From: Deltaproteobacteria bacterium
GTDB lineage: Bacteria > Myxococcota > Myxococcia > Myxococcales > Anaeromyxobacteraceae
Direction: 5' to 3'
Length of the DNA stretch: 64,000 bases
Assembly (NCBI GenBank): GCA_016214955.1
Contig: JACRMN010000030.1
Location: forward strand, 1-64,000
Part shown: in pieces, positions 1-64,000 of the stretch
Layout: each line of letters starts with the position of its first letter
Position numbering within the stretch: the first letter of the stretch is position 1
Translations under genes and position numbers: made by a program
The notes under the pieces: model-generated
What the model saw: the letters and a program-made list of their open reading frames with translations, nothing else
Database searches by the model: none
What the model was told of the DNA's origin: nothing

Positions 1-253
<253 letters not shown>

Positions 254-348
254 CGAGCTTCCGGCGAACGGCGGCGCGGGAAACGGCCATAGGGGGCCGG
301 TTCCGGACGCGCCGCGCAGCGCCGGTCTGACGAAGAAGAAGGTCTTCG

Positions 349-654
<306 letters not shown>

Positions 655-662
655 GGGACGCC

Positions 663-1283
663 ATGGCCAAGTTCGACGTCTACGACCTGGAGAAGAACAA
701 GGTCAGCGAGCTGGAGCTCGCCGACGAGGTCTTCGCCGGTGAGGTGAACGAGCACCTCTTCTACGAGGTGGTCAAGGCGAAGCTCGCCTCCGATCGCTCG
801 GGCACCCACGCGGTCAAGAACCGCTCGCTGGTGTCCGGCGGCGGCAAGAAGCCCTGGCGCCAGAAGCACACCGGCCGGGCCCGCCAGGGCTCGACCCGCG
901 CCTCCCACTGGGTGGGCGGCGGCAAGGCGATGGGCCCCAAGCCCCGTGACTACTCCTACGACGTGCCCAAGAAGGTCCGGAAGGCCGCGCTCCGCTCGGC
1001 GCTGGCCCTCAAGGGCAAGGAGCAGAAGCTCCTCATCGTCTCCGAGTGGAAGCCGCAGGGCCCGAAGACCGGCGCCGCCGCCAAGGTGCTACAGAAGCTG
1101 GGCGTGAAGAAGGCCCTGGTGGTGGACGACGGCGCCAACCTGGCGCTGCAGAAGTCGATCCGCAACCTGGCCGGCGCCGACTTCCTCGCCGCCGAGGGGC
1201 TCAACGTCTACGACATCCTCAAGCACGAGGCGCTGGTGCTCACCGCCGCCTCGGCCAAGAAGCTGGAGGCGAGCCTGTCATGA
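663..1283 (+). CDS. rplD: 50S ribosomal protein L4
   Basis: L4 is an assembly protein of the large subunit that lines the exit tunnel, and in some bacteria it autoregulates the S10 operon. The 206-residue product has the conserved loop [25 protein letters not shown] (residues about 62-86) and a normal C-terminal half. The ATG at 663 follows an AGGGGA ribosome-binding site that overlaps the rpsJ stop. The end overlaps rplW in an ATGA, which indicates translational coupling. Confidence 0.98.
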
Positions 1284-1570
1284 TGCTCTCGGAACAGGAC
1301 ATCGTGAAGCGCCCGCTGGTCACCGAGAAGGGCGAGCGCGGCCGGGCCACGGCCCAGCAGTACGCCTTCGAGGTGCACCGGGAGGCCACCAAGATCCAGG
1401 TGAAGGGCGCGGTCGAGAAGCTCTTCGGCGTCCACGTCCTGGCGGTGCGGACCTCGATCCAGCGGGGCAAGGTGAAGCGGGTCGGCCGGGGCATGGGCCA
1501 GCGGCCGAACTGGAAGAAGGCCATCGTCACCCTGAAGCAGGGCGAGACCATCCCCCTCTTCGAGGGCTAA
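1280..1570 (+). CDS. rplW: 50S ribosomal protein L23
   Basis: L23 sits at the tunnel exit and is the docking point for trigger factor and SRP. The 96-residue product begins [17 protein letters not shown] and contains the family segments [22 protein letters not shown] and [22 protein letters not shown]. The start at 1280 overlaps the rplD stop by four bases; the next codon, also ATG (1283), is an equally possible start. The length is typical. Confidence 0.96.
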
Positions 1571-1586
1571 GGGACGGGGTAGAGCC

Positions 1587-2435
1587 ATGGGCGTCAAGAC
1601 CTACAAGCCGACCAGCGCGGGCCGCCGCCTGATGCAGGTCTCGGACTTCTCCGAGATCACCAAGCGGAAGCCCGAGAAGAACCTGACCGTGGCGATGCGC
1701 AAGTCGGGCGGGCGCAACTCGCACGGCCACATCACCACCCGCCACATCGGCGGCGGGCACAAGCGGCGCTACCGCGTCATCGACTGGCGGCGCGACAAGG
1801 ACGGCGTGCCGGCCAAGGTCGCGGCCATCGAGTACGACCCGAACCGCACCGCGCGCATCGCGCTGCTGCACTACAAGGACGGCGAGAAGCGCTACATCCT
1901 CGCCCCCATCGGCGTGGCGGTGGGCGACGTGCTGCTCTCGGGCGACGCCGTCGACATCCGCCCCGGCAACTGCCTGCCCATCCGCGCCATCCCGGAGGGC
2001 ACGGTGCTCCACAACGTGGAGGCGCAGCCCGGCTCCGGCGGCCAGATGATCCGCTCCGCCGGCTCCTTCGGCCAGCTCATGGCCAAGGAGGGCGCCTACG
2101 CCCAGATCCGCATGCCCTCCGGCGAGGTCCGCCAGGTGCTGCAGGACTGCCGCGCCGTCATCGGGCAGCTCTCCAACATCGAGTCCAACGCCATCCGGGT
2201 CGGCAAGGCCGGGAAGTCGCGCTGGCTGGGCATCCGGCCCACCGTCCGCGGCCTGGCGATGAACCCGGTGGATCACCCGCACGGCGGCGGCGAGGGCAAG
2301 TCGGGTCAGGGCAACCCGCACCCGGTCTCGCCCTGGGGCCAGAAGACCAAGGGCCTCAAGACCCGCAACAACCGCCGCACCGACAAGCTCATCGTCAGCC
2401 GCCGCAAGCCCGGCGTGCGCAACCGGCCGCACTAG
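1587..2435 (+). CDS. rplB: 50S ribosomal protein L2
   Basis: L2 is a universal protein close to the peptidyl-transferase centre. The 282-residue product carries the conserved [21 protein letters not shown] segment (split across residues about 40-60) and the C-terminal [16 protein letters not shown] motif with the functionally important histidine. Length and termini are normal. It starts at an ATG 16 bases after rplW and is part of the S10 operon. Confidence 0.98.
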
Positions 2436-2453
2436 CGGGCGAGGACAGAACCC

Positions 2454-2762
2454 ATGGCGCGTTCGATCAAGAAGGGCCCCTTCGCCGACAAGCACCTCAC
2501 CAAGAAGGTGGAGGAGGCGAACAAGGGGAACAAGAAGTCGGTCATCAAGACCTGGTCGCGGCGGAGCACGGTGCTGCCGGACTTCGTGGGCCACACCTTC
2601 GCGGTCCACAACGGGCGGAAGTTCATCCCGGTCTTCGTCACCGAGAACATGGTGGGCCACAAGCTGGGCGAGTTCGCCCCGACCCGAACCTTCCACGGCC
2701 ACTCGGCCGAGAAGAAGGTGGCGGCGGCGACCTCCGCCCCGGCCGCGGCCCCGAAGAAGTAA
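2454..2762 (+). CDS. rpsS: 30S ribosomal protein S19
   Basis: S19 is a small-subunit head protein that contacts S13 and the A-site region. The 102-residue product starts [15 protein letters not shown] and contains [19 protein letters not shown] and [13 protein letters not shown]. The core ends near residue 88 and is followed by a short Ala/Pro/Lys tail ([10 protein letters not shown]). Such Ala/Lys/Pro tails recur on several ribosomal proteins in this window. Confidence 0.97.
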
Positions 2763-2777
2763 GGAGCGCGAGAGACC

Positions 2778-3224
2778 ATGGCCGAGACCAAGAAGAAGGC
2801 CGCCAAGAAGGCCGAGGCTGCGGAGGCGCCGGCCGCCGCGCCCAAGAAGCCTGCCAAGGCCAAGAAGGCCGTCGCCCTGGCCGGGCCGCACGCCCGGCTC
2901 CAGTTCCTGCGCATGGCGCCCCGCAAGGTCCGGCTCGTCGCCGACCACCTCCGCGGGATGCCGGTGGGCCAAGCGCTGGCGCTGCTCAAGTACACGCCCA
3001 ACGCCGCAGCCAAGCCGCTGGCCAAGCTGGTGCGCTCGGCGATCGCCAACGCTGAGCAGAAGGGCGGCCGCGTCGACGTCGACGCGCTGTTCGTGAAGAC
3101 CCTGACCGTGGACGGCGGCCCCAAGATGCGCCGCTTCATGCCGCGGGCCATGGGGCGTGCCTACCGCATCGAGAAGCGGACCAGCCACGTCTACGTCGAG
3201 CTGGGCACCGGAGCCCGCGCCTAG
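2778..3224 (+). CDS. rplV: 50S ribosomal protein L22 with an N-terminal extension
   Basis: L22 reaches into the exit tunnel. The conserved core begins near residue 37 ([22 protein letters not shown]) and ends with the family motif [18 protein letters not shown]. It is preceded by about 35 Lys/Ala/Pro-rich residues absent from the 110-residue E. coli protein. The ATG at 2778 has an AAGGAG upstream, and no internal start is better placed, so the extension is probably real. It lies within the S10 operon. Confidence 0.96.
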
Positions 3225-3241
3225 CGCGGAAGGAGAGACAC

Positions 3242-3907
3242 GTGGGTCAGAAAGTCCATCCGATCGGGTTCCGACTGGGCGTCATCCGCTCCTGGGAGTC
3301 GAAGTGGTACGAGGAGAAGAACTACGCCCAGTGGCTCCACGAGGACATCAAGATCCGTGAGTTCGTGAAGGAGAAGCTCGGCCAGGCCGGCATCTCCCGG
3401 ATCGAGATCGAGCGAGCCGCCAACAAGGTCAAGATCAACGTCCACACCGCGCGCCCCGGCATCGTCATCGGCAAGCGCGGCGCCGGGATCGAGACCATCA
3501 AGAAGGACCTCCAGGCCCTCACCGAGAACGAGGTCTACCTGAACGTCGTCGAGGTCCGGAAGGCCGAGACCGACGCCCAGCTGGTCGCGGAGAACGTGGC
3601 CCAGCAGCTGGAGCGCCGCATCGCCTTCCGTCGCGCCATGAAGAAGGCGGTGCAGACCTCGCTGAAGTTCGGCGCCAAGGGCATCCGCATCGCCTGCGCC
3701 GGCCGCCTGGGCGGCGCCGAGATGGCGCGCTACGAGTGGTACCGCGAGGGCCGCGTCCCGCTCCACACCCTGCGGGCCGACATCGACTACGGCTTCGCCG
3801 AGGCCAAGACCACCTACGGCAAGATCGGCGTCAAGGTCTGGATCATGCGCGGCGAGGTGCTTCCGGCCTCGAGCGCGGCACGCCAGGCCAAGAGCGCCCG
3901 CGTCTAG
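3242..3907 (+). CDS. rpsC: 30S ribosomal protein S3
   Basis: S3 is a head protein at the mRNA entry site. The 221-residue product starts at a GTG after AAGGAGAG and begins [18 protein letters not shown]. It contains the KH domain with its GxxG loop ([17 protein letters not shown]) and the C-terminal segment [29 protein letters not shown], quoted here by its two ends only. It ends with a short basic tail. Length is typical. Confidence 0.97.
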
Positions 3908-3931
3908 CGCGAAAGGCTCGAGGAGAACGAC

Positions 3932-4348
3932 ATGCTGCAGCCGGCGCGAACGAAGTACCGGAAGATGATGAAGGGCCGCATGCGGGGCAAGGCCTACCGC
4001 GGCTCGGATCTCAACAACGGCGAGTACGGCCTGGCCGCCACCGAGTGCGGCTGGCTCACCAGCCGGCAGATCGAGGCGGCCCGCGTGGCCATCACCCGCT
4101 TCGTCAAGCGGGGCGGGAAGCTCTGGATCCGGGTCTTCCCCGACAAGCCCATCACCAAGAAGGCCGCCGAGACCCGCATGGGCACCGGCAAGGGCAACGT
4201 CGAGTACTACGTGGCGGTCGTGAAGCCGGGGCGGGTGCTGTACGAGATGTCGGGCGTCGACGACGCCACCGCCAAGAAGGCCTTCACCCTGGCCATGCAC
4301 AAGCTCCCCGTCGCCACGCGCATGGTGAAGCGCGGCGCGACCCTGTAG
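3932..4348 (+). CDS. rplP: 50S ribosomal protein L16
   Basis: L16 helps place tRNA in the A site of the large subunit. The 138-residue product begins [17 protein letters not shown] and contains the conserved RRQIEAAR-like segment ([14 protein letters not shown]), [10 protein letters not shown] and [20 protein letters not shown]. Size is standard. The ATG follows GAGGAGAAC at good spacing, within the S10 operon between rpsC and rpmC. Confidence 0.97.
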
Positions 4349-4357
4349 AGGACCGCC

Positions 4358-4600
4358 ATGGCCACTGCCAACGAGCTGAGAGAGCTGACGCCCGCGGAGC
4401 TGGACGGACGCGTGCAGGAGCTCCGCCGCCAGATGTTCGACATGCGCAACAAGCACAGCACCGGGGTCCTCGACTCCACCGCCGAGATGGTCAAGGCCCG
4501 CCGCGACGTGGCGCGCTGCCTGACGGTGAAGCGCGAGAAGGAGCAGGGCCTGACGCGCAAGGCGAAGGTCGCCCCCCAGAAGAAGGCCAAGAAGGAGTAG
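4358..4600 (+). CDS. rpmC: 50S ribosomal protein L29
   Basis: L29 is a small helical protein near the tunnel exit. The 80-residue product has the family sequence [20 protein letters not shown] and [19 protein letters not shown]. The core ends near residue 62 and is followed by a Lys/Ala-rich tail of about 15 residues. It lies 9 bases after rplP and 6 bases before rpsQ. Confidence 0.95.
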
Positions 4601-4606
4601 GACGCC

Positions 4607-4867
4607 ATGGAGCGCGGAAACCGCAAGAGCCGCATCGGCGTGGTGGTCTCGAACAAGATGGCCAAGACCGTGGTCGTCCGCGTCGAGCGCCGGGTGGCCG
4701 ATTCCAAGTACGGCAAGATCGTCACCAGGGCCGCCAAGTTCAAGGCGCACGACGAGAAGCAGGAGTGCGGCATCGGCGACCGGGTTCGGATCGTCGAGAC
4801 CCGCCCGCTCTCCAAGGACAAGCGCTGGCGGGTGGTGGAGACGCTCGAGAAGGCAGCGGAGGTCTAG
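4607..4867 (+). CDS. rpsQ: 30S ribosomal protein S17
   Basis: S17 is a primary 16S rRNA-binding protein with an OB fold. The 86-residue product begins [22 protein letters not shown] (ends shown only in part here) and contains [17 protein letters not shown], the conserved [20 protein letters not shown] segment and a normal C terminus. It ends 2 bases before the rplN start and is the last gene of the classical S10 operon. Confidence 0.97.
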
Positions 4868-4869
4868 CC

Positions 4870-5238
4870 ATGATCCAGCAGCAGACCATCCTCGACGTGG
4901 CGGACAACAGCGGCGCCAAGCGCGTCCAGTGCATCAAGGTGCTGGGCGGCAGCCGGCGGCGCTACGCGTCGGTGGGCGACGTCATCGTGGTCTCCGTCAA
5001 GGAGGCCATTCCCCAGGCCAAGGTGAAGAAGGGCGAGGTGGCGCGCGCCGTCATCGTCCGCACCTCCCGCGAGGTGAAGCGGCCCGACGGCAGCTACATC
5101 CGCTTCGACGGCAACTCCGCCGTCCTCATCAACAAGGATCTGGAGCCCATCGGCACCCGCATCTTCGGGCCGGTGGCCCGCGAGCTGCGCGCGCGGAAGT
5201 TCATGAAGATCATCTCGCTCGCGCCCGAGGTTCTCTAA
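4870..5238 (+). CDS. rplN: 50S ribosomal protein L14
   Basis: L14 lies at the subunit interface and is the binding site for the silencing factor RsfS. The 122-residue product begins [18 protein letters not shown] and contains [30 protein letters not shown] and [13 protein letters not shown]. The ATG at 4870 gives exactly the universal length of 122. It opens the spc part of the cluster and is 3 bases from rplX. Confidence 0.98.
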
Positions 5239-5241
5239 GCC

Positions 5242-5565
5242 ATGGACATCCACAAGAACGACACCGTCCAGGTGCTGGCCGGCAAGGAGAAGGGCAAGAC
5301 CGGCAAGGTGCTGGCGGTCCTCAAGGCCTCGAACCGGGTCCGCGTCGAGAAGCTCATGACGGTGAAGCGCCACCTGAAGAAGGGGCGCAGCGCCGCCAAC
5401 GCCGAGGGCGGGATCGTCGAGAAGGCCGGCACCATCCACGCCTCCAACGTGATGGTGGTGTGCCCCAAGTGCCAGAAGCCCACCCGCGTGAAGCACGTGG
5501 CCGCCGACAAGAAGGCCGGGCGGCTGGTCCGGGCCTGCAAGCAGTGCGGGGCGGCCTGGGAGTAG
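5242..5565 (+). CDS. rplX: 50S ribosomal protein L24, zinc-ribbon form
   Basis: L24 starts large-subunit assembly. The N-terminal KOW motif is clear ([18 protein letters not shown]). The C-terminal part has two cysteine pairs, CPKC near residue 74 and CKQC near residue 100, which probably bind zinc, as in many but not all L24 proteins. The 107-residue length is normal for this form. It starts at an ATG 3 bases after rplN. Confidence 0.97.
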
Positions 5566-5626
5566 GGAAGAAGCTCAACCGCATCGCCCCGCACCAGACG
5601 AAGCGGGACGAAGGCAAGGAGAAGCG

Positions 5627-6169
5627 ATGGCAGCACGACTGAAGACGCGCTACGAGGCCGAGATCCGGCCGGCTCTGATGAAGGAGTTCGGCTACACCAA
5701 CCCCATGCAGGCACCCCGCATCGAGAAGATCGTGGTGAACATGGGGCTCGGCGAGGCCATCAACAACGGCAAGATCATCGATGCCTCGGTGGAGCAACTT
5801 GCGTCCATCACCGGTCAGAAGCCGGTGGTGACCAAGTCCCGCAAGTCGATCGCCAACTTCAAGCTGCGCCAGGGCCAGTCCATCGGCGCCATGGTGACGC
5901 TGCGGGGTGACCGGGCCTACGAGTTCCTCGATCGCCTGGTGTCCATCGCACTGCCGCGCGTCCGCGACTTCAAGGGCGTCTCGCCCAAGGCATTCGACGG
6001 GAAGGGCAACTACACGCTCGGCGTACGCGAGCAGATCATCTTCCCGGAGATCAATTACGACAAGGTCGAGAAGATCAAAGGGATGAACATCACGGTGGTC
6101 ACGACCGCCCGGAACGACGAGGAGGGGCGGGCGCTGCTCCGCTTCCTCGGCATGCCGTTCCGCCAGTAA
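5627..6169 (+). CDS. rplE: 50S ribosomal protein L5
   Basis: L5 binds 5S rRNA and forms an inter-subunit bridge with S13. The 180-residue product has [16 protein letters not shown], the conserved [22 protein letters not shown] region and the C-terminal [14 protein letters not shown] motif. The ATG follows AAGGAGAAG. A 61-base gap separates it from rplX; no separate function was seen in the gap. Confidence 0.98.
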
Positions 6170-6187
6170 GGTCCGCGAGGAGAACCC

Positions 6188-6373
6188 ATGGCGAAGCTGT
6201 CCAAGATCGCGCAGGCCAAGCGCAAGCCGAAGTTCAAGGTCCGGGCCTACAACCGCTGCCCCATCTGCGGCCGGCCCCGTGCCTTCCTGAGGAAGTTCAA
6301 GATGTGCCGGCTCTGCTTCCGCAAGCGGGCGCTCCAGGGCGAAGTGACTGGCGTCATCAAGTCGAGCTGGTAG
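6188..6373 (+). CDS. rpsN: 30S ribosomal protein S14, zinc-binding type
   Basis: This is the short S14 type (61 residues), with four zinc ligands in CPIC (residues about 24-27) and CRLC (residues about 39-42), and the family signature [23 protein letters not shown] given here by its cysteines. It assembles into the 30S head. The ATG follows a GAGGAGAAC ribosome-binding site. The zinc-free long form is not seen in the window. Confidence 0.97.
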
Positions 6374-6387
6374 GGAGAGAGAGCGAC

Positions 6388-6786
6388 ATGAGCTTCACCG
6401 ATCCGATCGGCGACATGCTGACGCGCATCCGCAACGCGTCCAACGCCCGCCACGAGAAGGTGGTGATCCCCGCCTCGCGCCTCAAGGTCCGTATTGCCGA
6501 GGTGCTGAAGGAGGAGGGGTTCATCAAGGACTTCGTCCGGCACGAAGATGGCCCGCAGGGGGCCATCACCGTCCTGCTGAAGTACGCGCAGGACCGCTCG
6601 CCGGTCATCACCGACATCAAGCGGGTGTCGAAGCCGGGGCTGCGGCGCTACGTGCCGACCGACTCGATCCCCCGCGTCCTGAATGGCATGGGCATCGCCA
6701 TCCTCTCGACCTCGAAGGGCGTCCTGGTCGATCGGGAGGCCCGCAAGCAGAAGGTGGGCGGCGAGCTCATCTGCACCGTCTGGTAG
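6388..6786 (+). CDS. rpsH: 30S ribosomal protein S8
   Basis: S8 is a primary 16S rRNA-binding protein and the known translational repressor of the spc operon in E. coli. The 132-residue product begins [17 protein letters not shown] and ends with the conserved [19 protein letters not shown] and GGELICTVW. The ATG at 6388 was chosen because it gives the usual length and N terminus; GAGAGAG lies upstream. The longer frame upstream is a shadow. Confidence 0.97.
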
Positions 6787-6794
6787 GAGACGCC

Positions 6795-7337
6795 ATGTCC
6801 CGAGTCGGAAAGCTTCCGGTCAAGATCCCGGAGAAGGTCAAGGTCGCCATCGACGGCACCACCGTGAAGGTGGAGGGGCCGAAGGGCAAGATGGCCTTCG
6901 CCTACAACCCGGTGGTCAAGGTGGTCGTCGACAAGGGCCAGGTACAGGTGACCCGGCCCGACGAGACCCGCCTGGCCAAGGGCCTGCACGGCCTGACCCG
7001 CACCCTGGTGAAGAACGCCGTCGAGGGCGTGACCAAGGGGTATGAGCGCACGCTGGAGATCAGCGGCGTGGGCTTCAAGGCCGAGCTCAAGGGCAAGGAT
7101 CTGCACTTCGCCCTGGGCTTCTCGCACCCGGTGGTCTTCAAGCTCCCCGAGGGCATCACCGCCGAGGTCGACCCCAAGCAGACGCGCATCACCGTGCGCG
7201 GCGTCGACAAGCACCTGCTGGGCCTGACCGCCGCCAAGATCCGCGGGCTGCGCCTGCCCGAGCCGTACAAGGGCAAGGGCATCAAGTACGCCGAAGAGAC
7301 CATCCGCCGCAAGGAAGGCAAGACCGGCGCGGCCTAG
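6795..7337 (+). CDS. rplF: 50S ribosomal protein L6
   Basis: L6 is a two-domain protein near the factor-binding site. The 180-residue product begins [17 protein letters not shown] and carries the conserved C-terminal [28 protein letters not shown] region (named by its ends). Length is standard. It starts 8 bases after rpsH, behind TAGGAGACG. Confidence 0.98.
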
Positions 7338-7391
7338 CGGCCGACCGGCTCATGCGCCGGCTGGGCACGCGCCGGCGCAAGGAGAGAGCAC

Positions 7392-7751
7392 ATGGCGAAG
7401 CACGTCACACCGAGAGAGAAGCGCAAGGCCCGCATCCGCAAGAAGGTCTCCGGCACCACGGAGCGCCCGCGCCTCAGCGTCTACAGGAGCCTCAACCACA
7501 TCTACGCCCAGGTGGTGGACGACACCACCGGCCGCACCCTGGCGGCGGCCAGCACCGTCGGCAAGACGCTGCGGGCCGAGACCAAGGAAGACGGCAAGAC
7601 CGACGCCGCCAAGAAGGTGGGCACCGCGGTGGCCAAGGCGGCCCTGGAGAAGGGCGTCCAGCAGGTGGTCTTCGATCGCAACGGTTTCGACTATCACGGC
7701 CGGATCGCGGCCGTGGCGCAGGCGGCCCGCGAGGCCGGCCTGAAGTTCTAG
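7392..7751 (+). CDS. rplR: 50S ribosomal protein L18
   Basis: L18 carries 5S rRNA into the large subunit. The 119-residue product contains [20 protein letters not shown] and the C-terminal [24 protein letters not shown]. The ATG follows AAGGAGAGA. The 54-base gap after rplF has no recognisable signal. Confidence 0.97.
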
Positions 7752-7760
7752 GGGAACGTG

Positions 7761-8264
7761 ATGGCTCAACCGATCAACGCGAACGAGCTCGAGCTCCAGG
7801 ACCGCGTCGTCCACATCAACCGCGTCGCCAAGGTGGTCAAGGGCGGCCGGCGCTTCAGCTTCTCGGCGCTGGTGGTGGTGGGTGACGGCCAGGGCCACGT
7901 GGGCGTGGGCCTGGGCAAGGCCAACGAGGTCCCCGAGGCCATCCGCAAGGGTGGCGAGCAGGCCAAGAAGCACCTCTTCAAGGTGCCGCTGGCCGGCACC
8001 ACCATCCCGCACGAGGTGATCGGCCACTTCGGCGCCGGGCAGGTGCTGCTCAAGCCGGCGGGCGAGGGCACCGGCGTCATCGCCGGCGGCGCCGTCCGCG
8101 CGGTGCTGGAGTCGGCCGGGATCCGCAACGTGCTCACCAAGAGCCAGGGCTCCCGCAACCCCCACAACGTCCTCAAGGCCACCGTCGACGGGCTGAAGCG
8201 GCTGCGCAACCCCGAGGACGTGGCGCGGGTCCGCGGCAAGCAGGCCGAAGAGATCCGGAGCTAG
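7761..8264 (+). CDS. rpsE: 30S ribosomal protein S5
   Basis: S5 is a small-subunit body protein involved in decoding fidelity and mRNA unwinding. The product has [39 protein letters not shown] and [22 protein letters not shown] at 7758 directly precedes the ATG at 7761; I chose the ATG because AGGGGA then sits 5 rather than 2 bases away. The resulting 167-residue length is normal. Confidence 0.97.
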
Positions 8265-8273
8265 GAGCGAGAC

Positions 8274-8504
8274 ATGGCTGCCATCAAGGTCAAGCTGGTC
8301 CGGGGCCTGGCGGGCTGTCCCGCCTCGCACCGGGTGACGGTCCAGGGCATGGGCCTGAAGAAGACCAACTCGGTGAAGCTGCTTCCCGACACCCCGGCCA
8401 CCATGGGGATGGTCGAGAAGGTCGGCTACCTGATCGAGTGGGAGCGGGTCGATGCTCCCGCGCCCCAGGGCCGGGCCGCCCGCAAGAAGGCCGCCGCCAA
8501 GTAG
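8274..8504 (+). CDS. rpmD: 50S ribosomal protein L30
   Basis: L30 is a small large-subunit protein. The core (residues 3-60) has [19 protein letters not shown] and [21 protein letters not shown]. It is followed by a tail of about 15 Ala/Arg/Lys-rich residues, one of several such tails in this cluster. It lies 9 bases after rpsE, the typical order. Confidence 0.96.
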
Positions 8505-8564
8505 CCACCGCCGGTCCGGCGGGCATGCACCGTCCCCCCGGTCCGGGTTAGAAAGGAATCCACC

Positions 8565-9080
8565 ATGTCTCTCAGCCAGCTCAAGGCGCCCAAGGGCGCC
8601 AACCGCGAGCGCAAGCGCGTCGGCCGTGGCCAGGCCTCCGGCCTCGGCAAGACCGCCGGCCGCGGCGGCAAGGGCCAGAAGGCCCGCAGCGGCAACATGC
8701 ACTTCGAGGGCTTCGAGGGCGGCCAGATGCCGCTCCAGCGCCGCCTGCCCAAGTTCGGCTTCATCAGCTTCTTCCGGCGCGAGCTGGAGGAGGTCCAGGT
8801 GGGTCGGCTCCAGGGCCTGCCGGCCGGGACCGTGGACGCCGCCGCCCTCAAGGCCGCGGGCCTGATCGACGGCACCGGCGACGGCGTGGTGGTGCTGGGG
8901 GCCGGCGAGCTCTCGGCGGCCTACACCGTGGTCGCCGACCGCGTCACCGCCGGGGCCCGCGCCGCCATCGAGAAGGCGGGCGGAAAGGTGGAGATCGTGC
9001 CCCGCAAGCAGACCATGGGCGAGAAGGCCAAGGCGGCGCGTGCCGCAGAGAAGGCCGCCAACCCCAAGAAGAAGAAGTAA
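8565..9080 (+). CDS. rplO: 50S ribosomal protein L15
   Basis: L15 is a late-assembly large-subunit protein. The 171-residue product has the glycine-rich N-terminal part (KRVGRGQASGLGKTAGRGGK) and FEGGQMPLQRRLPKFGF. It ends in a basic Lys/Ala tail (AANPKKKK) that extends beyond the roughly 145-residue E. coli protein. The ATG at 8565 follows AAAGGAATC. The gene precedes secY, as usual. Confidence 0.97.
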   Translation: MSLSQLKAPKGANRERKRVGRGQASGLGKTAGRGGKGQKARSGNMHFEGFEGGQMPLQRRLPKFGFISFFRRELEEVQVGRLQGLPAGTVDAAALKAAGLIDGTGDGVVVLGAGELSAAYTVVADRVTAGARAAIEKAGGKVEIVPRKQTMGEKAKAARAAEKAANPKKKK

Positions 9081-9122
9081 CCGCGCCCCGGCCCGGGGAG
9101 CACCGGCGAGCGAGAGGGAACC

Positions 9123-10460
9123 ATGGTCATCAGCAGCTTCGCCAACATGTTCCGCATCCCCGAGCTGCGCAAGCGGCTCCTGTTCTCGCTCGGCATCCTG
9201 GCGGTCTACCGCCTCGGCATCTTCGTCACCACGCCGGGCGTGGACCGGGTGGCGATGAAGAAGGTGGTGCAGTCCTCCGGCGGCCTGCTGGGCCTCTTCA
9301 ACCTGTTCTCCGGCGGCGCCCTCGAGCAGCTGAGCATCTTCGCGCTCGGGATCATGCCGTACATCTCCGCCTCCATCATCATGCAGCTGCTGACGGTGGT
9401 GGTGCCGGCGCTGGAGAAGATGCAGAAGGAAGGCGAGCTGGGCCGGCGCAAGATCAACCAGTACAGCCGCTACCTGACCATCGTCCTCTCGGTGGTCCAG
9501 GGCTGGAGCATCGCCGCCTACCTGGAGAGCCTGCGGGATCCCAGCGGCCTGGCGGTGGTGCCGACGCCGGGCTGGAGCTTCCGCTTCCTGACCATGGTCT
9601 CGCTGGCCGCCGGCACCGCCTTCATCATGTGGATGGGCGAGCAGATCACCGAGCGCGGCGTCGGCAACGGCATCTCCCTCATCATCTTCGCCGGCATCGT
9701 GGCCCGCGTACCCGACGCCGCCTACCAGACATGGGCCGCCTTCCGCACCGGTGCCAACCTCGACGAGTTCAAGGTCATCCTGCTGGTGGCGGTGATGCTG
9801 GGCGTGGTGGCGGCCATCGTCTTCTTCGAGCGCGGCCAGCGCCGCATCCCGGTGCAGTACGCCAAGCGGGTGGTGGGCCGGAAGCTGTACGGCGGCCAGA
9901 GCACCCACCTGCCGCTCAAGGTCAACACCGCCGGCGTGATCCCGCCCATCTTCGCCAGCTCGATCCTGCTCTTCCCGGCGACGCTGGCCTCGTGGTTCCC
10001 GGTGCTGCAGCGGCTCTCGGATCAGCTCCAAGCCGGGTCCTGGATCTACAACGTCTTCTACGTGCTGCTCATCATCTTCTTCGCCTACTTCTACACCGCG
10101 GTGACCTTCAACCCGGTGGACGTGGCCGACAACCTCAAGAAGTACGGCGGCTACATCCCCGGCATCCGCCCGGGCAAGACCACGGCCGACTACATCGACC
10201 ACGTGCTCTCACGGGTCACCTTCGGCGGCGCGGTCTACATCTCCGCGGTCTGCGTGCTCCCGACGCTGCTCATCACCGAGTTCGGCGTGCCCTTCTACTT
10301 CGGCGGCACGGCCCTCCTCATCGTGGTGGGCGTGGCGCTCGACACCGTGCAGCAGATCGAGGGCCACCTCATCACCCGCCACTACGAGGGCTTCACCGGG
10401 CCTCGCGGGCCGCGCATCCGCGGCCGCCGCCTCGAGACCGGCTCGCCCGTCAACGCCTGA
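9123..10460 (+). CDS. secY: Protein translocase subunit SecY
   Basis: SecY is the channel of the Sec translocon in the inner membrane. The 445-residue product shows about ten hydrophobic segments and the family motifs [38 protein letters not shown] and the loop [23 protein letters not shown] (named by its ends), and ends with a basic cytoplasmic tail. It starts at an ATG after GAGGGAACC and closes the spc cluster before adk. Confidence 0.98.
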
Positions 10461-10491
10461 CCGCCCGGCGGCCAGGGAGGGGAGGACACAC

Positions 10492-11136
10492 GTGATCCTG
10501 ATCCTGCTGGGCCCTCCTGGAGCCGGGAAGGGCACCCAGGCGAAGATGCTGGCCGCCGAACTGGGCGTGCCCCACATCTCCACCGGCGACATGTTCCGCG
10601 ACCACAAGGCGCGGGGCACGGAGCTCGGCAAGAAGGTCCAGGCCATCATGGACTCGGGCGGCCTGGTCACCGACGACATCACCAACGCCATGGTCCAGGA
10701 CCGGCTCGGGCGGCCCGACGTCGCCAGGGGCTGCATCCTCGACGGCTACCCCCGCACGGCGGCCCAGGCCGACTTCCTGGGCACGCTGCTCCGCGGGCAG
10801 GGCAGGGCGGTGGACCGGGTGCTCTCCTACGAGGTGCCGGAGCAGGCGGTGGTGGAGCGCATCGGCGGCCGGCGCAGCTGCCCCAAGTGCGGGGCCGTCT
10901 ACCACGTGACCGCGAGCCCGCCGCGCGCCGCCGGCGTGTGCGACAAGGACGGCACGGCGCTGGTGCTCCGCGACGACGATCGGCCCGAGAACGTGAAGAA
11001 GCGGATGCAGGAGTACGCCGGCAAGACGGCGCCGCTGAAGCGCTACTACCAGGACCGGAAACTGGTCGCCGAGATCGAGGCCACCGGTGCCCCCGAGACC
11101 ATCCTGGCGGCCACCCGCAAGCTCCTGGGTCGGTAG
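10492..11136 (+). CDS. adk: Adenylate kinase
   Basis: This enzyme interconverts ATP plus AMP with two ADP. The 214-residue product begins with the P-loop [16 protein letters not shown] (loop residues 7-15) and contains the AMP-binding STGDMFRDH and [10 protein letters not shown]. The long LID domain carries a probable zinc site, CPKC plus CDKDG, as in many Gram-positive and deltaproteobacterial enzymes. The GTG at 10492 follows GGGAGGGGAGG. The usual secY-adk-map order is kept. Confidence 0.98.
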
Positions 11137-11143
11137 GAGCGGC

Positions 11144-11923
11144 GTGAAGCACGACCCCATCGCTCTGCGCGTCCCGGACGAGGTGGCGGCCATCGGCGAG
11201 GCTTGCCGGGTGGTGCACGTCGTCCTGGGCGAGCTCCAGGCGCGCGTGGCGCCCGGTGTCACCACCGCCGAGCTCGACGCCCATGCAGAGGCGCGGCTGG
11301 CCGAGCTGGGCGCCGAGCCGGCCTTCAAGGGCTACCACGGCTTCCCGGCGTGCATCTGCATCTCGGTCAACGAGGAGATCGTGCATGGCATCCCCGGCCC
11401 TCGGAAGCTGCAGGACGGCGACCTGGTGAGCCTCGACTTCGGTGCGGTGAAGGACGGCTGGTACGGTGACGCCGCGATCACGGTCTCGGTGGGCCGGCCC
11501 GCTCCCCAGGCGAAGCGGCTGATCCAGGTCACCGCCGAGGCGCTGGCGCGCGGCGTGGCCGCGGCCCGGGCCGGGGCCCGCATCGGCGACGTGGGCGCCG
11601 CGGTCCAGGGCTGCGTCGAGGCGCAGGGCTTCTCGGTGGTGCGCGACTTCGTGGGGCACGGCATCGGCCGGGCGCTCCACGAGCCGCCGGCGGTCCCCAA
11701 CTTCGGGGCCCCCGGAACCGGCATCCTGCTCCGGCCGGGGATGGTGCTGGCCATCGAGCCCATGGTCACCGCCGGGCGGCCCGAGGTGGAGCTCCTCGGC
11801 GACGGCTGGACGGCCATCTCGGCCGACAGGAGCCTCTGCGCCCACTTCGAGCACACGGTTGCGGTCACGGAGGCCGGGCCGCTGGTCCTGGGCACCGGGA
11901 ACACGGCTCGGAATGTGGCCTGA
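11144..11923 (+). CDS. map: Methionine aminopeptidase, type I
   Basis: This metalloenzyme removes the initiator methionine. The 259-residue product has the five metal ligands in context: DFGAVKDGWYGDAAITV (two Asp), GHGIGRALHEPP (His), LAIEPMVT (Glu) and HFEHTVAVTE (Glu). The GTG at 11144 was chosen over an upstream in-frame start because TAGGAGC lies 6 bases before it and it avoids overlap with adk. infA, which normally follows, is missing. Confidence 0.97.
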   Translation: MKHDPIALRVPDEVAAIGEACRVVHVVLGELQARVAPGVTTAELDAHAEARLAELGAEPAFKGYHGFPACICISVNEEIVHGIPGPRKLQDGDLVSLDFGAVKDGWYGDAAITVSVGRPAPQAKRLIQVTAEALARGVAAARAGARIGDVGAAVQGCVEAQGFSVVRDFVGHGIGRALHEPPAVPNFGAPGTGILLRPGMVLAIEPMVTAGRPEVELLGDGWTAISADRSLCAHFEHTVAVTEAGPLVLGTGNTARNVA

Positions 11924-11966
11924 TGTCGGAGGCTTGCAGATTCATGCCACGGGAGCATGCCGGCCG

Positions 11967-11995
11967 TTGCCAGCCGGAAATTCCTGTGTTATAGG
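11967..11995 (+). promoter_or_regulatory. Promoter candidate for the alpha operon (rpmJ-rplQ)
   Basis: TTGCCA (11967-11972) is separated by 17 bases from TATAGG (11990-11995), with a TG dinucleotide giving an extended -10. The expected start near 12002 leaves a leader of about 170 bases before rpmJ. The upstream gene map ends at 11923, so the promoter lies in a true gap. This is read from sequence only. Confidence 0.6.
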
Positions 11996-11997
11996 GC

Positions 11998-12093
11998 GCG
12001 CTTCGCTCGCCGTACCCAGGAAGCCGGGAGAGGGCGAAGCGCCAGCGAGAGCGCAGTGGGAAGCGGGTGGCCGGGAGCGCGTGAGCGCGCTCC
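11998..12093 (+). other. Structured leader upstream of rpmJ (two stem-loops)
   Basis: Two perfect inverted repeats occupy this leader. GCGCTTCGC at 11998-12006 pairs with GCGAAGCGC at 12034-12042, and GGAGCGCG at 12074-12081 pairs with CGCGCTCC at 12086-12093 around a TGAG loop. A terminator follows at 12105. The first arm overlaps the predicted transcription start, so the first stem would form fully only in read-through RNA from map. Confidence 0.5.
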
Positions 12094-12104
12094 AGGCGCC
12101 AGGT

Positions 12105-12132
12105 CCCGCCGGAAGGGTCGGCGGGGCTTTTT
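12105..12132 (+). terminator. Intrinsic terminator or attenuator before rpmJ
   Basis: CCCGCCG (12105-12111) pairs perfectly with CGGCGGG (12119-12125) around a 7-base loop and is followed by GCTTTTT. T runs are very rare in this GC-rich window. The hairpin lies between a promoter and rpmJ, so it could end spc transcripts or act as an attenuator for the alpha operon. Confidence 0.65.
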
Positions 12133-12172
12133 GTCTGCAACGACGGTGTTTTGTCGGGAGGCGGTCGAGGTC

Positions 12173-12289
12173 ATGAAGGTCCGCGCGTCGGTGAAGAAGA
12201 TTTGCGACAAGTGCAAGGTGATCAAGCGCAAGGGCGTGGTCCGGATCATCTGCGCCGCCAACCCCCGCCACAAGCAGCGGCAGCGCTAA
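12173..12289 (+). CDS. rpmJ: 50S ribosomal protein L36, zinc-binding type
   Basis: L36 is the smallest large-subunit protein. The 38-residue product begins [20 protein letters not shown] and has the zinc ligands CDKC, a third Cys (residue 27) and a His (residue 33). The ATG at 12173 follows GGGAGGCGGTCGAGG. It heads the alpha operon behind a structured leader and a terminator. Confidence 0.96.
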
Positions 12290-12319
12290 CGCGCCCGCGC
12301 AGCCAGGAGAGACGAACAG

Positions 12320-12712
12320 ATGGCCCGTATCGCCGGCGTCGACCTTCCCCGCGAGAAGCGCATCGAGATCTCGCTCCAGTACCTCTACGGAATTGGCAAG
12401 ACCACCGCCAAGCTCATCTGTGAGCGCGCCCAGGTCAGCCCCATCACCCGCACCAAGGATCTCACCGACGACGAGGTCCGCCGCATCCGCGAGACCATCG
12501 AGCAGAACGTCAAGGTGGAGGGCGACCTCCGCCGCGAGACCTCGATGAACATCAAGCGGCTGATGGACCTGGGCTGCTACCGCGGCCTGCGTCACCGCAA
12601 GGGCCTGCCGGTCCGCGGCCAGCGCACCCACACCAACGCCCGCACCCGCAAGGGCCCGAAGCGCGGCCTGATTCGCAAGCCGGCCGCCGCGGCCCCCGCC
12701 CCCAAGGCGTAA
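12320..12712 (+). CDS. rpsM: 30S ribosomal protein S13
   Basis: S13 is a head protein that contacts the P-site tRNA and L5. The 130-residue product begins [19 protein letters not shown] and has [13 protein letters not shown] and the C-terminal [18 protein letters not shown] short Ala/Pro tail ends the protein. The ATG follows CAGGAGAGACG. Confidence 0.97.
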
Positions 12713-12742
12713 TCCTCTTCGAACAGCGAACGGAGACGACGA

Positions 12743-13255
12743 GTGGCTGACGAGAAGCAGACGACGGAGAAGCCGGCCAAGAAGCCCGAGGCCGCCCCGG
12801 CCAAGGTCGAGGAGTCCGGACCGCCCGCGGCCCCCAACCTCACCGGGATGGAGCCCATCACCGCCTCGCCGGTGACCCCGAAGAAGGGGAAGAAGCGGGT
12901 CAAGAAGAACGTCGCGGCCGGCGTGGTGCACATCGCCGCCACGTTCAACAACACCATGGTCACCATCACCGACACGGTCGGCAACGTGCTGTCCTGGTCG
13001 TCGGCCGGTGCCCGCGGCTTCAAGGGCTCGCGCAAGTCGACTCCCTTCGCCGCCCAGGTCGCCGCCGGCGATGCCGCCGCCAAGGCGATGGAGCACGGCC
13101 TCAAGACCGTCACCGTCCAGGTGAGCGGCCCCGGCGCCGGCCGCGAGTCGGCGCTGCGGGCCCTCTCGGCCGCCGGCCTCAAGATCACGCTCATCCGCGA
13201 CGTCACCCCGATCCCGCACAACGGCTGCCGGCCGCCGAAGCGCCGCCGCGTCTAG
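12743..13255 (+). CDS. rpsK: 30S ribosomal protein S11 with an N-terminal extension
   Basis: S11 forms part of the platform near the mRNA exit. The conserved core starts near residue 47 ([20 protein letters not shown]) and includes [10 protein letters not shown], the [17 protein letters not shown] segment and the C-terminal [17 protein letters not shown]. About 40 extra residues rich in Ala, Pro, Glu and Lys precede it; E. coli S11 has 129 residues and this one 170. The GTG at 12743 follows ACGGAGACG. An internal ATG at 12848 is an alternative start but lacks a good ribosome-binding site. Confidence 0.95.
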
Positions 13256-13268
13256 TCAAGGAGTCCAC

Positions 13269-13895
13269 GTGGCCCGTTACACCGAAAGTGTCTGCCGGCT
13301 CTGCCGCCGCGAGAACCTGAAGATGTATCTGAAGGGTGATCGCTGCTACACCGACAAGTGCGCCATCGAGCGGCGCCCGTACCCCCCCGGCCAGCACGGC
13401 CAGGGGCGCACCAAGTTCTCGGAGTACGGCGTCCAGCTCCGCGAGAAGCAGAAGGTGAAGCGCATGTACGGCCTGCTGGAGGCCGACTTCCGCCACGCCT
13501 TCAAGAACGCCGCGGCCGGCAAGGGCAAGACCGGCGAGAACCTGCTCCAGACCCTGGAGCTGCGCCTCGACAACGTCATCTTCCGCCTCGGCTTCGCCGA
13601 CACCCGCAACGAGGCCCGCCAGCTGGTGCGCCACGGCCACTTCCGCATCAACGGCCGCAAGGTGGACGTGCCCTCCTACCGGCTCCGCGCCGGCGACGTC
13701 ATCGAGCTGCGCGAGCGGTCCAAGAAGGTTGTCCGCATCGGCGAGGCGCTGGAGGCGGTGGACCGCCGCGGCGTCCCGCAGTGGCTCGAGCTGGACAAGG
13801 GTGGCTTCAAGGGCACGGTGAAGACCTCGCCGTCTCGCGAGGACATCACCATGCCCATCCAGGAGCAGCTGATCGTCGAGCTCTACTCGAAGTAG
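13269..13895 (+). CDS. rpsD: 30S ribosomal protein S4, four-cysteine (zinc) type
   Basis: S4 nucleates 30S assembly and represses the alpha operon in E. coli. The 208-residue product begins [18 protein letters not shown] with CRLC (residues 9-12) and two further Cys in [12 protein letters not shown], the C+ zinc form. The S4 RNA-binding domain ([34 protein letters not shown]) is intact. The GTG follows AAGGAGTCC. If S4 controls this operon, the leader before rpmJ is the obvious target. Confidence 0.97.
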
Positions 13896-13995
13896 TCGGG
13901 CTCGCACTCACAACCGGAACGGTCGCGCGTCCCACGGTTCTCCGATCCGCTCGGCTGGCGGTGGCGGGGAGGGGGCGGCGGCACAGGAGACAGCC

Positions 13996-15012
<1,017 letters not shown>

Positions 15013-15042
15013 CCGACCGCCGGGAAGAACGGAGATCTCACC

Positions 15043-15525
15043 ATGAAGCATCGCATCGCCGGCAGGCGGCTCGACCGCACCACCGAGCACCGCACGGCCA
15101 TGTTCAAGAACATGGTCACCTCGCTGCTGCGCCACGAGCGCATCCAGACCACCACGCCCAAGGCCAAGGAGCTGAAGCGGATCGCCGACAAGGTGATCAC
15201 CCTGGCCAAGAAGGGCTCGCCCCACGCCCGCCGCCAGGCCTACCGGCAGGTTCGCGACGTCGAGGTGCTGAACAAGCTCTTCGAGAGCATCGGCCCCCGC
15301 TTCGCCAAGCGGGCCGGCGGCTACACCCGGATCATCAAGATCGGGCGGCGCGCCGGCGACAACGCCGAGGTGGCGGTCATCGAGCTGGTGGAGAAGGCGC
15401 CGGCCGAGGCCACCGAGGGCAAGGGCGAGGAGAAGTCCGAGAAGAAGGCCAAGCCCGCGAAGGCGGAGCCGGCCGAGAAGGCGGAGAAGAAGGCCGCGAA
15501 GAAGCCCAAGAAGGAGAAGGCGTAG
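15043..15525 (+). CDS. rplQ: 50S ribosomal protein L17 with a Lys/Ala/Glu-rich tail
   Basis: L17 lies near the tunnel exit. The core begins [20 protein letters not shown] and includes [19 protein letters not shown], ending near residue 118. About 40 residues of Lys/Glu/Ala repeats follow, making the protein 160 residues long against 127 in E. coli. It ends the alpha operon 30 bases after rpoA. Confidence 0.96.
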
Positions 15526-15557
15526 GGCCCCGCGGCCCACCGCCGAAGGAGAACCCG

Positions 15558-15821
15558 ATGGCAGTCGTTCTCCGGCTCTCGCGAGCCGGCACCCACAAGG
15601 CCCCGTTCTACCACGTGGTCGCCACCGACTCGCGCAAGCCGCGGGACGGCGCGTACCTCGAGGACGTCGGCATCTACGACCCGACCCGCCGGCCCGAGCT
15701 CATCCAGCTCAAGGCCGACCGGATCGAGTACTGGCTCAAGAAGGGCGCTCGCCCCAGCGAGACGGTCGCCGAGGTGATCCGCAAGGCGAAGGTCCAGAAG
15801 CCGGCCGAGGCCAAGAAGTAG
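15558..15821 (+). CDS. rpsP: 30S ribosomal protein S16
   Basis: S16 is a small-subunit assembly protein. The 87-residue product begins MAVVLRLSRAGTHKAPFYHVV and has the conserved DSRKPRDGAYLEDVGIYDPT. It heads the rpsP-KH-rimM-trmD-rplS group, the standard order. The ATG follows AAGGAGAACCCG. Confidence 0.97.
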   Translation: MAVVLRLSRAGTHKAPFYHVVATDSRKPRDGAYLEDVGIYDPTRRPELIQLKADRIEYWLKKGARPSETVAEVIRKAKVQKPAEAKK

Positions 15822-15827
15822 CCACCC

Positions 15828-16058
15828 ATGCGCGACCTCGTCCTCTGGCTCGCCAAGCAGCTGGTGGAGGACCCGGAGGCGGTTCGCGTCGAGACCATCG
15901 AGCGGGACCGGTCCACGGTCCTCGAGCTGTCGGTGGCCCAGGAGGACCTGGGGCGCGTCATCGGAAGGGGCGGCAAGACCGCCAAGGCCTTCCGCACGGT
16001 GCTCGACGCGGCGGCGCGGCAGCAGGGCCGTCGCGCCGTCCTCGACATCCTCGACTGA
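15828..16058 (+). CDS. khpA: KH-domain RNA-binding protein, KhpA type
   Basis: The 76-residue product is a single KH domain with the GxxG loop in RVIGRGGKTAKAFRTVLDAA. It matches the small RNA-binding protein often encoded between rpsP and rimM and implicated in RNA chaperoning and cell-size control in other bacteria. It lies 6 bases after rpsP and 3 before rimM, so co-expression is likely. Confidence 0.93.
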   Translation: MRDLVLWLAKQLVEDPEAVRVETIERDRSTVLELSVAQEDLGRVIGRGGKTAKAFRTVLDAAARQQGRRAVLDILD

Positions 16059-16061
16059 CCG

Positions 16062-16586
16062 GTGGGCTGGATTCCGGTCGGCAGGGTGGTCCGGGCCCTG
16101 GGGCTGAAGGGCCACCTGGGGGTGGCGGGCAGCGAGGGTGGGCTGGCCGGGCTGAAGCGGCTGGCGCTGGAGCGCGGCGGCGAGCGGCACGAGCACCGCA
16201 TCCAGGAGGCGCGGCCGCAGGGGCGCCTCTGGGCGGTGATGCTGGAGGGGATCTCCGGCCGCACGGCGGCGGAGGGCTGGGTGGGGGCGCAGGTGCTGGC
16301 GCTGCGGGAGGATCTGCCGGATGCCGGGCCCGGCGCTCACTACTGGGCCGACCTCCAGGGGCTGCCGGTGGTGACGGCGGACGGCAGGCCGGTGGGAACG
16401 GTGACCGGGCTGCAGCCGACGGGCGGCGTGGACGTGCTGGTGGTGACGGGTACCGGGGGCGAGGTGCTGGTGCCCCTCGCGCCCTACGTGACGGTGGAGG
16501 CAGGGCGGGTGGTGGTGGACGCCCCCGAGGGACTACTGGAGCTGTCCCGGGAAGAGGACAGGGGAGGAGCTGGGAAAGGACGCTGA
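16062..16586 (+). CDS. rimM: 16S rRNA processing protein RimM
   Basis: RimM binds S19 and helps mature the 30S head. The 174-residue product has the N-terminal domain ([17 protein letters not shown]) and a C-terminal PRC barrel ([21 protein letters not shown] and [28 protein letters not shown], named by its ends). It starts at a GTG directly after the KH gene and ends 1 base before trmD. Confidence 0.95.
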
Positions 16587-16587
16587 G

Positions 16588-17331
16588 GTGGCCGCGCTCG
16601 AGGTCGAGATCCTGACGCTGTTTCCCCGGATGTGCGCCGGGTATCTCGCCGAGAGCATCCTGGGGAAGGCCCAGGAGGCCGGGATCGTGGACCTCCGCGT
16701 CACCGACATCCGCGAGTTCGCCGCCGGCAAGCACCGGGTCACCGACGACGCCCCCTACGGCGGCGGAGCCGGGATGGTGATGAAGCCGGAGCCCCTCACG
16801 GAGGCCGTACTGGCGGCCAGGGCCAGGCTGCCGGGCGCAAGGGTGTTGCTGACCAGCCCCCGGGGACGGAAGCTGGACCAGGCGCTGGCGCGGGAGCTGG
16901 CGGCGGCAGGGCGGCTCGTCGTAGCCTGCGGCCGCTACGAAGGGGTCGACGAGCGGGTGACCGCGGCCGTGGACATGGAGGTCTCGGTGGGCGACTTCGT
17001 GCTCACCGGGGGAGAGCTGGCGGCGCTCTGCATCGTGGACGCCGCGGCGAGGCTGGTACCCGGCGTGCTCGGGAACGAGGAGAGCGCCGGGGCAGAGAGT
17101 TTCGGGGGTCAGGACGGGTTGCTGGAGCACCCGCACTACACCCGGCCTCCGGTGTACCGGGGGATGGAGGTGCCGGCGGTCCTGCTGTCGGGGGATCACC
17201 GGCGAATCGAGCGGTGGCGGCGGCGCGAGGCGCTGCGCGCCACCCGCGACCGGCGGCCGGACCTCTTCGCGAGGCTCCGGCTGGCGGAGGACGACATCCG
17301 GCTCCTCGAGGCCGGCGATGACGAGCTGTAA
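16588..17331 (+). CDS. trmD: tRNA (guanine37-N1)-methyltransferase
   Basis: TrmD methylates G37 of tRNAs and prevents +1 frameshifting. The 247-residue product has the family motifs [38 protein letters not shown] and the trefoil-knot segment [14 protein letters not shown] with SAGAESFG and [11 protein letters not shown]. The GTG at 16588 is one base after the rimM stop. Length is standard. Confidence 0.97.
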
Positions 17332-17343
17332 GGAGACGCTGCC

Positions 17344-17757
17344 ATGCTGCGCAAGGCCATCAGCGAGATCGAGCGGAAGCAGATCCGCCAGGACCTCCCG
17401 GAGTTCCGCCCCGGGGACAACGTCCGGGTCCACACCAAGATCAAGGAAGGCGACAAGGAGCGCATCCAGGTCTTCGAGGGCGTGGTCATCCGCCATCGCC
17501 GGGGCTCGGCCCGCGCGATGTTCACCGTCCGCAAGGTGAGCTACGGCGTCGGCGTGGAGCGCATGTTCCCCGTCCACAGCCCGCGCATCGACAAGGTCGA
17601 GGTGATGGGCCACGGCGAGGTCCGCCGCTCGCGCCTCTACTACCTGCGCGACCTGCAGGGCAAGGCGGCCCGCCTCACCCAGGAGGAGGGCACCGGCGAG
17701 ACGCAGGCCCCCGCCGCCGCTCCGGCTCCTGCGGCCCCCGCCACCCCCGCCCCGTAG
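17344..17757 (+). CDS. rplS: 50S ribosomal protein L19
   Basis: L19 lies at the subunit interface. The product has the conserved [49 protein letters not shown] and SPRIDKVEV segments (partly given). The core ends near residue 118 and is followed by about 18 Ala/Pro residues. The total of 137 residues exceeds the usual 115-120. It ends the translation cluster. Confidence 0.96.
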
Positions 17758-17780
17758 GCGGGTCGCGGTGCGCGGCGTCC

Positions 17781-17809
17781 TTCCCCGGGCTGCCCGGTGC
17801 GGCTAGGAT
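17781..17809 (+). promoter_or_regulatory. Promoter candidate for the SMC-like gene
   Basis: TTCCCC (17781-17786) and TAGGAT (17804-17809) are 17 bases apart. The GTG start at 17817 is 8 bases beyond the -10 box, so the transcript would be leaderless or nearly so. Confidence 0.4.
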
Positions 17810-17816
17810 CCGCGCC

Positions 17817-19658
17817 GTGCTCCTCCTGGAGATCGCCGCCCAGGGCGTGAAGGGCGTGGCCCCGGCATCCGGGCGCCTCACCCTTCGGGCCGGCTACAAC
17901 GTGGTGCCGGCCGAGGGGCCGGCCCTGCGCCGCCTGCTGGAGGCGCTCCTCTACCCGAACCCGCGAGACGCCGACTCGCTCCCCCGGACCGCCCCCGGGA
18001 CGAGCGGCGCGCCGGTGCGCGCCGGCGTCACCCTGGTCGGCAACGACCAGGTGACCTACCGGCTGGTGCGCGACTTCGGCGCCGGGTGCCAGCTCCACCG
18101 CTTCGACCCCCAGCAGCGGTCCTTCGCCCTGGTCTCGCAGGACCTGGCGGAGATCGCCGCCCACCTGGTGGGGCCCGCCGGCCTGCCGAGCCGCGGCCGG
18201 CTGGCGGCGCTGCTGTGTCTCGGCGCCGCCGAGCTCCCCTCCAAGGCCGGCGCCGCAGGCCTGGGCGCAGCCAGCGTGGTGCCGTCCGCCCCGCGGCGGC
18301 AGACGCCCGAGCAGGCCGAGAAGCGGCTCGCCGAGCTGCGCGCCGAGCTGGAGCGGGCCCGCAAGGCCGAGAAGGCCCAGTACCGCATGGACGGGCTCCA
18401 GAGCCGCCTCTACAAGGCCGAGGAGGCCCTCCGCGAGGGTGCCCGGGTGCGCGAGGGCCTGGCCGCCGCCGAGGGTGCTCTCCACGAGCTGGCGGCCGTG
18501 GACGCGGTCGCCACCCGGCTCGGGGACGTCCAGGCCCGGCTGGCCCAGCACGCCAAGGCGATGGCCCGGCGCGACGAGGGGCTCGCCAAGGTGGACTCGG
18601 AGCGGCAGGTCCTGGCCGGGATCGCCGGCCAGGGCGCGCCGCTGGCGCCGTGGAAGGAGCCGCGGGTGCTGGGGGCGGCCGCCGCCGGCCTCCTGCTCTT
18701 CGCCCTGGGCATGGTGGGGGCGGCCCAGGGGAGCGACCTGCGCTACCTGGCCCTGCTCGACATCCCGGTGTTCGGCCTGGGCGCCTGGTTCGCGCTGCGG
18801 AACGTCGACAGGCACGAGGAGCTGGCGCGGATGGGGCGGCGCCAGAGGGTGGTCGAGGAGCGCGAGCGCAAGGTGAAGGAGCAGTTCGAGCGCGACACCG
18901 CCGAGCTGCGCCAGGCGGTCCAGGAGCTGGGGCTGCCGGGGCTGACGGAGCTGCAGGACCTGGTGGGCAAGCTGGCCGACGCCCGGGCGACCCATGCCGA
19001 GTGGCGGGAGCGGCTGGCGGCCTGGGAGGCGCAGCCGGAGACGCGCGACGCTCGCGCCGAGCGCGACAGGGTGGAGGCGGAGCTGCGCGAGGCCGAGTCG
19101 GACCTGGCGAGCGAGGCGGGCGGCTACGTGCGCGACCCGCGCACCATCGAGGCGGAGCTGGGGCGGGCCACCCAGGAGGCAGCGGTGCCGCCGGAGGAGG
19201 AGGCGGTGACGGCGCCGGCCGCGCCGGCGGTGGAGCCGCTGCGCGGCCTGCTGGAGCGAGCGGCCGCCGAGCTCTCGCTCACGCCCTCGGCGCTGGCGCG
19301 GTCGCTGCTGGCGCGAGCCTCGCAGGCCATGGCCGCCCTCTCGGGGCAGCGCTGCACGGGCCTGTCGGTCGACGACCGGGGCACGCTGATGGCGCTGGTG
19401 AGCGGCCGCCCGCAGCCGTCGCTGGGGCTGCCGCCGGCCGACCGCGATCTCTGCTTCCTGGCGCTGCGGCTGGCGCTGGTGGAGCAGGAGATCGGCGCCG
19501 GCAAGGCGGTGGCGCTGGTGGACGAGGTCTTCGCCGGCCTGCCCGAAGGGGCGCGCCGCATGGCCGCCCGCCTGCTCAAGCAGGCGGCCCGCGGTGGGCA
19601 GATCCTGCACGCCACCCGCGATCCGGCCTTCCGCGAGGCGGCGGACCACGCGGCCTGA
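17817..19658 (+). CDS. Membrane SMC/YhaN-like protein with a degenerate ATPase site
   Basis: This 613-residue protein has the layout of the YhaN group of SMC/Rad50-like ATPases: an N-terminal half-domain, a long coiled coil (about 160-275 and 330-460) broken by two membrane helices (about 284-303 and 309-328), and a C-terminal half-domain. Walker B and the D loop are kept (VALVDEVFAGL, Asp569 Glu570), as is an H-loop-like histidine (598). The P-loop is not: AGYNVVPAEGPALRRLLEA replaces GxxGxGKS/T, and the signature LSxG is replaced by LPPAD before LALRLAL. It cannot be expected to hydrolyse ATP normally. Function is unknown. It is followed closely by yraN and rsmI. Confidence 0.75.
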   Translation: MLLLEIAAQGVKGVAPASGRLTLRAGYNVVPAEGPALRRLLEALLYPNPRDADSLPRTAPGTSGAPVRAGVTLVGNDQVTYRLVRDFGAGCQLHRFDPQQRSFALVSQDLAEIAAHLVGPAGLPSRGRLAALLCLGAAELPSKAGAAGLGAASVVPSAPRRQTPEQAEKRLAELRAELERARKAEKAQYRMDGLQSRLYKAEEALREGARVREGLAAAEGALHELAAVDAVATRLGDVQARLAQHAKAMARRDEGLAKVDSERQVLAGIAGQGAPLAPWKEPRVLGAAAAGLLLFALGMVGAAQGSDLRYLALLDIPVFGLGAWFALRNVDRHEELARMGRRQRVVEERERKVKEQFERDTAELRQAVQELGLPGLTELQDLVGKLADARATHAEWRERLAAWEAQPETRDARAERDRVEAELREAESDLASEAGGYVRDPRTIEAELGRATQEAAVPPEEEAVTAPAAPAVEPLRGLLERAAAELSLTPSALARSLLARASQAMAALSGQRCTGLSVDDRGTLMALVSGRPQPSLGLPPADRDLCFLALRLALVEQEIGAGKAVALVDEVFAGLPEGARRMAARLLKQAARGGQILHATRDPAFREAADHAA

Positions 19659-19662
19659 TCGC

Positions 19663-20049
19663 ATGGCGCGCGCCGGCGAGAGCACCCACCACAAGGGGCG
19701 GCGGGCCGAGGAGGCTGCCGCGGCCTGGCTGGAGGAGCAAGGCTACGCGGTGCTGGCCCGCAACCACGCCACCCGGCGCGGCGAGGTGGACCTGGTGTGC
19801 CGGGAGGGCGAGACCCTTTGCTTCGTGGAGGTGCGCTCCCGCGCCAGCGCCGACCACGGCACGCCGGCCGAGAGCATCACCGTCGCCAAGGCCCGGCGGG
19901 TGGTGGCGGCGGCCACCGACTGGGCGGTGCGCCACGGCGGGCTCGACCGGGCCATGCGCTTCGACGTCGTGGCCGTGGACCTGTCGGCCGGGCGGCCGCG
20001 CTTCACCCTCTACCGCGGCGCCTTCGACGCCAGCGGTGCCCCGGGCTAG
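19663..20049 (+). CDS. yraN: UPF0102 protein YraN, nuclease-fold
   Basis: The 128-residue product fits the YraN family, a restriction-endonuclease fold of uncertain role linked to DNA processing. The family motifs are visible: KGRRAEEAAAAWLEEQGY, then the active-site pattern RGEVDLVCREGETLCFVEVRSR (Asp and Glu-x-Lys-like positions; the last is Arg here). The ATG at 19663 follows the previous stop by 4 bases. It is 3 bases before rsmI, a common neighbour. Confidence 0.9.
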   Translation: MARAGESTHHKGRRAEEAAAAWLEEQGYAVLARNHATRRGEVDLVCREGETLCFVEVRSRASADHGTPAESITVAKARRVVAAATDWAVRHGGLDRAMRFDVVAVDLSAGRPRFTLYRGAFDASGAPG

Positions 20050-20052
20050 CGC

Positions 20053-20913
20053 GTGGCCATCGGGACGCTCCACGTGGTGGCCACGCCCATCGGCAACCTG
20101 GGCGACCTCTCCCCGCGCGCCGCCGAGGTGCTGCGCACCGCCGACGCGGTGGTTGCCGAGGACACCCGCCGGACGCGCAAGCTCTTCGCCCACCTGGGCG
20201 TGCCCGCACCGCCGCTGCTCTCGCTGCCGGCCTTCGACGAGCGGGCGCGGCTCTCGCCCATCGTCGAGCGGCTCCGGGCCGGGCAGCAGGTGGCGCTGTG
20301 CACCGACGCCGGCACCCCGGGCGTGGCCGACCCGGGGCGGCTGCTGGTGGATGCGGCCTGGGAGGCGGGCGCCCGCGTGGTGCCGGTGCCCGGGCCGAGC
20401 GCCGCCCTGGCGGCCCTCTCGGCCTCGGGCCTGGCCAGCGACAGGTTCCAGGTGATCGGCTTCCTGCCGCGCAAGGGGGTGGGGCGCGAGGCGGCGCTGG
20501 AGGAGCTCAGGGGCTCCACCGCCACAGCCGTGATCTTCGAGGCCGGCAACCGGGCGGGCGGCACGCTCCTGGAGCTGGCGGGGGCGATGGGGGAGCGGCG
20601 CGCGCTGCTGGCCCGGGAGCTCACCAAGCTGCACGAGGAGCTGGCGCGCGGGAGCCTGCGCGACCTGGCGGCCCGCTTCCGCGGCGAGCTGCGCGGGGAG
20701 GTGACGCTGGTGATCGAGGGGGCGGCGCAGGCGGCGCCCCGCGCCCGGGAAGAGCCGGCAGAGCCGCTGGAGGAGGAGCTGCGGCGGCGGCTGGCGGCCG
20801 GGGAGCCCCCGACGGGCGTGGCGCGCCAGGTGGCGCAGGCCCGGGGGCTGGCCCGGCGGGAGGTCTACGCCCTCATCACCCGGCTGCGGGAGGGGGAGGG
20901 CGATCCCGGCTAG
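20053..20913 (+). CDS. rsmI: 16S rRNA (cytidine1402-2'-O)-methyltransferase RsmI
   Basis: RsmI methylates the ribose of C1402 in the decoding centre. The 286-residue product has the family start GTLHVVATPIGNLGDLSPRA, VVAEDTRRTRKLF, the SAM-site segment CTDAGTPGVADPGRLLV and VPVPGPSAALAALSASGL. The GTG at 20053 was chosen. Its stop shares four bases with the stop of the convergent outer-membrane gene at 20910. Confidence 0.96.
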   Translation: MAIGTLHVVATPIGNLGDLSPRAAEVLRTADAVVAEDTRRTRKLFAHLGVPAPPLLSLPAFDERARLSPIVERLRAGQQVALCTDAGTPGVADPGRLLVDAAWEAGARVVPVPGPSAALAALSASGLASDRFQVIGFLPRKGVGREAALEELRGSTATAVIFEAGNRAGGTLLELAGAMGERRALLARELTKLHEELARGSLRDLAARFRGELRGEVTLVIEGAAQAAPRAREEPAEPLEEELRRRLAAGEPPTGVARQVAQARGLARREVYALITRLREGEGDPG

Positions 20914-22229
20914 AAGGTGAAGGCGCCGGAGACGGTGACGGTCCAGGCGATGACGTCACCGATGCGGAAGCGCCGCCCGGGAAGGTCGTAGCGCCAGTCG
21001 AAGTTGGGGTTCACGTCGCCGCCGCCGACCCCGATCTCGTTCATGACGTTGCCCTGGGCCTCGCCCGAGACGAAGTGGGCGACGTCGTGCTGGAAGGTGC
21101 CCTGGGCGCGCAGCGTGAGGTGTCGCGAGGCGCGCAGGTCCATGGCCAGCAGCGCGCCGAGGGTCAGGTACGGGTCGGTGGCCAGCAGCTTCCCGGTGGC
21201 GGGCGTGAGCTCGTTGTACCAGCGGGCGCGACCCACGAAGTCGACGGTGCCGCGCAGGTCGAAGGTCAGGTGCTGACCGCTCCCCTTCTCGTCCCAGGCC
21301 ACCAGCTCGGTGCCGAACAGCATCCCCACGACGAGCGGCGGCTTCGCCAGGGCGTCGGTCTTCCAGGCTGGCAGGGCGCAGTTGGCGGCCGCCACGGAGG
21401 ACATCTGGGCCGGGTCCTGCGCCGCCAGCGCGGCGGCGTGCTCGCAGTTGGAGTAGGTGGAGCTGGAGCGCTGGGGGATGGCGAGGTGCGCCTTGAAGTA
21501 GGGCTCGGCGGCGCCCATGCGCCGCGAGAGGGCGGTGGCCAGGTCGTAGACCCAGATCTTGCGGCCCACCGGCGACTTGCCGCTGGCGCTGAAGCTGGCC
21601 GGCGCCGCCCAGGTGGCGCCGGTGAGGCGGCCGGAGGCGGGGTCGAAGCGCGGGGCGGTGGGCGCGGTGACGTCGAGGGAGACCACCCAGGTCGGCGCCC
21701 ACGGGTCCTTGCGCTGGTTGTGGATCGCCCATGCCAGGCCGATGCGCAGGTCTCCGAGCGCGCCGCCGGCGTAGTGGGTCACGCCCACTGGGACGATGGG
21801 GCAGGGGGCGGAGGCGCAGGGCAGACCGCTGGCGTCCACGCCGTTGGAGAGCACGCCCGAGACGGCGGCCGAGTCGGCGGCGCTCTTCCAGGTGGTGTCG
21901 TCGGAGAGCACGTAGGGCAGCTCGGCCCGCAGCTCCAGGTCGTGCCACAGCCCCACCGCCAGGCGCGGGACGATGCGGTTGCTCACCTGCGTGTACTTGA
22001 GCTCGGGGGCGTCGCGGACGACGCCGGTGGCCGGCTGCCCCTGGTTCTCGCCGAACTCGCGGGTGATGTTGCCCCGGCGGGAGGCCCGCTCCCAGCGCAC
22101 CTCCAGCGAGAGCTCGAAGGGTCGCTCGGGCTCGCCGCTCGAGGCGACGCGGGTGATCTCGGCTGCCGTGGCCGGGGCGGTGCCGGCGAGCGCGGCGAGC
22201 AGGGCCGCGAGGCTCCTCAGGCGACCCAT
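20910..22229 (-). CDS. Predicted outer-membrane beta-barrel protein
   Basis: The start at 22229 follows AAGGAGATC at good spacing and gives a clear signal peptide (MGRLRSLAALLAALAGTAPATAA). The 439-residue protein has alternating polar/hydrophobic strands with aromatic residues and ends in VSGAFTF, with a C-terminal Phe typical of outer-membrane barrels. Two cysteines pairs in loops (CASAPC, and NCEH with NCALP) may form disulfides. No family was recognised. A longer in-frame start at 22274 has no better support. Confidence 0.75.
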   Translation of the reverse strand: MGRLRSLAALLAALAGTAPATAAEITRVASSGEPERPFELSLEVRWERASRRGNITREFGENQGQPATGVVRDAPELKYTQVSNRIVPRLAVGLWHDLELRAELPYVLSDDTTWKSAADSAAVSGVLSNGVDASGLPCASAPCPIVPVGVTHYAGGALGDLRIGLAWAIHNQRKDPWAPTWVVSLDVTAPTAPRFDPASGRLTGATWAAPASFSASGKSPVGRKIWVYDLATALSRRMGAAEPYFKAHLAIPQRSSSTYSNCEHAAALAAQDPAQMSSVAAANCALPAWKTDALAKPPLVVGMLFGTELVAWDEKGSGQHLTFDLRGTVDFVGRARWYNELTPATGKLLATDPYLTLGALLAMDLRASRHLTLRAQGTFQHDVAHFVSGEAQGNVMNEIGVGGGDVNPNFDWRYDLPGRRFRIGDVIAWTVTVSGAFTF

Positions 22230-22278
22230 CGCGATCTCCTTCCCGGACGTGGAAGTCCGCGGGAACAGGGGCAAAACG

Positions 22279-22294
22279 TAGCGTTTCGACGCTA
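22279..22294. promoter_or_regulatory. Palindrome overlapping the -10 box (operator candidate)
   Basis: TAGCGT (22279-22284) and ACGCTA (22289-22294) form a perfect inverted repeat around TTCG. The second arm is the -10 box of the minus-strand promoter at 22289-22317. It could be a repressor site or a 5' hairpin at the start of the transcript. Confidence 0.45.
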
Positions 22295-22317
22295 GCAGCG
22301 GACCCGGAGGGGGTCAA
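22289..22317 (-). promoter_or_regulatory. Promoter candidate for the outer-membrane protein gene
   Basis: On the minus strand TTGACC (22317-22312) lies 17 bases from TAGCGT (22294-22289), with TGC giving an extended -10. The start would be near 22282, leaving an untranslated leader of about 50 bases with the AAGGAG site. Confidence 0.55.
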
Positions 22318-22342
22318 GTTGCCGGCCCGGCGCCGGCCCGGG

Positions 22343-23737
<1,395 letters not shown>

Positions 23738-23785
23738 GCGCCCTTGGTAGCACGTCGGCGGGCGGAATGCAGCGCGGCGCGGCGG

Positions 23786-26041
23786 CTACACGGCCCGGTC
23801 CGGCCGGCGTCGCTTCCGGCGGCGGCGGCGCGAGCGGCTCTCGTCCGGCGGGCGCAGGCGCGAGTCGTGGCGCTCGTCGAGCCTGGTGTCGGGCCGCTCC
23901 TCCCACAGGGCCGGGAGGGCGATGACGAACTCGGCCCCCTCGCCGGGCGCGGAGCGCACGCCGATGTTGCCGCCGTGGGCCTTGACGATCCGCTGGCAGA
24001 TGGCGAGGCCCAGGCCCGTGCCCTTCTCCTTGGTGGTGAAGAAGGGCACGAAGATGTGCTCGCGGGCCTCCTCGGGGACGCCGGGGCCGGAGTCGCGGAA
24101 GCGGACCTCCACCGTGTCGCTGCGCCGGGGCGCCTCGCGCCACAGGGCGAGCTCGTCGCGGGCCAGGCGGGTGGAGACCTGCAGCCTGCCGCCCCGGGGC
24201 ATGGCCTCGACGGCGTTGAGCGCCAGGTTGAGGAACACCTGCCGGAGCTGCTCGGGATCGCAGCTCACGCGCGGCAGCGGCCGCTCGAGCAGCACCTCCA
24301 GCGCCACCGCCGGGGGGATGTCGCCGCCCAGCAGCTTGAGGGTGCGCTCCAGGATCTCGTTCACGTCGCCGGGAGCCAGGTGGGTCTTGGCGGGCCGAGA
24401 GTAGTCGAGGAACTGGTTGACCACGCCGTTGAGGCGCCGCACCTCGTCGCCGATGATCCCCAGGAACTCCCGCGCCTGCTCCGGGTCGGCGTCGGCGGGC
24501 CGGCCGCCGGGCTCGCGGCCCTTCTCCGGCAGGAGGAGCTGGATGGCCCCCTGGATGGCGGCCAGCGGGTTGCGGATCTCGTGAGCCAGGCCGGCGGCCA
24601 TCTCGCCCAGGGCCGCCAGGCGATCGCGCTCCTTCATCTGCTGATAGAGCAGCGAGTTCTCGATGACCAGGGCCGCCCGCTCCGAGACCTCGAGGAGCGC
24701 GGCGATCTCGTTGGAGGCGAAGGCCTCCGGGACGCGCTCGTCCCAGCAGGCCAGGAAGCCCAGCACCCGGTCGCCGGCGAAGAGCGGGATGCAGATGCCG
24801 GCCCGCATCGAGGCCAGCGCCGCCCGGGCGTCGCCCAGCCGCTTCAGCTCCTCGGCCACCGCCGCCGGCACCGCCGGCCCGCCGCCCTCGGGCGGGAACT
24901 GGGTGCGGAGCTCGGCGATGCGCCGCTCGATGTTCTCGAGGAGGATGGCCTTCTGGCCGGTGCCGGCCGGGGCGCGGATGGCGCGGGCGGTGGCCGGCTC
25001 CAGGAACGGTGCCGGGGCCGGGCCGCGGCTGTCCACCAGGCGGAAGCCGGGCCGGTCGTCGGCCACCAGCCAGAGGGAGGCGTGGGTGACGCGGCGGGTC
25101 TCCGCCAGGCCGTCGAGGAGCACCGTGCCCAGGCGGATGGGGTCGATGATGGTGGCGATGCGGTCGCGGAGCGCCTCGAGCTGCCGCACCAGCTCGTAGC
25201 GCTCGCGGAAGAGGGTGACCACCACCCACTCCTCGACCTTGTCGCGCATGGGCTCGTAGAGGGAGAGGATGACGAACGAGGCCACCAGGGTGTTGAAGAA
25301 GAAGAGCTCGGGCCGGTTGCCCACCCAGGAGACCAGGCCGCCGTAGACCGCCACGAACACCAGCCCCACCGCCAGCGCCACCACGATCTTCCCCAGGAAC
25401 TCGTGCAGGTCGAGCAGCCGGTGGCGCTGCAGCGTCTGCGAGAGGAAGAACATGAAGACGGTGAGGGCCATGGCCCCCACCCCCTCGAGCGGGTAGGGGA
25501 CGCCGAGCCCCGGCAGGCCGTCCAGGGTGGAGAGCACCAGCGCCACGCAGGCGCCGATGAACAGGTAGAGCAGCCGCGCCCGCTCGACGCGGGTCGGTGC
25601 GGCGCGGAGCTTGCCCCACAGCGCCGAGAGCACCAGCGCCAGGCCGCCGAGGACGTAGGCGGTGACGGCCAGCTTGGCCACCGGCAGGTGCACGAGCGGC
25701 GTTGCCGCCACCGCCAGGCCCAGGACCGACCCGGCCAGCATGGCGTTGCGCGCCCGTCGCGCCGGGCGGCGGGCCACGCCGAGGAACTCGAGGAAGAAGG
25801 CAAGGCTGGTGGCGGGCACCAGCGCCGAGGTCGCCACCGCCACCCGCATCCACACGGCCGAGGGCACGCCGTCGCCCGACCAGCGCTGCAGGAAGTCGGC
25901 GAGGGAGAAGAGCCCGAGGTTGGCGGCGAAGAGGGCGAAGAGGGTGAAGACCCGGGGACGGTTGTCGCGCAGCAGCGCCGCCCCGGCGAGCGCCAGGGTG
26001 ACGACGGCGGCGAGCAGCGTCGCCTGGGTGCGGATGTCCAC
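23786..26041 (-). CDS. Sensor histidine kinase with 7TM and GAF domains
   Basis: The 751-residue protein has 7-8 membrane helices (residues about 5-265), a GAF domain (about 280-465), a HisKA domain with His487 in GEMAAGLAHEIRNPL, and a HATPase_c domain with N (NLALNAVEA), G1 (RDSGPGVP) and G2 (KGTGLGLA) boxes. An unusual Arg-rich tail (about residues 736-748) follows. It should phosphorylate the NtrC-type regulator encoded downstream. The signal sensed is unknown; ligand could bind the GAF or membrane domain. Confidence 0.93.
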   Translation of the reverse strand: MDIRTQATLLAAVVTLALAGAALLRDNRPRVFTLFALFAANLGLFSLADFLQRWSGDGVPSAVWMRVAVATSALVPATSLAFFLEFLGVARRPARRARNAMLAGSVLGLAVAATPLVHLPVAKLAVTAYVLGGLALVLSALWGKLRAAPTRVERARLLYLFIGACVALVLSTLDGLPGLGVPYPLEGVGAMALTVFMFFLSQTLQRHRLLDLHEFLGKIVVALAVGLVFVAVYGGLVSWVGNRPELFFFNTLVASFVILSLYEPMRDKVEEWVVVTLFRERYELVRQLEALRDRIATIIDPIRLGTVLLDGLAETRRVTHASLWLVADDRPGFRLVDSRGPAPAPFLEPATARAIRAPAGTGQKAILLENIERRIAELRTQFPPEGGGPAVPAAVAEELKRLGDARAALASMRAGICIPLFAGDRVLGFLACWDERVPEAFASNEIAALLEVSERAALVIENSLLYQQMKERDRLAALGEMAAGLAHEIRNPLAAIQGAIQLLLPEKGREPGGRPADADPEQAREFLGIIGDEVRRLNGVVNQFLDYSRPAKTHLAPGDVNEILERTLKLLGGDIPPAVALEVLLERPLPRVSCDPEQLRQVFLNLALNAVEAMPRGGRLQVSTRLARDELALWREAPRRSDTVEVRFRDSGPGVPEEAREHIFVPFFTTKEKGTGLGLAICQRIVKAHGGNIGVRSAPGEGAEFVIALPALWEERPDTRLDERHDSRLRPPDESRSRRRRRKRRRPDRAV

Positions 26042-26122
26042 GAGCGAATCCTACGCGAAAAGGCGGCGCGCGATCCGTTCCCTCCCTTGACCGGGCAGGC
26101 GGCCCGGCCGCACTCTGTCCGG

Positions 26123-28399
26123 ATGCTCGCGCTCCTGGCCGCCGTCCTCCTCGGCGCCACGCCGGCGGCCCCGGCGACGCGACCGCCCTTCCGCGCGGCC
26201 GACGCAGCGCCCCTGCTCGCGGCGCCGGCCGAGCAGCAGGCGGTGCGCGATCTGGCCGAGGGGCGGGCCGAGGCGGCGGCCGCCGGCCTGGCCGCCAGCC
26301 GCTCGCCAGAGTCCCGCTACGTCCGGGCGCTGGCGCTCGTGGCGCTGGGGCGCGGCCCGGAGGCGGCCGAGGTGCTGGCCGGCGTGGAGGAGCGGCTCCC
26401 CGAGGTGGCCGACCGGGTGGCCTGGCTCCGCGGCCAGGCGCTCGACCAGGCCGGGCGGCCCCTGGAGGCGGCCGAGGCCTGGGGGAGCATCGGCGCCGGC
26501 TCGCTGCTGCGCGCCGAGGCGGCGCTGGCCCGGGCCCGGAGGCTCGAGGCGGCCGGCCAGCGCGCGCTGGCCCTCGACGCCCTGTCCCCGCTCCTGGGCG
26601 CGCCGGCGCCCGACGACGCCTCGCGCCCCGACCAGGCCGCGGAGGCGCTGCTGCTCGCGGCGCGGCTCCGCGCCGAACCGGCGGCGGCGCGGCCCGACCT
26701 GCTCCTGTGCTGGGCCGGCCACCCGCTCTCGCCGGCCGCCGCCCGCTGTCGCGAGGCGCTGGCCGCGCTGCCCCCTCCTCACGGCGCCCCGCCGCCGCCG
26801 GCGGACGCCCTGCGTCGCGCCGAGGCGCTCCTCGAGGCCAACCGCAACCGGGCGGCCATCGCCGAGCTCACGGCGCTGCGCGATCTCCAGGCCGGCCCCG
26901 CGAGTCCGGACGCCTGCCGGGCGCGCCTGGCGCTGGGGCGGGCCTACCGGAAGGAGCGCCGCCACCAGCAGGCCCTGGAGGTGCTGCGCCCGGCGCTGCT
27001 CGCCTGCGCCGACGCCCCGGGCCGCCAGAAGGCGCTGCACGCGGCCGCCAGCTCGGCGGCGGTGGCGGCGCCCGCCGAGGCGGTGGGGCGCTACCGGGAG
27101 CTGGCCGAGCAGTTCCCGGAGAGCCCGGTGGCCGACGACGCGCTCTTCTTCGCCGCCGACATGCTGGCGCGCGCGGGGCGCACCGGCGAGGCGCGGGCCG
27201 CGCTGCTCGCGCTGGCCGAGCGCTACCCGCGCGGCGACTATCGCCCCGAGGCCCTCTTCCGCGCCGCCTGGCTGTCCTGGCGCGAGCGCGATCCCGCCCA
27301 GGCGCTGGAGCTGCTCGGCCGGCTGCAGGACGAGTACCAGGACAGCGACCCCTACGAGTCGGCCCGCGCCGCCTACTGGCGGGCCCGGGTGCTGGCCGGC
27401 CGCCGGCAGAGGGGGGACGTGGCCACCGCCCGGGCGCTGTGGGGCATGCTGGTGGAGCGCTACCCGGCCGACTACTACGGGCTCCTGGCGCGCGCGCGGC
27501 TCGCCGAGGCCCGCGGGAGCGAGCCGCCCTGGAAGCGGCTCCCCGAGGCCGAGGCCGACCTGCAGTTCCAGGCCGGGGAGCTGCGCGCCGACCCTCACTT
27601 CCGCGCCGGTCTCTGGCTCCTGCGGGTGGGGCAGGTCCGCGCCGCCTCCGAAGAGCTGCGGGCCGTGGACCGGGCCCTCATCCTCCCGGGCAGCGCCCAC
27701 TTTCCCGATCCGCTGCTCCTCACCGCCGAGCTCCTGCACCGGACGGGCGATCACCGGGCGGCCCACAACCTGGTGCGGACCGCCGGGCGACAGGTGCTGC
27801 GGCAGCGGCCCGAGGGGGCCATCCTCAGGCTCTGGCGCATCGCCTACCCGCCGGCCTGGCGCGACGAGGTCACCCGCTGGGCACCGCCTGCCGGCGTGCC
27901 CACCGACCTGCTGCAGGCGATCATGCGGGAGGAGAGCGCGCTCGACCCGGCGGCGGTGTCGGGGGCCGGGGCGGTGGGGCTCACCCAGCTCATGGTGCCC
28001 ACGGCGCAGCAGGCGGCGCGGAAGCTCCGGCTCGGCCGCTCCATCGGGGTCGCCGACCTCATGGACGGGCCGCTCAACATCCGGCTGGGCGCGGTCCACC
28101 TCGGCGACGTGCTGCGCCGGCTGGGCGGCTCGGCGCCGCTCGCCATCGCCGCCTACAACGCCGGGGAGGGGCAGGTCCGGGCCTGGCTGCGCGACCGGGG
28201 GACCCTGCCGCTCGACGAGTTCGTCGAGGAGATCCCCATCCAGGAGACCCGGGGCTACGTGAAGCGGGTGCTCCGCTCCTACGCCGCCTACCGGCTGCTG
28301 TACGGTGGCCCGGGCGAGCTGCCGGTCCCGCTGGCCCAGAAGCTGCCCGTCCTGGGCGCCCCCGGCGCCGCCCGCGCCGAGGCCCGGACCGCGCGCTGA
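26123..28399 (+). CDS. Soluble lytic murein transglycosylase, Slt70-like
   Basis: This 758-residue periplasmic enzyme should cleave the MurNAc-GlcNAc bond of peptidoglycan. It has a signal peptide (MLALLAAVLLGATPAAPA), a long helical repeat region (about 50-580) like the TPR-like superhelix of Slt70, and a C-terminal SLT domain. The catalytic Glu is about residue 604 in IMREESALDP, followed by GLTQLMVPTA, IAAYNAGEG and the closing TRGYVKRVLRSY. The ATG at 26123 was chosen because it opens the signal peptide; the very long upstream frame is a shadow. Confidence 0.9.
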   Translation: MLALLAAVLLGATPAAPATRPPFRAADAAPLLAAPAEQQAVRDLAEGRAEAAAAGLAASRSPESRYVRALALVALGRGPEAAEVLAGVEERLPEVADRVAWLRGQALDQAGRPLEAAEAWGSIGAGSLLRAEAALARARRLEAAGQRALALDALSPLLGAPAPDDASRPDQAAEALLLAARLRAEPAAARPDLLLCWAGHPLSPAAARCREALAALPPPHGAPPPPADALRRAEALLEANRNRAAIAELTALRDLQAGPASPDACRARLALGRAYRKERRHQQALEVLRPALLACADAPGRQKALHAAASSAAVAAPAEAVGRYRELAEQFPESPVADDALFFAADMLARAGRTGEARAALLALAERYPRGDYRPEALFRAAWLSWRERDPAQALELLGRLQDEYQDSDPYESARAAYWRARVLAGRRQRGDVATARALWGMLVERYPADYYGLLARARLAEARGSEPPWKRLPEAEADLQFQAGELRADPHFRAGLWLLRVGQVRAASEELRAVDRALILPGSAHFPDPLLLTAELLHRTGDHRAAHNLVRTAGRQVLRQRPEGAILRLWRIAYPPAWRDEVTRWAPPAGVPTDLLQAIMREESALDPAAVSGAGAVGLTQLMVPTAQQAARKLRLGRSIGVADLMDGPLNIRLGAVHLGDVLRRLGGSAPLAIAAYNAGEGQVRAWLRDRGTLPLDEFVEEIPIQETRGYVKRVLRSYAAYRLLYGGPGELPVPLAQKLPVLGAPGAARAEARTAR

Positions 28400-28441
28400 A
28401 CGTGCAGCACGGCGGTCCGGCTGGTAGATTTCCACTTCGGT

Positions 28442-29038
28442 ATGCTGGACGGCGGCGTGTTGGTCCTCAATCGGGTCTACCAGCCGGTGCACATCACCTC
28501 GGTGCGCCGCGCCTTCACGTTGCTGTACCAGGGCGCCGCGCGGGCCATCGACGCCCAGTTCCAGACCTTCGACTTCGACTCCTGGAGCGCGCTGGCCGCA
28601 GCCGCCCACGAGGACGCCATCGGTACCGTCGGGCGGCGCATCCGGGTGCCGCGGGTGATCGTGCTGCTGGCCTACGACCGCTTGCCCCGGGCGCGGGTGC
28701 GCTTCTCCCGGTTCAACATCTACGCGCGGGACGACAACACCTGCCAGTACTGCGGCCGCCGCTTCCCGCGAGCCGAGCTCAACCTCGACCACGTCGTCCC
28801 GCGCTCGCGCGGCGGCTCGACCAGCTGGGAGAACGTCGTCTGCTCCTGCGTCCCCTGCAACCTGCGCAAGGGCGGGCGCACCCCTGAGGAGGCGGGCATC
28901 AGGCTCCTCCGGGTGCCCCTCCGGCCCCGCTGGACCCCCATGTTCCGGTCGGCGACGAGGCGCGCCTTCTATCGCGAGTGGCGTCCGTTCCTGACCCTGG
29001 CCGACGCCGCCTACTGGAACGCCGAGCTTTTGGATTGA
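28442..29038 (+). CDS. HNH endonuclease-domain protein
   Basis: The 198-residue protein has an HNH domain with CQYCGRRF, LNLDHVVPRSRGG, and NVVCSCVPCNLRKGGR; the two Cys pairs probably bind structural zinc and the DH/N residues form the metal site. The N terminus (LVLNRVYQPVHITSVRRAF) matches a widely spread chromosomal HNH family rather than a phage or CRISPR enzyme. Its cellular role is not established. It lies alone between slt and the MinD-like gene. Confidence 0.88.
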   Translation: MLDGGVLVLNRVYQPVHITSVRRAFTLLYQGAARAIDAQFQTFDFDSWSALAAAAHEDAIGTVGRRIRVPRVIVLLAYDRLPRARVRFSRFNIYARDDNTCQYCGRRFPRAELNLDHVVPRSRGGSTSWENVVCSCVPCNLRKGGRTPEEAGIRLLRVPLRPRWTPMFRSATRRAFYREWRPFLTLADAAYWNAELLD

Positions 29039-29058
29039 GGCCCCGAATCGCGTAAGAT
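29030..29058 (+). promoter_or_regulatory. Promoter candidate for the MinD-like operon
   Basis: TTGGAT (29030-29035) is 17 bases from TAAGAT (29053-29058). The GTG start at 29069 lies 11 bases on, so the mRNA leader would be very short. The -35 box overlaps the end of the HNH gene. Confidence 0.45.
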
Positions 29059-29068
29059 CCCGTCTGGA

Positions 29069-30082
29069 GTGGCGGACGCCCCTACACTGAAACTGGTCAG
29101 CCCGGTGCCGCCCGCGCCGAGCCCGACCCCTGCCCGCAGGCGGTCCTCGTCGCGCCGGCCGAGCAGGCCGCGCCGCGTCATCGCGGTGGGGGGAGGCAAG
29201 GGGGGCATCGGCAAGAGCCTCATCGCCGCCAACCTCGGAATCCAGCTCGCCCGCCAGGGCCGCAAGGTGGTGCTGGTGGACGCCGACCTCGGCGGAGCCA
29301 ACCTCCACACCTGCCTGGGGCTCGACATCCCCAGGCTCTCGCTCTCCGACTTCATCGAGCGGCGCGTCCAGCGCATCGAGGACGTGGTCATCCCGGCCGG
29401 CGTGCCCGGCCTGGGGCTCATCTCCGGCGCGATGGACCACCTCGATGCCGCGAACCCCAAGTACGCCCAGAAGATGCGGCTCATGCGCCACATCCTCACC
29501 CTGGACGTCGACTACGCCATCCTCGACCTGGGCGCCGGCACCCACCTCAACGTCCTCGACTTCTTCCTGGTGTCGGACCACGGCGTGCTGGTGCTGGTGC
29601 CCGAGCCCACCGCCGTCGAGAACGTCTACCGGTTCGTGAAGGCGGCCTTCTGGAGGCGGGTGCGGAACGTGGTGGCCGTGTACGGCTTCGAGGAGGTCCT
29701 GCGGAGCGTGATGGGCGATCGCGGCTTCCACAGCCCCGTCGAGGTGATCCAGGCCCTGCGGGTCCAGCACCCCGAGGCGGGAGCCACGCTGGAGCAGGAG
29801 CTGCTCTCGTTCCGCCCCGCTCTGGTCGTGAACCAGGCTCGCACCCCGCAGGACTCCGAATTGGGTCACGCGGTGGTGGCAGCCTGGAAGAAGTACTTCG
29901 GGCTGGGCATGGACTACCTCGGCTGCATCGACTACGACGAGGCGATGTGGCGCACGGTGCGGGCCCGGAAGCCGCTCCTCCTGGAGCGGCCGACGTCGCC
30001 GGCCGCGCGCAGCTTCGAGGCAGTGGCGGCGCGGCTGGTGGCGCTGGACGAGCAGCGGGGGGATCGCGAGGTCCCGAGGTGA
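29069..30082 (+). CDS. MinD/FlhG-family ATPase
   Basis: The 337-residue protein has a disordered Pro/Arg-rich N terminus of 35 residues, then a deviant Walker A motif KGGIGKS (44-50), the switch VDADLGGANLH (about 70-80) and the third family motif DYAILDLGAGTHLNVLDFF. These identify a ParA/MinD superfamily member close to MinD/FlhG, which dimerises on ATP and marks cell positions. No C-terminal amphipathic membrane helix was recognised. The gene overlaps the next one by a GTGA, so the two products probably act together. The exact role is unknown. Confidence 0.87.
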   Translation: MADAPTLKLVSPVPPAPSPTPARRRSSSRRPSRPRRVIAVGGGKGGIGKSLIAANLGIQLARQGRKVVLVDADLGGANLHTCLGLDIPRLSLSDFIERRVQRIEDVVIPAGVPGLGLISGAMDHLDAANPKYAQKMRLMRHILTLDVDYAILDLGAGTHLNVLDFFLVSDHGVLVLVPEPTAVENVYRFVKAAFWRRVRNVVAVYGFEEVLRSVMGDRGFHSPVEVIQALRVQHPEAGATLEQELLSFRPALVVNQARTPQDSELGHAVVAAWKKYFGLGMDYLGCIDYDEAMWRTVRARKPLLLERPTSPAARSFEAVAARLVALDEQRGDREVPR

Positions 30083-30987
30083 AGCCTCTGTCGGAGCAGA
30101 CACTCTACGAGATCCTGGAGGTGGCGGAGAACGCCGCCCCCTCCGAGATCCAGAAGGCCTACGAACGCGCCCGGGAGCTGTACGCGCCCGGCTCGCTGGC
30201 GACCTACACGCTGATGGCACCGGAGGAGGTGGCGCTGCTCGGGCGGCGCATCGAGGAGGCGCGCAACGTGCTCCTCGATCCCGTGGCCCGGGCCGGCTAC
30301 GACGCCCGCCTGGCGAGCGGCACGCCGATGCCGCGCACCGGCCGGACCTCCGACAGCACGCCGACGGTGACCGCCACCGTGCCTCCCGGCTTCCAGGTCG
30401 AGTCGCTGACCAAGCCGGCGCCGATGCCCGAGGTCTCGGCGCCGGGGCACGCCGTGCCGGCTGCGCCTCCGCCTCCGCCTTCGCCCGAGCCTTCCCCGGA
30501 GCCGGCGGTGGCGGCGCCGCCAGCGCCACTCCAGGCCGCTCCTGCCCCGCCGGCGGCGCTGGTGACGCCTGCGCCGCCGCCTTTGGTCCCGACGCCCGCC
30601 GCCACGCCGGTGCCGGTGGTCTATTCGGCCCTGACCCCCGCAGCAGAGCCCGCTACAGCGACGCCGGCCGCGCCCGCGCCGGCCGCCGCGGCGACGCGCC
30701 CGGTGGAGAAGGCACTGGTGGTGCCCGAGGGCACGCCCTGGGGCGGCGAGCTGCTGCGGCGCGCGCGCGAGGCGCGCGGGCTCTCCGTGGCCCAGCTCGC
30801 CGAGAAGACCCGCATCACCCGCCACCACATCGAGAACGTCGAGGCCGAGCGCTTCGACAAGCTGCCGGCGCCGGTCTACCTCCGCGGAATCGTCATGTCG
30901 ATCGCGCGCGAGCTGCGCCTCGACGGCCAGAAGGTGGCGCGCTCCTACCTGGAGCGGGTGGCGGCGGCGCCGAGGCCGACGAGATGA
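30079..30987 (+). CDS. J-like domain plus RodZ-like helix-turn-helix protein
   Basis: The 302-residue product has three parts. Residues 7-77 resemble a DnaJ J-domain (TLYEILEVAENAAPSEIQKAY and VLLDPVARAGYD) but lack the HPD motif. Residues 86-213 are a Pro/Ala-rich linker. Residues 214-302 carry a RodZ-type HTH (GELLRRAREARGLSVAQLAE, then ERFDKLPAPVYLRGIVMSIARELRLD given by its ends). No membrane helix follows, unlike RodZ. The GTG start overlaps the MinD-like stop, indicating coupling. It may link the ATPase to a DNA or cytoskeletal site; this is inference. Confidence 0.82.
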   Translation: MKPLSEQTLYEILEVAENAAPSEIQKAYERARELYAPGSLATYTLMAPEEVALLGRRIEEARNVLLDPVARAGYDARLASGTPMPRTGRTSDSTPTVTATVPPGFQVESLTKPAPMPEVSAPGHAVPAAPPPPPSPEPSPEPAVAAPPAPLQAAPAPPAALVTPAPPPLVPTPAATPVPVVYSALTPAAEPATATPAAPAPAAAATRPVEKALVVPEGTPWGGELLRRAREARGLSVAQLAEKTRITRHHIENVEAERFDKLPAPVYLRGIVMSIARELRLDGQKVARSYLERVAAAPRPTR

Positions 30988-31002
30988 GCGGCGGTCGCTG
31001 GT

Positions 31003-31031
31003 TTGACCGACCCCAGGGCGTGACGTAGCAT
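31003..31031 (+). promoter_or_regulatory. Promoter candidate for the 88-residue protein
   Basis: TTGACC (31003-31008) and TAGCAT (31026-31031) are exactly 17 bases apart. The ATG at 31040 is 9 bases past the -10 box and there is no ribosome-binding site, so the mRNA is probably leaderless. Confidence 0.6.
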
Positions 31032-31039
31032 TTCCGGCG

Positions 31040-31306
31040 ATGGCGCTCATCGAGACCCCTGAAGCCGCGGTTCGCCTGGCGCGGGCCATCTGCTCGGACC
31101 TGGCCCTCTACAACGAGGCCAAGATCGTCCAGGGGATCGAGCAGGACTCCTTCTTCGACCTCCTGAAGCCGGAGATCGAGGAGGGGCGCGAGCTGTACCG
31201 CTCGCGCGTGGCCCCGGAGCTCTACGCCCGGACCAACTTCTACGACCGGGCCATCGTCGACGTCATCCTGCGCCGCAAGGGGCACGTCCGCTCGCGGATC
31301 TGGTGA
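31040..31306 (+). CDS. Small conserved-looking protein of unknown function
   Basis: This 88-residue soluble protein has no recognised domain. The sequence is mostly helical, with TPEAAVRLARAICSDLALYN, FDLLKPEIEEGRELYRSRV and YDRAIVDVILRRKGHVRS; codon use matches the neighbours. A well-spaced promoter precedes it and no Shine-Dalgarno is present. It is 60 bases upstream of the CDGSH gene. Such short genes are easy to overcall, but the promoter and codon pattern support it. Confidence 0.7.
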   Translation: MALIETPEAAVRLARAICSDLALYNEAKIVQGIEQDSFFDLLKPEIEEGRELYRSRVAPELYARTNFYDRAIVDVILRRKGHVRSRIW

Positions 31307-31365
31307 AGGGGCCGGGCCCATCCGGGCCCGGGGGCCCGCACCGCGAGAGTGGCATCATCCCGCCC

Positions 31366-31572
31366 ATGTCCAAGATCACCTGCATGGCCAATGGCCCCTT
31401 CCTCGTCGACGGCGTGAGCGAGGTCGTCGATGCCTCGGGCAGGAGCTTCGACCTCCAGGGCAAGACCCGGGTGGCGCTGTGCCGGTGCGCCACCTCGCGG
31501 AACAAGCCCTTCTGCGACGGCTCGCACAAGGCCAGCTTCCGCGTCGACGACGTCGCCCCGCGCAAGGCGTGA
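31366..31572 (+). CDS. CDGSH iron-sulfur domain protein
   Basis: The 68-residue product has the complete CDGSH 2Fe-2S motif: Cys39, Cys41, Cys50 and His54 in CRCATSRNKPFCDGSHKASF. The small bacterial family binds a labile cluster and is linked to redox or iron sensing. The ATG at 31366 was chosen because it gives the usual N terminus (MSKITCMANGPFLV). The stop overlaps the GTG of the pseudouridine synthase. Confidence 0.93.
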   Translation: MSKITCMANGPFLVDGVSEVVDASGRSFDLQGKTRVALCRCATSRNKPFCDGSHKASFRVDDVAPRKA

Positions 31573-32525
31573 CCCCGCCCGCGCCCGAGCTGCGGCAGCG
31601 CGAGGCCGGCGCCGAGCTGGCCGGGCTGCGGCTCGACGTGGCGCTCACCCGGCTCTGGCCGGATCTCTCCCGTGCCCGGGTCCAGCGGCTGCTGGCCGAG
31701 GGGAAGGTGTCGCTGGGCGGCCGGCCCGCCAAGGCCTCGCACCGGCTGCGCGGCGGCGAGGCGGTGACCCTGGAGCGGCCGCCGCCGGAGCCGAGCGGCA
31801 TCGTCCCCCAGGACCTGCCGCTGCAGGTGCTCCACGAGGACCGGGACCTGCTGGTGCTCGACAAGGCGGCGGGCATGGTGGTCCACCCGGCGCGGGGCAC
31901 GCCCCACTCCACGGTGGTGAACGCGCTGCTCCACCGGCTCGGCGCCGGGGCCGGCGCGCGCATGGGGCTCGTGCACCGGCTCGACAAGGAGACCAGCGGC
32001 TGCCTGGTGGTGGCCCGGACCGAGGAGGCGCTGGCGAGGCTCCAGGCCGCCTTCCGCGCCCGCGAGGTGGAGAAGCGCTACCTGGCGCTGGTCCACGGGC
32101 GGCTCACGCCCGAGGGGCGCCTCGACACGCCCTACGGCCGCCATCCCCGGGACCGCACGCGCTACACCTCGCGGGGCAAGCACGCCCGGCGGGCGCTCAC
32201 CACCTGGCGGGTACAGGAGGCCTTCGGGGAGGCGGCGACCCTCGCCGAGGTGGAGCTCCACACCGGCCGGACGCACCAGATCAGGGTCCACCTCTCGGAG
32301 GCCGGCCACCCTCTTCTCGCCGACCCCGCCTACGGCGGGAGGAGGCGCGAGGCCAGGCTCGCGGCCGACGACCCGGCTCGCCGCGCAGCCGAGGCGGTGG
32401 GCCGCGTGGCGCTCCACGCCTGGCGGCTGGCCTTCGACCACCCGCGCACCGGCAGGCGCGTGCGCTTCGAGGCGCCGGTTCCGGCCGACCTCGAGGCCGC
32501 GCTGCGGGTGCTCCGGGGCGGCTAG
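31569..32525 (+). CDS. RNA pseudouridine synthase, RluD family
   Basis: The 318-residue product has an N-terminal S4 RNA-binding domain (about 13-70) and a catalytic domain with Asp139 in GLVHRLDKETSGCLVV, plus HTGRTHQIRVHLSEAGHPLLAD. It probably makes pseudouridines in 23S rRNA (RluD-type), although the exact site cannot be told. The GTG at 31569 overlaps the CDGSH stop (GTGA) and replaces a longer in-frame start that would bury the previous gene. Confidence 0.93.
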   Translation: MTPPAPELRQREAGAELAGLRLDVALTRLWPDLSRARVQRLLAEGKVSLGGRPAKASHRLRGGEAVTLERPPPEPSGIVPQDLPLQVLHEDRDLLVLDKAAGMVVHPARGTPHSTVVNALLHRLGAGAGARMGLVHRLDKETSGCLVVARTEEALARLQAAFRAREVEKRYLALVHGRLTPEGRLDTPYGRHPRDRTRYTSRGKHARRALTTWRVQEAFGEAATLAEVELHTGRTHQIRVHLSEAGHPLLADPAYGGRRREARLAADDPARRAAEAVGRVALHAWRLAFDHPRTGRRVRFEAPVPADLEAALRVLRGG

Positions 32526-33118
32526 CCTCCGCCGCGGGGGCGCGCCTGGAAGCGGCGCATGCTGCCGCGCCCCTGGCGCTCCTCGGGGAGGATCTCGAAG
32601 CCGGCCGCCTCCACCGCCGCCTCGGTCTCGCGGTTGGGGTGGCAGCCGCCGGTCACCGCCGTCCAGGCCGGCTGCGAGAGGTCCTGGAGCCAGGCCCAGA
32701 AGCGCTTTCCCGAGCGCACGTGCTCCAGCATCCGCAGCCGCCCGCCGGGCGCCAGCACCCGGCGCACCTCGGCGAAGCCGGCGGGCACGTCGCCCACCGA
32801 GCAGAACACCAGCCCGGAGAGCACGGTGTCGAAGGCGCCGTCGCGGAAGGGCAGGGCCTCGGCGCGGGCCTGGACCAGGGGGACGCCCGGGGCGCGGCGG
32901 CGGGCGGCGCGCAGCGTCTCCAGGCAGGGGTCGGCGCCGACGGCGGGCGTGCCGGGCGGAAGGAGCGGCAGGTCGTGGCCGGTGCCGCAGCCCAGGTCGA
33001 GGGTGCGGCCGCGCGCCCCACCGGTGAGCCAGCGGCGCCAGCGGCCCAGCCCCCCCTTCTCCAGGAACCAGAGGGAGAGGTCGTAGAGCCAGGGGATCTG
33101 CTCGGCGCCGCGCATCAT
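32522..33118 (-). CDS. SAM-dependent methyltransferase, class I
   Basis: The 198-residue protein has the Rossmann motif LDLGCGTGHDLPLLP, an acidic residue ending strand 2 (GADPC), and the post-III segment FDTVLSGLVFCSVGDVPAGFAEVRRVLAPGGRLRMLEH (named by its ends), typical of the Methyltransf_11 group. Substrate is unknown; small molecules or lipids are usual. It overlaps the RluD-type gene by four bases at the 3' ends. Confidence 0.88.
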   Translation of the reverse strand: MMRGAEQIPWLYDLSLWFLEKGGLGRWRRWLTGGARGRTLDLGCGTGHDLPLLPPGTPAVGADPCLETLRAARRRAPGVPLVQARAEALPFRDGAFDTVLSGLVFCSVGDVPAGFAEVRRVLAPGGRLRMLEHVRSGKRFWAWLQDLSQPAWTAVTGGCHPNRETEAAVEAAGFEILPEERQGRGSMRRFQARPRGGG

Positions 33119-33164
33119 CGCACCCGTGGTCGGGTGGGAGCCCGTCGGCGCGAGAAGGGAGTCG

Positions 33165-35030
33165 TCAATCGAGGTACCCCTGGGCCTGGAGCCGGAAGAG
33201 GTGGGCGTAGCGGCCGTCGCGGGCCAGGAGGTCCCGGTGGCTGCCCAGCTCCACCAGCCGTCCGCCGTGAAGCACGGCGATGCGGTCGGCGATGCGCACC
33301 GTCGAGAAACGGTGGGAGATGACGATGGCGCTCCGCGAGGCCGCCAGCTCCCGGAAGCGCTGGAAGAGGTCGTGCTCGGCCTCGGCGTCGATGCTGGCGG
33401 TGGGCTCGTCGAGGATCAGCACCTCGGCCTCCTCGCGCATGAAGGCCCGGGCCACCGCCAGCTTCTGCCACTGGCCGGCGGAGAGCTCGTGGCCCGACTC
33501 GAACCAGCCGCCGAGCGGGGTGTCGAGCCCCTGGGGCAGCCCCGACACCAGCTCGCCGGCCCCGGCCCGCTCCACCGCCCGGCCGATGCGGGGCCGGTCG
33601 TCGATGCGCTCCGGCAGGCCCATGCCCACGTTCTCCCCGGCCGAGAACTGGTAGTGGACGAAGTCCTGGAAGACCGCCCCGAAGCGGGAGCGCAGCTCGG
33701 TCGCCTCCATGTCGCGCAGGTCCACGCCGCCGTAGGTGATGCTCCCCTCGGTGGGGTCGTAGAGCCGCAGCAGCAGCTTCACCAGCGTGCTCTTGCCGGC
33801 GCCGTTCTCGCCCACCAGCCCCAGCGTCTCGCCCGGCTCGATGGCGAGGTCGAGGTCGCGGAGCGCCCACTCGGCGCGCCCCGGGTAACGGAAGGAGACC
33901 CCGCGGAGCTCGATGCGGCCGGGCGCGCCGTGCGGCGGGGCCAGGGCGGGCCGGACGCGGGCCGTCTCGCCGCCGGTGGGGATGGCCAGGAAGGCGAAGA
34001 GGTTGGACATGTAGAGGGCGTCCTCGTACATGGCGCCCACCGCCGAGAGGATCGACTGGATGGCCCCCTGGCCCTGGCGGAAGACGGTGAGGTAGAGGGC
34101 GAGGTCGCCGAGGGTGATCTCGCTCCGCGCCGCCCGGGCAGCCACCTGCGCGTACATGGCGTAGAAGGCGAGGAGCGAGAGCAGGCCCAGCAGCACGCCG
34201 GCCAGCATGCGGCGCACCGCCAGGCGGCGATCCTCGTCGTAGAAGCGCTGGAAGAGGTTCCGGTAGCGACGCAGCACCAGGGGCCCGAGGCCGAAGAGCT
34301 TCACCTCCTTCACGTGCTGGTCGCGGGTGAGGATCCACTCCAGGTAGTTGAGCTTGCGCCCCTCGGGGGCCCGCCAGGTGTTGAGGCGGAAGCTCTCGGC
34401 GGCGAGCTTCACCTCGGCCACGAAGGCGGGCACCGAGGCGGCAACCAGCACCAGGACGCCGACCGGCGAGACCCGGAAGAGCAGGGCGGTCAGCGCGGCC
34501 AGCGTGGCGCCGTTCTGCAGCACCGCCAGCCCCTGCATCACCAGCGAGAGGGGGCGGGCCGATGCCTCGCGCCGGGCGTTCTGCATCATGTCGTAGACGC
34601 CGGCGTCCTCGAAGTGGCGCAGCTCCAGCGTCAGCGCCTTCTCCAGGATGCTCTCGTTGACCACGTTGCCGAGGCGCGCCCGGAGCAGCTCGCGGGAGAG
34701 GCCCACGAGGCGGGAGAGGGCCAGCGAGACGGCCATGAGCCCGGCCTCGAGCGCCACCAGCCCCAGCACCGGGGTGGCGGGCGACTCCCCCCGCGACGCC
34801 GCCACCACCGCGTCGACGATGAGCTTGCCCACCCAGGCGATGGCCGCCGGCAGGAGCGCGGCGAACGCGGAGAGCACCGCCAGCAGCACCGCGGCGCGCC
34901 TGTCGGCGCGCCAGACCAGCCGGTAGGTGGCCGGCGCGTGGCGCAGCGCGCTGGCCAGGCCGCGCAGCCGCTCGCCCAGGGACCGGGGTGCTGGGTCGGG
35001 GCGGAAGCGGGGAGGGTGAGGGGGCGGCAC
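33165..35030 (-). CDS. ABC exporter half-transporter, fused membrane and ATPase domains
   Basis: The 621-residue protein has six membrane segments (about 45-330) and an ATPase domain with Walker A GENGAGKST, the signature SAGQWQKLAVARA (LSAGQ rather than LSGGQ), Walker B VLILDEPTAS and H-loop VISHRFS. It fits the MsbA/lipid or peptide exporter type and would work as a dimer in the inner membrane. Substrate is unknown. It is divergent from speA across a 78-base gap. Confidence 0.9.
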   Translation of the reverse strand: MPPPHPPRFRPDPAPRSLGERLRGLASALRHAPATYRLVWRADRRAAVLLAVLSAFAALLPAAIAWVGKLIVDAVVAASRGESPATPVLGLVALEAGLMAVSLALSRLVGLSRELLRARLGNVVNESILEKALTLELRHFEDAGVYDMMQNARREASARPLSLVMQGLAVLQNGATLAALTALLFRVSPVGVLVLVAASVPAFVAEVKLAAESFRLNTWRAPEGRKLNYLEWILTRDQHVKEVKLFGLGPLVLRRYRNLFQRFYDEDRRLAVRRMLAGVLLGLLSLLAFYAMYAQVAARAARSEITLGDLALYLTVFRQGQGAIQSILSAVGAMYEDALYMSNLFAFLAIPTGGETARVRPALAPPHGAPGRIELRGVSFRYPGRAEWALRDLDLAIEPGETLGLVGENGAGKSTLVKLLLRLYDPTEGSITYGGVDLRDMEATELRSRFGAVFQDFVHYQFSAGENVGMGLPERIDDRPRIGRAVERAGAGELVSGLPQGLDTPLGGWFESGHELSAGQWQKLAVARAFMREEAEVLILDEPTASIDAEAEHDLFQRFRELAASRSAIVISHRFSTVRIADRIAVLHGGRLVELGSHRDLLARDGRYAHLFRLQAQGYLD

Positions 35031-35108
35031 CGGAGGGGAATCTAACGCGCTCCGCCGCGCTCACGAGCCCTTTCATTCCCCGGCGCCCATCGGGTAGAAG
35101 AGGTCCCG

Positions 35109-37076
<1,968 letters not shown>

Positions 37077-37225
37077 GGACGCCCCATCGAGGGCTGCGCA
37101 TCCGCCGGGCACCGGGTGTCATCCAAGGCGGCAGGACGAAGTCACCACCCTCGACGCAGTTCCTCGTTGCCCCGTCCGCACCCCGAGGTTCCCTACCCTC
37201 CCTCGGGCGCGCGTCCAGCGGGGTA

Positions 37226-37270
37226 GGGCGAGGCGGGCTTTCCGCTGGGTCCGCCTCGCCCATTTTCTTT
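37226..37270 (+). terminator. Intrinsic terminator after speA
   Basis: GGGCGAGGCGG (37226-37236) pairs perfectly with CCGCCTCGCCC (37251-37261) around a 14-base loop and is followed by ATTTTCTTT. The 310-base gap between speA (37076) and dodecin (37387) contains this hairpin. Between it and dodecin I see only a weak promoter-like TATACC (about 37330) and a short GGCGCG/CGCGCC repeat just upstream of the GGAGG; no gene. Confidence 0.85.
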
Positions 37271-37386
37271 CCTCCCCTCGCGCCTGCCGGGCCTCCTGGA
37301 ACTTGGAGCGGTCGCGGCCGCGATGGCTTATACCTTCCCGGCAAGCAACCACTCGCCCGGCGCGACGCGCCGCCCGGAGGGAACGC

Positions 37387-37593
37387 ATGGCTGGCACCTA
37401 CAAGAAGATCGAGATCGTCGGCACCTCGCCCGACTCCTTCGCCGACGCCGTGAAGAGCGCCGTCAAGGAGGCCTCGAAGAGCATCCGCAAGATGAGCTGG
37501 TTCGAGGTGGTCGAGCAGCGGGGCGCGATCAAGGACGGCAAGGTCCTCGAGTTCCAGGTCACCATCCGCGTCGGCTTCAAGATCGAGAGCTAG
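37387..37593 (+). CDS. Dodecin, flavin-binding protein
   Basis: Dodecins form dodecameric spheres that store FMN, FAD or riboflavin. The 68-residue product has the family pattern KKIEIVGTSPDSFADAVKSAV and the flavin-stacking Trp38 in KMSWFEVVEQRGAI. The ATG follows GGAGGGAACGC. It stands alone after a terminator and before the convergent ilvD. Confidence 0.95.
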   Translation: MAGTYKKIEIVGTSPDSFADAVKSAVKEASKSIRKMSWFEVVEQRGAIKDGKVLEFQVTIRVGFKIES

Positions 37594-37654
37594 GCCGTCC
37601 CGGGTGTGACCCGCCCCGGTGTGCCCGGCACCGCTCTCCGGGGGAGCCGGGCGA

Positions 37655-39337
37655 CTAGTCGAAGTCGGAGCGCAGCACCGCGCCGTTGGAGGCGTTGGTC
37701 ACCAGCGCGGCGTAGCGGCGGAGCCACTTCGACGCCACCTGCTTCTTGCGGGGCCTGAAGGCGGCGCGCCGGCGGGCCAGCTCCGCCTCGTCCACCCCCA
37801 GGGTCAGGCTGCGGCTCTCGACGTCGATGGTGACGGGGTCGCCGTCCTGCACCAGGCCGATGGGGCCACCCTCGGCCGCCTCGGGCGACACGTGGCCCAC
37901 GCAGGCGCCGCGGGTGGCGCCGGAGAAGCGGCCGTCGGTGACCAGGCCCACGCTCTCGCCCAGCCCCATGCCCATGATCAGGCTGGTGGGGGCCAGCATC
38001 TCCTGCATGCCCGGGCCGCCCCGGGGCCCCTCGTAGCGGATGACGACGAAGTGCCCGGCCTTCACCTTCCCGCCCATGATCCCGGCGATGGCCTCGTCCT
38101 GGGAGTCGAAGCAGATGGCCTTGCCGGTGAACTTGCGCATCGAGGGCTGGATGCCGGCGGTCTTCACCACCGCGCCTTCGGGGGCCAGGTTGCCGAAGAG
38201 GACGGCCAGGCCGCCCACCGGGGAGTAGGCCTTCTCCAGGCTGTGGATCACCTCGCGGTCCTTCACCTCGGCGCCGGCGATGCGGTCTCCGATGGTCTCG
38301 CCGGTGACGGTGCGGGCGCCGGTGCGGACGACGTCGCCGCGCCGCGCCACCTCCTTGAGCACCGCCGGCACGCCGCCGGCCCGGTGCACGTCCTCGATGT
38401 GCACGGTGGAGAGGGAGGGGGCGATCTTGGCGATGTGGGCCACCTTGCCCGCCACGGCCTCGATGTCGCGCAGCTCCAGCTTCACGCCGGCCTCGCGGGC
38501 GATGGCCAGCAGGTGGAGGACGGTGTTGGAGGAGCCGCCCATGGCCATGTCCACCACCAGGGCGTTTTGCACCGCGTCGGCACCCAGGATCCGCTTGAGG
38601 CGGAACTCCTCCTTGCCGGCGATCTCCACGGTGCGGCGGGCGGCGCGCCGCAACAGCGCCTCGCGCTCCGGGGTGAGCGCCAGCACCGTGCCGTTGCCGG
38701 GCAGGGCGATGCCCATGGCCTCGCAGAGCACGTTCATCGAGTTGGCCGTGAACATGCCGGAGCAGGAGCCGCCCGAGGGGCAGGCCTTGCACTCGATCTC
38801 GTAGAGCTGGGCGTCGGTCATCTTGCCCTGGGCCCGCTTCGCCACGGCCTCGAAGGCGGTGTTGAGGTCGATGGCGGTGCCGTCGGACAGCACCCCGGCC
38901 TTCATGGGGCCGCCGGAGCAGAAGACGGTGGGCACGTCCACGCGCAGCGCGCCCATGACCATGCCGGGCACGATCTTGTCGCAGTTGGGGATGCACAGCA
39001 GCGCGTCCAGCATGTGCGCGTTCATCATCGTCTCGACGGAGTCGGCGATGATCTCGCGGGAGGGCAGGCTGTAGAGCATGCCCTGGTGGCCCATGGCGAT
39101 GCCGTCGTCCACGCCGATGGTGTTGAACTCGAAGGGCACGCCGCCGGCCTTGCGGATCTCGTCCTTGGCGATGCGCCCGTACTCCTGGAGGTAGAAGTGG
39201 CCGGGGATGATGTCGACGTGGCTGTTGGCGATGCCGATGAAGGGCTTGTCGAAGTCCTCGTCCTTGAGCCCCACGGCGCGCAGCAGGCTGCGGTGGGGGG
39301 CGCGCTCGAAACCCTTCTTCACGGTGTCGCTTCGCAT
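37655..39337 (-). CDS. ilvD: Dihydroxy-acid dehydratase
   Basis: IlvD makes 2-oxo acids in valine, leucine and isoleucine synthesis. The 560-residue product has the cluster cysteines in [13 protein letters not shown] (Cys115 and Cys119) and [17 protein letters not shown]. The N-terminal position has IIPGHFY as in the E. coli type, where other forms have a further Cys. It starts at an ATG just after a -10 box, so the mRNA looks leaderless. Confidence 0.96.
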
Positions 39338-39345
39338 GGGACGTT

Positions 39346-39373
39346 TCTATAGCGGCCGCGCCGCCGAAGGCAA
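39346..39373 (-). promoter_or_regulatory. Promoter candidate for ilvD
   Basis: On the minus strand TTGCCT (39373-39368) is 16 bases from TATAGA (39351-39346). The ilvD ATG at 39337 begins 9 bases past the -10 box, and no ribosome-binding site is present. Confidence 0.6.
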
Positions 39374-39469
39374 AGGGGCCGGACGGCGTCGCCCGTGGCC
39401 GCTCCACCCCGGGGGCAAAGCAGGGGGCCTCCGTGCTACCGTCCCCGGCAGGACCTGCCCGGGACATCG

Positions 39470-39913
39470 ATGAACCGCTCCGCCCTCCTTGGTTTCCTCG
39501 CCGGCGTGGTGCTGGTCGCCGCCGCCGGCCTGCTGCTGGTGCGGATGCGCCCCGCTCCCACGCCAGAGCGGCCTGCCGCGGGCGAGCCGGTGCCGCTCGC
39601 CACGGGGCGCTACCAGCTCGTCTCGAGCATCGAGGTCCTGATGCTCGACACCGCCACCGGCGAGCTCTGGTTCCACCGCCACGGCAAGTGGCACCGTGCC
39701 GCCGGCGCGCCGCACGACGACGGCGACCGCAGCCTGGTCCTGGGCGAGCCGGAGGGGCGCGAGCGCGCCGCGTCCGAGCCCACGCCCCCGCCGGAGCCTG
39801 CGCCGCAGCCCGCCGCGGCCGCGGAGGACAGGGGGCGGGCCGAGGTGATCCAGGTGGAGAGCGCACCGGAGCCGCCTCCGAGGCCGGCGAGGCGGCCGGC
39901 CCGGAATCCCTGA
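39470..39913 (+). CDS. Single-pass membrane protein with Pro-rich tail, unknown
   Basis: The 147-residue product has a membrane helix near the N terminus (LLGFLAGVVLVAAAGLLLV), a small beta-like domain (VPLATGRYQLVSSIEVLML with DTATGELWFHRHGKWHRA) and a Pro/Ala/Glu-rich C terminus. No family was recognised. The GELWFHRHGKW part resembles short repeat-like WD-type strands. It is divergent from ilvD. Supported by codon pattern and topology rather than homology. Confidence 0.65.
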   Translation: MNRSALLGFLAGVVLVAAAGLLLVRMRPAPTPERPAAGEPVPLATGRYQLVSSIEVLMLDTATGELWFHRHGKWHRAAGAPHDDGDRSLVLGEPEGRERAASEPTPPPEPAPQPAAAAEDRGRAEVIQVESAPEPPPRPARRPARNP

Positions 39914-40054
39914 ACGGGCGAGCACGGCAGCCGGCGGACCGGCCCGGCGCGCCGGTCCTGCCAGGGTGCTGCGGGGGCGACACCACGGCGCGGTGCCGCT
40001 GCGCGCCAGGAGGCGCACACTGGAAGGCGGGAACCCGTGCCGGAGGAGGCTGCC

Positions 40055-40531
40055 ATGATCCCCTTCGTCGTCGAGGAGCACCTGAGGCGCTACCGAACCG
40101 TCGAGCACCACGAGCACCCCAGGGCCTACACCGCGCAGGAGCTGGCCCAGGCCGAGCACGTCAGCGGCTACCGCGTGGCCAAGCCGGTGGTGGTGGAGCT
40201 GGGAGGCAAGCTGGCGCTGGCGGTGGTGGCGGCCAGCGACCGGGTGAGCCTGGGGACGCTGGAGGAGACGGCCGCGGCCGGGGCCCGCCTGGTGCCGGAG
40301 GGCGACTTCGCCGGCCGCTTCAGCCCCTGCGAGCCCGGCTCCGAGCCCCCGCTCTCGATGTACGGCGTGCCCATCTTCGTCGACGAGCGGCTCACCCACG
40401 AATCGCGGCTGGTGATGCCGGCCGGGACGCACCGCGACTCGGTGGTCCTGGAGACCGACGAGTGGCTGCGTCGCGAGGCGGTGCAGCCGGTGGCCAACCT
40501 GGGCATCCGGCCGGGCGAGCACCGGACCTAA
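40055..40531 (+). CDS. YbaK/EbsC-type aminoacyl-tRNA deacylase-like protein
   Basis: The 158-residue product resembles the YbaK/ProX editing domain, which removes wrongly attached amino acids from tRNA, with the segments VSGYRVAKPVVVELGGKLALAVVAASDRV and FSPCEPGSEPPLSMYGVPIFVDERL (given by ends) and SRLVMPAGTHRDSVVLETDEW. A GTG at 40037 is an alternative start, but GGAGGAGG sits 6 bases before the ATG at 40055. Its stop is inside a large palindrome. Confidence 0.82.
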   Translation: MIPFVVEEHLRRYRTVEHHEHPRAYTAQELAQAEHVSGYRVAKPVVVELGGKLALAVVAASDRVSLGTLEETAAAGARLVPEGDFAGRFSPCEPGSEPPLSMYGVPIFVDERLTHESRLVMPAGTHRDSVVLETDEWLRREAVQPVANLGIRPGEHRT

Positions 40532-40701
40532 ACCAGGGTTCGCGATTCGAGATCACCTGGCGGTGTCTCGAATCGCGCCCTGGTTTCGGTGATGTTGCCG
40601 GGGGCTTCGCCCCCGCCCCGCCGAGCAAAGCTCGTCGGGGCCCCACCCCGGAAACGGCCTCTGTTCCTGTGTTTCCGAATCATGCTCGGCCGTTTAGGCC
40701 G
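40530..40701. repeat. Palindrome cluster in a convergent spacer
   Basis: Five inverted repeats follow one another. AAACCAGGG (40530-40538) and CGCGATTCGAGA (40541-40552) pair with TCTCGAATCGCG (40566-40577) and CCCTGGTTT (40578-40586). CGGGGGC pairs with GCCCCCG (40599-40615). CCCCGCCGAGC pairs, with one mismatch, with GCTCGTCGGGG (40616-40640). CGGAAAC pairs with GTTTCCG (40649-40677), and CGGCC with GGCCG (40687-40701). The first, with A and T ends, could act as a bidirectional terminator for the converging genes. A REP- or MITE-like repeat is also possible. Confidence 0.75.
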
Positions 40702-40706
40702 CGGCC

Positions 40707-41333
40707 TCAGCCCCGGCGCCGGTCGAGGATGGCCTCGACCTTCCCGAGCGCCGCGTCGAGCGCGTCGGGGCCGAAGCGCTGGCCCCGCGACGCGGCGCTG
40801 AGGATGTACCGCTCCTTGCCCACCCGGAAGATGCGGTGGACGGTGAGCTGGCTCGACTCGTCCTGGAGGAGCACGGCGGTGAGGGGCGAGGCACCGCCCT
40901 GCGCCAGCCTGTCGGAGAGGGAGAGGAGGAGCGAGGCGCCGCCGGCCCAGGCATCGACGTCGCGGGCGCCGGTGGTGGCGGCCAGCGGGAGGCCGACCTC
41001 GTCGCCGAGGAGCAGGGCGTTGAAGCCACCGCGCGCGGCGATGGAGTCGAGCAGCCCGGGCAGCTCGCCCAGGGTGCCGTTGCCGGTCTCGATGCGGGCC
41101 AGCTCGCTGCCGATGCGCTCGCGGTCGAGGATGGGCGCGAGGGCGCGGGCGATCTCGGCCTGGACGGTGGAGGCGTCGGACTGGGACCGGCGCGAGAGCT
41201 CGGCGTCCAGCGCCTCGGCCTGTGCCGCCAGGGCGTGGCGGGCCTCCTTGCCCTGGCGGACACCCAGGAGGTAGCCGCCGGCCAGGAGGCTTCCGATGGC
41301 GCCGGCGGTGAGAAGCACGAAGGCGAGGGTCAC
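40707..41333 (-). CDS. Membrane-anchored roadblock/LC7-like protein
   Basis: The 208-residue product has one N-terminal membrane helix (LAFVLLTAGAIGSLLAGGYLLGV), a helical stretch with Glu/Arg (about 28-90) and a C-terminal domain with the roadblock/LC7-like pattern GFNALLLGDEVGLPLAATTG, LTAVLLQDESSQLTVHRIF and RYILSAAS. The GTG at 41333 overlaps the OmpA-domain stop by four bases, so the two are coupled. Roadblock proteins often act as partners of small GTPases. The identification of the domain is moderate. Confidence 0.68.
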   Translation of the reverse strand: MTLAFVLLTAGAIGSLLAGGYLLGVRQGKEARHALAAQAEALDAELSRRSQSDASTVQAEIARALAPILDRERIGSELARIETGNGTLGELPGLLDSIAARGGFNALLLGDEVGLPLAATTGARDVDAWAGGASLLLSLSDRLAQGGASPLTAVLLQDESSQLTVHRIFRVGKERYILSAASRGQRFGPDALDAALGKVEAILDRRRG

Positions 41334-41965
41334 GGGATGACCACCTGGCGCGTGTCGCGGTAGCAGGCCGCGGCGCCTCTGAAGTGGACCTCGACGCGGC
41401 GCTGTGCCGGCCCGTCGCCGGCGGCGCCCTCGAGGGGCTGGTAGGCGCCGAAGCCGCGGGCGGTGAGCCGGGAGGCGGCGACCCCGGCGCGGCGCAGGGT
41501 GGCGGCGATGCGCTGGGCCCGCTCGTGCGAGAGCGCCAGGTTGCGGTCGGAGCTGCCGACGGCGTCGGCGTGGCCGTCGAGCACGATCGAGACCTCCGGG
41601 TGCTCCTTCAGCCAGGAGGCGAGGCTCCTGGTCTCCCCCACCACCGGTGGCGCGGGCTCGGAGGAGTCGCGCTCGAAGCCGAGCACCACCGGAGGGCAAG
41701 AGGGTGGTGGTGCAGGCTGGGCCGGTGGTGGAGGAGAGGGGGAGGCCGCGGGGGGCGGGGCCTCGGGAGCGGGAACGGCTGCGGCAGCCGGAGCGGCGGG
41801 AGGAGGCGCCGGAGCGACGGCGGGCTCCGCCGTCGGCTCGGGGTGGAGGAGGTCGAGCCCCAGCCGGCCGGCGCCGGCGGCCGAGGCCGAGCCCAGGAGG
41901 ACGAGGGCCACCGCCAGCACCAGCGGCGCGCCCTCGCCGGGCGGCGTGACGGGCTTGACGGCCAT
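41330..41965 (-). CDS. OmpA-like C-terminal domain protein
   Basis: The 211-residue protein has an N-terminal hydrophobic segment, a Pro/Ala linker (about 45-90) and an OmpA-type peptidoglycan-binding domain (VSIVLDGHADAVGSSDRNLALSHERAQRI and LTARGFGAYQPL, given by ends). It should link an inner- or outer-membrane site to peptidoglycan. It is the third gene of the roadblock/ODP operon and starts 4 bases after the ODP stop. No flagellar MotB features were seen. Confidence 0.87.
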   Translation of the reverse strand: MAVKPVTPPGEGAPLVLAVALVLLGSASAAGAGRLGLDLLHPEPTAEPAVAPAPPPAAPAAAAVPAPEAPPPAASPSPPPPAQPAPPPSCPPVVLGFERDSSEPAPPVVGETRSLASWLKEHPEVSIVLDGHADAVGSSDRNLALSHERAQRIAATLRRAGVAASRLTARGFGAYQPLEGAAGDGPAQRRVEVHFRGAAACYRDTRQVVIP

Positions 41966-41968
41966 CGC

Positions 41969-42730
41969 CTAGGTGGGCACGCGCATGACCCGGAGCAGGT
42001 CGCTGCCGCACTCGAGCCCGTCGGCCCAGGTGATGAACCTGTTCACCATCTCCTTGCCACGGAAGAAGGCGCCGTGCTGGGGAGCGATGATCTCGATGTC
42101 CAGCTGGCGGGCCGACCGCACCCACACCCGCATGGCCCGCTTGGAGGCCATGTAGCGCCGGTGGAAGCCCTCCATGTACTGGAGGTGGGAGTCGAAGTCC
42201 GGGACCTCCGCGTAGTCGACGCCGAGCGAGGCCCCGAGGTCGCCGGTGTAGAGGATCTTGGAGACCGGGTCGTAGACCTGGAAGTTGCCGGGCGAGTGGA
42301 GGAAGTGGGCCGGGACGAAGGAGAGGCGGGTGTTGCCGAGGGGCAGCACCTGGCCCTCGTCGGGGATGGGCAGGAGGCGCGACTCCACGAGCCGGTCGAG
42401 GCCGAAGTGCGGGATGAAGCGGGTCCACAGCGACGAGATGTAGGCGGTGGCGTCGGTGGTCATCAGCCAGCCGTTGGTGGCGGCGACGATGTCCGGGTCC
42501 TGGTGTGAGAGGAAGATGTGCTTCAGCGAAGCCTTGCCGAGCTCGGCGAAGGTGCCGGACAGCACCTTGCCGTAGACCTTGTGCCCGCCCGGGTCGAGCA
42601 GGATGGCCTCGCTGGCGTCGATGATGAGGTGCTGGTTGGTCTGCACCGCGCTGCCGGGCGGCGAGACGTCCTCGAGGAGGACGTTGCGGTGCTTCCCGTC
42701 GTCGAAGAGTACGGTCCTGGGAGTTCCCAT
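41969..42730 (-). CDS. ODP-type diiron metallo-beta-lactamase-fold protein
   Basis: The 253-residue protein fits the flavodoxin-less relatives of flavodiiron proteins, such as the oxygen-binding diiron protein (ODP) of Treponema. Metal ligands are visible in SHQDPD (His76, Asp78, Asp80), PAHFLHSPG (His142 or His145), YTGDLGA (Asp164) and APQHGAFF (His219). The His that normally follows in flavodiiron enzymes is Ile81. ODP senses oxygen for chemotaxis. Here it is flanked by roadblock genes, which suggests a role in redox or polarity control; that is inference. Confidence 0.85.
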   Translation of the reverse strand: MGTPRTVLFDDGKHRNVLLEDVSPPGSAVQTNQHLIIDASEAILLDPGGHKVYGKVLSGTFAELGKASLKHIFLSHQDPDIVAATNGWLMTTDATAYISSLWTRFIPHFGLDRLVESRLLPIPDEGQVLPLGNTRLSFVPAHFLHSPGNFQVYDPVSKILYTGDLGASLGVDYAEVPDFDSHLQYMEGFHRRYMASKRAMRVWVRSARQLDIEIIAPQHGAFFRGKEMVNRFITWADGLECGSDLLRVMRVPT

Positions 42731-42740
42731 GGCGGCCTCC

Positions 42741-43106
42741 CTATACGACCTTGCGGAGGTCGTCGACCGCCCGCCGCATGTCCAGGAAGATGAGGCCGAG
42801 CTTGGCCTCGCGGCTGGCCAGCGCCAGCAGCACCGTGCCGGCGCTGGCGGAGATCATGACCGCGTAGCCGTAGCTGCCCCGCACCAGGACCTCCTCCACG
42901 TCGCCGCGCTCCAGCTCGCGGGCCGCGCGCGATCCCAGGGTCGAGAGGGTCGCGCTGACGCCGGCCACCCGGGACTCGTCGACGTGCTGCGGCAGTGCGC
43001 TCGCCAGCATGAGGCCGTCCTCGCTGATGAGCGCGCTGGCCTCCACGGCCGGCGAGGCCGCCTGGAGGTTGCGCAGAATTCGGTTGATGGTCTCTACCCG
43101 CGACAT
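42741..43106 (-). CDS. Roadblock/LC7-domain protein
   Basis: The 121-residue product is a single roadblock/LC7 domain (VEASALISEDGLMLASALPQ, then EEVLVRGSYGYAVMISASAGTVLLALAS), as in MglB, the GTPase-activating partner of the polarity GTPase MglA. The ATG at 43106 follows AGGTGA. It is the first gene of the operon with the ODP protein, 11 bases upstream. No MglA-like GTPase is in the window. Confidence 0.93.
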   Translation of the reverse strand: MSRVETINRILRNLQAASPAVEASALISEDGLMLASALPQHVDESRVAGVSATLSTLGSRAARELERGDVEEVLVRGSYGYAVMISASAGTVLLALASREAKLGLIFLDMRRAVDDLRKVV

Positions 43107-43396
43107 GGGATCACCTGTTCCCCGGCTCCCCCGAGCCCTTCCGGGAGCCCTACCGGGTAGCAACGGGCACGCCAGCGCCTGCTCCCGCGTAATCGCGGAC
43201 CATTCGCGGTCCTCCGTCGTCCGGGTGGGGCGAGATTGTCAGGTGGAGGGCGGGATCATCTTGTACGTTCACGTATGGTCAAGGCACGGATGTGGGACAG
43301 GGGCGCGGGTGGGGCCACACCCGGACGGGCGTGCGTTTTCTTGCGCCAGCGCAGATCCCGGGGATGCTGGGGCCATCCGCTATCCGGAGGAATCGC
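43107..43396. other. Divergent gap between roadblock genes, with a candidate operator
   Basis: This 290-base gap separates two divergent roadblock-type genes. The clearest structure is TACGT (43264-43268) and ACGTA (43271-43275), a perfect 5-base inverted repeat with a 2-base spacer, a possible operator. The rest is GC-rich. I found no -24/-12 box and no convincing -35/-10 pair, and no gene. Confidence 0.4.
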
Positions 43397-43735
43397 ATGG
43401 AACGCCGTGTCCACCGCAGCCCGCACCGCCAGGAGGCCCTCGGGCTCCTGCTCGAATCGCTCCGCAAGAGGCAGGATCTGGAGGCCGTGGCCCTCTCGAC
43501 CCAGGACGGCCTCCTGGTGGCCGGCGCCGGGGAGGTCGACCTGGAGCGCATGGCCGCCCTGGCGCCCAACAGCAACGGCCCGACGATGCCCTGGGGCGCT
43601 CGCACGCTGCACGTCGAGCGCTTCGACCAGTGGGGCACGTGGCTCTACCTGGCCACCGCGGGCGGCAGCGTCGGCCGCGCGACCCTGGCCGACCTGCGCC
43701 GCATCCTCTCCGAGATGCCGAAGCAGGCGGCGTAG
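43397..43735 (+). CDS. Roadblock/LC7-like protein, divergent
   Basis: The 112-residue product shows a roadblock-like pattern (LRKRQDLEAVALSTQDGLLVAGAGE and TWLYLATAGGSV). The N terminus is basic. The ATG at 43397 follows CCGGAGGAATCGC and gives the usual size; the upstream in-frame extension is not supported. It is divergent from the roadblock/ODP operon and 57 bases before selC. The domain call is moderate. Confidence 0.72.
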   Translation: MERRVHRSPHRQEALGLLLESLRKRQDLEAVALSTQDGLLVAGAGEVDLERMAALAPNSNGPTMPWGARTLHVERFDQWGTWLYLATAGGSVGRATLADLRRILSEMPKQAA

Positions 43736-43791
43736 CGGCGCGGCGCTCGCGGGCCGCTGGCGGGCTCGAGCAGGCCCGGAGCGCGGGGGAG

Positions 43792-43890
43792 TGGCGGTAG
43801 CGCACGGGAATCGAACCCGCCAACAGCGCCCTTCAGCACCATTCACCGGTTTTGAAGACCGGGCCCGGCACCAGCCTAGGAAGCGCTACC
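43792..43890 (-). tRNA. selC: tRNA-Sec (anticodon TCA)
   Basis: The minus strand folds as a selenocysteine tRNA. The 8-base acceptor GGTAGCGC (43890-43883) pairs with GCGCTACC followed by G and an encoded CCA (43794-43792). The anticodon loop is CTTCAAA with anticodon TCA (UCA), flanked by CCGGT/ACCGG. The D arm has six pairs with one bulged A. The T loop is TTCGATT, and there is a long variable arm. The 99-base length and 8+5 acceptor-T form match SelC, so UGA is decoded as Sec in this organism. Confidence 0.95.
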
Positions 43891-43897
43891 GCCAACC

Positions 43898-43926
43898 GGT
43901 GTACGGGAGGGGCGGGGAGCGGTCAA
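43898..43926 (-). promoter_or_regulatory. Promoter candidate for selC
   Basis: TTGACC (43926-43921) is 17 bases from TACACC (43903-43898) on the minus strand. The expected start is about 43891-43890, the first base of the tRNA. Confidence 0.5.
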
Positions 43927-43993
43927 GGCCGCGGCCGGGACCCCGGGGCTGCGCCGGCGCGCCGGGCCCGCTATCACCCGAGGTGGGCGCGCC

Positions 43994-45106
43994 ATGCGGA
44001 ACTACATCGCCTACGCCATCCCCTTCTTCCTCGTCGCCATGGCCGGCGAACTCCTCTGGGCCTGGCGGCGCGGCCGCAGGGTGTACCGGCTCGCCGACGC
44101 CGTCGCCGACCTGGGCTGCGGCGTGGGCCAGCAGGTGGGCACGGTCTTCCTGGCCGCCTCGCTGCTGGCCGCCTACGCCTGGCTGCTGGAGCACGTTGCG
44201 CTGCTGCGCTTCGGCCCCGGCAGCCCCTGGCCCTGGCTCGCGGCCCTGCTCTGGGTGGACCTCGCCTACTACTGGTGGCACCGGCTCTCCCACGAGGTGA
44301 GCTTCCTCTGGGCGGTGCACGCCGTCCACCACCAGAGCGAGGACTACAACCTGGCGGTGGCGCTCCGGCAGGCGGTGCTCTCGGGCGTGACCTCCTTCCC
44401 GTTCTACGCGCCGCTGGCGCTGCTGGGCGTGCCGGCACCGGTGTTCGTGGGCGCCATCAGCCTCTCGACGCTCTACCAGTTCTGGATCCACACCGAGCTG
44501 GTGGGCAAGCTGGGGCCGCTGGAGCGGGTGCTCAACACGCCCTCGGCCCATCGCGTGCACCACGCCGTCAACCCGCGCTACCTCGACCGCAACTACGGTG
44601 CCATCCTCATCGTCTGGGACCGGCTCTTCGGCAGCTACGCCGAGGAGCGGGAGCCGCCGGTGTACGGGGTCACCCATCCCATCCGCACCTTCAACCCTGC
44701 ATGGGCCCAGCTCCAGCCCTGGGCCGAGATCGTGGCCAGGGCCCGGCGGCTGCGCGGCCTCGACAGGCTCCGGGTCTGGTGGCGCTCTCCCGCCTGGAGC
44801 CCGGCGGGTGATGCGCTGCCTTCCGAGGGGGAGGTGCAGGCCCGGCCGCGCCACGAGGCACCGGTCTCCGCGGCCCGTCGCTGGTACGCGCTCCTCCAGT
44901 TCGCGCCGCTGGTGGCGCTCACCTTCTTCATGCTCCTCGGCCAGTCGAGCGCCGACCCGCGGCTGCTGGCGGCCGGAGGCCTCTTCACGCTCCTCACCCT
45001 GGTGGCGGTGGGCGGCCTGCTCGACGGGCGGCGCTGGGCGCCGTGGCTGGAGGGGTTGCGGCTCGGCCTGGTGGCGCTGGCGCTGGTGGCGGCCTCGGTG
45101 GCGTAG
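43994..45106 (+). CDS. Sterol desaturase/fatty acid hydroxylase-family membrane enzyme
   Basis: The 370-residue protein has several membrane helices and the three His clusters of diiron hydroxylases: HRLSH (96-100), HAVHH (109-113) and HRVHH (about 183-187), with HT near residue 162. The family oxidises lipids or sterols, using O2. The C terminus adds three further helices (FAPLVALTFFMLLG, LLAAGGLFTLLTLVAVGGLL). Alkylglycerol monooxygenase-like activity is one option. Substrate is unknown. Confidence 0.88.
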   Translation: MRNYIAYAIPFFLVAMAGELLWAWRRGRRVYRLADAVADLGCGVGQQVGTVFLAASLLAAYAWLLEHVALLRFGPGSPWPWLAALLWVDLAYYWWHRLSHEVSFLWAVHAVHHQSEDYNLAVALRQAVLSGVTSFPFYAPLALLGVPAPVFVGAISLSTLYQFWIHTELVGKLGPLERVLNTPSAHRVHHAVNPRYLDRNYGAILIVWDRLFGSYAEEREPPVYGVTHPIRTFNPAWAQLQPWAEIVARARRLRGLDRLRVWWRSPAWSPAGDALPSEGEVQARPRHEAPVSAARRWYALLQFAPLVALTFFMLLGQSSADPRLLAAGGLFTLLTLVAVGGLLDGRRWAPWLEGLRLGLVALALVAASVA

Positions 45107-45118
45107 GCGCCGCCGGGC

Positions 45119-46723
45119 TCAGGGCTTGGGCGCCTTGGAGGGGCGGGCGGCGGCGCGGGGCACGGCGTGCTCGTCGCCGAAGGGCGCCAGCGCCAGCCCG
45201 GCCCGCTCGTGGGGCATGAGGACCCGGGCCGAGCGGAAGTACTCCATGGGCGAGTAGAAGGCGAGGTTGGAGACGCGGCTCGTGTAGACGCAGGCGTAGT
45301 CCTCGATCTGCTCGCCGAAGCGCGAGTTCTCGTGCCCCTCCTTGAAGGTGAGCCCCCAGAAGCGGTTGAAGCCGCCCTCCACGATCTCCCCCAGGGTGGC
45401 GATGCGCGCGTCGGCGTCGCGGTGTGCGCGCCGCAGGAGCTCCAGCTCGGCCTTGGCGCGACGCCGCTCCTCCTCGAGCCGCGCCCGCTCCTCGGGGCCG
45501 GGGTTGCCGCGCTCCAGCCGGCGCTCGGCGACGTTGAGGGCGCTGCGCCGTGTCGAGAGCTCGTCGCCCAGGCGGGCCCGTAGATCCTCCAGCCGGGCGA
45601 GCTCCTCCAGCGCCGGGACCTTGCCCTCGAGCCAGGCCAGCTCCCGCTCCAGCTCCTCCACCACCATGCAGGTGCGCCAGAGCGAGTCGCGGCGCGAGCG
45701 CAGGATGTCGCCGTAGATGTGGTCGCCGACGTAGAGCACGCGCTCGCCTCCGAAGCCGGCCAGCCGCTCCAGCTCCGAGAGGGAGCCGCCCTGGTAGAGC
45801 ACGTTGCGCTCCAGCACCTGGGCCTCGCCCAGCACCGCGCCGTCGGGCCCCAGGGCCTCGATGGGCCGCTTCTCCGAGAAGAAGCCCGGCTTGCGGGCCG
45901 CGGTGACGGCGAAGTCGAAGTAGTTGCGCCAGCTCGGGTACTCGGGGAGCACGCCGTCGAGGACGTGGCGCATCACCGCGTCGGTGTAGTCCCAGGCCGA
46001 GTTGGTGAGCAGGAAGAGCCGCTTGCCGCCGGAGCGCAGCTTGTGCAGCGCCGGCCCCAGCTCCGGGTCGCGGATGACGAAGTGGGCGAGATCGGCCCGC
46101 ACCAGCGCCTTGAGCGAGCCGTCGGCGTGGACGGTGTCGATGGTGGAGCGGATGTCGTCGTAGAGCTTCTCCCAGGTGGCCGGCCGGCCGGCCTCGGCCA
46201 GCACGTCGACCACGCCGGCGAAGAGGCAGGCCTCGGGCAGGGAGAAGAGGGTGTCGAGCCAGGCGAAGCGCGGCGAGGAGAGGCGGATCTTCTCCTCGCG
46301 GTAGAGCCGGCGGATCTCGTCGGCCGGCAGCGGGCGGGTGCCGTGGAAGCAGCGGCCCACGTGGTTGTGCCGGTCCATCTTGAAGAGGTTGCCTGTCTGC
46401 TTGTCCATCACCAGCCCGCGGATGACGAAGTCCGGGTCGTAGCGCATGGCGCGGACCGCCTCGGGGTAGCCAAGCCGCTCCACCATCCGGTCGCGGGTCA
46501 GGGAGAAGGCCAGCCCCTCCACCGGGCCGAGCCGGTAGAGGGCCAGCGTGTAGTCCATGTCGAAGCCGACCGCCTCGATGCGGTCCATGCGCAGGGTGCG
46601 GTTGACGAACACCTGGCGGGCCCTGGGGACGTCGCGGCCGGGGCGTCCGGGGCCGTCGAGGAGGGCGAGCACGGTGGGGTCGGCGTAGGTGTGGCCCGGC
46701 GGGCCAGGGGGCTCTCGGTTCAT
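45119..46723 (-). CDS. HAD-family 5'-nucleotidase
   Basis: This protein matches the cytosolic 5'-nucleotidase (IMP/GMP-type) family: motif I GFDMDYTLALY, motif II LLTNS, and motif IV YVGDHIYGDIL. After the last motif comes a coiled coil rich in Glu, Arg and Leu (about 100 residues), then a segment that completes the family fold (FWGLTFKEGHENSRFGEQI, DYACVYTSRVSNL). It dephosphorylates nucleoside monophosphates. The ATG at 46723 gives MNREPPG; 46741 is an equally possible start, and neither has a good ribosome-binding site. Confidence 0.87.
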   Translation of the reverse strand: MNREPPGPPGHTYADPTVLALLDGPGRPGRDVPRARQVFVNRTLRMDRIEAVGFDMDYTLALYRLGPVEGLAFSLTRDRMVERLGYPEAVRAMRYDPDFVIRGLVMDKQTGNLFKMDRHNHVGRCFHGTRPLPADEIRRLYREEKIRLSSPRFAWLDTLFSLPEACLFAGVVDVLAEAGRPATWEKLYDDIRSTIDTVHADGSLKALVRADLAHFVIRDPELGPALHKLRSGGKRLFLLTNSAWDYTDAVMRHVLDGVLPEYPSWRNYFDFAVTAARKPGFFSEKRPIEALGPDGAVLGEAQVLERNVLYQGGSLSELERLAGFGGERVLYVGDHIYGDILRSRRDSLWRTCMVVEELERELAWLEGKVPALEELARLEDLRARLGDELSTRRSALNVAERRLERGNPGPEERARLEEERRRAKAELELLRRAHRDADARIATLGEIVEGGFNRFWGLTFKEGHENSRFGEQIEDYACVYTSRVSNLAFYSPMEYFRSARVLMPHERAGLALAPFGDEHAVPRAAARPSKAPKP

Positions 46724-46800
46724 CGCCGCCGAGGATGGCACGGGGCCGGGCCGGCGGGAACTTTGCCCGCTCCGGAACCGCGTGGCACGCTGGTGCCAGC

Positions 46801-47037
46801 ATGGCCCGCCGCGCCGCCCCGCCCATGGAGGAGATCCTGCACCGCCTCCGGGCGATGGAGGAGCGGCTGGCGCGGCTGGAGGCGGGCAGGGCTCCCCCGG
46901 GCGACGGCCGGGCCGCCGCCCCGGCGCCGGGGAAGAAGCCGGTGAAGCGCTGCATCGGCTGCGGCCTGCCCCTGCGCCGCCGCGCCGGCCGCTGCGCCGA
47001 GTGCGGCCTGCCCCTGTCCCGCTCGCGCCGGTCGTGA
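46801..47037 (+). CDS. Coiled-coil plus zinc-ribbon small protein
   Basis: The 78-residue product has a short leucine-rich coil (MEEILHRLRAMEERLARLE) and a double zinc-ribbon end, CIGCGLPL and CAECGLPL, with the pattern CxxCGLPL twice. It looks like a small regulatory or adaptor protein that dimerises through the coil. The function is unknown. Its ATG lies near a TTGCCC and CACGCT pair of possible promoter boxes. It is divergent from the nucleotidase. Confidence 0.7.
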   Translation: MARRAAPPMEEILHRLRAMEERLARLEAGRAPPGDGRAAAPAPGKKPVKRCIGCGLPLRRRAGRCAECGLPLSRSRRS

Positions 47038-47148
47038 TCCCACGGCTCGCTCCGCCCGGGCCCTAACCGGGACGGCCGGCCCGCGCCAGGGGGAGTTTCG
47101 CTTGACCGCCCTCCCGACCCGCGGCCAATGTTGCGCCGCGGAGGGACG

Positions 47149-48444
47149 GTGGCGAAGCAGCCCGAATACCATCTCCAGCTCGACGGCCTCCTGGCGGAGA
47201 CCCTGCCCAACGGGCTGCGGGTGCGCGTCCTGCCGGAGCGCTCCGCGCCCACCGTGGCCTATTACACCTTCTTCCAGGTGGGCTCGCGCAACGAGCGGCC
47301 CGGCCTCACCGGCATCAGCCACCTCTTCGAGCACATGATGTTCAACGGGGCGGCCAAGTACGGCCCCAAGGAGTTCGACCGGGTCCTGGAGTCGAAGGGC
47401 GGCCACTCCAACGCCTACACCTCCAGCGACGTCACCGCCTACTACGAGGAGTTCGCCGCCGAGGCGCTACCCACGGTCATCGACCTGGAGGCCGACAGGA
47501 TGCGGTCGCTGGCGCTGGCGCCCGACGTCCTGGAGCAGGAGCGGCAGGTGGTGATGGAGGAGCGGCGGCTGCGCACCGAGAACTCCATCTTCGGCCTCAT
47601 GGAGGAGCAGGCCGAGTCGCTGGTGTTCCAGGCCCATCCGTACCGCTGGCCCATCATCGGCTGGATGGACGACATCGCCCGCATTCGCCGCGAGGACTGC
47701 CTCGACTGGTTCCGCGTGCACTACGCGCCCGGCAACGCCGCCGTCTACCTGGTGGGCGACGTGGACGGGCCCGAGGCGCTGGCGGCCATCCGCGCCGCCT
47801 ACGCCGACATCCCCGCCGGACCGCCCCCGCCGCCGGTGGCCGCCGGGGAGCCGCCGCAGCGCGGCGAGCGCCGGGCGGTGGTGCAGTACCCGGCGCAGGG
47901 CGGGGCGCTGCTGCTCGCCTGGCGCGCGCCGGCGGCCACCAGCCCCGACGCCGCGGTCCTCGACGTGGTGCAGGCGGCCATCTCCATGGGCGAGTCCTCC
48001 CGGCTGCGCCGCAGGCTGGTGCAGGAGACCGAGGTGGCGGTCTCGGTCCACGTCAGCTACGGCTGGCGCATCGACCCCGGCGTCTTCTTCGCCTTCGTCG
48101 AGCTCTCCCCCGGCGCCTCCCCGGAGGAGGCCGAGAAGCTGGTGCTGGCGGAGCTGGGGCGGGTGGCGCGGAGGGGGCTCGCCCCGGAGGACCTGGCCCG
48201 GGCCAAGCGGCTCCTGCGCAGCGCCTCGCTGCACGAGCTCGCCACCCACTCGGGCGTGGCCCACGCGCTGGGCCAGGCCGAGGCGCTGCTGGGCGACCAC
48301 CGCAAGGCGGGGAGCGCGCTGCTCCAGTACGCCGCCGTCACCTCGGCCGACGCTCGCCGGGTGGCGGCGGAGTGGCTCGACCCGGCGCGGCGCTCCGCCG
48401 TGGTCCTCGACCCGCGCCCCGCCCGTGCCGGGGCCGCCCGGTGA
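47149..48444 (+). CDS. M16 family zinc peptidase, active subunit
   Basis: The 431-residue protein has the inverted zinc motif HLFEH (58-62) with the third ligand in VVMEERR (about residue 137-138) and the R/Y pair typical of the M16B family. The next gene encodes the paired catalytically dead partner, so the two probably form a heterodimer. The GTG at 47149 was chosen because GGAGGG sits just before it; an ATG at 47128 has no ribosome-binding site. Confidence 0.93.
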   Translation: MAKQPEYHLQLDGLLAETLPNGLRVRVLPERSAPTVAYYTFFQVGSRNERPGLTGISHLFEHMMFNGAAKYGPKEFDRVLESKGGHSNAYTSSDVTAYYEEFAAEALPTVIDLEADRMRSLALAPDVLEQERQVVMEERRLRTENSIFGLMEEQAESLVFQAHPYRWPIIGWMDDIARIRREDCLDWFRVHYAPGNAAVYLVGDVDGPEALAAIRAAYADIPAGPPPPPVAAGEPPQRGERRAVVQYPAQGGALLLAWRAPAATSPDAAVLDVVQAAISMGESSRLRRRLVQETEVAVSVHVSYGWRIDPGVFFAFVELSPGASPEEAEKLVLAELGRVARRGLAPEDLARAKRLLRSASLHELATHSGVAHALGQAEALLGDHRKAGSALLQYAAVTSADARRVAAEWLDPARRSAVVLDPRPARAGAAR

Positions 48445-49757
48445 GGCCCCTCCCGTTCCCGCTGCTGGCGGAGGAGCGGCTCGACAACAGCGCCGCGCTG
48501 GTGGTGGCCCGCCGCCCCGGCATCCCGCTGGTGGCCGTCCGGCTGGTGCTCTCGGTGGGAGCCGCCCTCGATCCAGCCGGCGGACACGGCACCGCCCACC
48601 TCACCGCCATCTCCTGCCGCCGCGGCACCCGGCGCCTGGGCGGCCTGGCCCTCGACCGGGCGGTGGAGTCCCTGGGCTCGGAGCTGGGCTCGGGCTCCGA
48701 CGAGGACGCCTCCTTCTTCGGCCTCTCGGCGCCGTCGGAGCACCTGCCGCGGCTCCTGCAGCTCGTGACCCAGGTGGTGACCGAGCCGGCCTTCCCGGCG
48801 GGCGAGGTGGAGAGGCTGCGCCGGCGCGAGCTGGCCGGCCTGCGCCACCTCCTCGACGAGCCCGGGGCCGTGGCCGACAGGGCACTCCTGCGCACCGTGC
48901 ACGGCGACCACCCCTACGGCCACCCGGCCGACGGCACCGCCGCCCACCTGCGCCGCCTCTCCCGGGCGTCGGTGGCCGCCTACCACCGGCGCTGGTACGG
49001 GCCGGGCGTGGCCACGCTGGTGGTGGTGGGCGACGTGCCCGAGGCGGCCACCCTGGCCCGCGGGCGGAGGCTGCTCTCCCGCTGGCGCTCCGCCGCCGAT
49101 ACGCCGCCGCTCCTCACCCCGCCGCGCCGCGCCCCGCGCCGGGTGGTGGTGGTGGACCGGCCCGACCTCACCCAGACCCAGGTCCGCATCGGCGTGGCGG
49201 CGCTGCCCCGTCGCACGCCGGACTACTTCGCCGCCACCGTTGCCAACGCCGCCTTCGGCGGCGGCTTCACCTCGCGCCTGGTCCAGGCCATTCGCGTCGA
49301 CAGGGGGCTCTCCTACGGGGTGCGCAGCAGGTTCTCGATGAGCCGCGCCGGCGGCATGTTCTACGTCTCCTCCTTCACCCGCAACGACGCCGCCGCCGAG
49401 CTCCTGGAGGTGGCCTTCGCCGAGGCGCGCCGCTTCGCCGACGAGGGGCCCACGCCGGAGGAGCTAGACCGGGCGCGGGCCTGGCTGGCCGGCACCCACC
49501 CGCTCTCGCTCGAGACCCACGAGCAGGTGGCCGAGCGCATCGCCGACCTGCGGCTCTACGGGCTGGAGGTGGCCGAGGTCACCGGGTACGCCGACCGGGT
49601 GCAGGCGGTGACAGCCGAGGACTGCCGCCGGGTCGCCCGCGCCCACTTCCCCGGCGACGATGGGGCGGTGGTGGCGGTGGGGCCGGCCCGCCTGCTGCAG
49701 AAGAGCCTGGCCCGCTTCGGGCCGGTGGAGGTGCTGTCGCCGGGGCGCGCGGTCTAG
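48441..49757 (+). CDS. M16 family peptidase, inactive subunit
   Basis: The 438-residue protein is a homologue of the preceding peptidase, with the same domain layout and the substrate-binding signature RVDRGLSYGVRS. In place of HxxEH it has GTAHLTAI, so no zinc site is possible. It should be the structural beta subunit of the pair. The GTG at 48441 overlaps the previous stop in GTGA, indicating coupled translation. Its presence next to the active gene is common in M16B pairs. Confidence 0.92.
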   Translation: MRPLPFPLLAEERLDNSAALVVARRPGIPLVAVRLVLSVGAALDPAGGHGTAHLTAISCRRGTRRLGGLALDRAVESLGSELGSGSDEDASFFGLSAPSEHLPRLLQLVTQVVTEPAFPAGEVERLRRRELAGLRHLLDEPGAVADRALLRTVHGDHPYGHPADGTAAHLRRLSRASVAAYHRRWYGPGVATLVVVGDVPEAATLARGRRLLSRWRSAADTPPLLTPPRRAPRRVVVVDRPDLTQTQVRIGVAALPRRTPDYFAATVANAAFGGGFTSRLVQAIRVDRGLSYGVRSRFSMSRAGGMFYVSSFTRNDAAAELLEVAFAEARRFADEGPTPEELDRARAWLAGTHPLSLETHEQVAERIADLRLYGLEVAEVTGYADRVQAVTAEDCRRVARAHFPGDDGAVVAVGPARLLQKSLARFGPVEVLSPGRAV

Positions 49758-49759
49758 CC

Positions 49760-50437
49760 GTGCTGCAGGTGCTCTTCCGCGACGAGGCGTTGCTGGCGGT
49801 GCAGAAGCCGCCGGGCCGCATCGTCATCCCCGGCCGCGGCGCGCCGGAGCCGACGCTCCTCGACGACGCCCAGGCCGAGCACGGGAAGCTCTGGGTGGTC
49901 CACCGGCTCGACAGGGGCACGAGCGGCGTGCTGCTCTTCGCCCGCACCGCCGCGGCCCACCGCGCCGTGAACCTGGCCTTCGACCGCCAGGAGGTGCACA
50001 AGCGCTACCTGGCGCTGGTGCGCGGTCCGCTCCCCGACGCGCTCCGGGTGGAGGCGCCGCTGGTGCCGGGGCGCAAGGGGCGGGTGCGGGTGGCGGGGCC
50101 GGGTGATCCCCGCGCCCGGCAGGCGGCCACGCGCCTCCGCGTGCTGGAGCGCTTCGCCCGGGCCGAGGTGACGGCGCTGGTGGAGGCCGAGCCCGAGACC
50201 GGGCGCACCCACCAGATCCGCGTCCACCTGGCTCACGCCGGGGCACCGCTGGCGGTCGACCCCGACTACGGGCCGCGGTCGCCGCTCCGCGATCAGGCCG
50301 GCGCGGTGCTGCTCGAGCGCACGCCTCTCCATGCGGCGGCGCTCTCGCTCCGGCACCCGGTCGGCGGCGCCGCGCTCGCCATCGAGGCGCCGCTGCCGGA
50401 GGACCTGCTTCGGGTGCTCTCCTGGGCGCGCGGCTAG
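49760..50437 (+). CDS. RNA pseudouridine synthase, RluA family
   Basis: The 225-residue protein is a RluA-type enzyme with the catalytic motif VVHRLDRGTSGVLLF and TGRTHQIRVHLAHAGAPL. No S4 domain is present, unlike the RluD-type enzyme at 31569. It may act on tRNA or rRNA; the site cannot be told. The GTG at 49760 is 3 bases past the M16 stop, so it sits in the same transcript. Confidence 0.9.
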   Translation: MLQVLFRDEALLAVQKPPGRIVIPGRGAPEPTLLDDAQAEHGKLWVVHRLDRGTSGVLLFARTAAAHRAVNLAFDRQEVHKRYLALVRGPLPDALRVEAPLVPGRKGRVRVAGPGDPRARQAATRLRVLERFARAEVTALVEAEPETGRTHQIRVHLAHAGAPLAVDPDYGPRSPLRDQAGAVLLERTPLHAAALSLRHPVGGAALAIEAPLPEDLLRVLSWARG

Positions 50438-50832
50438 GCGCCGCGGGCGTGCACCAGGACCTTCACGTCGTTGCGGAAGGTGACCTGCACCTTGGCGCCG
50501 TCCAGCACCGCCGAGACGAACCCCAGGCCGAAGGTGGGGTGCTCGATCACCTGGTCGACGGCGAAGGTGGTCCGGGGCGAGTACTTCACTGCCATGGCCA
50601 GGTTCTTGGTCCGCAGGATCTCGTCGAAGGAGATGGTGGGTCCCTTGAGCGACCGCCTGGGCGCGGGGCGGGGGGTGGCGCCGCGCGCCGGTGCGCGAAA
50701 GGCGTGGACCACGTGACAGGTGTTGCACTCCACCTTGACCGGCCGGGGACCGACCATGGCGTGGATGGTGTGCGCCAGCACCAGGTTGCACCGGGTGCAC
50801 AGGGAATCGACCTCGCCGCCGACCTTGAGCAT
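50434..50832 (-). CDS. Zinc-ribbon protein with a C-terminal SH3/Tudor-like module
   Basis: The 132-residue product has CTRCN and CNTCH (a CxxC-x17-type pair, about residues 13-37), a basic linker, and a C-terminal beta module with HPTFGLGFVSAVLDGAKVQVTF, which resembles the tail found on PcrA/UvrD-type helicases and other Myxococcota proteins. The N terminus is defined by the ATG at 50832; an upstream frame to 51111 is a shadow of the MlaE gene. The function is unknown, perhaps RNA or RNA-polymerase binding. Confidence 0.75.
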   Translation of the reverse strand: MLKVGGEVDSLCTRCNLVLAHTIHAMVGPRPVKVECNTCHVVHAFRAPARGATPRPAPRRSLKGPTISFDEILRTKNLAMAVKYSPRTTFAVDQVIEHPTFGLGFVSAVLDGAKVQVTFRNDVKVLVHARGA

Positions 50833-50841
50833 GGGCCGCGC

Positions 50842-50847
50842 ACTATA
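50842..50847 (-). promoter_or_regulatory. -10 box for the zinc-ribbon gene
   Basis: TATAGT (50847-50842, minus strand) lies 10 bases before the ATG at 50832. No clear -35 is seen at the expected distance, so the call rests on the -10 box. Confidence 0.35.
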
Positions 50848-50879
50848 GCCCAGGCGGGCCGCCGCGGCCGCGCGTGTTC

Positions 50880-50908
50880 TTGACCCTGGCGGGCTTCCCT
50901 GCAACGGT
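50880..50908 (+). promoter_or_regulatory. Promoter candidate for the MlaE-MlaF-MCE operon
   Basis: TTGACC (50880-50885) and AACGGT (50903-50908) are 17 bases apart, with a TGC extension. The GTG start at 50915 begins 7 bases beyond, so the mRNA would be leaderless. Confidence 0.45.
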
Positions 50909-50914
50909 TCCGCC

Positions 50915-51673
50915 GTGCAGAAGCTGCTCGCCGCCTTCGACGACTTCGGGCAGATGCTCTTCTTCGGCCTGGACACGCTCCGCTGGGCCGTCCGGCGCCC
51001 CTTCCGTCCCAACCTGGTCCTCCAGCAGATGGCGGCCATCGGCGTGGGCTCGGTCTTCATCGTCTCCACCACCGCCTTCTTCAGCGGCATGGTGCTGGCG
51101 CTCCAGGCCAACTACGCCATGCGCCAGCTGGGGGCGGAGGGGTACGTGGGCGGCTCGGTGGCCATCAGCCTGGCGCGCGAGCTCTCGCCGGTGCTGACGG
51201 CCCTGTTCGTCATCGGCCGCTCCGGCAGCGCCATCGCCACCGAGCTCGGCACCATGCGGGTGACCGAGCAGATCGACGCCATGGAGACCATGGCGGTGAA
51301 CCCGGTGCAGTACCTGGTGGTGCCCCGGCTGCTGGCGGCGGTGATGATGTTCCCGTTCCTGACCATGCTCTTCAACGCCCTCGGCTACCTGGGCGCCTAC
51401 TTGATGGCCACCTACGTGGCCGAGATCCCAGAGGGGCCGCTGCTCGAGCACACCCGGACCTTCGTGAACCCCGACGACATCCTCCACGGGCTCCTGAAGT
51501 CGCTGATCTTCGCGGCGGTGGTGGCCATCATCACCTGCTGGCGCGGCTACGCCGCCACCGGCGGCGCCAGGGGGGTGGGGGAGGGCACCACCCGGGCGGT
51601 GGTGGTGAGCTCGATCTCCATCCTGCTGGTGGACACCGCCTTCGTGCTCCTCACGGTGGGGAGCGGACGATGA
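50915..51673 (+). CDS. mlaE: Phospholipid ABC transporter permease, MlaE type
   Basis: The 252-residue permease has the MlaE family pattern, with five or six helices and the conserved loop SLARELSPVLTALFVIGRSGSAIATELGTMRVTEQIDAMETMAVNP (given by its ends). It forms the inner-membrane part of an MCE lipid transport system. The GTG at 50915 precedes the ATPase gene by 13 bases after its stop. No MlaB or MlaC gene is present. Confidence 0.95.
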   Translation: MQKLLAAFDDFGQMLFFGLDTLRWAVRRPFRPNLVLQQMAAIGVGSVFIVSTTAFFSGMVLALQANYAMRQLGAEGYVGGSVAISLARELSPVLTALFVIGRSGSAIATELGTMRVTEQIDAMETMAVNPVQYLVVPRLLAAVMMFPFLTMLFNALGYLGAYLMATYVAEIPEGPLLEHTRTFVNPDDILHGLLKSLIFAAVVAIITCWRGYAATGGARGVGEGTTRAVVVSSISILLVDTAFVLLTVGSGR

Positions 51674-51686
51674 GGGCGGGGCGGCC

Positions 51687-52427
51687 GTGATCGAGGTCAC
51701 CGATCTCCACAAGTCGTTCGGCGCCAACCAGGTGCTCCGCGGCGTCAGCCTGCGCGTGGAGAAGGGCACCACCTTCGTGATCCTGGGCGGCTCGGGCTCG
51801 GGCAAGACGGTGCTCATGAAGCACGTCATCGGCCTCCTCCGGCCCGACAAGGGCAGCGTCCGGGTGGCCGGGGTGGACATCACCGGCCTCGAGGGCAAGG
51901 AGCTCACCGAGGCGCGGCGCATGTTCGGGATGGTGTTCCAGAAGTCGGCCCTCTTCGACTCGATGACGGTGCTCGAGAACGTGGCCTTCCCGCTCCGCGA
52001 GAAGGACCGCAGCCTCTCCACCCGCGACCTGCGCGAGCGGGTGATCGCCAAGCTCAAGGTGGTGGACCTGGCCGAGAACGTCCTGCCGCTCTACCCCTCG
52101 GAGCTCTCCGGCGGCATGCAGAAGCGGGTGGCTCTGGCGCGGGCCATCATCCACGAGCCGCCGGTGGTGCTCTACGACGAGCCCACCACCGGCCTCGACC
52201 CCATCACCACCGACTACGTGGACGAGATGATCGTCCAGGCCAAGGAGCGGCTCGGGGTCACCAGCATGGTGATCAGCCACGACATCGCCAGCTCCTTCAA
52301 GGTGGCCGATCGCCTGGCGGTGCTATACGATGGCGCCATCGCAGCGCAGGGGACACCCGAGGAAGTGCGGCGGAGCGAGCACCCCCACGTCAAGAAGTTC
52401 CTGTCCCTGTGGTTCGAGAAGCAGTAG
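51687..52427 (+). CDS. mlaF: Phospholipid ABC transporter ATPase, MlaF type
   Basis: The 246-residue ATPase has Walker A LGGSGSGKTVLMKHV, signature LSGGMQKRVALARAI, Walker B VVLYDEPTTGLDP and an H-loop SHD. It matches MlaF. It powers lipid movement through the MlaE permease. The GTG start follows GCGGGGCGGCC weakly. It lies between mlaE and the MCE gene in the same operon. Confidence 0.95.
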   Translation: MIEVTDLHKSFGANQVLRGVSLRVEKGTTFVILGGSGSGKTVLMKHVIGLLRPDKGSVRVAGVDITGLEGKELTEARRMFGMVFQKSALFDSMTVLENVAFPLREKDRSLSTRDLRERVIAKLKVVDLAENVLPLYPSELSGGMQKRVALARAIIHEPPVVLYDEPTTGLDPITTDYVDEMIVQAKERLGVTSMVISHDIASSFKVADRLAVLYDGAIAAQGTPEEVRRSEHPHVKKFLSLWFEKQ

Positions 52428-52439
52428 TAGCCCCACGCC

Positions 52440-54029
52440 ATGGCCAAGCCCAACCTCAGCAAGGCCTTCGCCGTCGGCCTCCTTGTGACCGTCTGCACGG
52501 CGGCCTTCTTGGTGGCCTTCACCTTCTTCCGCAAGGGCGGCTACGGGGCCAAGGATAGCTACGTCGTCCACGCCTTCTTCGTGGACGCCACCGGCCTCAC
52601 CTGGAAGAGCCGGGTGCAGATCGCCGGCATCCAGGTGGGCGAGGTGGAGCGCATCGTCCTCGAGGGCCAGCGGGCCCGCCTCGACCTCCGCATCCGCAAC
52701 GAGATCGACTTCCGCGCCGACGGCTGCCTCTACAAGCGCTTCCCCTCGGCGCTGCTGCCCGACGCGCTGCTCGACGCCGTGCCCGGCACGGCCGCCGGCC
52801 CGTCGCTCCGCGACCTGCCCCAGGCGCAGCGCGAGGTGAAGTGCGTCAGCGAGGGGGCCAGCATCGCCAAGCTGATGGAGTCGCTGGGCAAGATCTCCAC
52901 CGACATCTCGGGCCTCTCCTCCGAGCTCTCCGACACGCTGCGCGGCGAGCGGAGCTCGATCAAGGCCATCATCGAGAACCTCACCCGCACCACCGCCAAC
53001 CTCGACCGCCTGGTGGCCGACAACTCCGGCAAGCTGTCGCGCATCCTCGACAACGCCGAGCAGGTGAGCGGCGTCGCCTCCGAGGTGATGACCGCCGACC
53101 GGGAGCGCTACCGGACCATCGCCCGCAACGTGGAAGAGGCCTCCCAGAAGCTCAACCGGGTGCTGGGCAGCGTCGAGCAGATCGTGGGCAGCGAGGAGGG
53201 CAGCCTCAAGGAGGCGGTCACCGGTGCCAAGACCGCCCTCGACAAGCTCAACCGGAGCCTCGACGACGTCCAGAAGACCACCGCCATGGTGGCCGAGGGC
53301 AAGGGCCTTGCCGGCAAGCTGCTGGCCGACGAGCGGCTGGGAGAGCGCTTCTCCGCCACCCTCGACGGCGTCTCCAGCTACGTGGACCGGCTGGTGAAGC
53401 TCCAGCTCCAGGTGGAGATCCGCTCGGAGTGGCTGCTGTCGCAGAGAGGAGCCAAGACCTACGCAGGCCTCAGGCTCCTGCCGCGCCCCGACAAGTACTA
53501 CATCTTCGAGGTGGTCAACGATCCGCGGGGCGCCTCCACGCAGACGGTGGAGGTCAGCACCACCCAGACCGGGGGCGGCGCGCCCCAGACGACCACCACC
53601 ACCAAGCAGGTCTACGACGAGCGGCTGCGCTTCTCGCTGCAGTTCGCCAAGCGCTACGGCCCGATGACCTTCCGGGTGGGCGTGATCGAGAGCTCCGGCG
53701 GCTTCGGCGCCGACCTGCACCTGCTCGACGACAGCTTGCAGCTCTCCATGAACCTGTACCAGTTCTCCCGGCCCACCACCGACTGGCCCCGGGGCAAGCT
53801 CTTCGCCAACTACCGGTTCCTCCGGTACTTCTACGCCACCGTGGGCACCGACGACGTCTTCAACTCCTGGCGCAGCGGCCACTACCCGGGCGGACCGAGC
53901 TTCTCGGTGGGGCGCGACGTCTTCTTCGGCGGAGGCATCGCCTTCACCGACGACGACCTCAAGACCCTCTTCCTGGTGGGCGGCAGCTCCATCGGGGCGG
54001 CCACCAGCAGCGGCAGCGGCGTGCGCTGA
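52440..54029 (+). CDS. MCE-domain lipid-transport protein with C-terminal beta-rich domain
   Basis: The 529-residue protein has an N-terminal helix (about 8-30), one MCE domain (about 40-125, with SRVQIAGIQVGEVERI), a long coiled region (about 140-330) and a C-terminal beta-rich domain (about 340-529), with aromatic alternating strands such as RFSLQFAKRYGPMTFRVGVI, LHLLDDSLQLSMNLYQF and LFANYRFLRYFYATVGTDD. That end looks like part of an outer-membrane or barrel-like fold. Simple MlaD proteins have about 180 residues. It may span the periplasm by itself. Confidence 0.85.
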   Translation: MAKPNLSKAFAVGLLVTVCTAAFLVAFTFFRKGGYGAKDSYVVHAFFVDATGLTWKSRVQIAGIQVGEVERIVLEGQRARLDLRIRNEIDFRADGCLYKRFPSALLPDALLDAVPGTAAGPSLRDLPQAQREVKCVSEGASIAKLMESLGKISTDISGLSSELSDTLRGERSSIKAIIENLTRTTANLDRLVADNSGKLSRILDNAEQVSGVASEVMTADRERYRTIARNVEEASQKLNRVLGSVEQIVGSEEGSLKEAVTGAKTALDKLNRSLDDVQKTTAMVAEGKGLAGKLLADERLGERFSATLDGVSSYVDRLVKLQLQVEIRSEWLLSQRGAKTYAGLRLLPRPDKYYIFEVVNDPRGASTQTVEVSTTQTGGGAPQTTTTTKQVYDERLRFSLQFAKRYGPMTFRVGVIESSGGFGADLHLLDDSLQLSMNLYQFSRPTTDWPRGKLFANYRFLRYFYATVGTDDVFNSWRSGHYPGGPSFSVGRDVFFGGGIAFTDDDLKTLFLVGGSSIGAATSSGSGVR

Positions 54030-54069
54030 GGTGGCGAACCCTTCGGCGCCGCCCTATCTCCAAGGGATC

Positions 54070-54594
54070 ATGAAGGGCTGGGTCAAGCTCCTCCTCATCG
54101 GCATCGCCGCCACCGCCGCGGCCGAGCTCTGGCTGCGGGCCCCGGAGGCCGGCGCGCCGCAGGGGGAGGCCCCGGCCATCCGCCTTCCGGACCTGTCCGG
54201 GCGCGAGGTGTCGCTCGCCGGGCTTCGCGGCAAGGTGGTGGCGCTCAACTTCTGGGCCAGCTGGTGCGCTCCGTGTCGCGCCGAGATCCCGGACCTGGTG
54301 CAGGTGTACGCCGCGCACCGCGGGAGCTGCTTCGAGATGCTGGGGGTCGCCGAGGAGTCGGGGAGCCGCGACGACATCGCCGAGTCGGCCCAGCGCTTCG
54401 GCATCACCTACCCGGTGCTCCTCGACCTGCAAGGGGCCGCCGGCGACGCCTTCCGCATCCCCGGCTACCCGCGCACCTACCTCATCGACCACCAGGGCCG
54501 CATCCGCAAGACCTTCGCCGGCGCGGTCGACAGGGAGGAGCTGGAGAGCGCCCTCGCGCCGCTGCTGGCCGAGGCCCCGAGGAGCTGCTCCTGA
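54070..54594 (+). CDS. TlpA-like thiol-disulfide oxidoreductase
   Basis: The 174-residue product has an N-terminal signal-anchor helix (VKLLLIGIAATAAAELWL) and a thioredoxin fold with WCAPC (Cys66 and Cys69) in LNFWASWCAPCRAEIPDLV. It should work as a membrane-bound periplasmic reductase, perhaps for cytochrome c or MCE-related cysteines. The ATG at 54070 opens the signal anchor; the GTG at 54031 would add 13 residues. It is close after the MCE gene. Confidence 0.87.
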   Translation: MKGWVKLLLIGIAATAAAELWLRAPEAGAPQGEAPAIRLPDLSGREVSLAGLRGKVVALNFWASWCAPCRAEIPDLVQVYAAHRGSCFEMLGVAEESGSRDDIAESAQRFGITYPVLLDLQGAAGDAFRIPGYPRTYLIDHQGRIRKTFAGAVDREELESALAPLLAEAPRSCS

Positions 54595-54641
54595 CCCATG
54601 GCCCCTGGGAAGGCGGGGCCGGGACGTTGTAGAAGGCGGTC

Positions 54642-54821
54642 GTGAGCCCCCGCTGCCCCATCTGCAAGAAGGCGGTCGCCCCGCGCGCGGCGAACCCGGC
54701 CTTTCCGTTCTGCTCGACCCGCTGCAAGCTCGTGGACCTGGACCGCTGGCTGGGGGAGGCCTACCGCATCCCGGCCGAGCCCGCCGGCGACGGCGCAGGC
54801 ACGCCCGAGGAGGAGCCGTGA
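54642..54821 (+). CDS. yacG: DNA gyrase inhibitor YacG, zinc-binding
   Basis: This 59-residue ORF is short but clear. It starts MSPRCPICKKAV and has FCSTRCKLVDLDRWLGE, the YacG pattern with four cysteines (CPIC and CSTRC). YacG binds GyrB and inhibits gyrase in E. coli. The GTG at 54642 has GTTGTAGAAGGC before it, a weak site. Its stop overlaps the GTG of the next gene in GTGA. Confidence 0.93.
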   Translation: MSPRCPICKKAVAPRAANPAFPFCSTRCKLVDLDRWLGEAYRIPAEPAGDGAGTPEEEP

Positions 54822-55753
54822 AGCCCATCCTGTACGTGGTGCGGGCGCTGCCTGGGGCGCGCTGGGAGCCGCTGGAGCCGCTCTTCGACATCCGCGGCAA
54901 CGCCCAGCGCCCCCCCGCCGACTGGCTCTCGGAGGCGTCCGGTGCCACCGCCGTGGCCGCCACCTACCTCGACCGCATCGACGGGCCGGCGCTGGACCGG
55001 CTCCCGGGCCTGCGCCACGTCGCCTCCTACGGCGTGGGCGTGAACCACCTCGACCTCCAGGCCTGCAAGGCCCGCGGGGTCATCGTCACCAACACCCCCG
55101 GCGTCCTGGCCAACGCCACCGCCGACATGACCATGGCGCTCCTGCTGGCGGCGGCCCGGCGGGTGGCCGAGGGCGACCGCACCATCCGGCGCGGTGGCTG
55201 GACCGAGAACGACCCCTCCTTCCACCTGGGCATCGAGGTCACCGGCAAGACGCTGGGCATCGTGGGCATGGGCCAGATCGGCCAGGCGGTGGCGCGGCGC
55301 GCGCAGGGCTTCGACCTCGCCCTGCTCTACACCTCGCCCCGCGACATGGCGGTGCCGGGGGCCCGGCGGGTGGAGCTCCCCGAGCTGCTGGGCGCCTCCG
55401 ACTTCGTGGTCCTCTGCTGCCCGCTGACGCCGGAGACCCGCGGGCTCGTCAACCGCGAGCGCATCGCCCTCATGAAGCAGGGGGCGGTGCTGGTGAACAC
55501 CGCGCGGGGCCCGGTGGTGGACGACGGCGCGCTGGCCGCGGCGCTGCGGGGCGGGCGGCTGGCCGCCGCCGGCCTGGACGTCTTCCCCGACGAGCCGCGG
55601 GTGCCCTCCCCGTACCTGGGGCTGGAGAACGTGGTGCTGACCCCGCACCTGGGCTCGGGCACCCGCGAGACGCGGGCGGCGATGGCGCGGCTGGTGACCG
55701 AGGACCTCCTGCGCGTCGGGCGCGGCGAGCCCCCGAAGCACCGCGTGGTATAA
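54818..55753 (+). CDS. D-2-hydroxyacid dehydrogenase, NAD(P)-dependent
   Basis: The 311-residue protein has the Rossmann motif GIVGMGQIGQAVARR (150-155), the substrate Arg230 in VNTARGPVVDD, Glu259 in LDVFPDEP and the catalytic His277 in LTPHLGSGT. It fits the glyoxylate/hydroxypyruvate reductase or 3-phosphoglycerate dehydrogenase family without an ACT domain. The exact substrate is unknown. It overlaps yacG by four bases. Confidence 0.9.
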   Translation: MKPILYVVRALPGARWEPLEPLFDIRGNAQRPPADWLSEASGATAVAATYLDRIDGPALDRLPGLRHVASYGVGVNHLDLQACKARGVIVTNTPGVLANATADMTMALLLAAARRVAEGDRTIRRGGWTENDPSFHLGIEVTGKTLGIVGMGQIGQAVARRAQGFDLALLYTSPRDMAVPGARRVELPELLGASDFVVLCCPLTPETRGLVNRERIALMKQGAVLVNTARGPVVDDGALAAALRGGRLAAAGLDVFPDEPRVPSPYLGLENVVLTPHLGSGTRETRAAMARLVTEDLLRVGRGEPPKHRVV

Positions 55754-55765
55754 GCCCGAGCCGCG

Positions 55766-56491
55766 ATGGACCTCGTCGACATCCACTGCCACATGCTCTG
55801 GGGCCTCGACGACGGCTGCCGGACGCCCGAGGAGACGGTGGAGGCCGCGCGGGCCCTCGCCAGCCTGGGGTACACCGACGTGGCCCCGTCGCCCCATGCC
55901 CAGGCCCGCTACGCCGGCGGCGACGCGGCCGCCTCGGCCCGCCGGCTGGCCCAGGCGCGGGAGCGCATCGCCGAGGCCGGGATCACGCTGCGGCTCCACG
56001 GCGGCGCCGAGAACCCGCTCGACAGGCGCTACCTGTCGCTCCTGGCCGCCGGCACGCCCCGCGGCCTCGGGGAGACGCAGCGCTACGCCCTGGTGGAGCT
56101 GCCCTTCATCGATGCCGTTCCCGACATGGTGGCGATGCTCGGCCAGATCCTGGCCGCGGGGATCCGGCCCATCGTGGCCCACCCGGAGCGCTGCCTGGAG
56201 TTCGACCAGCCCGGCCGGGCCGCCGAGGCGGTCCGGGCGGGGGCAGCGCTCCAGCTCAACCTGGGCTCGCTCACCGGGCGCCACGGGCAGCTCGCCTACG
56301 AGCTCTCGGAGCGCTTCCTCACCGAGGGGCTCTACTCCGTGGCCGGTACCGACCTGCACGGCCCGCTGGAAGCGGCCGACTGGATCGACGAGGCCCTGAC
56401 GGCGCTGGAGAAGCGCTCCGGGGCGCAGGCGCTGCGCCGCCTCTGCAGCGAAAACCCGCGCCGGGCGCTGGCCGGAGATCCGCTGCTGTGA
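55766..56491 (+). CDS. PHP-domain tyrosine phosphatase, CpsB/CapC type
   Basis: The 241-residue protein has the PHP metal motif DIHCHMLWGLDDG, SPHAQARYAGG, PIVAHPERCLEF and GTDLHGP, as in the capsule-regulating phosphatases CpsB and YwqE. These dephosphorylate a tyrosine kinase. No capsule kinase is in the window, so another substrate is possible. It overlaps the next gene by four bases. Confidence 0.88.
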   Translation: MDLVDIHCHMLWGLDDGCRTPEETVEAARALASLGYTDVAPSPHAQARYAGGDAAASARRLAQARERIAEAGITLRLHGGAENPLDRRYLSLLAAGTPRGLGETQRYALVELPFIDAVPDMVAMLGQILAAGIRPIVAHPERCLEFDQPGRAAEAVRAGAALQLNLGSLTGRHGQLAYELSERFLTEGLYSVAGTDLHGPLEAADWIDEALTALEKRSGAQALRRLCSENPRRALAGDPLL

Positions 56492-57564
56492 GGAGGGCGC
56501 TGCAGGCGCTGGCGGGGCTCGCCGTCTCCGGGGTGGCCCTGTGGCTGACCCTGCGCGGCAAGGACCTGTCGGCCATCTGGCGGGCCGGCTGGGAGGCCGA
56601 CCACCGCTACCTGCTCGGCTACCTGCTGACCGCCTCCGCCATCCACTTCGCCCGGACGGTGCGCTGGCGCATCCTCCTCGACCCGGTGGCCCGGATCCCC
56701 TTCGCCCGCATCAACGCCGCCTGCGCGGTGGGCTTCATGGCGCTCTTCATCCTGCCGCTGCGCATCGGCGAGTTCGCGCGGCCCTACCTGGTGGCCCAGC
56801 GGCCCGCGCTGCGGGTCTCGGCGGCGCTCTCCTCGGTGGTGGTGGAGCGGGTGGCCGACGGCGTCTTCACCGCCGGGATGCTGGTGCTGGCCCTCCTGGC
56901 CGTGCCCGAGGGGACCGCCAACCTGCCGCTGCTGCGCGGGGCCGGCTGGGTGATGCTCGGCCTCTTCGCCGGCCTGGTGGCGTTCCTGGTGGTTGCCTAC
57001 CGGAGCCGCGACCGGGCGGTGTCGCTCACCCGGAGGCTGCTGGCGCCGCTCTCGCCGCGCCTCGCCGACAGGGTGGGCGGGATGATGGACGCCTTCATCC
57101 ACGGCCTGCGCCAGGTGCCCGGGGGACGGGGCCTGGCGACCTTCCTCCTGCTGACGGTCGCCTACTGGGGGCTCAACGGGCTGGGGATGCTCATCCTGGC
57201 CCGCGGCTTCGGCATCACCCTGGACCTGGTCCAGGCCTTCACGGTGCTGGGGGTGCTGGTGGTGGGCGTGATGATCCCGGCCGGCCCGGGCATGGTGGGC
57301 ACCTTCCAGTACGCGGTGGTGCTGGCGTTGTCGCTCTTCGTGCCGCGCGAGGTGGTGGACGTGCGCGGCCAGGCCTACGCCAACGTGCTCTGGGGCGCCC
57401 AGCTCTTCCAGCTCACGCTCTTCGGGCTGGTGGCCCTCTTCTCCCGCCACATCCGGCTGGCCGCGATCTTCCGGGCCCCGGGGGAGATCGAGTCGGGGCT
57501 CGAGGAGGAGGAGCGCGACTACCAGGCCCAGGAGGCCGGGCGCGGAAAGGGCGGCGGAGCCTAG
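56488..57564 (+). CDS. Flippase-like membrane protein, LPG synthase TM-type (UPF0104)
   Basis: The 358-residue protein has eight or more membrane segments and fits the lysylphosphatidylglycerol-synthase TM or YbhN-like family. The motifs ALFILPLRIGEFARPYLVAQR and GVMIPAGPGMVGTFQYAVVLAL (given by ends) are characteristic. The domain that adds lysine to lipid is absent, so the protein is more likely a flippase or lipid transporter. GTG start. The C-terminal tail is acidic. Confidence 0.85.
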   Translation: MRRALQALAGLAVSGVALWLTLRGKDLSAIWRAGWEADHRYLLGYLLTASAIHFARTVRWRILLDPVARIPFARINAACAVGFMALFILPLRIGEFARPYLVAQRPALRVSAALSSVVVERVADGVFTAGMLVLALLAVPEGTANLPLLRGAGWVMLGLFAGLVAFLVVAYRSRDRAVSLTRRLLAPLSPRLADRVGGMMDAFIHGLRQVPGGRGLATFLLLTVAYWGLNGLGMLILARGFGITLDLVQAFTVLGVLVVGVMIPAGPGMVGTFQYAVVLALSLFVPREVVDVRGQAYANVLWGAQLFQLTLFGLVALFSRHIRLAAIFRAPGEIESGLEEEERDYQAQEAGRGKGGGA

Positions 57565-57570
57565 CCTGGC

Positions 57571-57741
57571 TCAGGCGGCCCGGCCGCTCCGCGCCAGGCG
57601 GGCCAGGACCAGGTCCTCGATGGCCGGCTCCAGCTCCTTGCGGAAGTCCTCGCGGATGATCTCGTCGAGCTCCCGCACCAGCTGCTCGAACTCGGGCAGG
57701 TGAACGGGATCCTCGAGCACGGGCACTCTCGTGGTCTGCAT
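57571..57741 (-). CDS. Small acidic protein of 56 residues, unknown
   Basis: This ORF on the minus strand gives MQTTRVPVLEDPVHLPEFEQ, then VRELDEIIREDFRKELEPA and IEDLVLARLARSGRAA. It is mostly helical and amphipathic, with charged runs. The ATG at 57741 has a strong GGAGGA, 4 bases away, and the codon pattern fits. It is flanked by the flippase gene (convergent) and the TolC gene. No family was recognised. Confidence 0.62.
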   Translation of the reverse strand: MQTTRVPVLEDPVHLPEFEQLVRELDEIIREDFRKELEPAIEDLVLARLARSGRAA

Positions 57742-57839
57742 GCGGTCCTCCGGCGGCCCGGGTATCGGCCGCTATCGGCTCACCGCCAGTGTCGCCCGGA
57801 GGGGAGGGCCGTCAAGAAACCCGCTGGCGCACGGCCGTG

Positions 57840-59138
57840 CTACGGCCGGCCCAGCGCCCTGAGCAGCAGGGCCCGCGCCGAGGAGAGGCTGTAGTCGGCC
57901 TGGACCTTCTGGGCGCCGGCCGAGGTCAGGGCAAGCTGGGCGTCGCCCTGCTCCAGGGCGCTCCCGGCGCCGGTCTGGTAGCGCCCCTCGGCGAGACGCA
58001 GCCGCTCGCGGGCGTTCACCAGCGCCTCGCCGGCGGCCTCCCGCGCCTCGCGCGCGGCGCGCACCGCCAGCCGCGCCTGCTCCACCTCGAGCCTCACCTG
58101 CTGGCGAGCCGCCGCCAGCTGGGAGGCCAGGCCGTCGAGCCCGGCGCGGGCCTCGCGCGCCTGGGCCTCGGTGAGGCCGCCCTGGAACAGGTTCCAGGTG
58201 AGCGAGGCGGTGGCGCTCCAGTTCCAGTAGCCGAAGTCGATGCGCGGGCCGGCCTGGGTGAGGCCGGTGGAGACCGACAGGCTCGGGTAGTAGCCGCCCT
58301 GCGCCGACCGCACCGAGGCCTCCTGGGCCCGGACCTGCGCCTGCAGGGCCGCCACGTCGGGGCGGGCTGCCAGCGCCTCGCCCAGCAGCGCCTCGGTGTC
58401 CTGCTCCTCGCCGGGGATGGGTCCCAGCGCTTCGTCGGCGACGTCGTAGTCGGTGGAGCGCTCCACGCCCATGGCCTGGTTGAGCTGGGCCTTGGCCACC
58501 TCGTAGCCGTTCTCGGCGTTGATGAGCTGGACCCGGGCGTTGGCGCGGTCGGTGCGGGCCTGCGCGAGGTCGATCTCGGGCCGCGTGCCCACCTCCACGA
58601 AGCCCTGGATCTGGCGCAGGTGGGCCTCCTGGTTGGCGAGCGACTCGCGGGCCACGGTCACCAGGTCCTTGGCGGCGCGCGCCGTGAAGAAGCCGGTGCG
58701 GGCCGCGAGGAGCACCTGCAGGGCGGTGGAGCGCTCGGTGTCCTGCTGCGCCTCGGCACGGGCGCGGGAGGCGGCCCAGGCCTCGCGGGTGCGGCCGAAG
58801 TCCCAGACGAGCTGGGAGAGCTTGCCGCTGAAGAGCCAGGAGTCGGCGGTGTCCCAGCCGCCGCTGGTGGCGGTGAGCGGGGGTCGGGCCGGGTTGTCGG
58901 TGGCGATGGTGTAGCTCCCGGCGGCGCTGACCTGGGGCAGGAGGGCGGCGCGGTCCTGGTCGGCGCGGGCCTGCGCCGACCGGGTGCCGGCCTGGGCCTG
59001 GCGCAGCAGCGGCTGGTTCTCGCGGGCCAGGCGGGTGGCGTCCTCGAGCGACAGCACCGGGCGCGCCGGGGCCTGGGCGTGGCCCAGGGCCGGTGCCGCC
59101 AGGGCGGCGAGCAGGAGGGCGGTGGTGCGGCCGGTCAT
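57840..59138 (-). CDS. TolC-family outer-membrane efflux protein
   Basis: The 432-residue protein has a signal peptide (MTGRTTALLLAALAAPALGHA) and two outer-membrane efflux repeats rich in alpha-helical coiled coil, such as LSLEDATRLARENQPLLRQAQ and YQTGAGSALEQGDAQLAL. It would form the outer-membrane tunnel of an export pump. It overlaps the permease by four bases (ATGA), so the pump is encoded as one operon of four genes on the minus strand. Confidence 0.93.
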   Translation of the reverse strand: MTGRTTALLLAALAAPALGHAQAPARPVLSLEDATRLARENQPLLRQAQAGTRSAQARADQDRAALLPQVSAAGSYTIATDNPARPPLTATSGGWDTADSWLFSGKLSQLVWDFGRTREAWAASRARAEAQQDTERSTALQVLLAARTGFFTARAAKDLVTVARESLANQEAHLRQIQGFVEVGTRPEIDLAQARTDRANARVQLINAENGYEVAKAQLNQAMGVERSTDYDVADEALGPIPGEEQDTEALLGEALAARPDVAALQAQVRAQEASVRSAQGGYYPSLSVSTGLTQAGPRIDFGYWNWSATASLTWNLFQGGLTEAQAREARAGLDGLASQLAAARQQVRLEVEQARLAVRAAREAREAAGEALVNARERLRLAEGRYQTGAGSALEQGDAQLALTSAGAQKVQADYSLSSARALLLRALGRP

Positions 59139-60364
59139 TCGAACCTCAGGGCGGTGATGGGGTCGAGCCGGGAGGCGCGGTGGGCCGGGTAGAAGCCGAA
59201 GCCCACGCCCACCAGGCCGCTGAAGCCCACGGCGATGATGATGACGTCGGGCCGGTAGAGGACCTGCCAGCCGAAGCTGGAGGCCAGCCAGCGGGCCGCC
59301 CCCAGGCCCAGCGTCACCCCGATCAGGCCGCCGGCCACGGCCAGCACCAGCGCCTCGACGAGGAACTGGAGCCGGATGTCGCCGGGCTTCGCCCCCACCG
59401 CCATGCGCAGCCCGATCTCGCGGGTCCGCTCGGTGACCGACACCAGCATGATGTTCATGATCCCGATGCCGCCCACCAGCAGCGAGACCGCGGCGATGGC
59501 GGCCAGCAGGGTGGTGAGGGTGCGCGTGCCCTCCTGCGAGGCGTTGGCGATCTCGGCCAGGTTGCGGATCGAGAAGTCGTCGTCGGCGCCGGGCTGGAGC
59601 CGGTGCCTGTCGCGCAGCAGGGCCCGGACCTGGCGCTCGGTCCGCTGGGTGGCCTCGGAGCTGACCGCGCTGACCATGATCGAGCCGGCGATGTAGTTGC
59701 CGAGCCCGCCCTGGATCTTCTGGCGGAAGGTGCTCACCGGCACCACCACGGTGTCGTCGTAGTCCTGGCCGAACTGCGACTGGCCCTTCTTGGTGAGCAC
59801 GCCGACCACGGTGAAGGGCACGTTCTTCACCCGGATGATCTGGCCCACCGGGTTGGCACTGGGGCCGAAGAGCTTCTCTGCCACCGTCAGGCCGATGACC
59901 GCGGACTTGGTGCCGCCGTCCACGTCGGTCTGGGTGAGGAGCGCGCCGTGCTCCGCCTCCCAGGTGCGGATGGCGAAGTACTCGGGCGTGGTGCCGAGGA
60001 CCTGGGTGGTCCAGTTCTGGTCCTCCGAGAGCACCTGGGCCACGGAGCGCAGCTGGGGGGCGGCGTAGCGGACGGTGGGGATCTCCGCCTGGATGGCCTT
60101 GAGGTCGTCCCAGGTGAGGGTGGGCATCGACCCGTGGCCGCCGTGGGCACCGCCGGCGGTGCTGGTGCCGGGCACCACGATGAGCATGTTGGAGCCCATG
60201 GCGGCGAAGGAGGCCTCCACCCGCGCCTTGGCGCCGTCGCCGATGGCCACCATGGCGATGACCGCCGAGACGCCGATGACGATGCCCAGGGTGGTGAGGA
60301 AGGAGCGCAGCTTGTTGCGCTGCAGGGCGCGCAGCGCCACCCGCAGGGTCTGGAGCCAGCTCAT
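59135..60364 (-). CDS. MacB-like permease without ATPase
   Basis: The 409-residue permease has the MacB/LolE fold: an N-terminal helix (LRSFLTTLGIVIGVSAVIAMV), a large periplasmic domain (about 45-285) and three C-terminal helices (MNIMLVSVTERTREIGLRMAVGAK then two more). In E. coli MacB the ATPase is fused; here it is a separate gene upstream (60361-61119). The start at 60364 overlaps the ATPase stop by four bases. Confidence 0.92.
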   Translation of the reverse strand: MSWLQTLRVALRALQRNKLRSFLTTLGIVIGVSAVIAMVAIGDGAKARVEASFAAMGSNMLIVVPGTSTAGGAHGGHGSMPTLTWDDLKAIQAEIPTVRYAAPQLRSVAQVLSEDQNWTTQVLGTTPEYFAIRTWEAEHGALLTQTDVDGGTKSAVIGLTVAEKLFGPSANPVGQIIRVKNVPFTVVGVLTKKGQSQFGQDYDDTVVVPVSTFRQKIQGGLGNYIAGSIMVSAVSSEATQRTERQVRALLRDRHRLQPGADDDFSIRNLAEIANASQEGTRTLTTLLAAIAAVSLLVGGIGIMNIMLVSVTERTREIGLRMAVGAKPGDIRLQFLVEALVLAVAGGLIGVTLGLGAARWLASSFGWQVLYRPDVIIIAVGFSGLVGVGFGFYPAHRASRLDPITALRFE

Positions 60365-61119
60365 GGGATCACCTCCGCCAGCGGGCCGTCCTCGGCCGGG
60401 CCGGGCTCTGCCCGCCGCGGCTCGCGCCGCGTGTCCGACTTCACCAGGCCGTCGCGCATCACCACCACCCGCGAGGCGTACTGGGCGATGTCGGGCTCGT
60501 GGGTCACCAGCACCACGGTGATGCCGCTCCTCCCCAGCTCCTGGAACAGGGCCATCACGTCGACGCTGGTGCGGGAGTCGAGGTTGCCGGTGGGCTCGTC
60601 GGCGAGGATGACGCGCGGCTGCGTCACCAGCGCCCGGGCGATGGCCACCCGCTGCTGCTGGCCGCCCGACATCTGGTTGGGCATGTGCTCGAGCCTGTCG
60701 GCCAGGCCCACCCGCGCCAGCGCCTCGGCGGCCCGCGCGTGGCGCCCGGCCGCCGGCACGCCGGCGTAGAGGAGCGGCAGCTCCACGTTCTCGAGTGCGC
60801 TGGTGCGGGCCAGCAGGTTGAAGCTCTGGAAGACGAAGCCGATGGTGCGGTTGCGGATCTCGGCCAGCTTCTCGGTGCCGAAGGTCGAGACCTCCTGGCC
60901 GTCGAGCAGGTAGCGGCCCGAGGTGGGGCGATCGAGGCAGCCGAGGACGTTCATGAGCGTGGACTTGCCCGAGCCCGAGGCGCCCATCACCGCGGTGAAC
61001 TCGCCCTGGGCGATGGTCAGGCTCACGCCGCGGAGGGCCTGCACCTCCACGTCGCCCATCCGGTAGGTCCGGACCAGGTCCGAGAGCTGGATGAGGGGCG
61101 CTTCGGTCACGGCGCTCAC
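60361..61119 (-). CDS. ABC transporter ATPase, MacB/LolD type
   Basis: The 252-residue ATPase has Walker A GASGSGKST (46-54), signature MSGGQQQRVAIARAL, Walker B VILADEPTGNLDS and an H-loop. The residue set is that of the LolD/MacB group. It starts at a GTG directly after the adaptor stop and is coupled to the permease. Together they form an energised exporter. Confidence 0.94.
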   Translation of the reverse strand: MSAVTEAPLIQLSDLVRTYRMGDVEVQALRGVSLTIAQGEFTAVMGASGSGKSTLMNVLGCLDRPTSGRYLLDGQEVSTFGTEKLAEIRNRTIGFVFQSFNLLARTSALENVELPLLYAGVPAAGRHARAAEALARVGLADRLEHMPNQMSGGQQQRVAIARALVTQPRVILADEPTGNLDSRTSVDVMALFQELGRSGITVVLVTHEPDIAQYASRVVVMRDGLVKSDTRREPRRAEPGPAEDGPLAEVIP

Positions 61120-62346
61120 CTAGAGGCCGCGGCGGATCTGGGCCGCCATGGGGTTGGTGGAGCCGCCGGCGGCGTCGGTGATGACCTTGTCGCCGGGCTG
61201 CAGCTCCCCCTCGACGAGCTCGGTGGTGCTGCCGTCGGAGATGCCGGTGCGCACCCGCACCGGGGCCGGACCGGCCTCGCGCAGCACCCACAGGGTGCGC
61301 CGGTCGCGGGTCTCGCCCTCGCGGGGGGCGCGGGCGTTGCCTCCGGCCCGGGCCGCGCCGGCGCCGCCGGAGCCCTTCAGCAGGTCGGGTGGCGGGCGGA
61401 AGCGGAGGGCGGCGTTGGGGATGCGCACCACGTCGTCCTTCTCGGCGTAGATGAAGGTGACGTTGGCGGTCATGCCCGGCTTGAGCTTGAGGGCCGGGTT
61501 GTCGACGTCGATGACGGCGTCGTAGGTGACCACGTTCTGCACCGTCTGCGGGGCGTTGCGGATCTGCCGGACCTTGCCCTGGAACCGCTCCGAGGGGTAG
61601 GCGTCCACGGTGAAGCTGGCCTCCATCCCGGCGCGGAGCCGGCCGACGTCGGCCTCGGCCACGCTGGTGTCCACCTGCATCTTCGCCAGGTCCTCGGCGA
61701 TGACGAAGAGGGTGGGGGCCTGCAGCGAGGCGGCCACCGTCTGGCCCACGTCGACGTTGCGCGAGATGACCACGCCGTTGGTCGGAGACACGATGTCGGT
61801 GTAGGCCAGGTTCACCTGCGCTTGGTGGAGCGCGGCGCGGGCCTGCTCCACGGCACCCTGCGAGGCGGCAACCTGGGCGCGGGCGGCGTCGGCGGTGGAC
61901 TGGGCGGTCTCGTAGTCGGCCAGCGCGATGAGCTTGCGCTCGGCCAGCGCCTTGGCGCGGGCGGCCTGGCGGTCGGCGTCGGTGGCCTGGGCCTGGGAGC
62001 GGGCCAGGTTGCCCTGGGCGGCCATGTGGTTGGCGCGGGCCTGCTCGACGGCCGCCTGGAACAGCGCCGGGTCGATCTTGGCGATGAGCTGCCCCTTCTT
62101 CACGGTGGAGTTGAAGTCGGCGCGGAGCTCGGCGATGCGGCCCGACACCTGGCTGCCGACCTGCACCGTGACGATGGCCGAGAGCGTGCCGGTGGCGGTC
62201 ACCTTGGCGGTGATGTTGCCCTTGTCCACTGCGGCGGTCTCGAAGGCCGGCCTGGCCTTGCCGTTGGCGGCGGTCCAGCGCCACACCCCGGCGCCCGCAG
62301 CCAGCACGGCGACGGCGATGGCGATGGTCCAGCGGCGCTTGTTCAT
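61120..62346 (-). CDS. Periplasmic adaptor subunit, MacA type
   Basis: The 408-residue protein has an N-terminal anchor (WTIAIAVAVLAAGAGVWRW), a lipoyl/barrel-sandwich region (VQVGSQVSGRIAELRADF), a helical hairpin (about 95-170) and the beta-barrel end typical of membrane-fusion proteins. It links the ABC permease to TolC. The ATG at 62346 follows GAGGAAAG; the upstream extension to 62424 is not supported. Its promoter may lie near TATCAT (62429-62424), but no good -35 is seen. Confidence 0.93.
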   Translation of the reverse strand: MNKRRWTIAIAVAVLAAGAGVWRWTAANGKARPAFETAAVDKGNITAKVTATGTLSAIVTVQVGSQVSGRIAELRADFNSTVKKGQLIAKIDPALFQAAVEQARANHMAAQGNLARSQAQATDADRQAARAKALAERKLIALADYETAQSTADAARAQVAASQGAVEQARAALHQAQVNLAYTDIVSPTNGVVISRNVDVGQTVAASLQAPTLFVIAEDLAKMQVDTSVAEADVGRLRAGMEASFTVDAYPSERFQGKVRQIRNAPQTVQNVVTYDAVIDVDNPALKLKPGMTANVTFIYAEKDDVVRIPNAALRFRPPPDLLKGSGGAGAARAGGNARAPREGETRDRRTLWVLREAGPAPVRVRTGISDGSTTELVEGELQPGDKVITDAAGGSTNPMAAQIRRGL

Positions 62347-62561
62347 GGGCTTTCCTCGGTGGGGTGGCGGCGAAGGGGGAACCTCGGCGGGCACCGGTCG
62401 GATCTCGGCGGGAAGGCGTCGCATGATAGCGGCATACCCCCGGGAAGGCTGGGAATTAAGCGGCCTTCGCGCCGCGCCTGGCCCGCCGGGCGCCCCGGCT
62501 GGTAGGCTGCCTGGGCTGGGAACGACCGGTGGAGAGCCGCGACCGAGAAGAGGACGGGAGC

Positions 62562-64000
62562 GTGGTGACGGGAGTGCGCCCCGGCGCGCTCACCGCGCTG
62601 CTGCGGGAGATCGCCGGCGCGGCCGCTCCGGCCACGCCCGCCCGCCTGGAGGCGGTGCGCGCCGGGCTCCTGGTCGAGCGGTACGAGCTGGTCCGGGAGC
62701 TGGGGCGCGGCGCCTTCGGCGTCGTCTGGGAGGCGCGAGACGTCAAGCTGGGCCGGTCGGTGGCCTTCAAGCTGGTGCGCCCCGGCAGGGCGCGGGTCGG
62801 CGAGGAGCAGCTCCAGCGCGAGGCCGAGGCCATCGCCCGGCTCTCGCACCCCAACCTGGTGACGCTCCACGACGTGGGCCGCTGCCCCCAGGGCCCCTAC
62901 CTGGTGCTGGAGCTGCTCCGCGGCGCGACCCTGGAGGCCCGGCTGGCCCAGGGGCCCGTGCCGCCCCGGGAGGCGGTGCAGCTCGCGCTGGGGGTGGCCC
63001 GCGGCCTGGCACACGCCCACGCCCAGGGCGTGGTCCACCGCGACCTCAAGCCCAGCAACGTCTTCCTTTGCCAGGACGGGCAGCTGAAGGTACTCGACTT
63101 CGGCATGGCGCACGCCTTCGGCCGGATGCGGGTGGACGGCGGCACTCCCGGCTACATGGCGCCGGAGCAGTGGCGCGGTGCCCCCGAGGACGAGCGCACC
63201 GACGTCTTCTCGCTGGGGGTCATGCTCTACCGGATGCTGGCCGGCGAGCTGCCGTTCCCCGGGGACGGCGGCCGGTCCACCACCGGCCCCGACCCGGCAC
63301 CCGAGGTGCGGGTGCCGGAGGTGCCGGGGCTCGGGCCGCTGGTGGGGCGGATGCTCTCCCAGGACCCGGTGGGCAGGCCGCGGAACGGCTCCGAGCTGCT
63401 CGAGGAGCTCCAGGCGCTGGCGCCGGCCACCGATCGCTCCTCGAGCGGCACCAGCCTGCGGGTGGTGGTGCGGCGCAAGCAGGCGCGCCGGCTCCGCCTG
63501 GCTGCCGGCGCGGCGGCGGCGCTGCTGGTGGCGGGTGGGATCGCGGTGGTGGGCGGCATGGTGGGCAGCCGCTGGCACGGGCCGCGGCCCCGGCCGGCCG
63601 CCGGCGCCGACGGCCGGGTGGTGGTGGCGGTGGCCGACTTCGCCAACGAGTCGCAGGACCCGGAGCTGGATGGCCTCTCGGTGCTGCTCATCACCTCGCT
63701 GGAGCAGTCCCGTTCCCTGCGCATCCTCACCCGCGGAGCCATGGTGGCCAGCCTGCGGCAGCTGGGGAAGGAGGCGAGCCAGCGCATCGACGAGACCCTG
63801 GCCCGCGAGGTGGGCGCCCGGGTGGGGGCGAGCGCGCTCCTGCTGGGCTCGGTGCGCAAGGTGGGCGGCGTCTACGCGGTGGAGGTGCGGGCAGTGGACC
63901 CGGCCCGCGACGACTACCTGTTCACGGTGCAGGAGCAGGCCAGCGGCAAGCAGGGCGTGCTCGACGCCCTCGATCGGCTCTCGCAGCGCACCCGCGAGCG
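62562..64000 (+). CDS. Ser/Thr protein kinase with a periplasmic TolB/FlgO-like domain (3' cut by window edge)
   Basis: The first 479 codons are in the window. The kinase domain has the Gly loop LGRGAFG (residues 47-53), Lys70, HRDLKPSN (Asp161) and DFG (179-181). One membrane helix (about 308-330) follows and then a periplasmic domain that resembles TolB-amino-terminal or FlgO-type domains (VVVAVADFANESQDPELDGL and LREVGARVGASALLLGSVRK-like). This layout is common in myxobacteria. The GTG at 62562 was chosen; a GTG at 62529 is an alternative. It is divergent from the efflux operon. Confidence 0.88.
   Translation, partial: MVTGVRPGALTALLREIAGAAAPATPARLEAVRAGLLVERYELVRELGRGAFGVVWEARDVKLGRSVAFKLVRPGRARVGEEQLQREAEAIARLSHPNLVTLHDVGRCPQGPYLVLELLRGATLEARLAQGPVPPREAVQLALGVARGLAHAHAQGVVHRDLKPSNVFLCQDGQLKVLDFGMAHAFGRMRVDGGTPGYMAPEQWRGAPEDERTDVFSLGVMLYRMLAGELPFPGDGGRSTTGPDPAPEVRVPEVPGLGPLVGRMLSQDPVGRPRNGSELLEELQALAPATDRSSSGTSLRVVVRRKQARRLRLAAGAAAALLVAGGIAVVGGMVGSRWHGPRPRPAAGADGRVVVAVADFANESQDPELDGLSVLLITSLEQSRSLRILTRGAMVASLRQLGKEASQRIDETLAREVGARVGASALLLGSVRKVGGVYAVEVRAVDPARDDYLFTVQEQASGKQGVLDALDRLSQRTRE

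Follow-up and report, generated by a model that had tools for sequence, protein, structure and literature searches.

In Treponema denticola, an ODP serves chemotaxis as the oxygen sensor, and the receptor to which it is coupled has no sensing module of its own (PMC7666581). This ODP-MCP pair (TDE2498/TDE2496) resembles the locus described here in its sensor family, in its link between oxygen and signalling and in a partner protein that lacks a sensing domain (PMC7666581). In the window, by which we mean the whole stretch of 64,000 nucleotides that was analysed, the partner is a roadblock protein rather than an MCP, there is no CheA, and genes for an envelope anchor are present. Conservons (CvnA-D), or actinobacterial G protein systems (AGPS), are similar in another respect, as they are operons with a roadblock gene, often a histidine kinase gene and sometimes an added sensor protein (PMC13343842). 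The operon in the window differs from them in that it has no GTPase gene and encodes an ODP, an OmpA-family protein and a membrane roadblock protein instead, and the module is found mostly outside Actinomycetota.

Two further systems bear comparison. The MglA/MglB pair of myxobacteria is related through the roadblock fold of MglB, and an mglBA pair is present elsewhere in the window genome, at C4. However, the operon itself contains no GTPase gene, and the same operon occurs in genomes that lack MglA. PATAN-type (DUF4388) regulators of pilus motility come into view because the response regulator encoded by relatives of the operon combines a REC domain with DUF4388, which we take to be the PATAN domain. 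In contrast, the window operon has no such regulator and no linked pilus genes.

The operon and its proteins

As the first-pass annotation had proposed, four genes on the minus strand form an operon (40707-43106), and all four open reading frames are in place (Table 1). The genes are closely spaced, with 10 bases between ROBL and ODP, 3 bases between ODP and OmpA and an overlap of 4 bases between OmpA and mROBL. The region directly after the operon (40535-40706) has a folding energy z-score of -5.6, and no T-run terminator was found in it. A single weak promoter-like match lies on the minus strand of the divergent intergenic region, at 43255-43282.

Table 1 Features of the operon and of the adjoining regions in the window
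Feature	Coordinates	Strand	Basis
ROBL, roadblock/LC7 protein, 121 aa, operon gene 1	42741..43106	-	Robl_LC7 match
ODP-type diiron protein, 253 aa, without flavodoxin domain	41969..42730	-	Pfam ODP
OmpA-family peptidoglycan-binding protein (predicted), 211 aa, N-terminal membrane segment, Pro-rich linker	41330..41965	-	Pfam OmpA
mROBL, membrane roadblock protein (predicted fold), 208 aa: membrane helix, long helix, C-terminal roadblock domain	40707..41333	-	AlphaFold2/Foldseek
P0005, small divergent protein, weakly roadblock-like, 112 aa	43397..43735	+	weak profile/similarity basis
Intergenic region between divergent genes, possible shared control region	43107..43396	.	position alone
Hairpin-rich region directly 3' of operon, possible transcript end	40535..40706	-	folding energy

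The identities that had been assigned to the first three gene products were borne out by profile and structure searches. ROBL matched the Pfam family Robl_LC7 at 8.7e-12 (45.1 bits against a Pfam cut-off of 23) and the roadblock protein of PDB entry 7f8m at 5.3e-28. The ODP protein matched the Pfam ODP model over its full length (5.2e-70, profile positions 1-194 of 194) and gave full-length matches to the ODP structures 6qrq (2.9e-69) and 6qnm (1.4e-63). Its candidate metal ligands H76, D78, D80, H142, H145, D164 and H219 are identical in both structures and are invariant across ten aligned ODP sequences. Searches against Pfam found only ODP and Lactamase_B domains in this protein and no flavodoxin (FMN) domain. 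Since it belongs to this family and retains the conserved iron ligands, we infer that the window ODP binds or reacts with O2 through a diiron site.

The third gene product matched Pfam OmpA at 4e-13, in line with its earlier description as an OmpA-type peptidoglycan-binding protein. Its N-terminal part contains a single hydrophobic segment (from residue 15), which is followed by a proline-rich linker, and the OmpA domain is at the C-terminus. Among its conserved residues are D134 (18 of 20 sequences), R149 (20/20) and the two cysteines C90 and C201 (20/20 each); D134 and R149 presumably correspond to the Asp and Arg that bind peptidoglycan in OmpA and Pal. The predicted layout of the OmpA-like protein is of the kind that sits in the inner membrane and grips the cell wall, as MotB does. 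The membrane segment and the predicted peptidoglycan-binding residues are consistent with the envelope anchor that had been suggested for this operon.

The sequence of mROBL alone falls below the cut-off in Pfam, where a significant match was absent. The AlphaFold2 model of this protein, built with 28 homologues, has a pLDDT of 92.9 and shows a long N-terminal helix followed by a helix, two strands, a helix, three strands and a helix, which is the roadblock order. A hydrophobic segment begins at residue 1, at the start of the long helix. The top Foldseek match of the model was MglB of Myxococcus (PDB 6hjm, E 7.5e-6, probability 1.00). The comparison of mROBL with ROBL by hhalign was weak, with 24% in one profile comparison and 58% in another, so the fold assignment of mROBL rests on the structure model. 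The roadblock fold attributed to the first and last genes is found in both: gene 1 encodes a roadblock protein by its Pfam and PDB matches, and gene 4 does so on its predicted fold.

A divergent third roadblock-like gene had been proposed as well. The plus-strand gene P0005 is indeed present, but its roadblock identity is weak. P0005 had no Pfam match, BLASTP with ROBL gave no match to it, and its AlphaFold2 model was poor (pLDDT 53). Its comparison with ROBL by hhalign was likewise weak, with a probability of 29% and an E value of 6e-4 over 48 columns. The P0005 and ROBL genes share an inverted similarity of 49 bp at 73%. A relative of P0005 is encoded upstream of the histidine kinase gene of a full operon of the same type (L114), and this relative matched Robl_LC7 at an E value of 0.0046, which is below the cut-off. 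We consider P0005 to be weakly roadblock-like.

Conservation, layouts and origin

The conservation of the module was examined by an ODP-based scan of 84,980 species genomes, which yielded 80 loci in Myxococcota, Pseudomonadota, Planctomycetota, Acidobacteriota and one bin labelled Actinomycetota. A ROBL gene was near ODP in 75 of the 80 loci and directly upstream in 65, counts that are biased upward by a seed alignment made mostly of ROBL-linked ODPs. With the window included, mROBL was present in 42 of 81 loci. OmpA and mROBL occurred together in 40 of the 81 (Fisher 1.6e-19) and ParA, present in 16 loci, never occurred with mROBL (Fisher p 1e-6), both values being optimistic because the loci are phylogenetically related. 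In 24 of the 40 loci with OmpA and mROBL, the window among them, no response regulator gene intervenes. Two checks did not depend on ODP as a starting point. Profiles of ROBL gave six strong matches in 195 Myxococcota genomes, all of them adjoining an ODP gene, and the ROBL-ODP pair was sparse and patchy among these genomes. Profiles of mROBL, run on 399 Pseudomonadota genomes, led to one genome beyond the centre (G320), which has ROBL-ODP-OmpA-mROBL. The genes hold together as a set, and their content and order are conserved far beyond chance.

The operon occurs in different layouts. Layout A is HK-ROBL-ODP-RR-OmpA-mROBL, where HK and RR stand for histidine kinase and response regulator; layout B, that of the window, is ROBL-ODP-OmpA-mROBL; and layout C is HK-ROBL-ODP-RR-ParA-soluble roadblock. 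The soluble roadblock protein encoded 3' of ParA is related to mROBL (hhalign 92%). The presumed localisation device comes in two interchangeable forms, OmpA with mROBL and ParA with the soluble roadblock protein. Methanotrophs, nitrifiers, photosynthetic bradyrhizobia and myxobacteria are among the carriers, which include the cultivated Bradyrhizobium sp. BTAi1 with the window layout and the cultivated Minicystis rosea with the kinase/regulator layout. No described system of this composition was found in the open-access literature searched, which agrees with what the first-pass annotation had stated, and no literature pairing ODP with a roadblock protein was found there; unpublished or subscription work may cover parts. 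The bacterial module is conserved and, so it seems, undescribed.

The operon and the divergent gene were missing from the other searched genomes of the family. They lie next to tRNA-Sec in a slot whose content varies, flanked on one side by conserved speA and dodecin genes, with ilvD in addition within the genus, and on the other by a conserved nucleotidase-like gene. A mobile island at tRNA-Sec was considered and set aside, as neither a direct repeat of the tRNA end nor a neighbouring integrase gene turned up. Horizontal transfer from Pseudomonadota, where the same four-gene layout occurs, is not favoured either, as the window groups in the ODP tree with Myxococcota of layouts A and C and not with the layout-B Pseudomonadota (SH-aLRT 92, short search). 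On account of this placement, the short layout in the window probably reflects a loss of the kinase and regulator genes.

Small GTPases and cell polarity

The first-pass annotation had proposed that the operon might drive cell polarity through a GTPase. According to this explanation, ODP and the roadblock proteins would regulate an MglA-type GTPase and so convert the oxygen state into polarity. MglB, itself a roadblock protein, is the GAP of MglA, and the predicted fold of mROBL resembles that of MglB. Besides the mglBA pair of the window genome, MglA was found in the module-bearing Myxococcota, planctomycete and acidobacteria tested as whole genomes. However, when the MglA and MglB of the window genome were used as queries, none of the 80 loci proved to contain an MglA gene. 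Whole-genome searches likewise gave no MglA match in any of 17 Pseudomonadota that carry ROBL-ODP (five Bradyrhizobium, Methylocystis, Dechloromonas, Nitrosomonas, Competibacteraceae, Methylococcaceae and others). Two of these genomes, those of Bradyrhizobium BTAi1 and Dechloromonas SSD3, are complete, and 16 of the 17 have the four-gene operon, with Thiomargarita carrying ROBL-ODP only.

Conservon-type GTPases (PF03029) were absent from most of the Pseudomonadota checked, G210 being the one clear exception. They were absent from the window genome as well, and no CvnD-type GTPase was found among the window genes, while the bin labelled Actinomycetota (G201), in keeping with its phylum, has five. 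A search for the Arf family was too unspecific to serve as a GTPase test. In one distant cluster, L209 (G056:C25), a protoglobin and a roadblock protein do occur together with a conservon-like GTPase and a DUF4388-like protein, and oxygen may be an input to a GTPase-linked roadblock protein elsewhere. Since MglA is missing from the 80 loci and from 17/17 Pseudomonadota genomes, the module seems to have no need of a small GTPase, and the proposed GTPase-driven polarity is not upheld. As the window genome has mglBA elsewhere, MglA may act in trans there; on balance, we consider it quite unlikely that the module works by regulating an MglA-type GTPase.

Kinases, exchangeable sensors and a proposed role

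Many Myxococcota relatives have genes for a histidine kinase (HisKA and HATPase domains, weak PAS) and a REC-DUF4388 response regulator in the operon, and these two genes, whose presence would make a role in signalling evident, are absent from the window operon. A roadblock protein is accompanied by a histidine kinase in layouts A and C and not in the window. In lineages other than these, ROBL forms a fusion with an AAA ATPase (L107, L087 and L208) or with a receiver domain (L094). An HK seed that bore a ROBL domain was the cause of a high ROBL-HK control score in hhalign and was removed.

Two Myxococcota clusters without ODP have the order Ser/Thr kinase-ROBL-OmpA-mROBL, again with overlaps of 4 bases. 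The next gene encodes a protoglobin in one (L201; Pfam 8e-14, nearest PDB entry a globin-coupled histidine kinase) and a V4R protein in the other (L199). Because these clusters carry a protoglobin or V4R protein, they suggest that ROBL-OmpA-mROBL is a constant platform for which ODP is one input among several, and the sensor, be it ODP, protoglobin or V4R, seems to be exchangeable. Oxygen-linked signalling, as initially suggested for the operon, gains strength from the kinase and regulator genes of the relatives and from the protoglobin of the ODP-less sister cluster.

The known role of ODP in T. denticola, where it is coupled to TDE2496 and affects the ordering of CheA (PMC7666581), raises the possibility that the module is an accessory of chemotaxis arrays, in which ODP would modulate receptors and CheA and the anchor would place the array. 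One locus (L054) has a full che cluster (CheA, MCP, CheW, CheR, CheB) upstream of ROBL-ODP, and a second ODP of the window genome lies beside an MCP-like gene family. Yet among the loci examined closely only this one has che genes, a histidine kinase and a response regulator are more usual as partners, and the ODPs linked to MCPs fall into a group of their own (about 42% identical). We regard a role in chemotaxis arrays as unlikely.

It may also be asked whether ODP is an enzyme, for O2 or NO consumption or as a hydrolase, that a roadblock scaffold holds at the envelope with no part in signalling. ODP has the metallo-beta-lactamase fold common to flavodiiron reductases, and in some loci ODP carries a fused hemerythrin or has a hemerythrin gene close by. 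ODP differs from flavodiiron proteins, however, in having no flavodoxin domain, kinase and regulator genes recur in the operon, and unrelated sensor proteins are encoded beside the ODP-less trios. A purely enzymatic role is improbable enough that we give it little weight.

We propose, with a probability of roughly 60%, that the operon encodes an oxygen or redox signalling complex which is built on roadblock proteins, is tied to the cell envelope and has no need of a GTPase. In such a complex, O2 would react at the diiron site of ODP, and ROBL, the near-constant neighbour of ODP in gene order, would read the state of the sensor. ROBL and mROBL may pair through their roadblock domains. Judging from sequence, predicted fold and co-occurrence, mROBL and the OmpA-like protein would form an inner-membrane anchor, held by peptidoglycan, that fixes the complex in place. 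The usual output is probably phosphorylation signalling through kinases and regulators, since their genes are in the operon of many Myxococcota relatives; as these genes are missing from the window operon, its output would pass through unlinked partners, either kinases or regulators. More tentatively, and with somewhat less than even confidence, the module may be a case of a general GTPase-free platform, in which a roadblock scaffold, fixed in place through an anchor to peptidoglycan or through positioning by ParA, accepts pluggable sensors (ODP, protoglobin, V4R) and kinases (histidine or Ser/Thr).

Roadblock proteins in bacteria are known mainly as partners of small GTPases. If the proposed complex is real, a widespread module that joins roadblock proteins to a wall anchor and to an oxygen sensor of the diiron type, with no linked GTPase, would represent a second use of this fold. 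It would also offer a concrete route to test fixed-site oxygen sensing in cells that live across oxic-anoxic boundaries, and the cultivated carriers Bradyrhizobium sp. BTAi1 and Minicystis rosea make the module testable.

Second ODP and recurrence of the components elsewhere

The genome that carries the operon encodes a second diiron O2-binding-type protein (ODP), which is approximately 42% identical to that of the operon. Its gene (locus L041) is preceded by one for a 203-aa protein, counterparts of which in other loci show a weak match to the MCP signalling domain, and is followed by receiver and histidine kinase genes. The locus resembles the arrangement in Treponema denticola, where ODP is coupled to an MCP-type chemotaxis receptor. 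ODP and the roadblock/LC7 protein (ROBL) also occur within fusion proteins, and clusters lacking ODP were found with other sensors (Table). The four L209 genes share one cluster in a Myxococcota genome. The operon on contig L112, which is binned as Acidimicrobiales, groups with Pseudomonadota, which may reflect misbinning or transfer.

Table. Features of the window and of compared loci
Feature	Source	Positions	Strand	Remark
Second ODP locus	L041 (G000:C12)	8843-10240
Hemerythrin-ODP fusion	L057	2573-3931		single 452-aa protein
AAA ATPase-ROBL	L107	4112-5503		ROBL C-terminal
AAA ATPase-ROBL	L087	7977-9560		ROBL C-terminal
AAA ATPase-ROBL	L208	2468-4072		ROBL C-terminal
Receiver-ROBL	L094	8872-9888		ROBL C-terminal
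Ser/Thr kinase-ROBL-OmpA-membrane roadblock, then protoglobin	L201	5673-9734		no ODP
Ser/Thr kinase-ROBL-OmpA-membrane roadblock, then V4R protein	L199	3411-7079		no ODP
Protoglobin, distant roadblock, DUF4388-like protein, conservon-like GTPase	L209	126-2988
OmpA-like protein	window	41330-41965
Hairpin-rich stretch 3' of operon	window	40535-40706		folding z-score -5.6
Selenocysteine tRNA gene	window	43792-43890	-

Cysteines of the OmpA-like protein

Two cysteines, C90 and C201, flank the OmpA domain and are invariant in all 20 of 20 relatives. The pair may form a structural disulphide or act as a periplasmic redox switch.

Flanks of the operon

One stem of the hairpin-rich stretch occurs only once within the window. 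The slot adjoining the selenocysteine tRNA gene differs in gene content between all relatives examined, and this variability suggests that it is a hotspot for gained genes.
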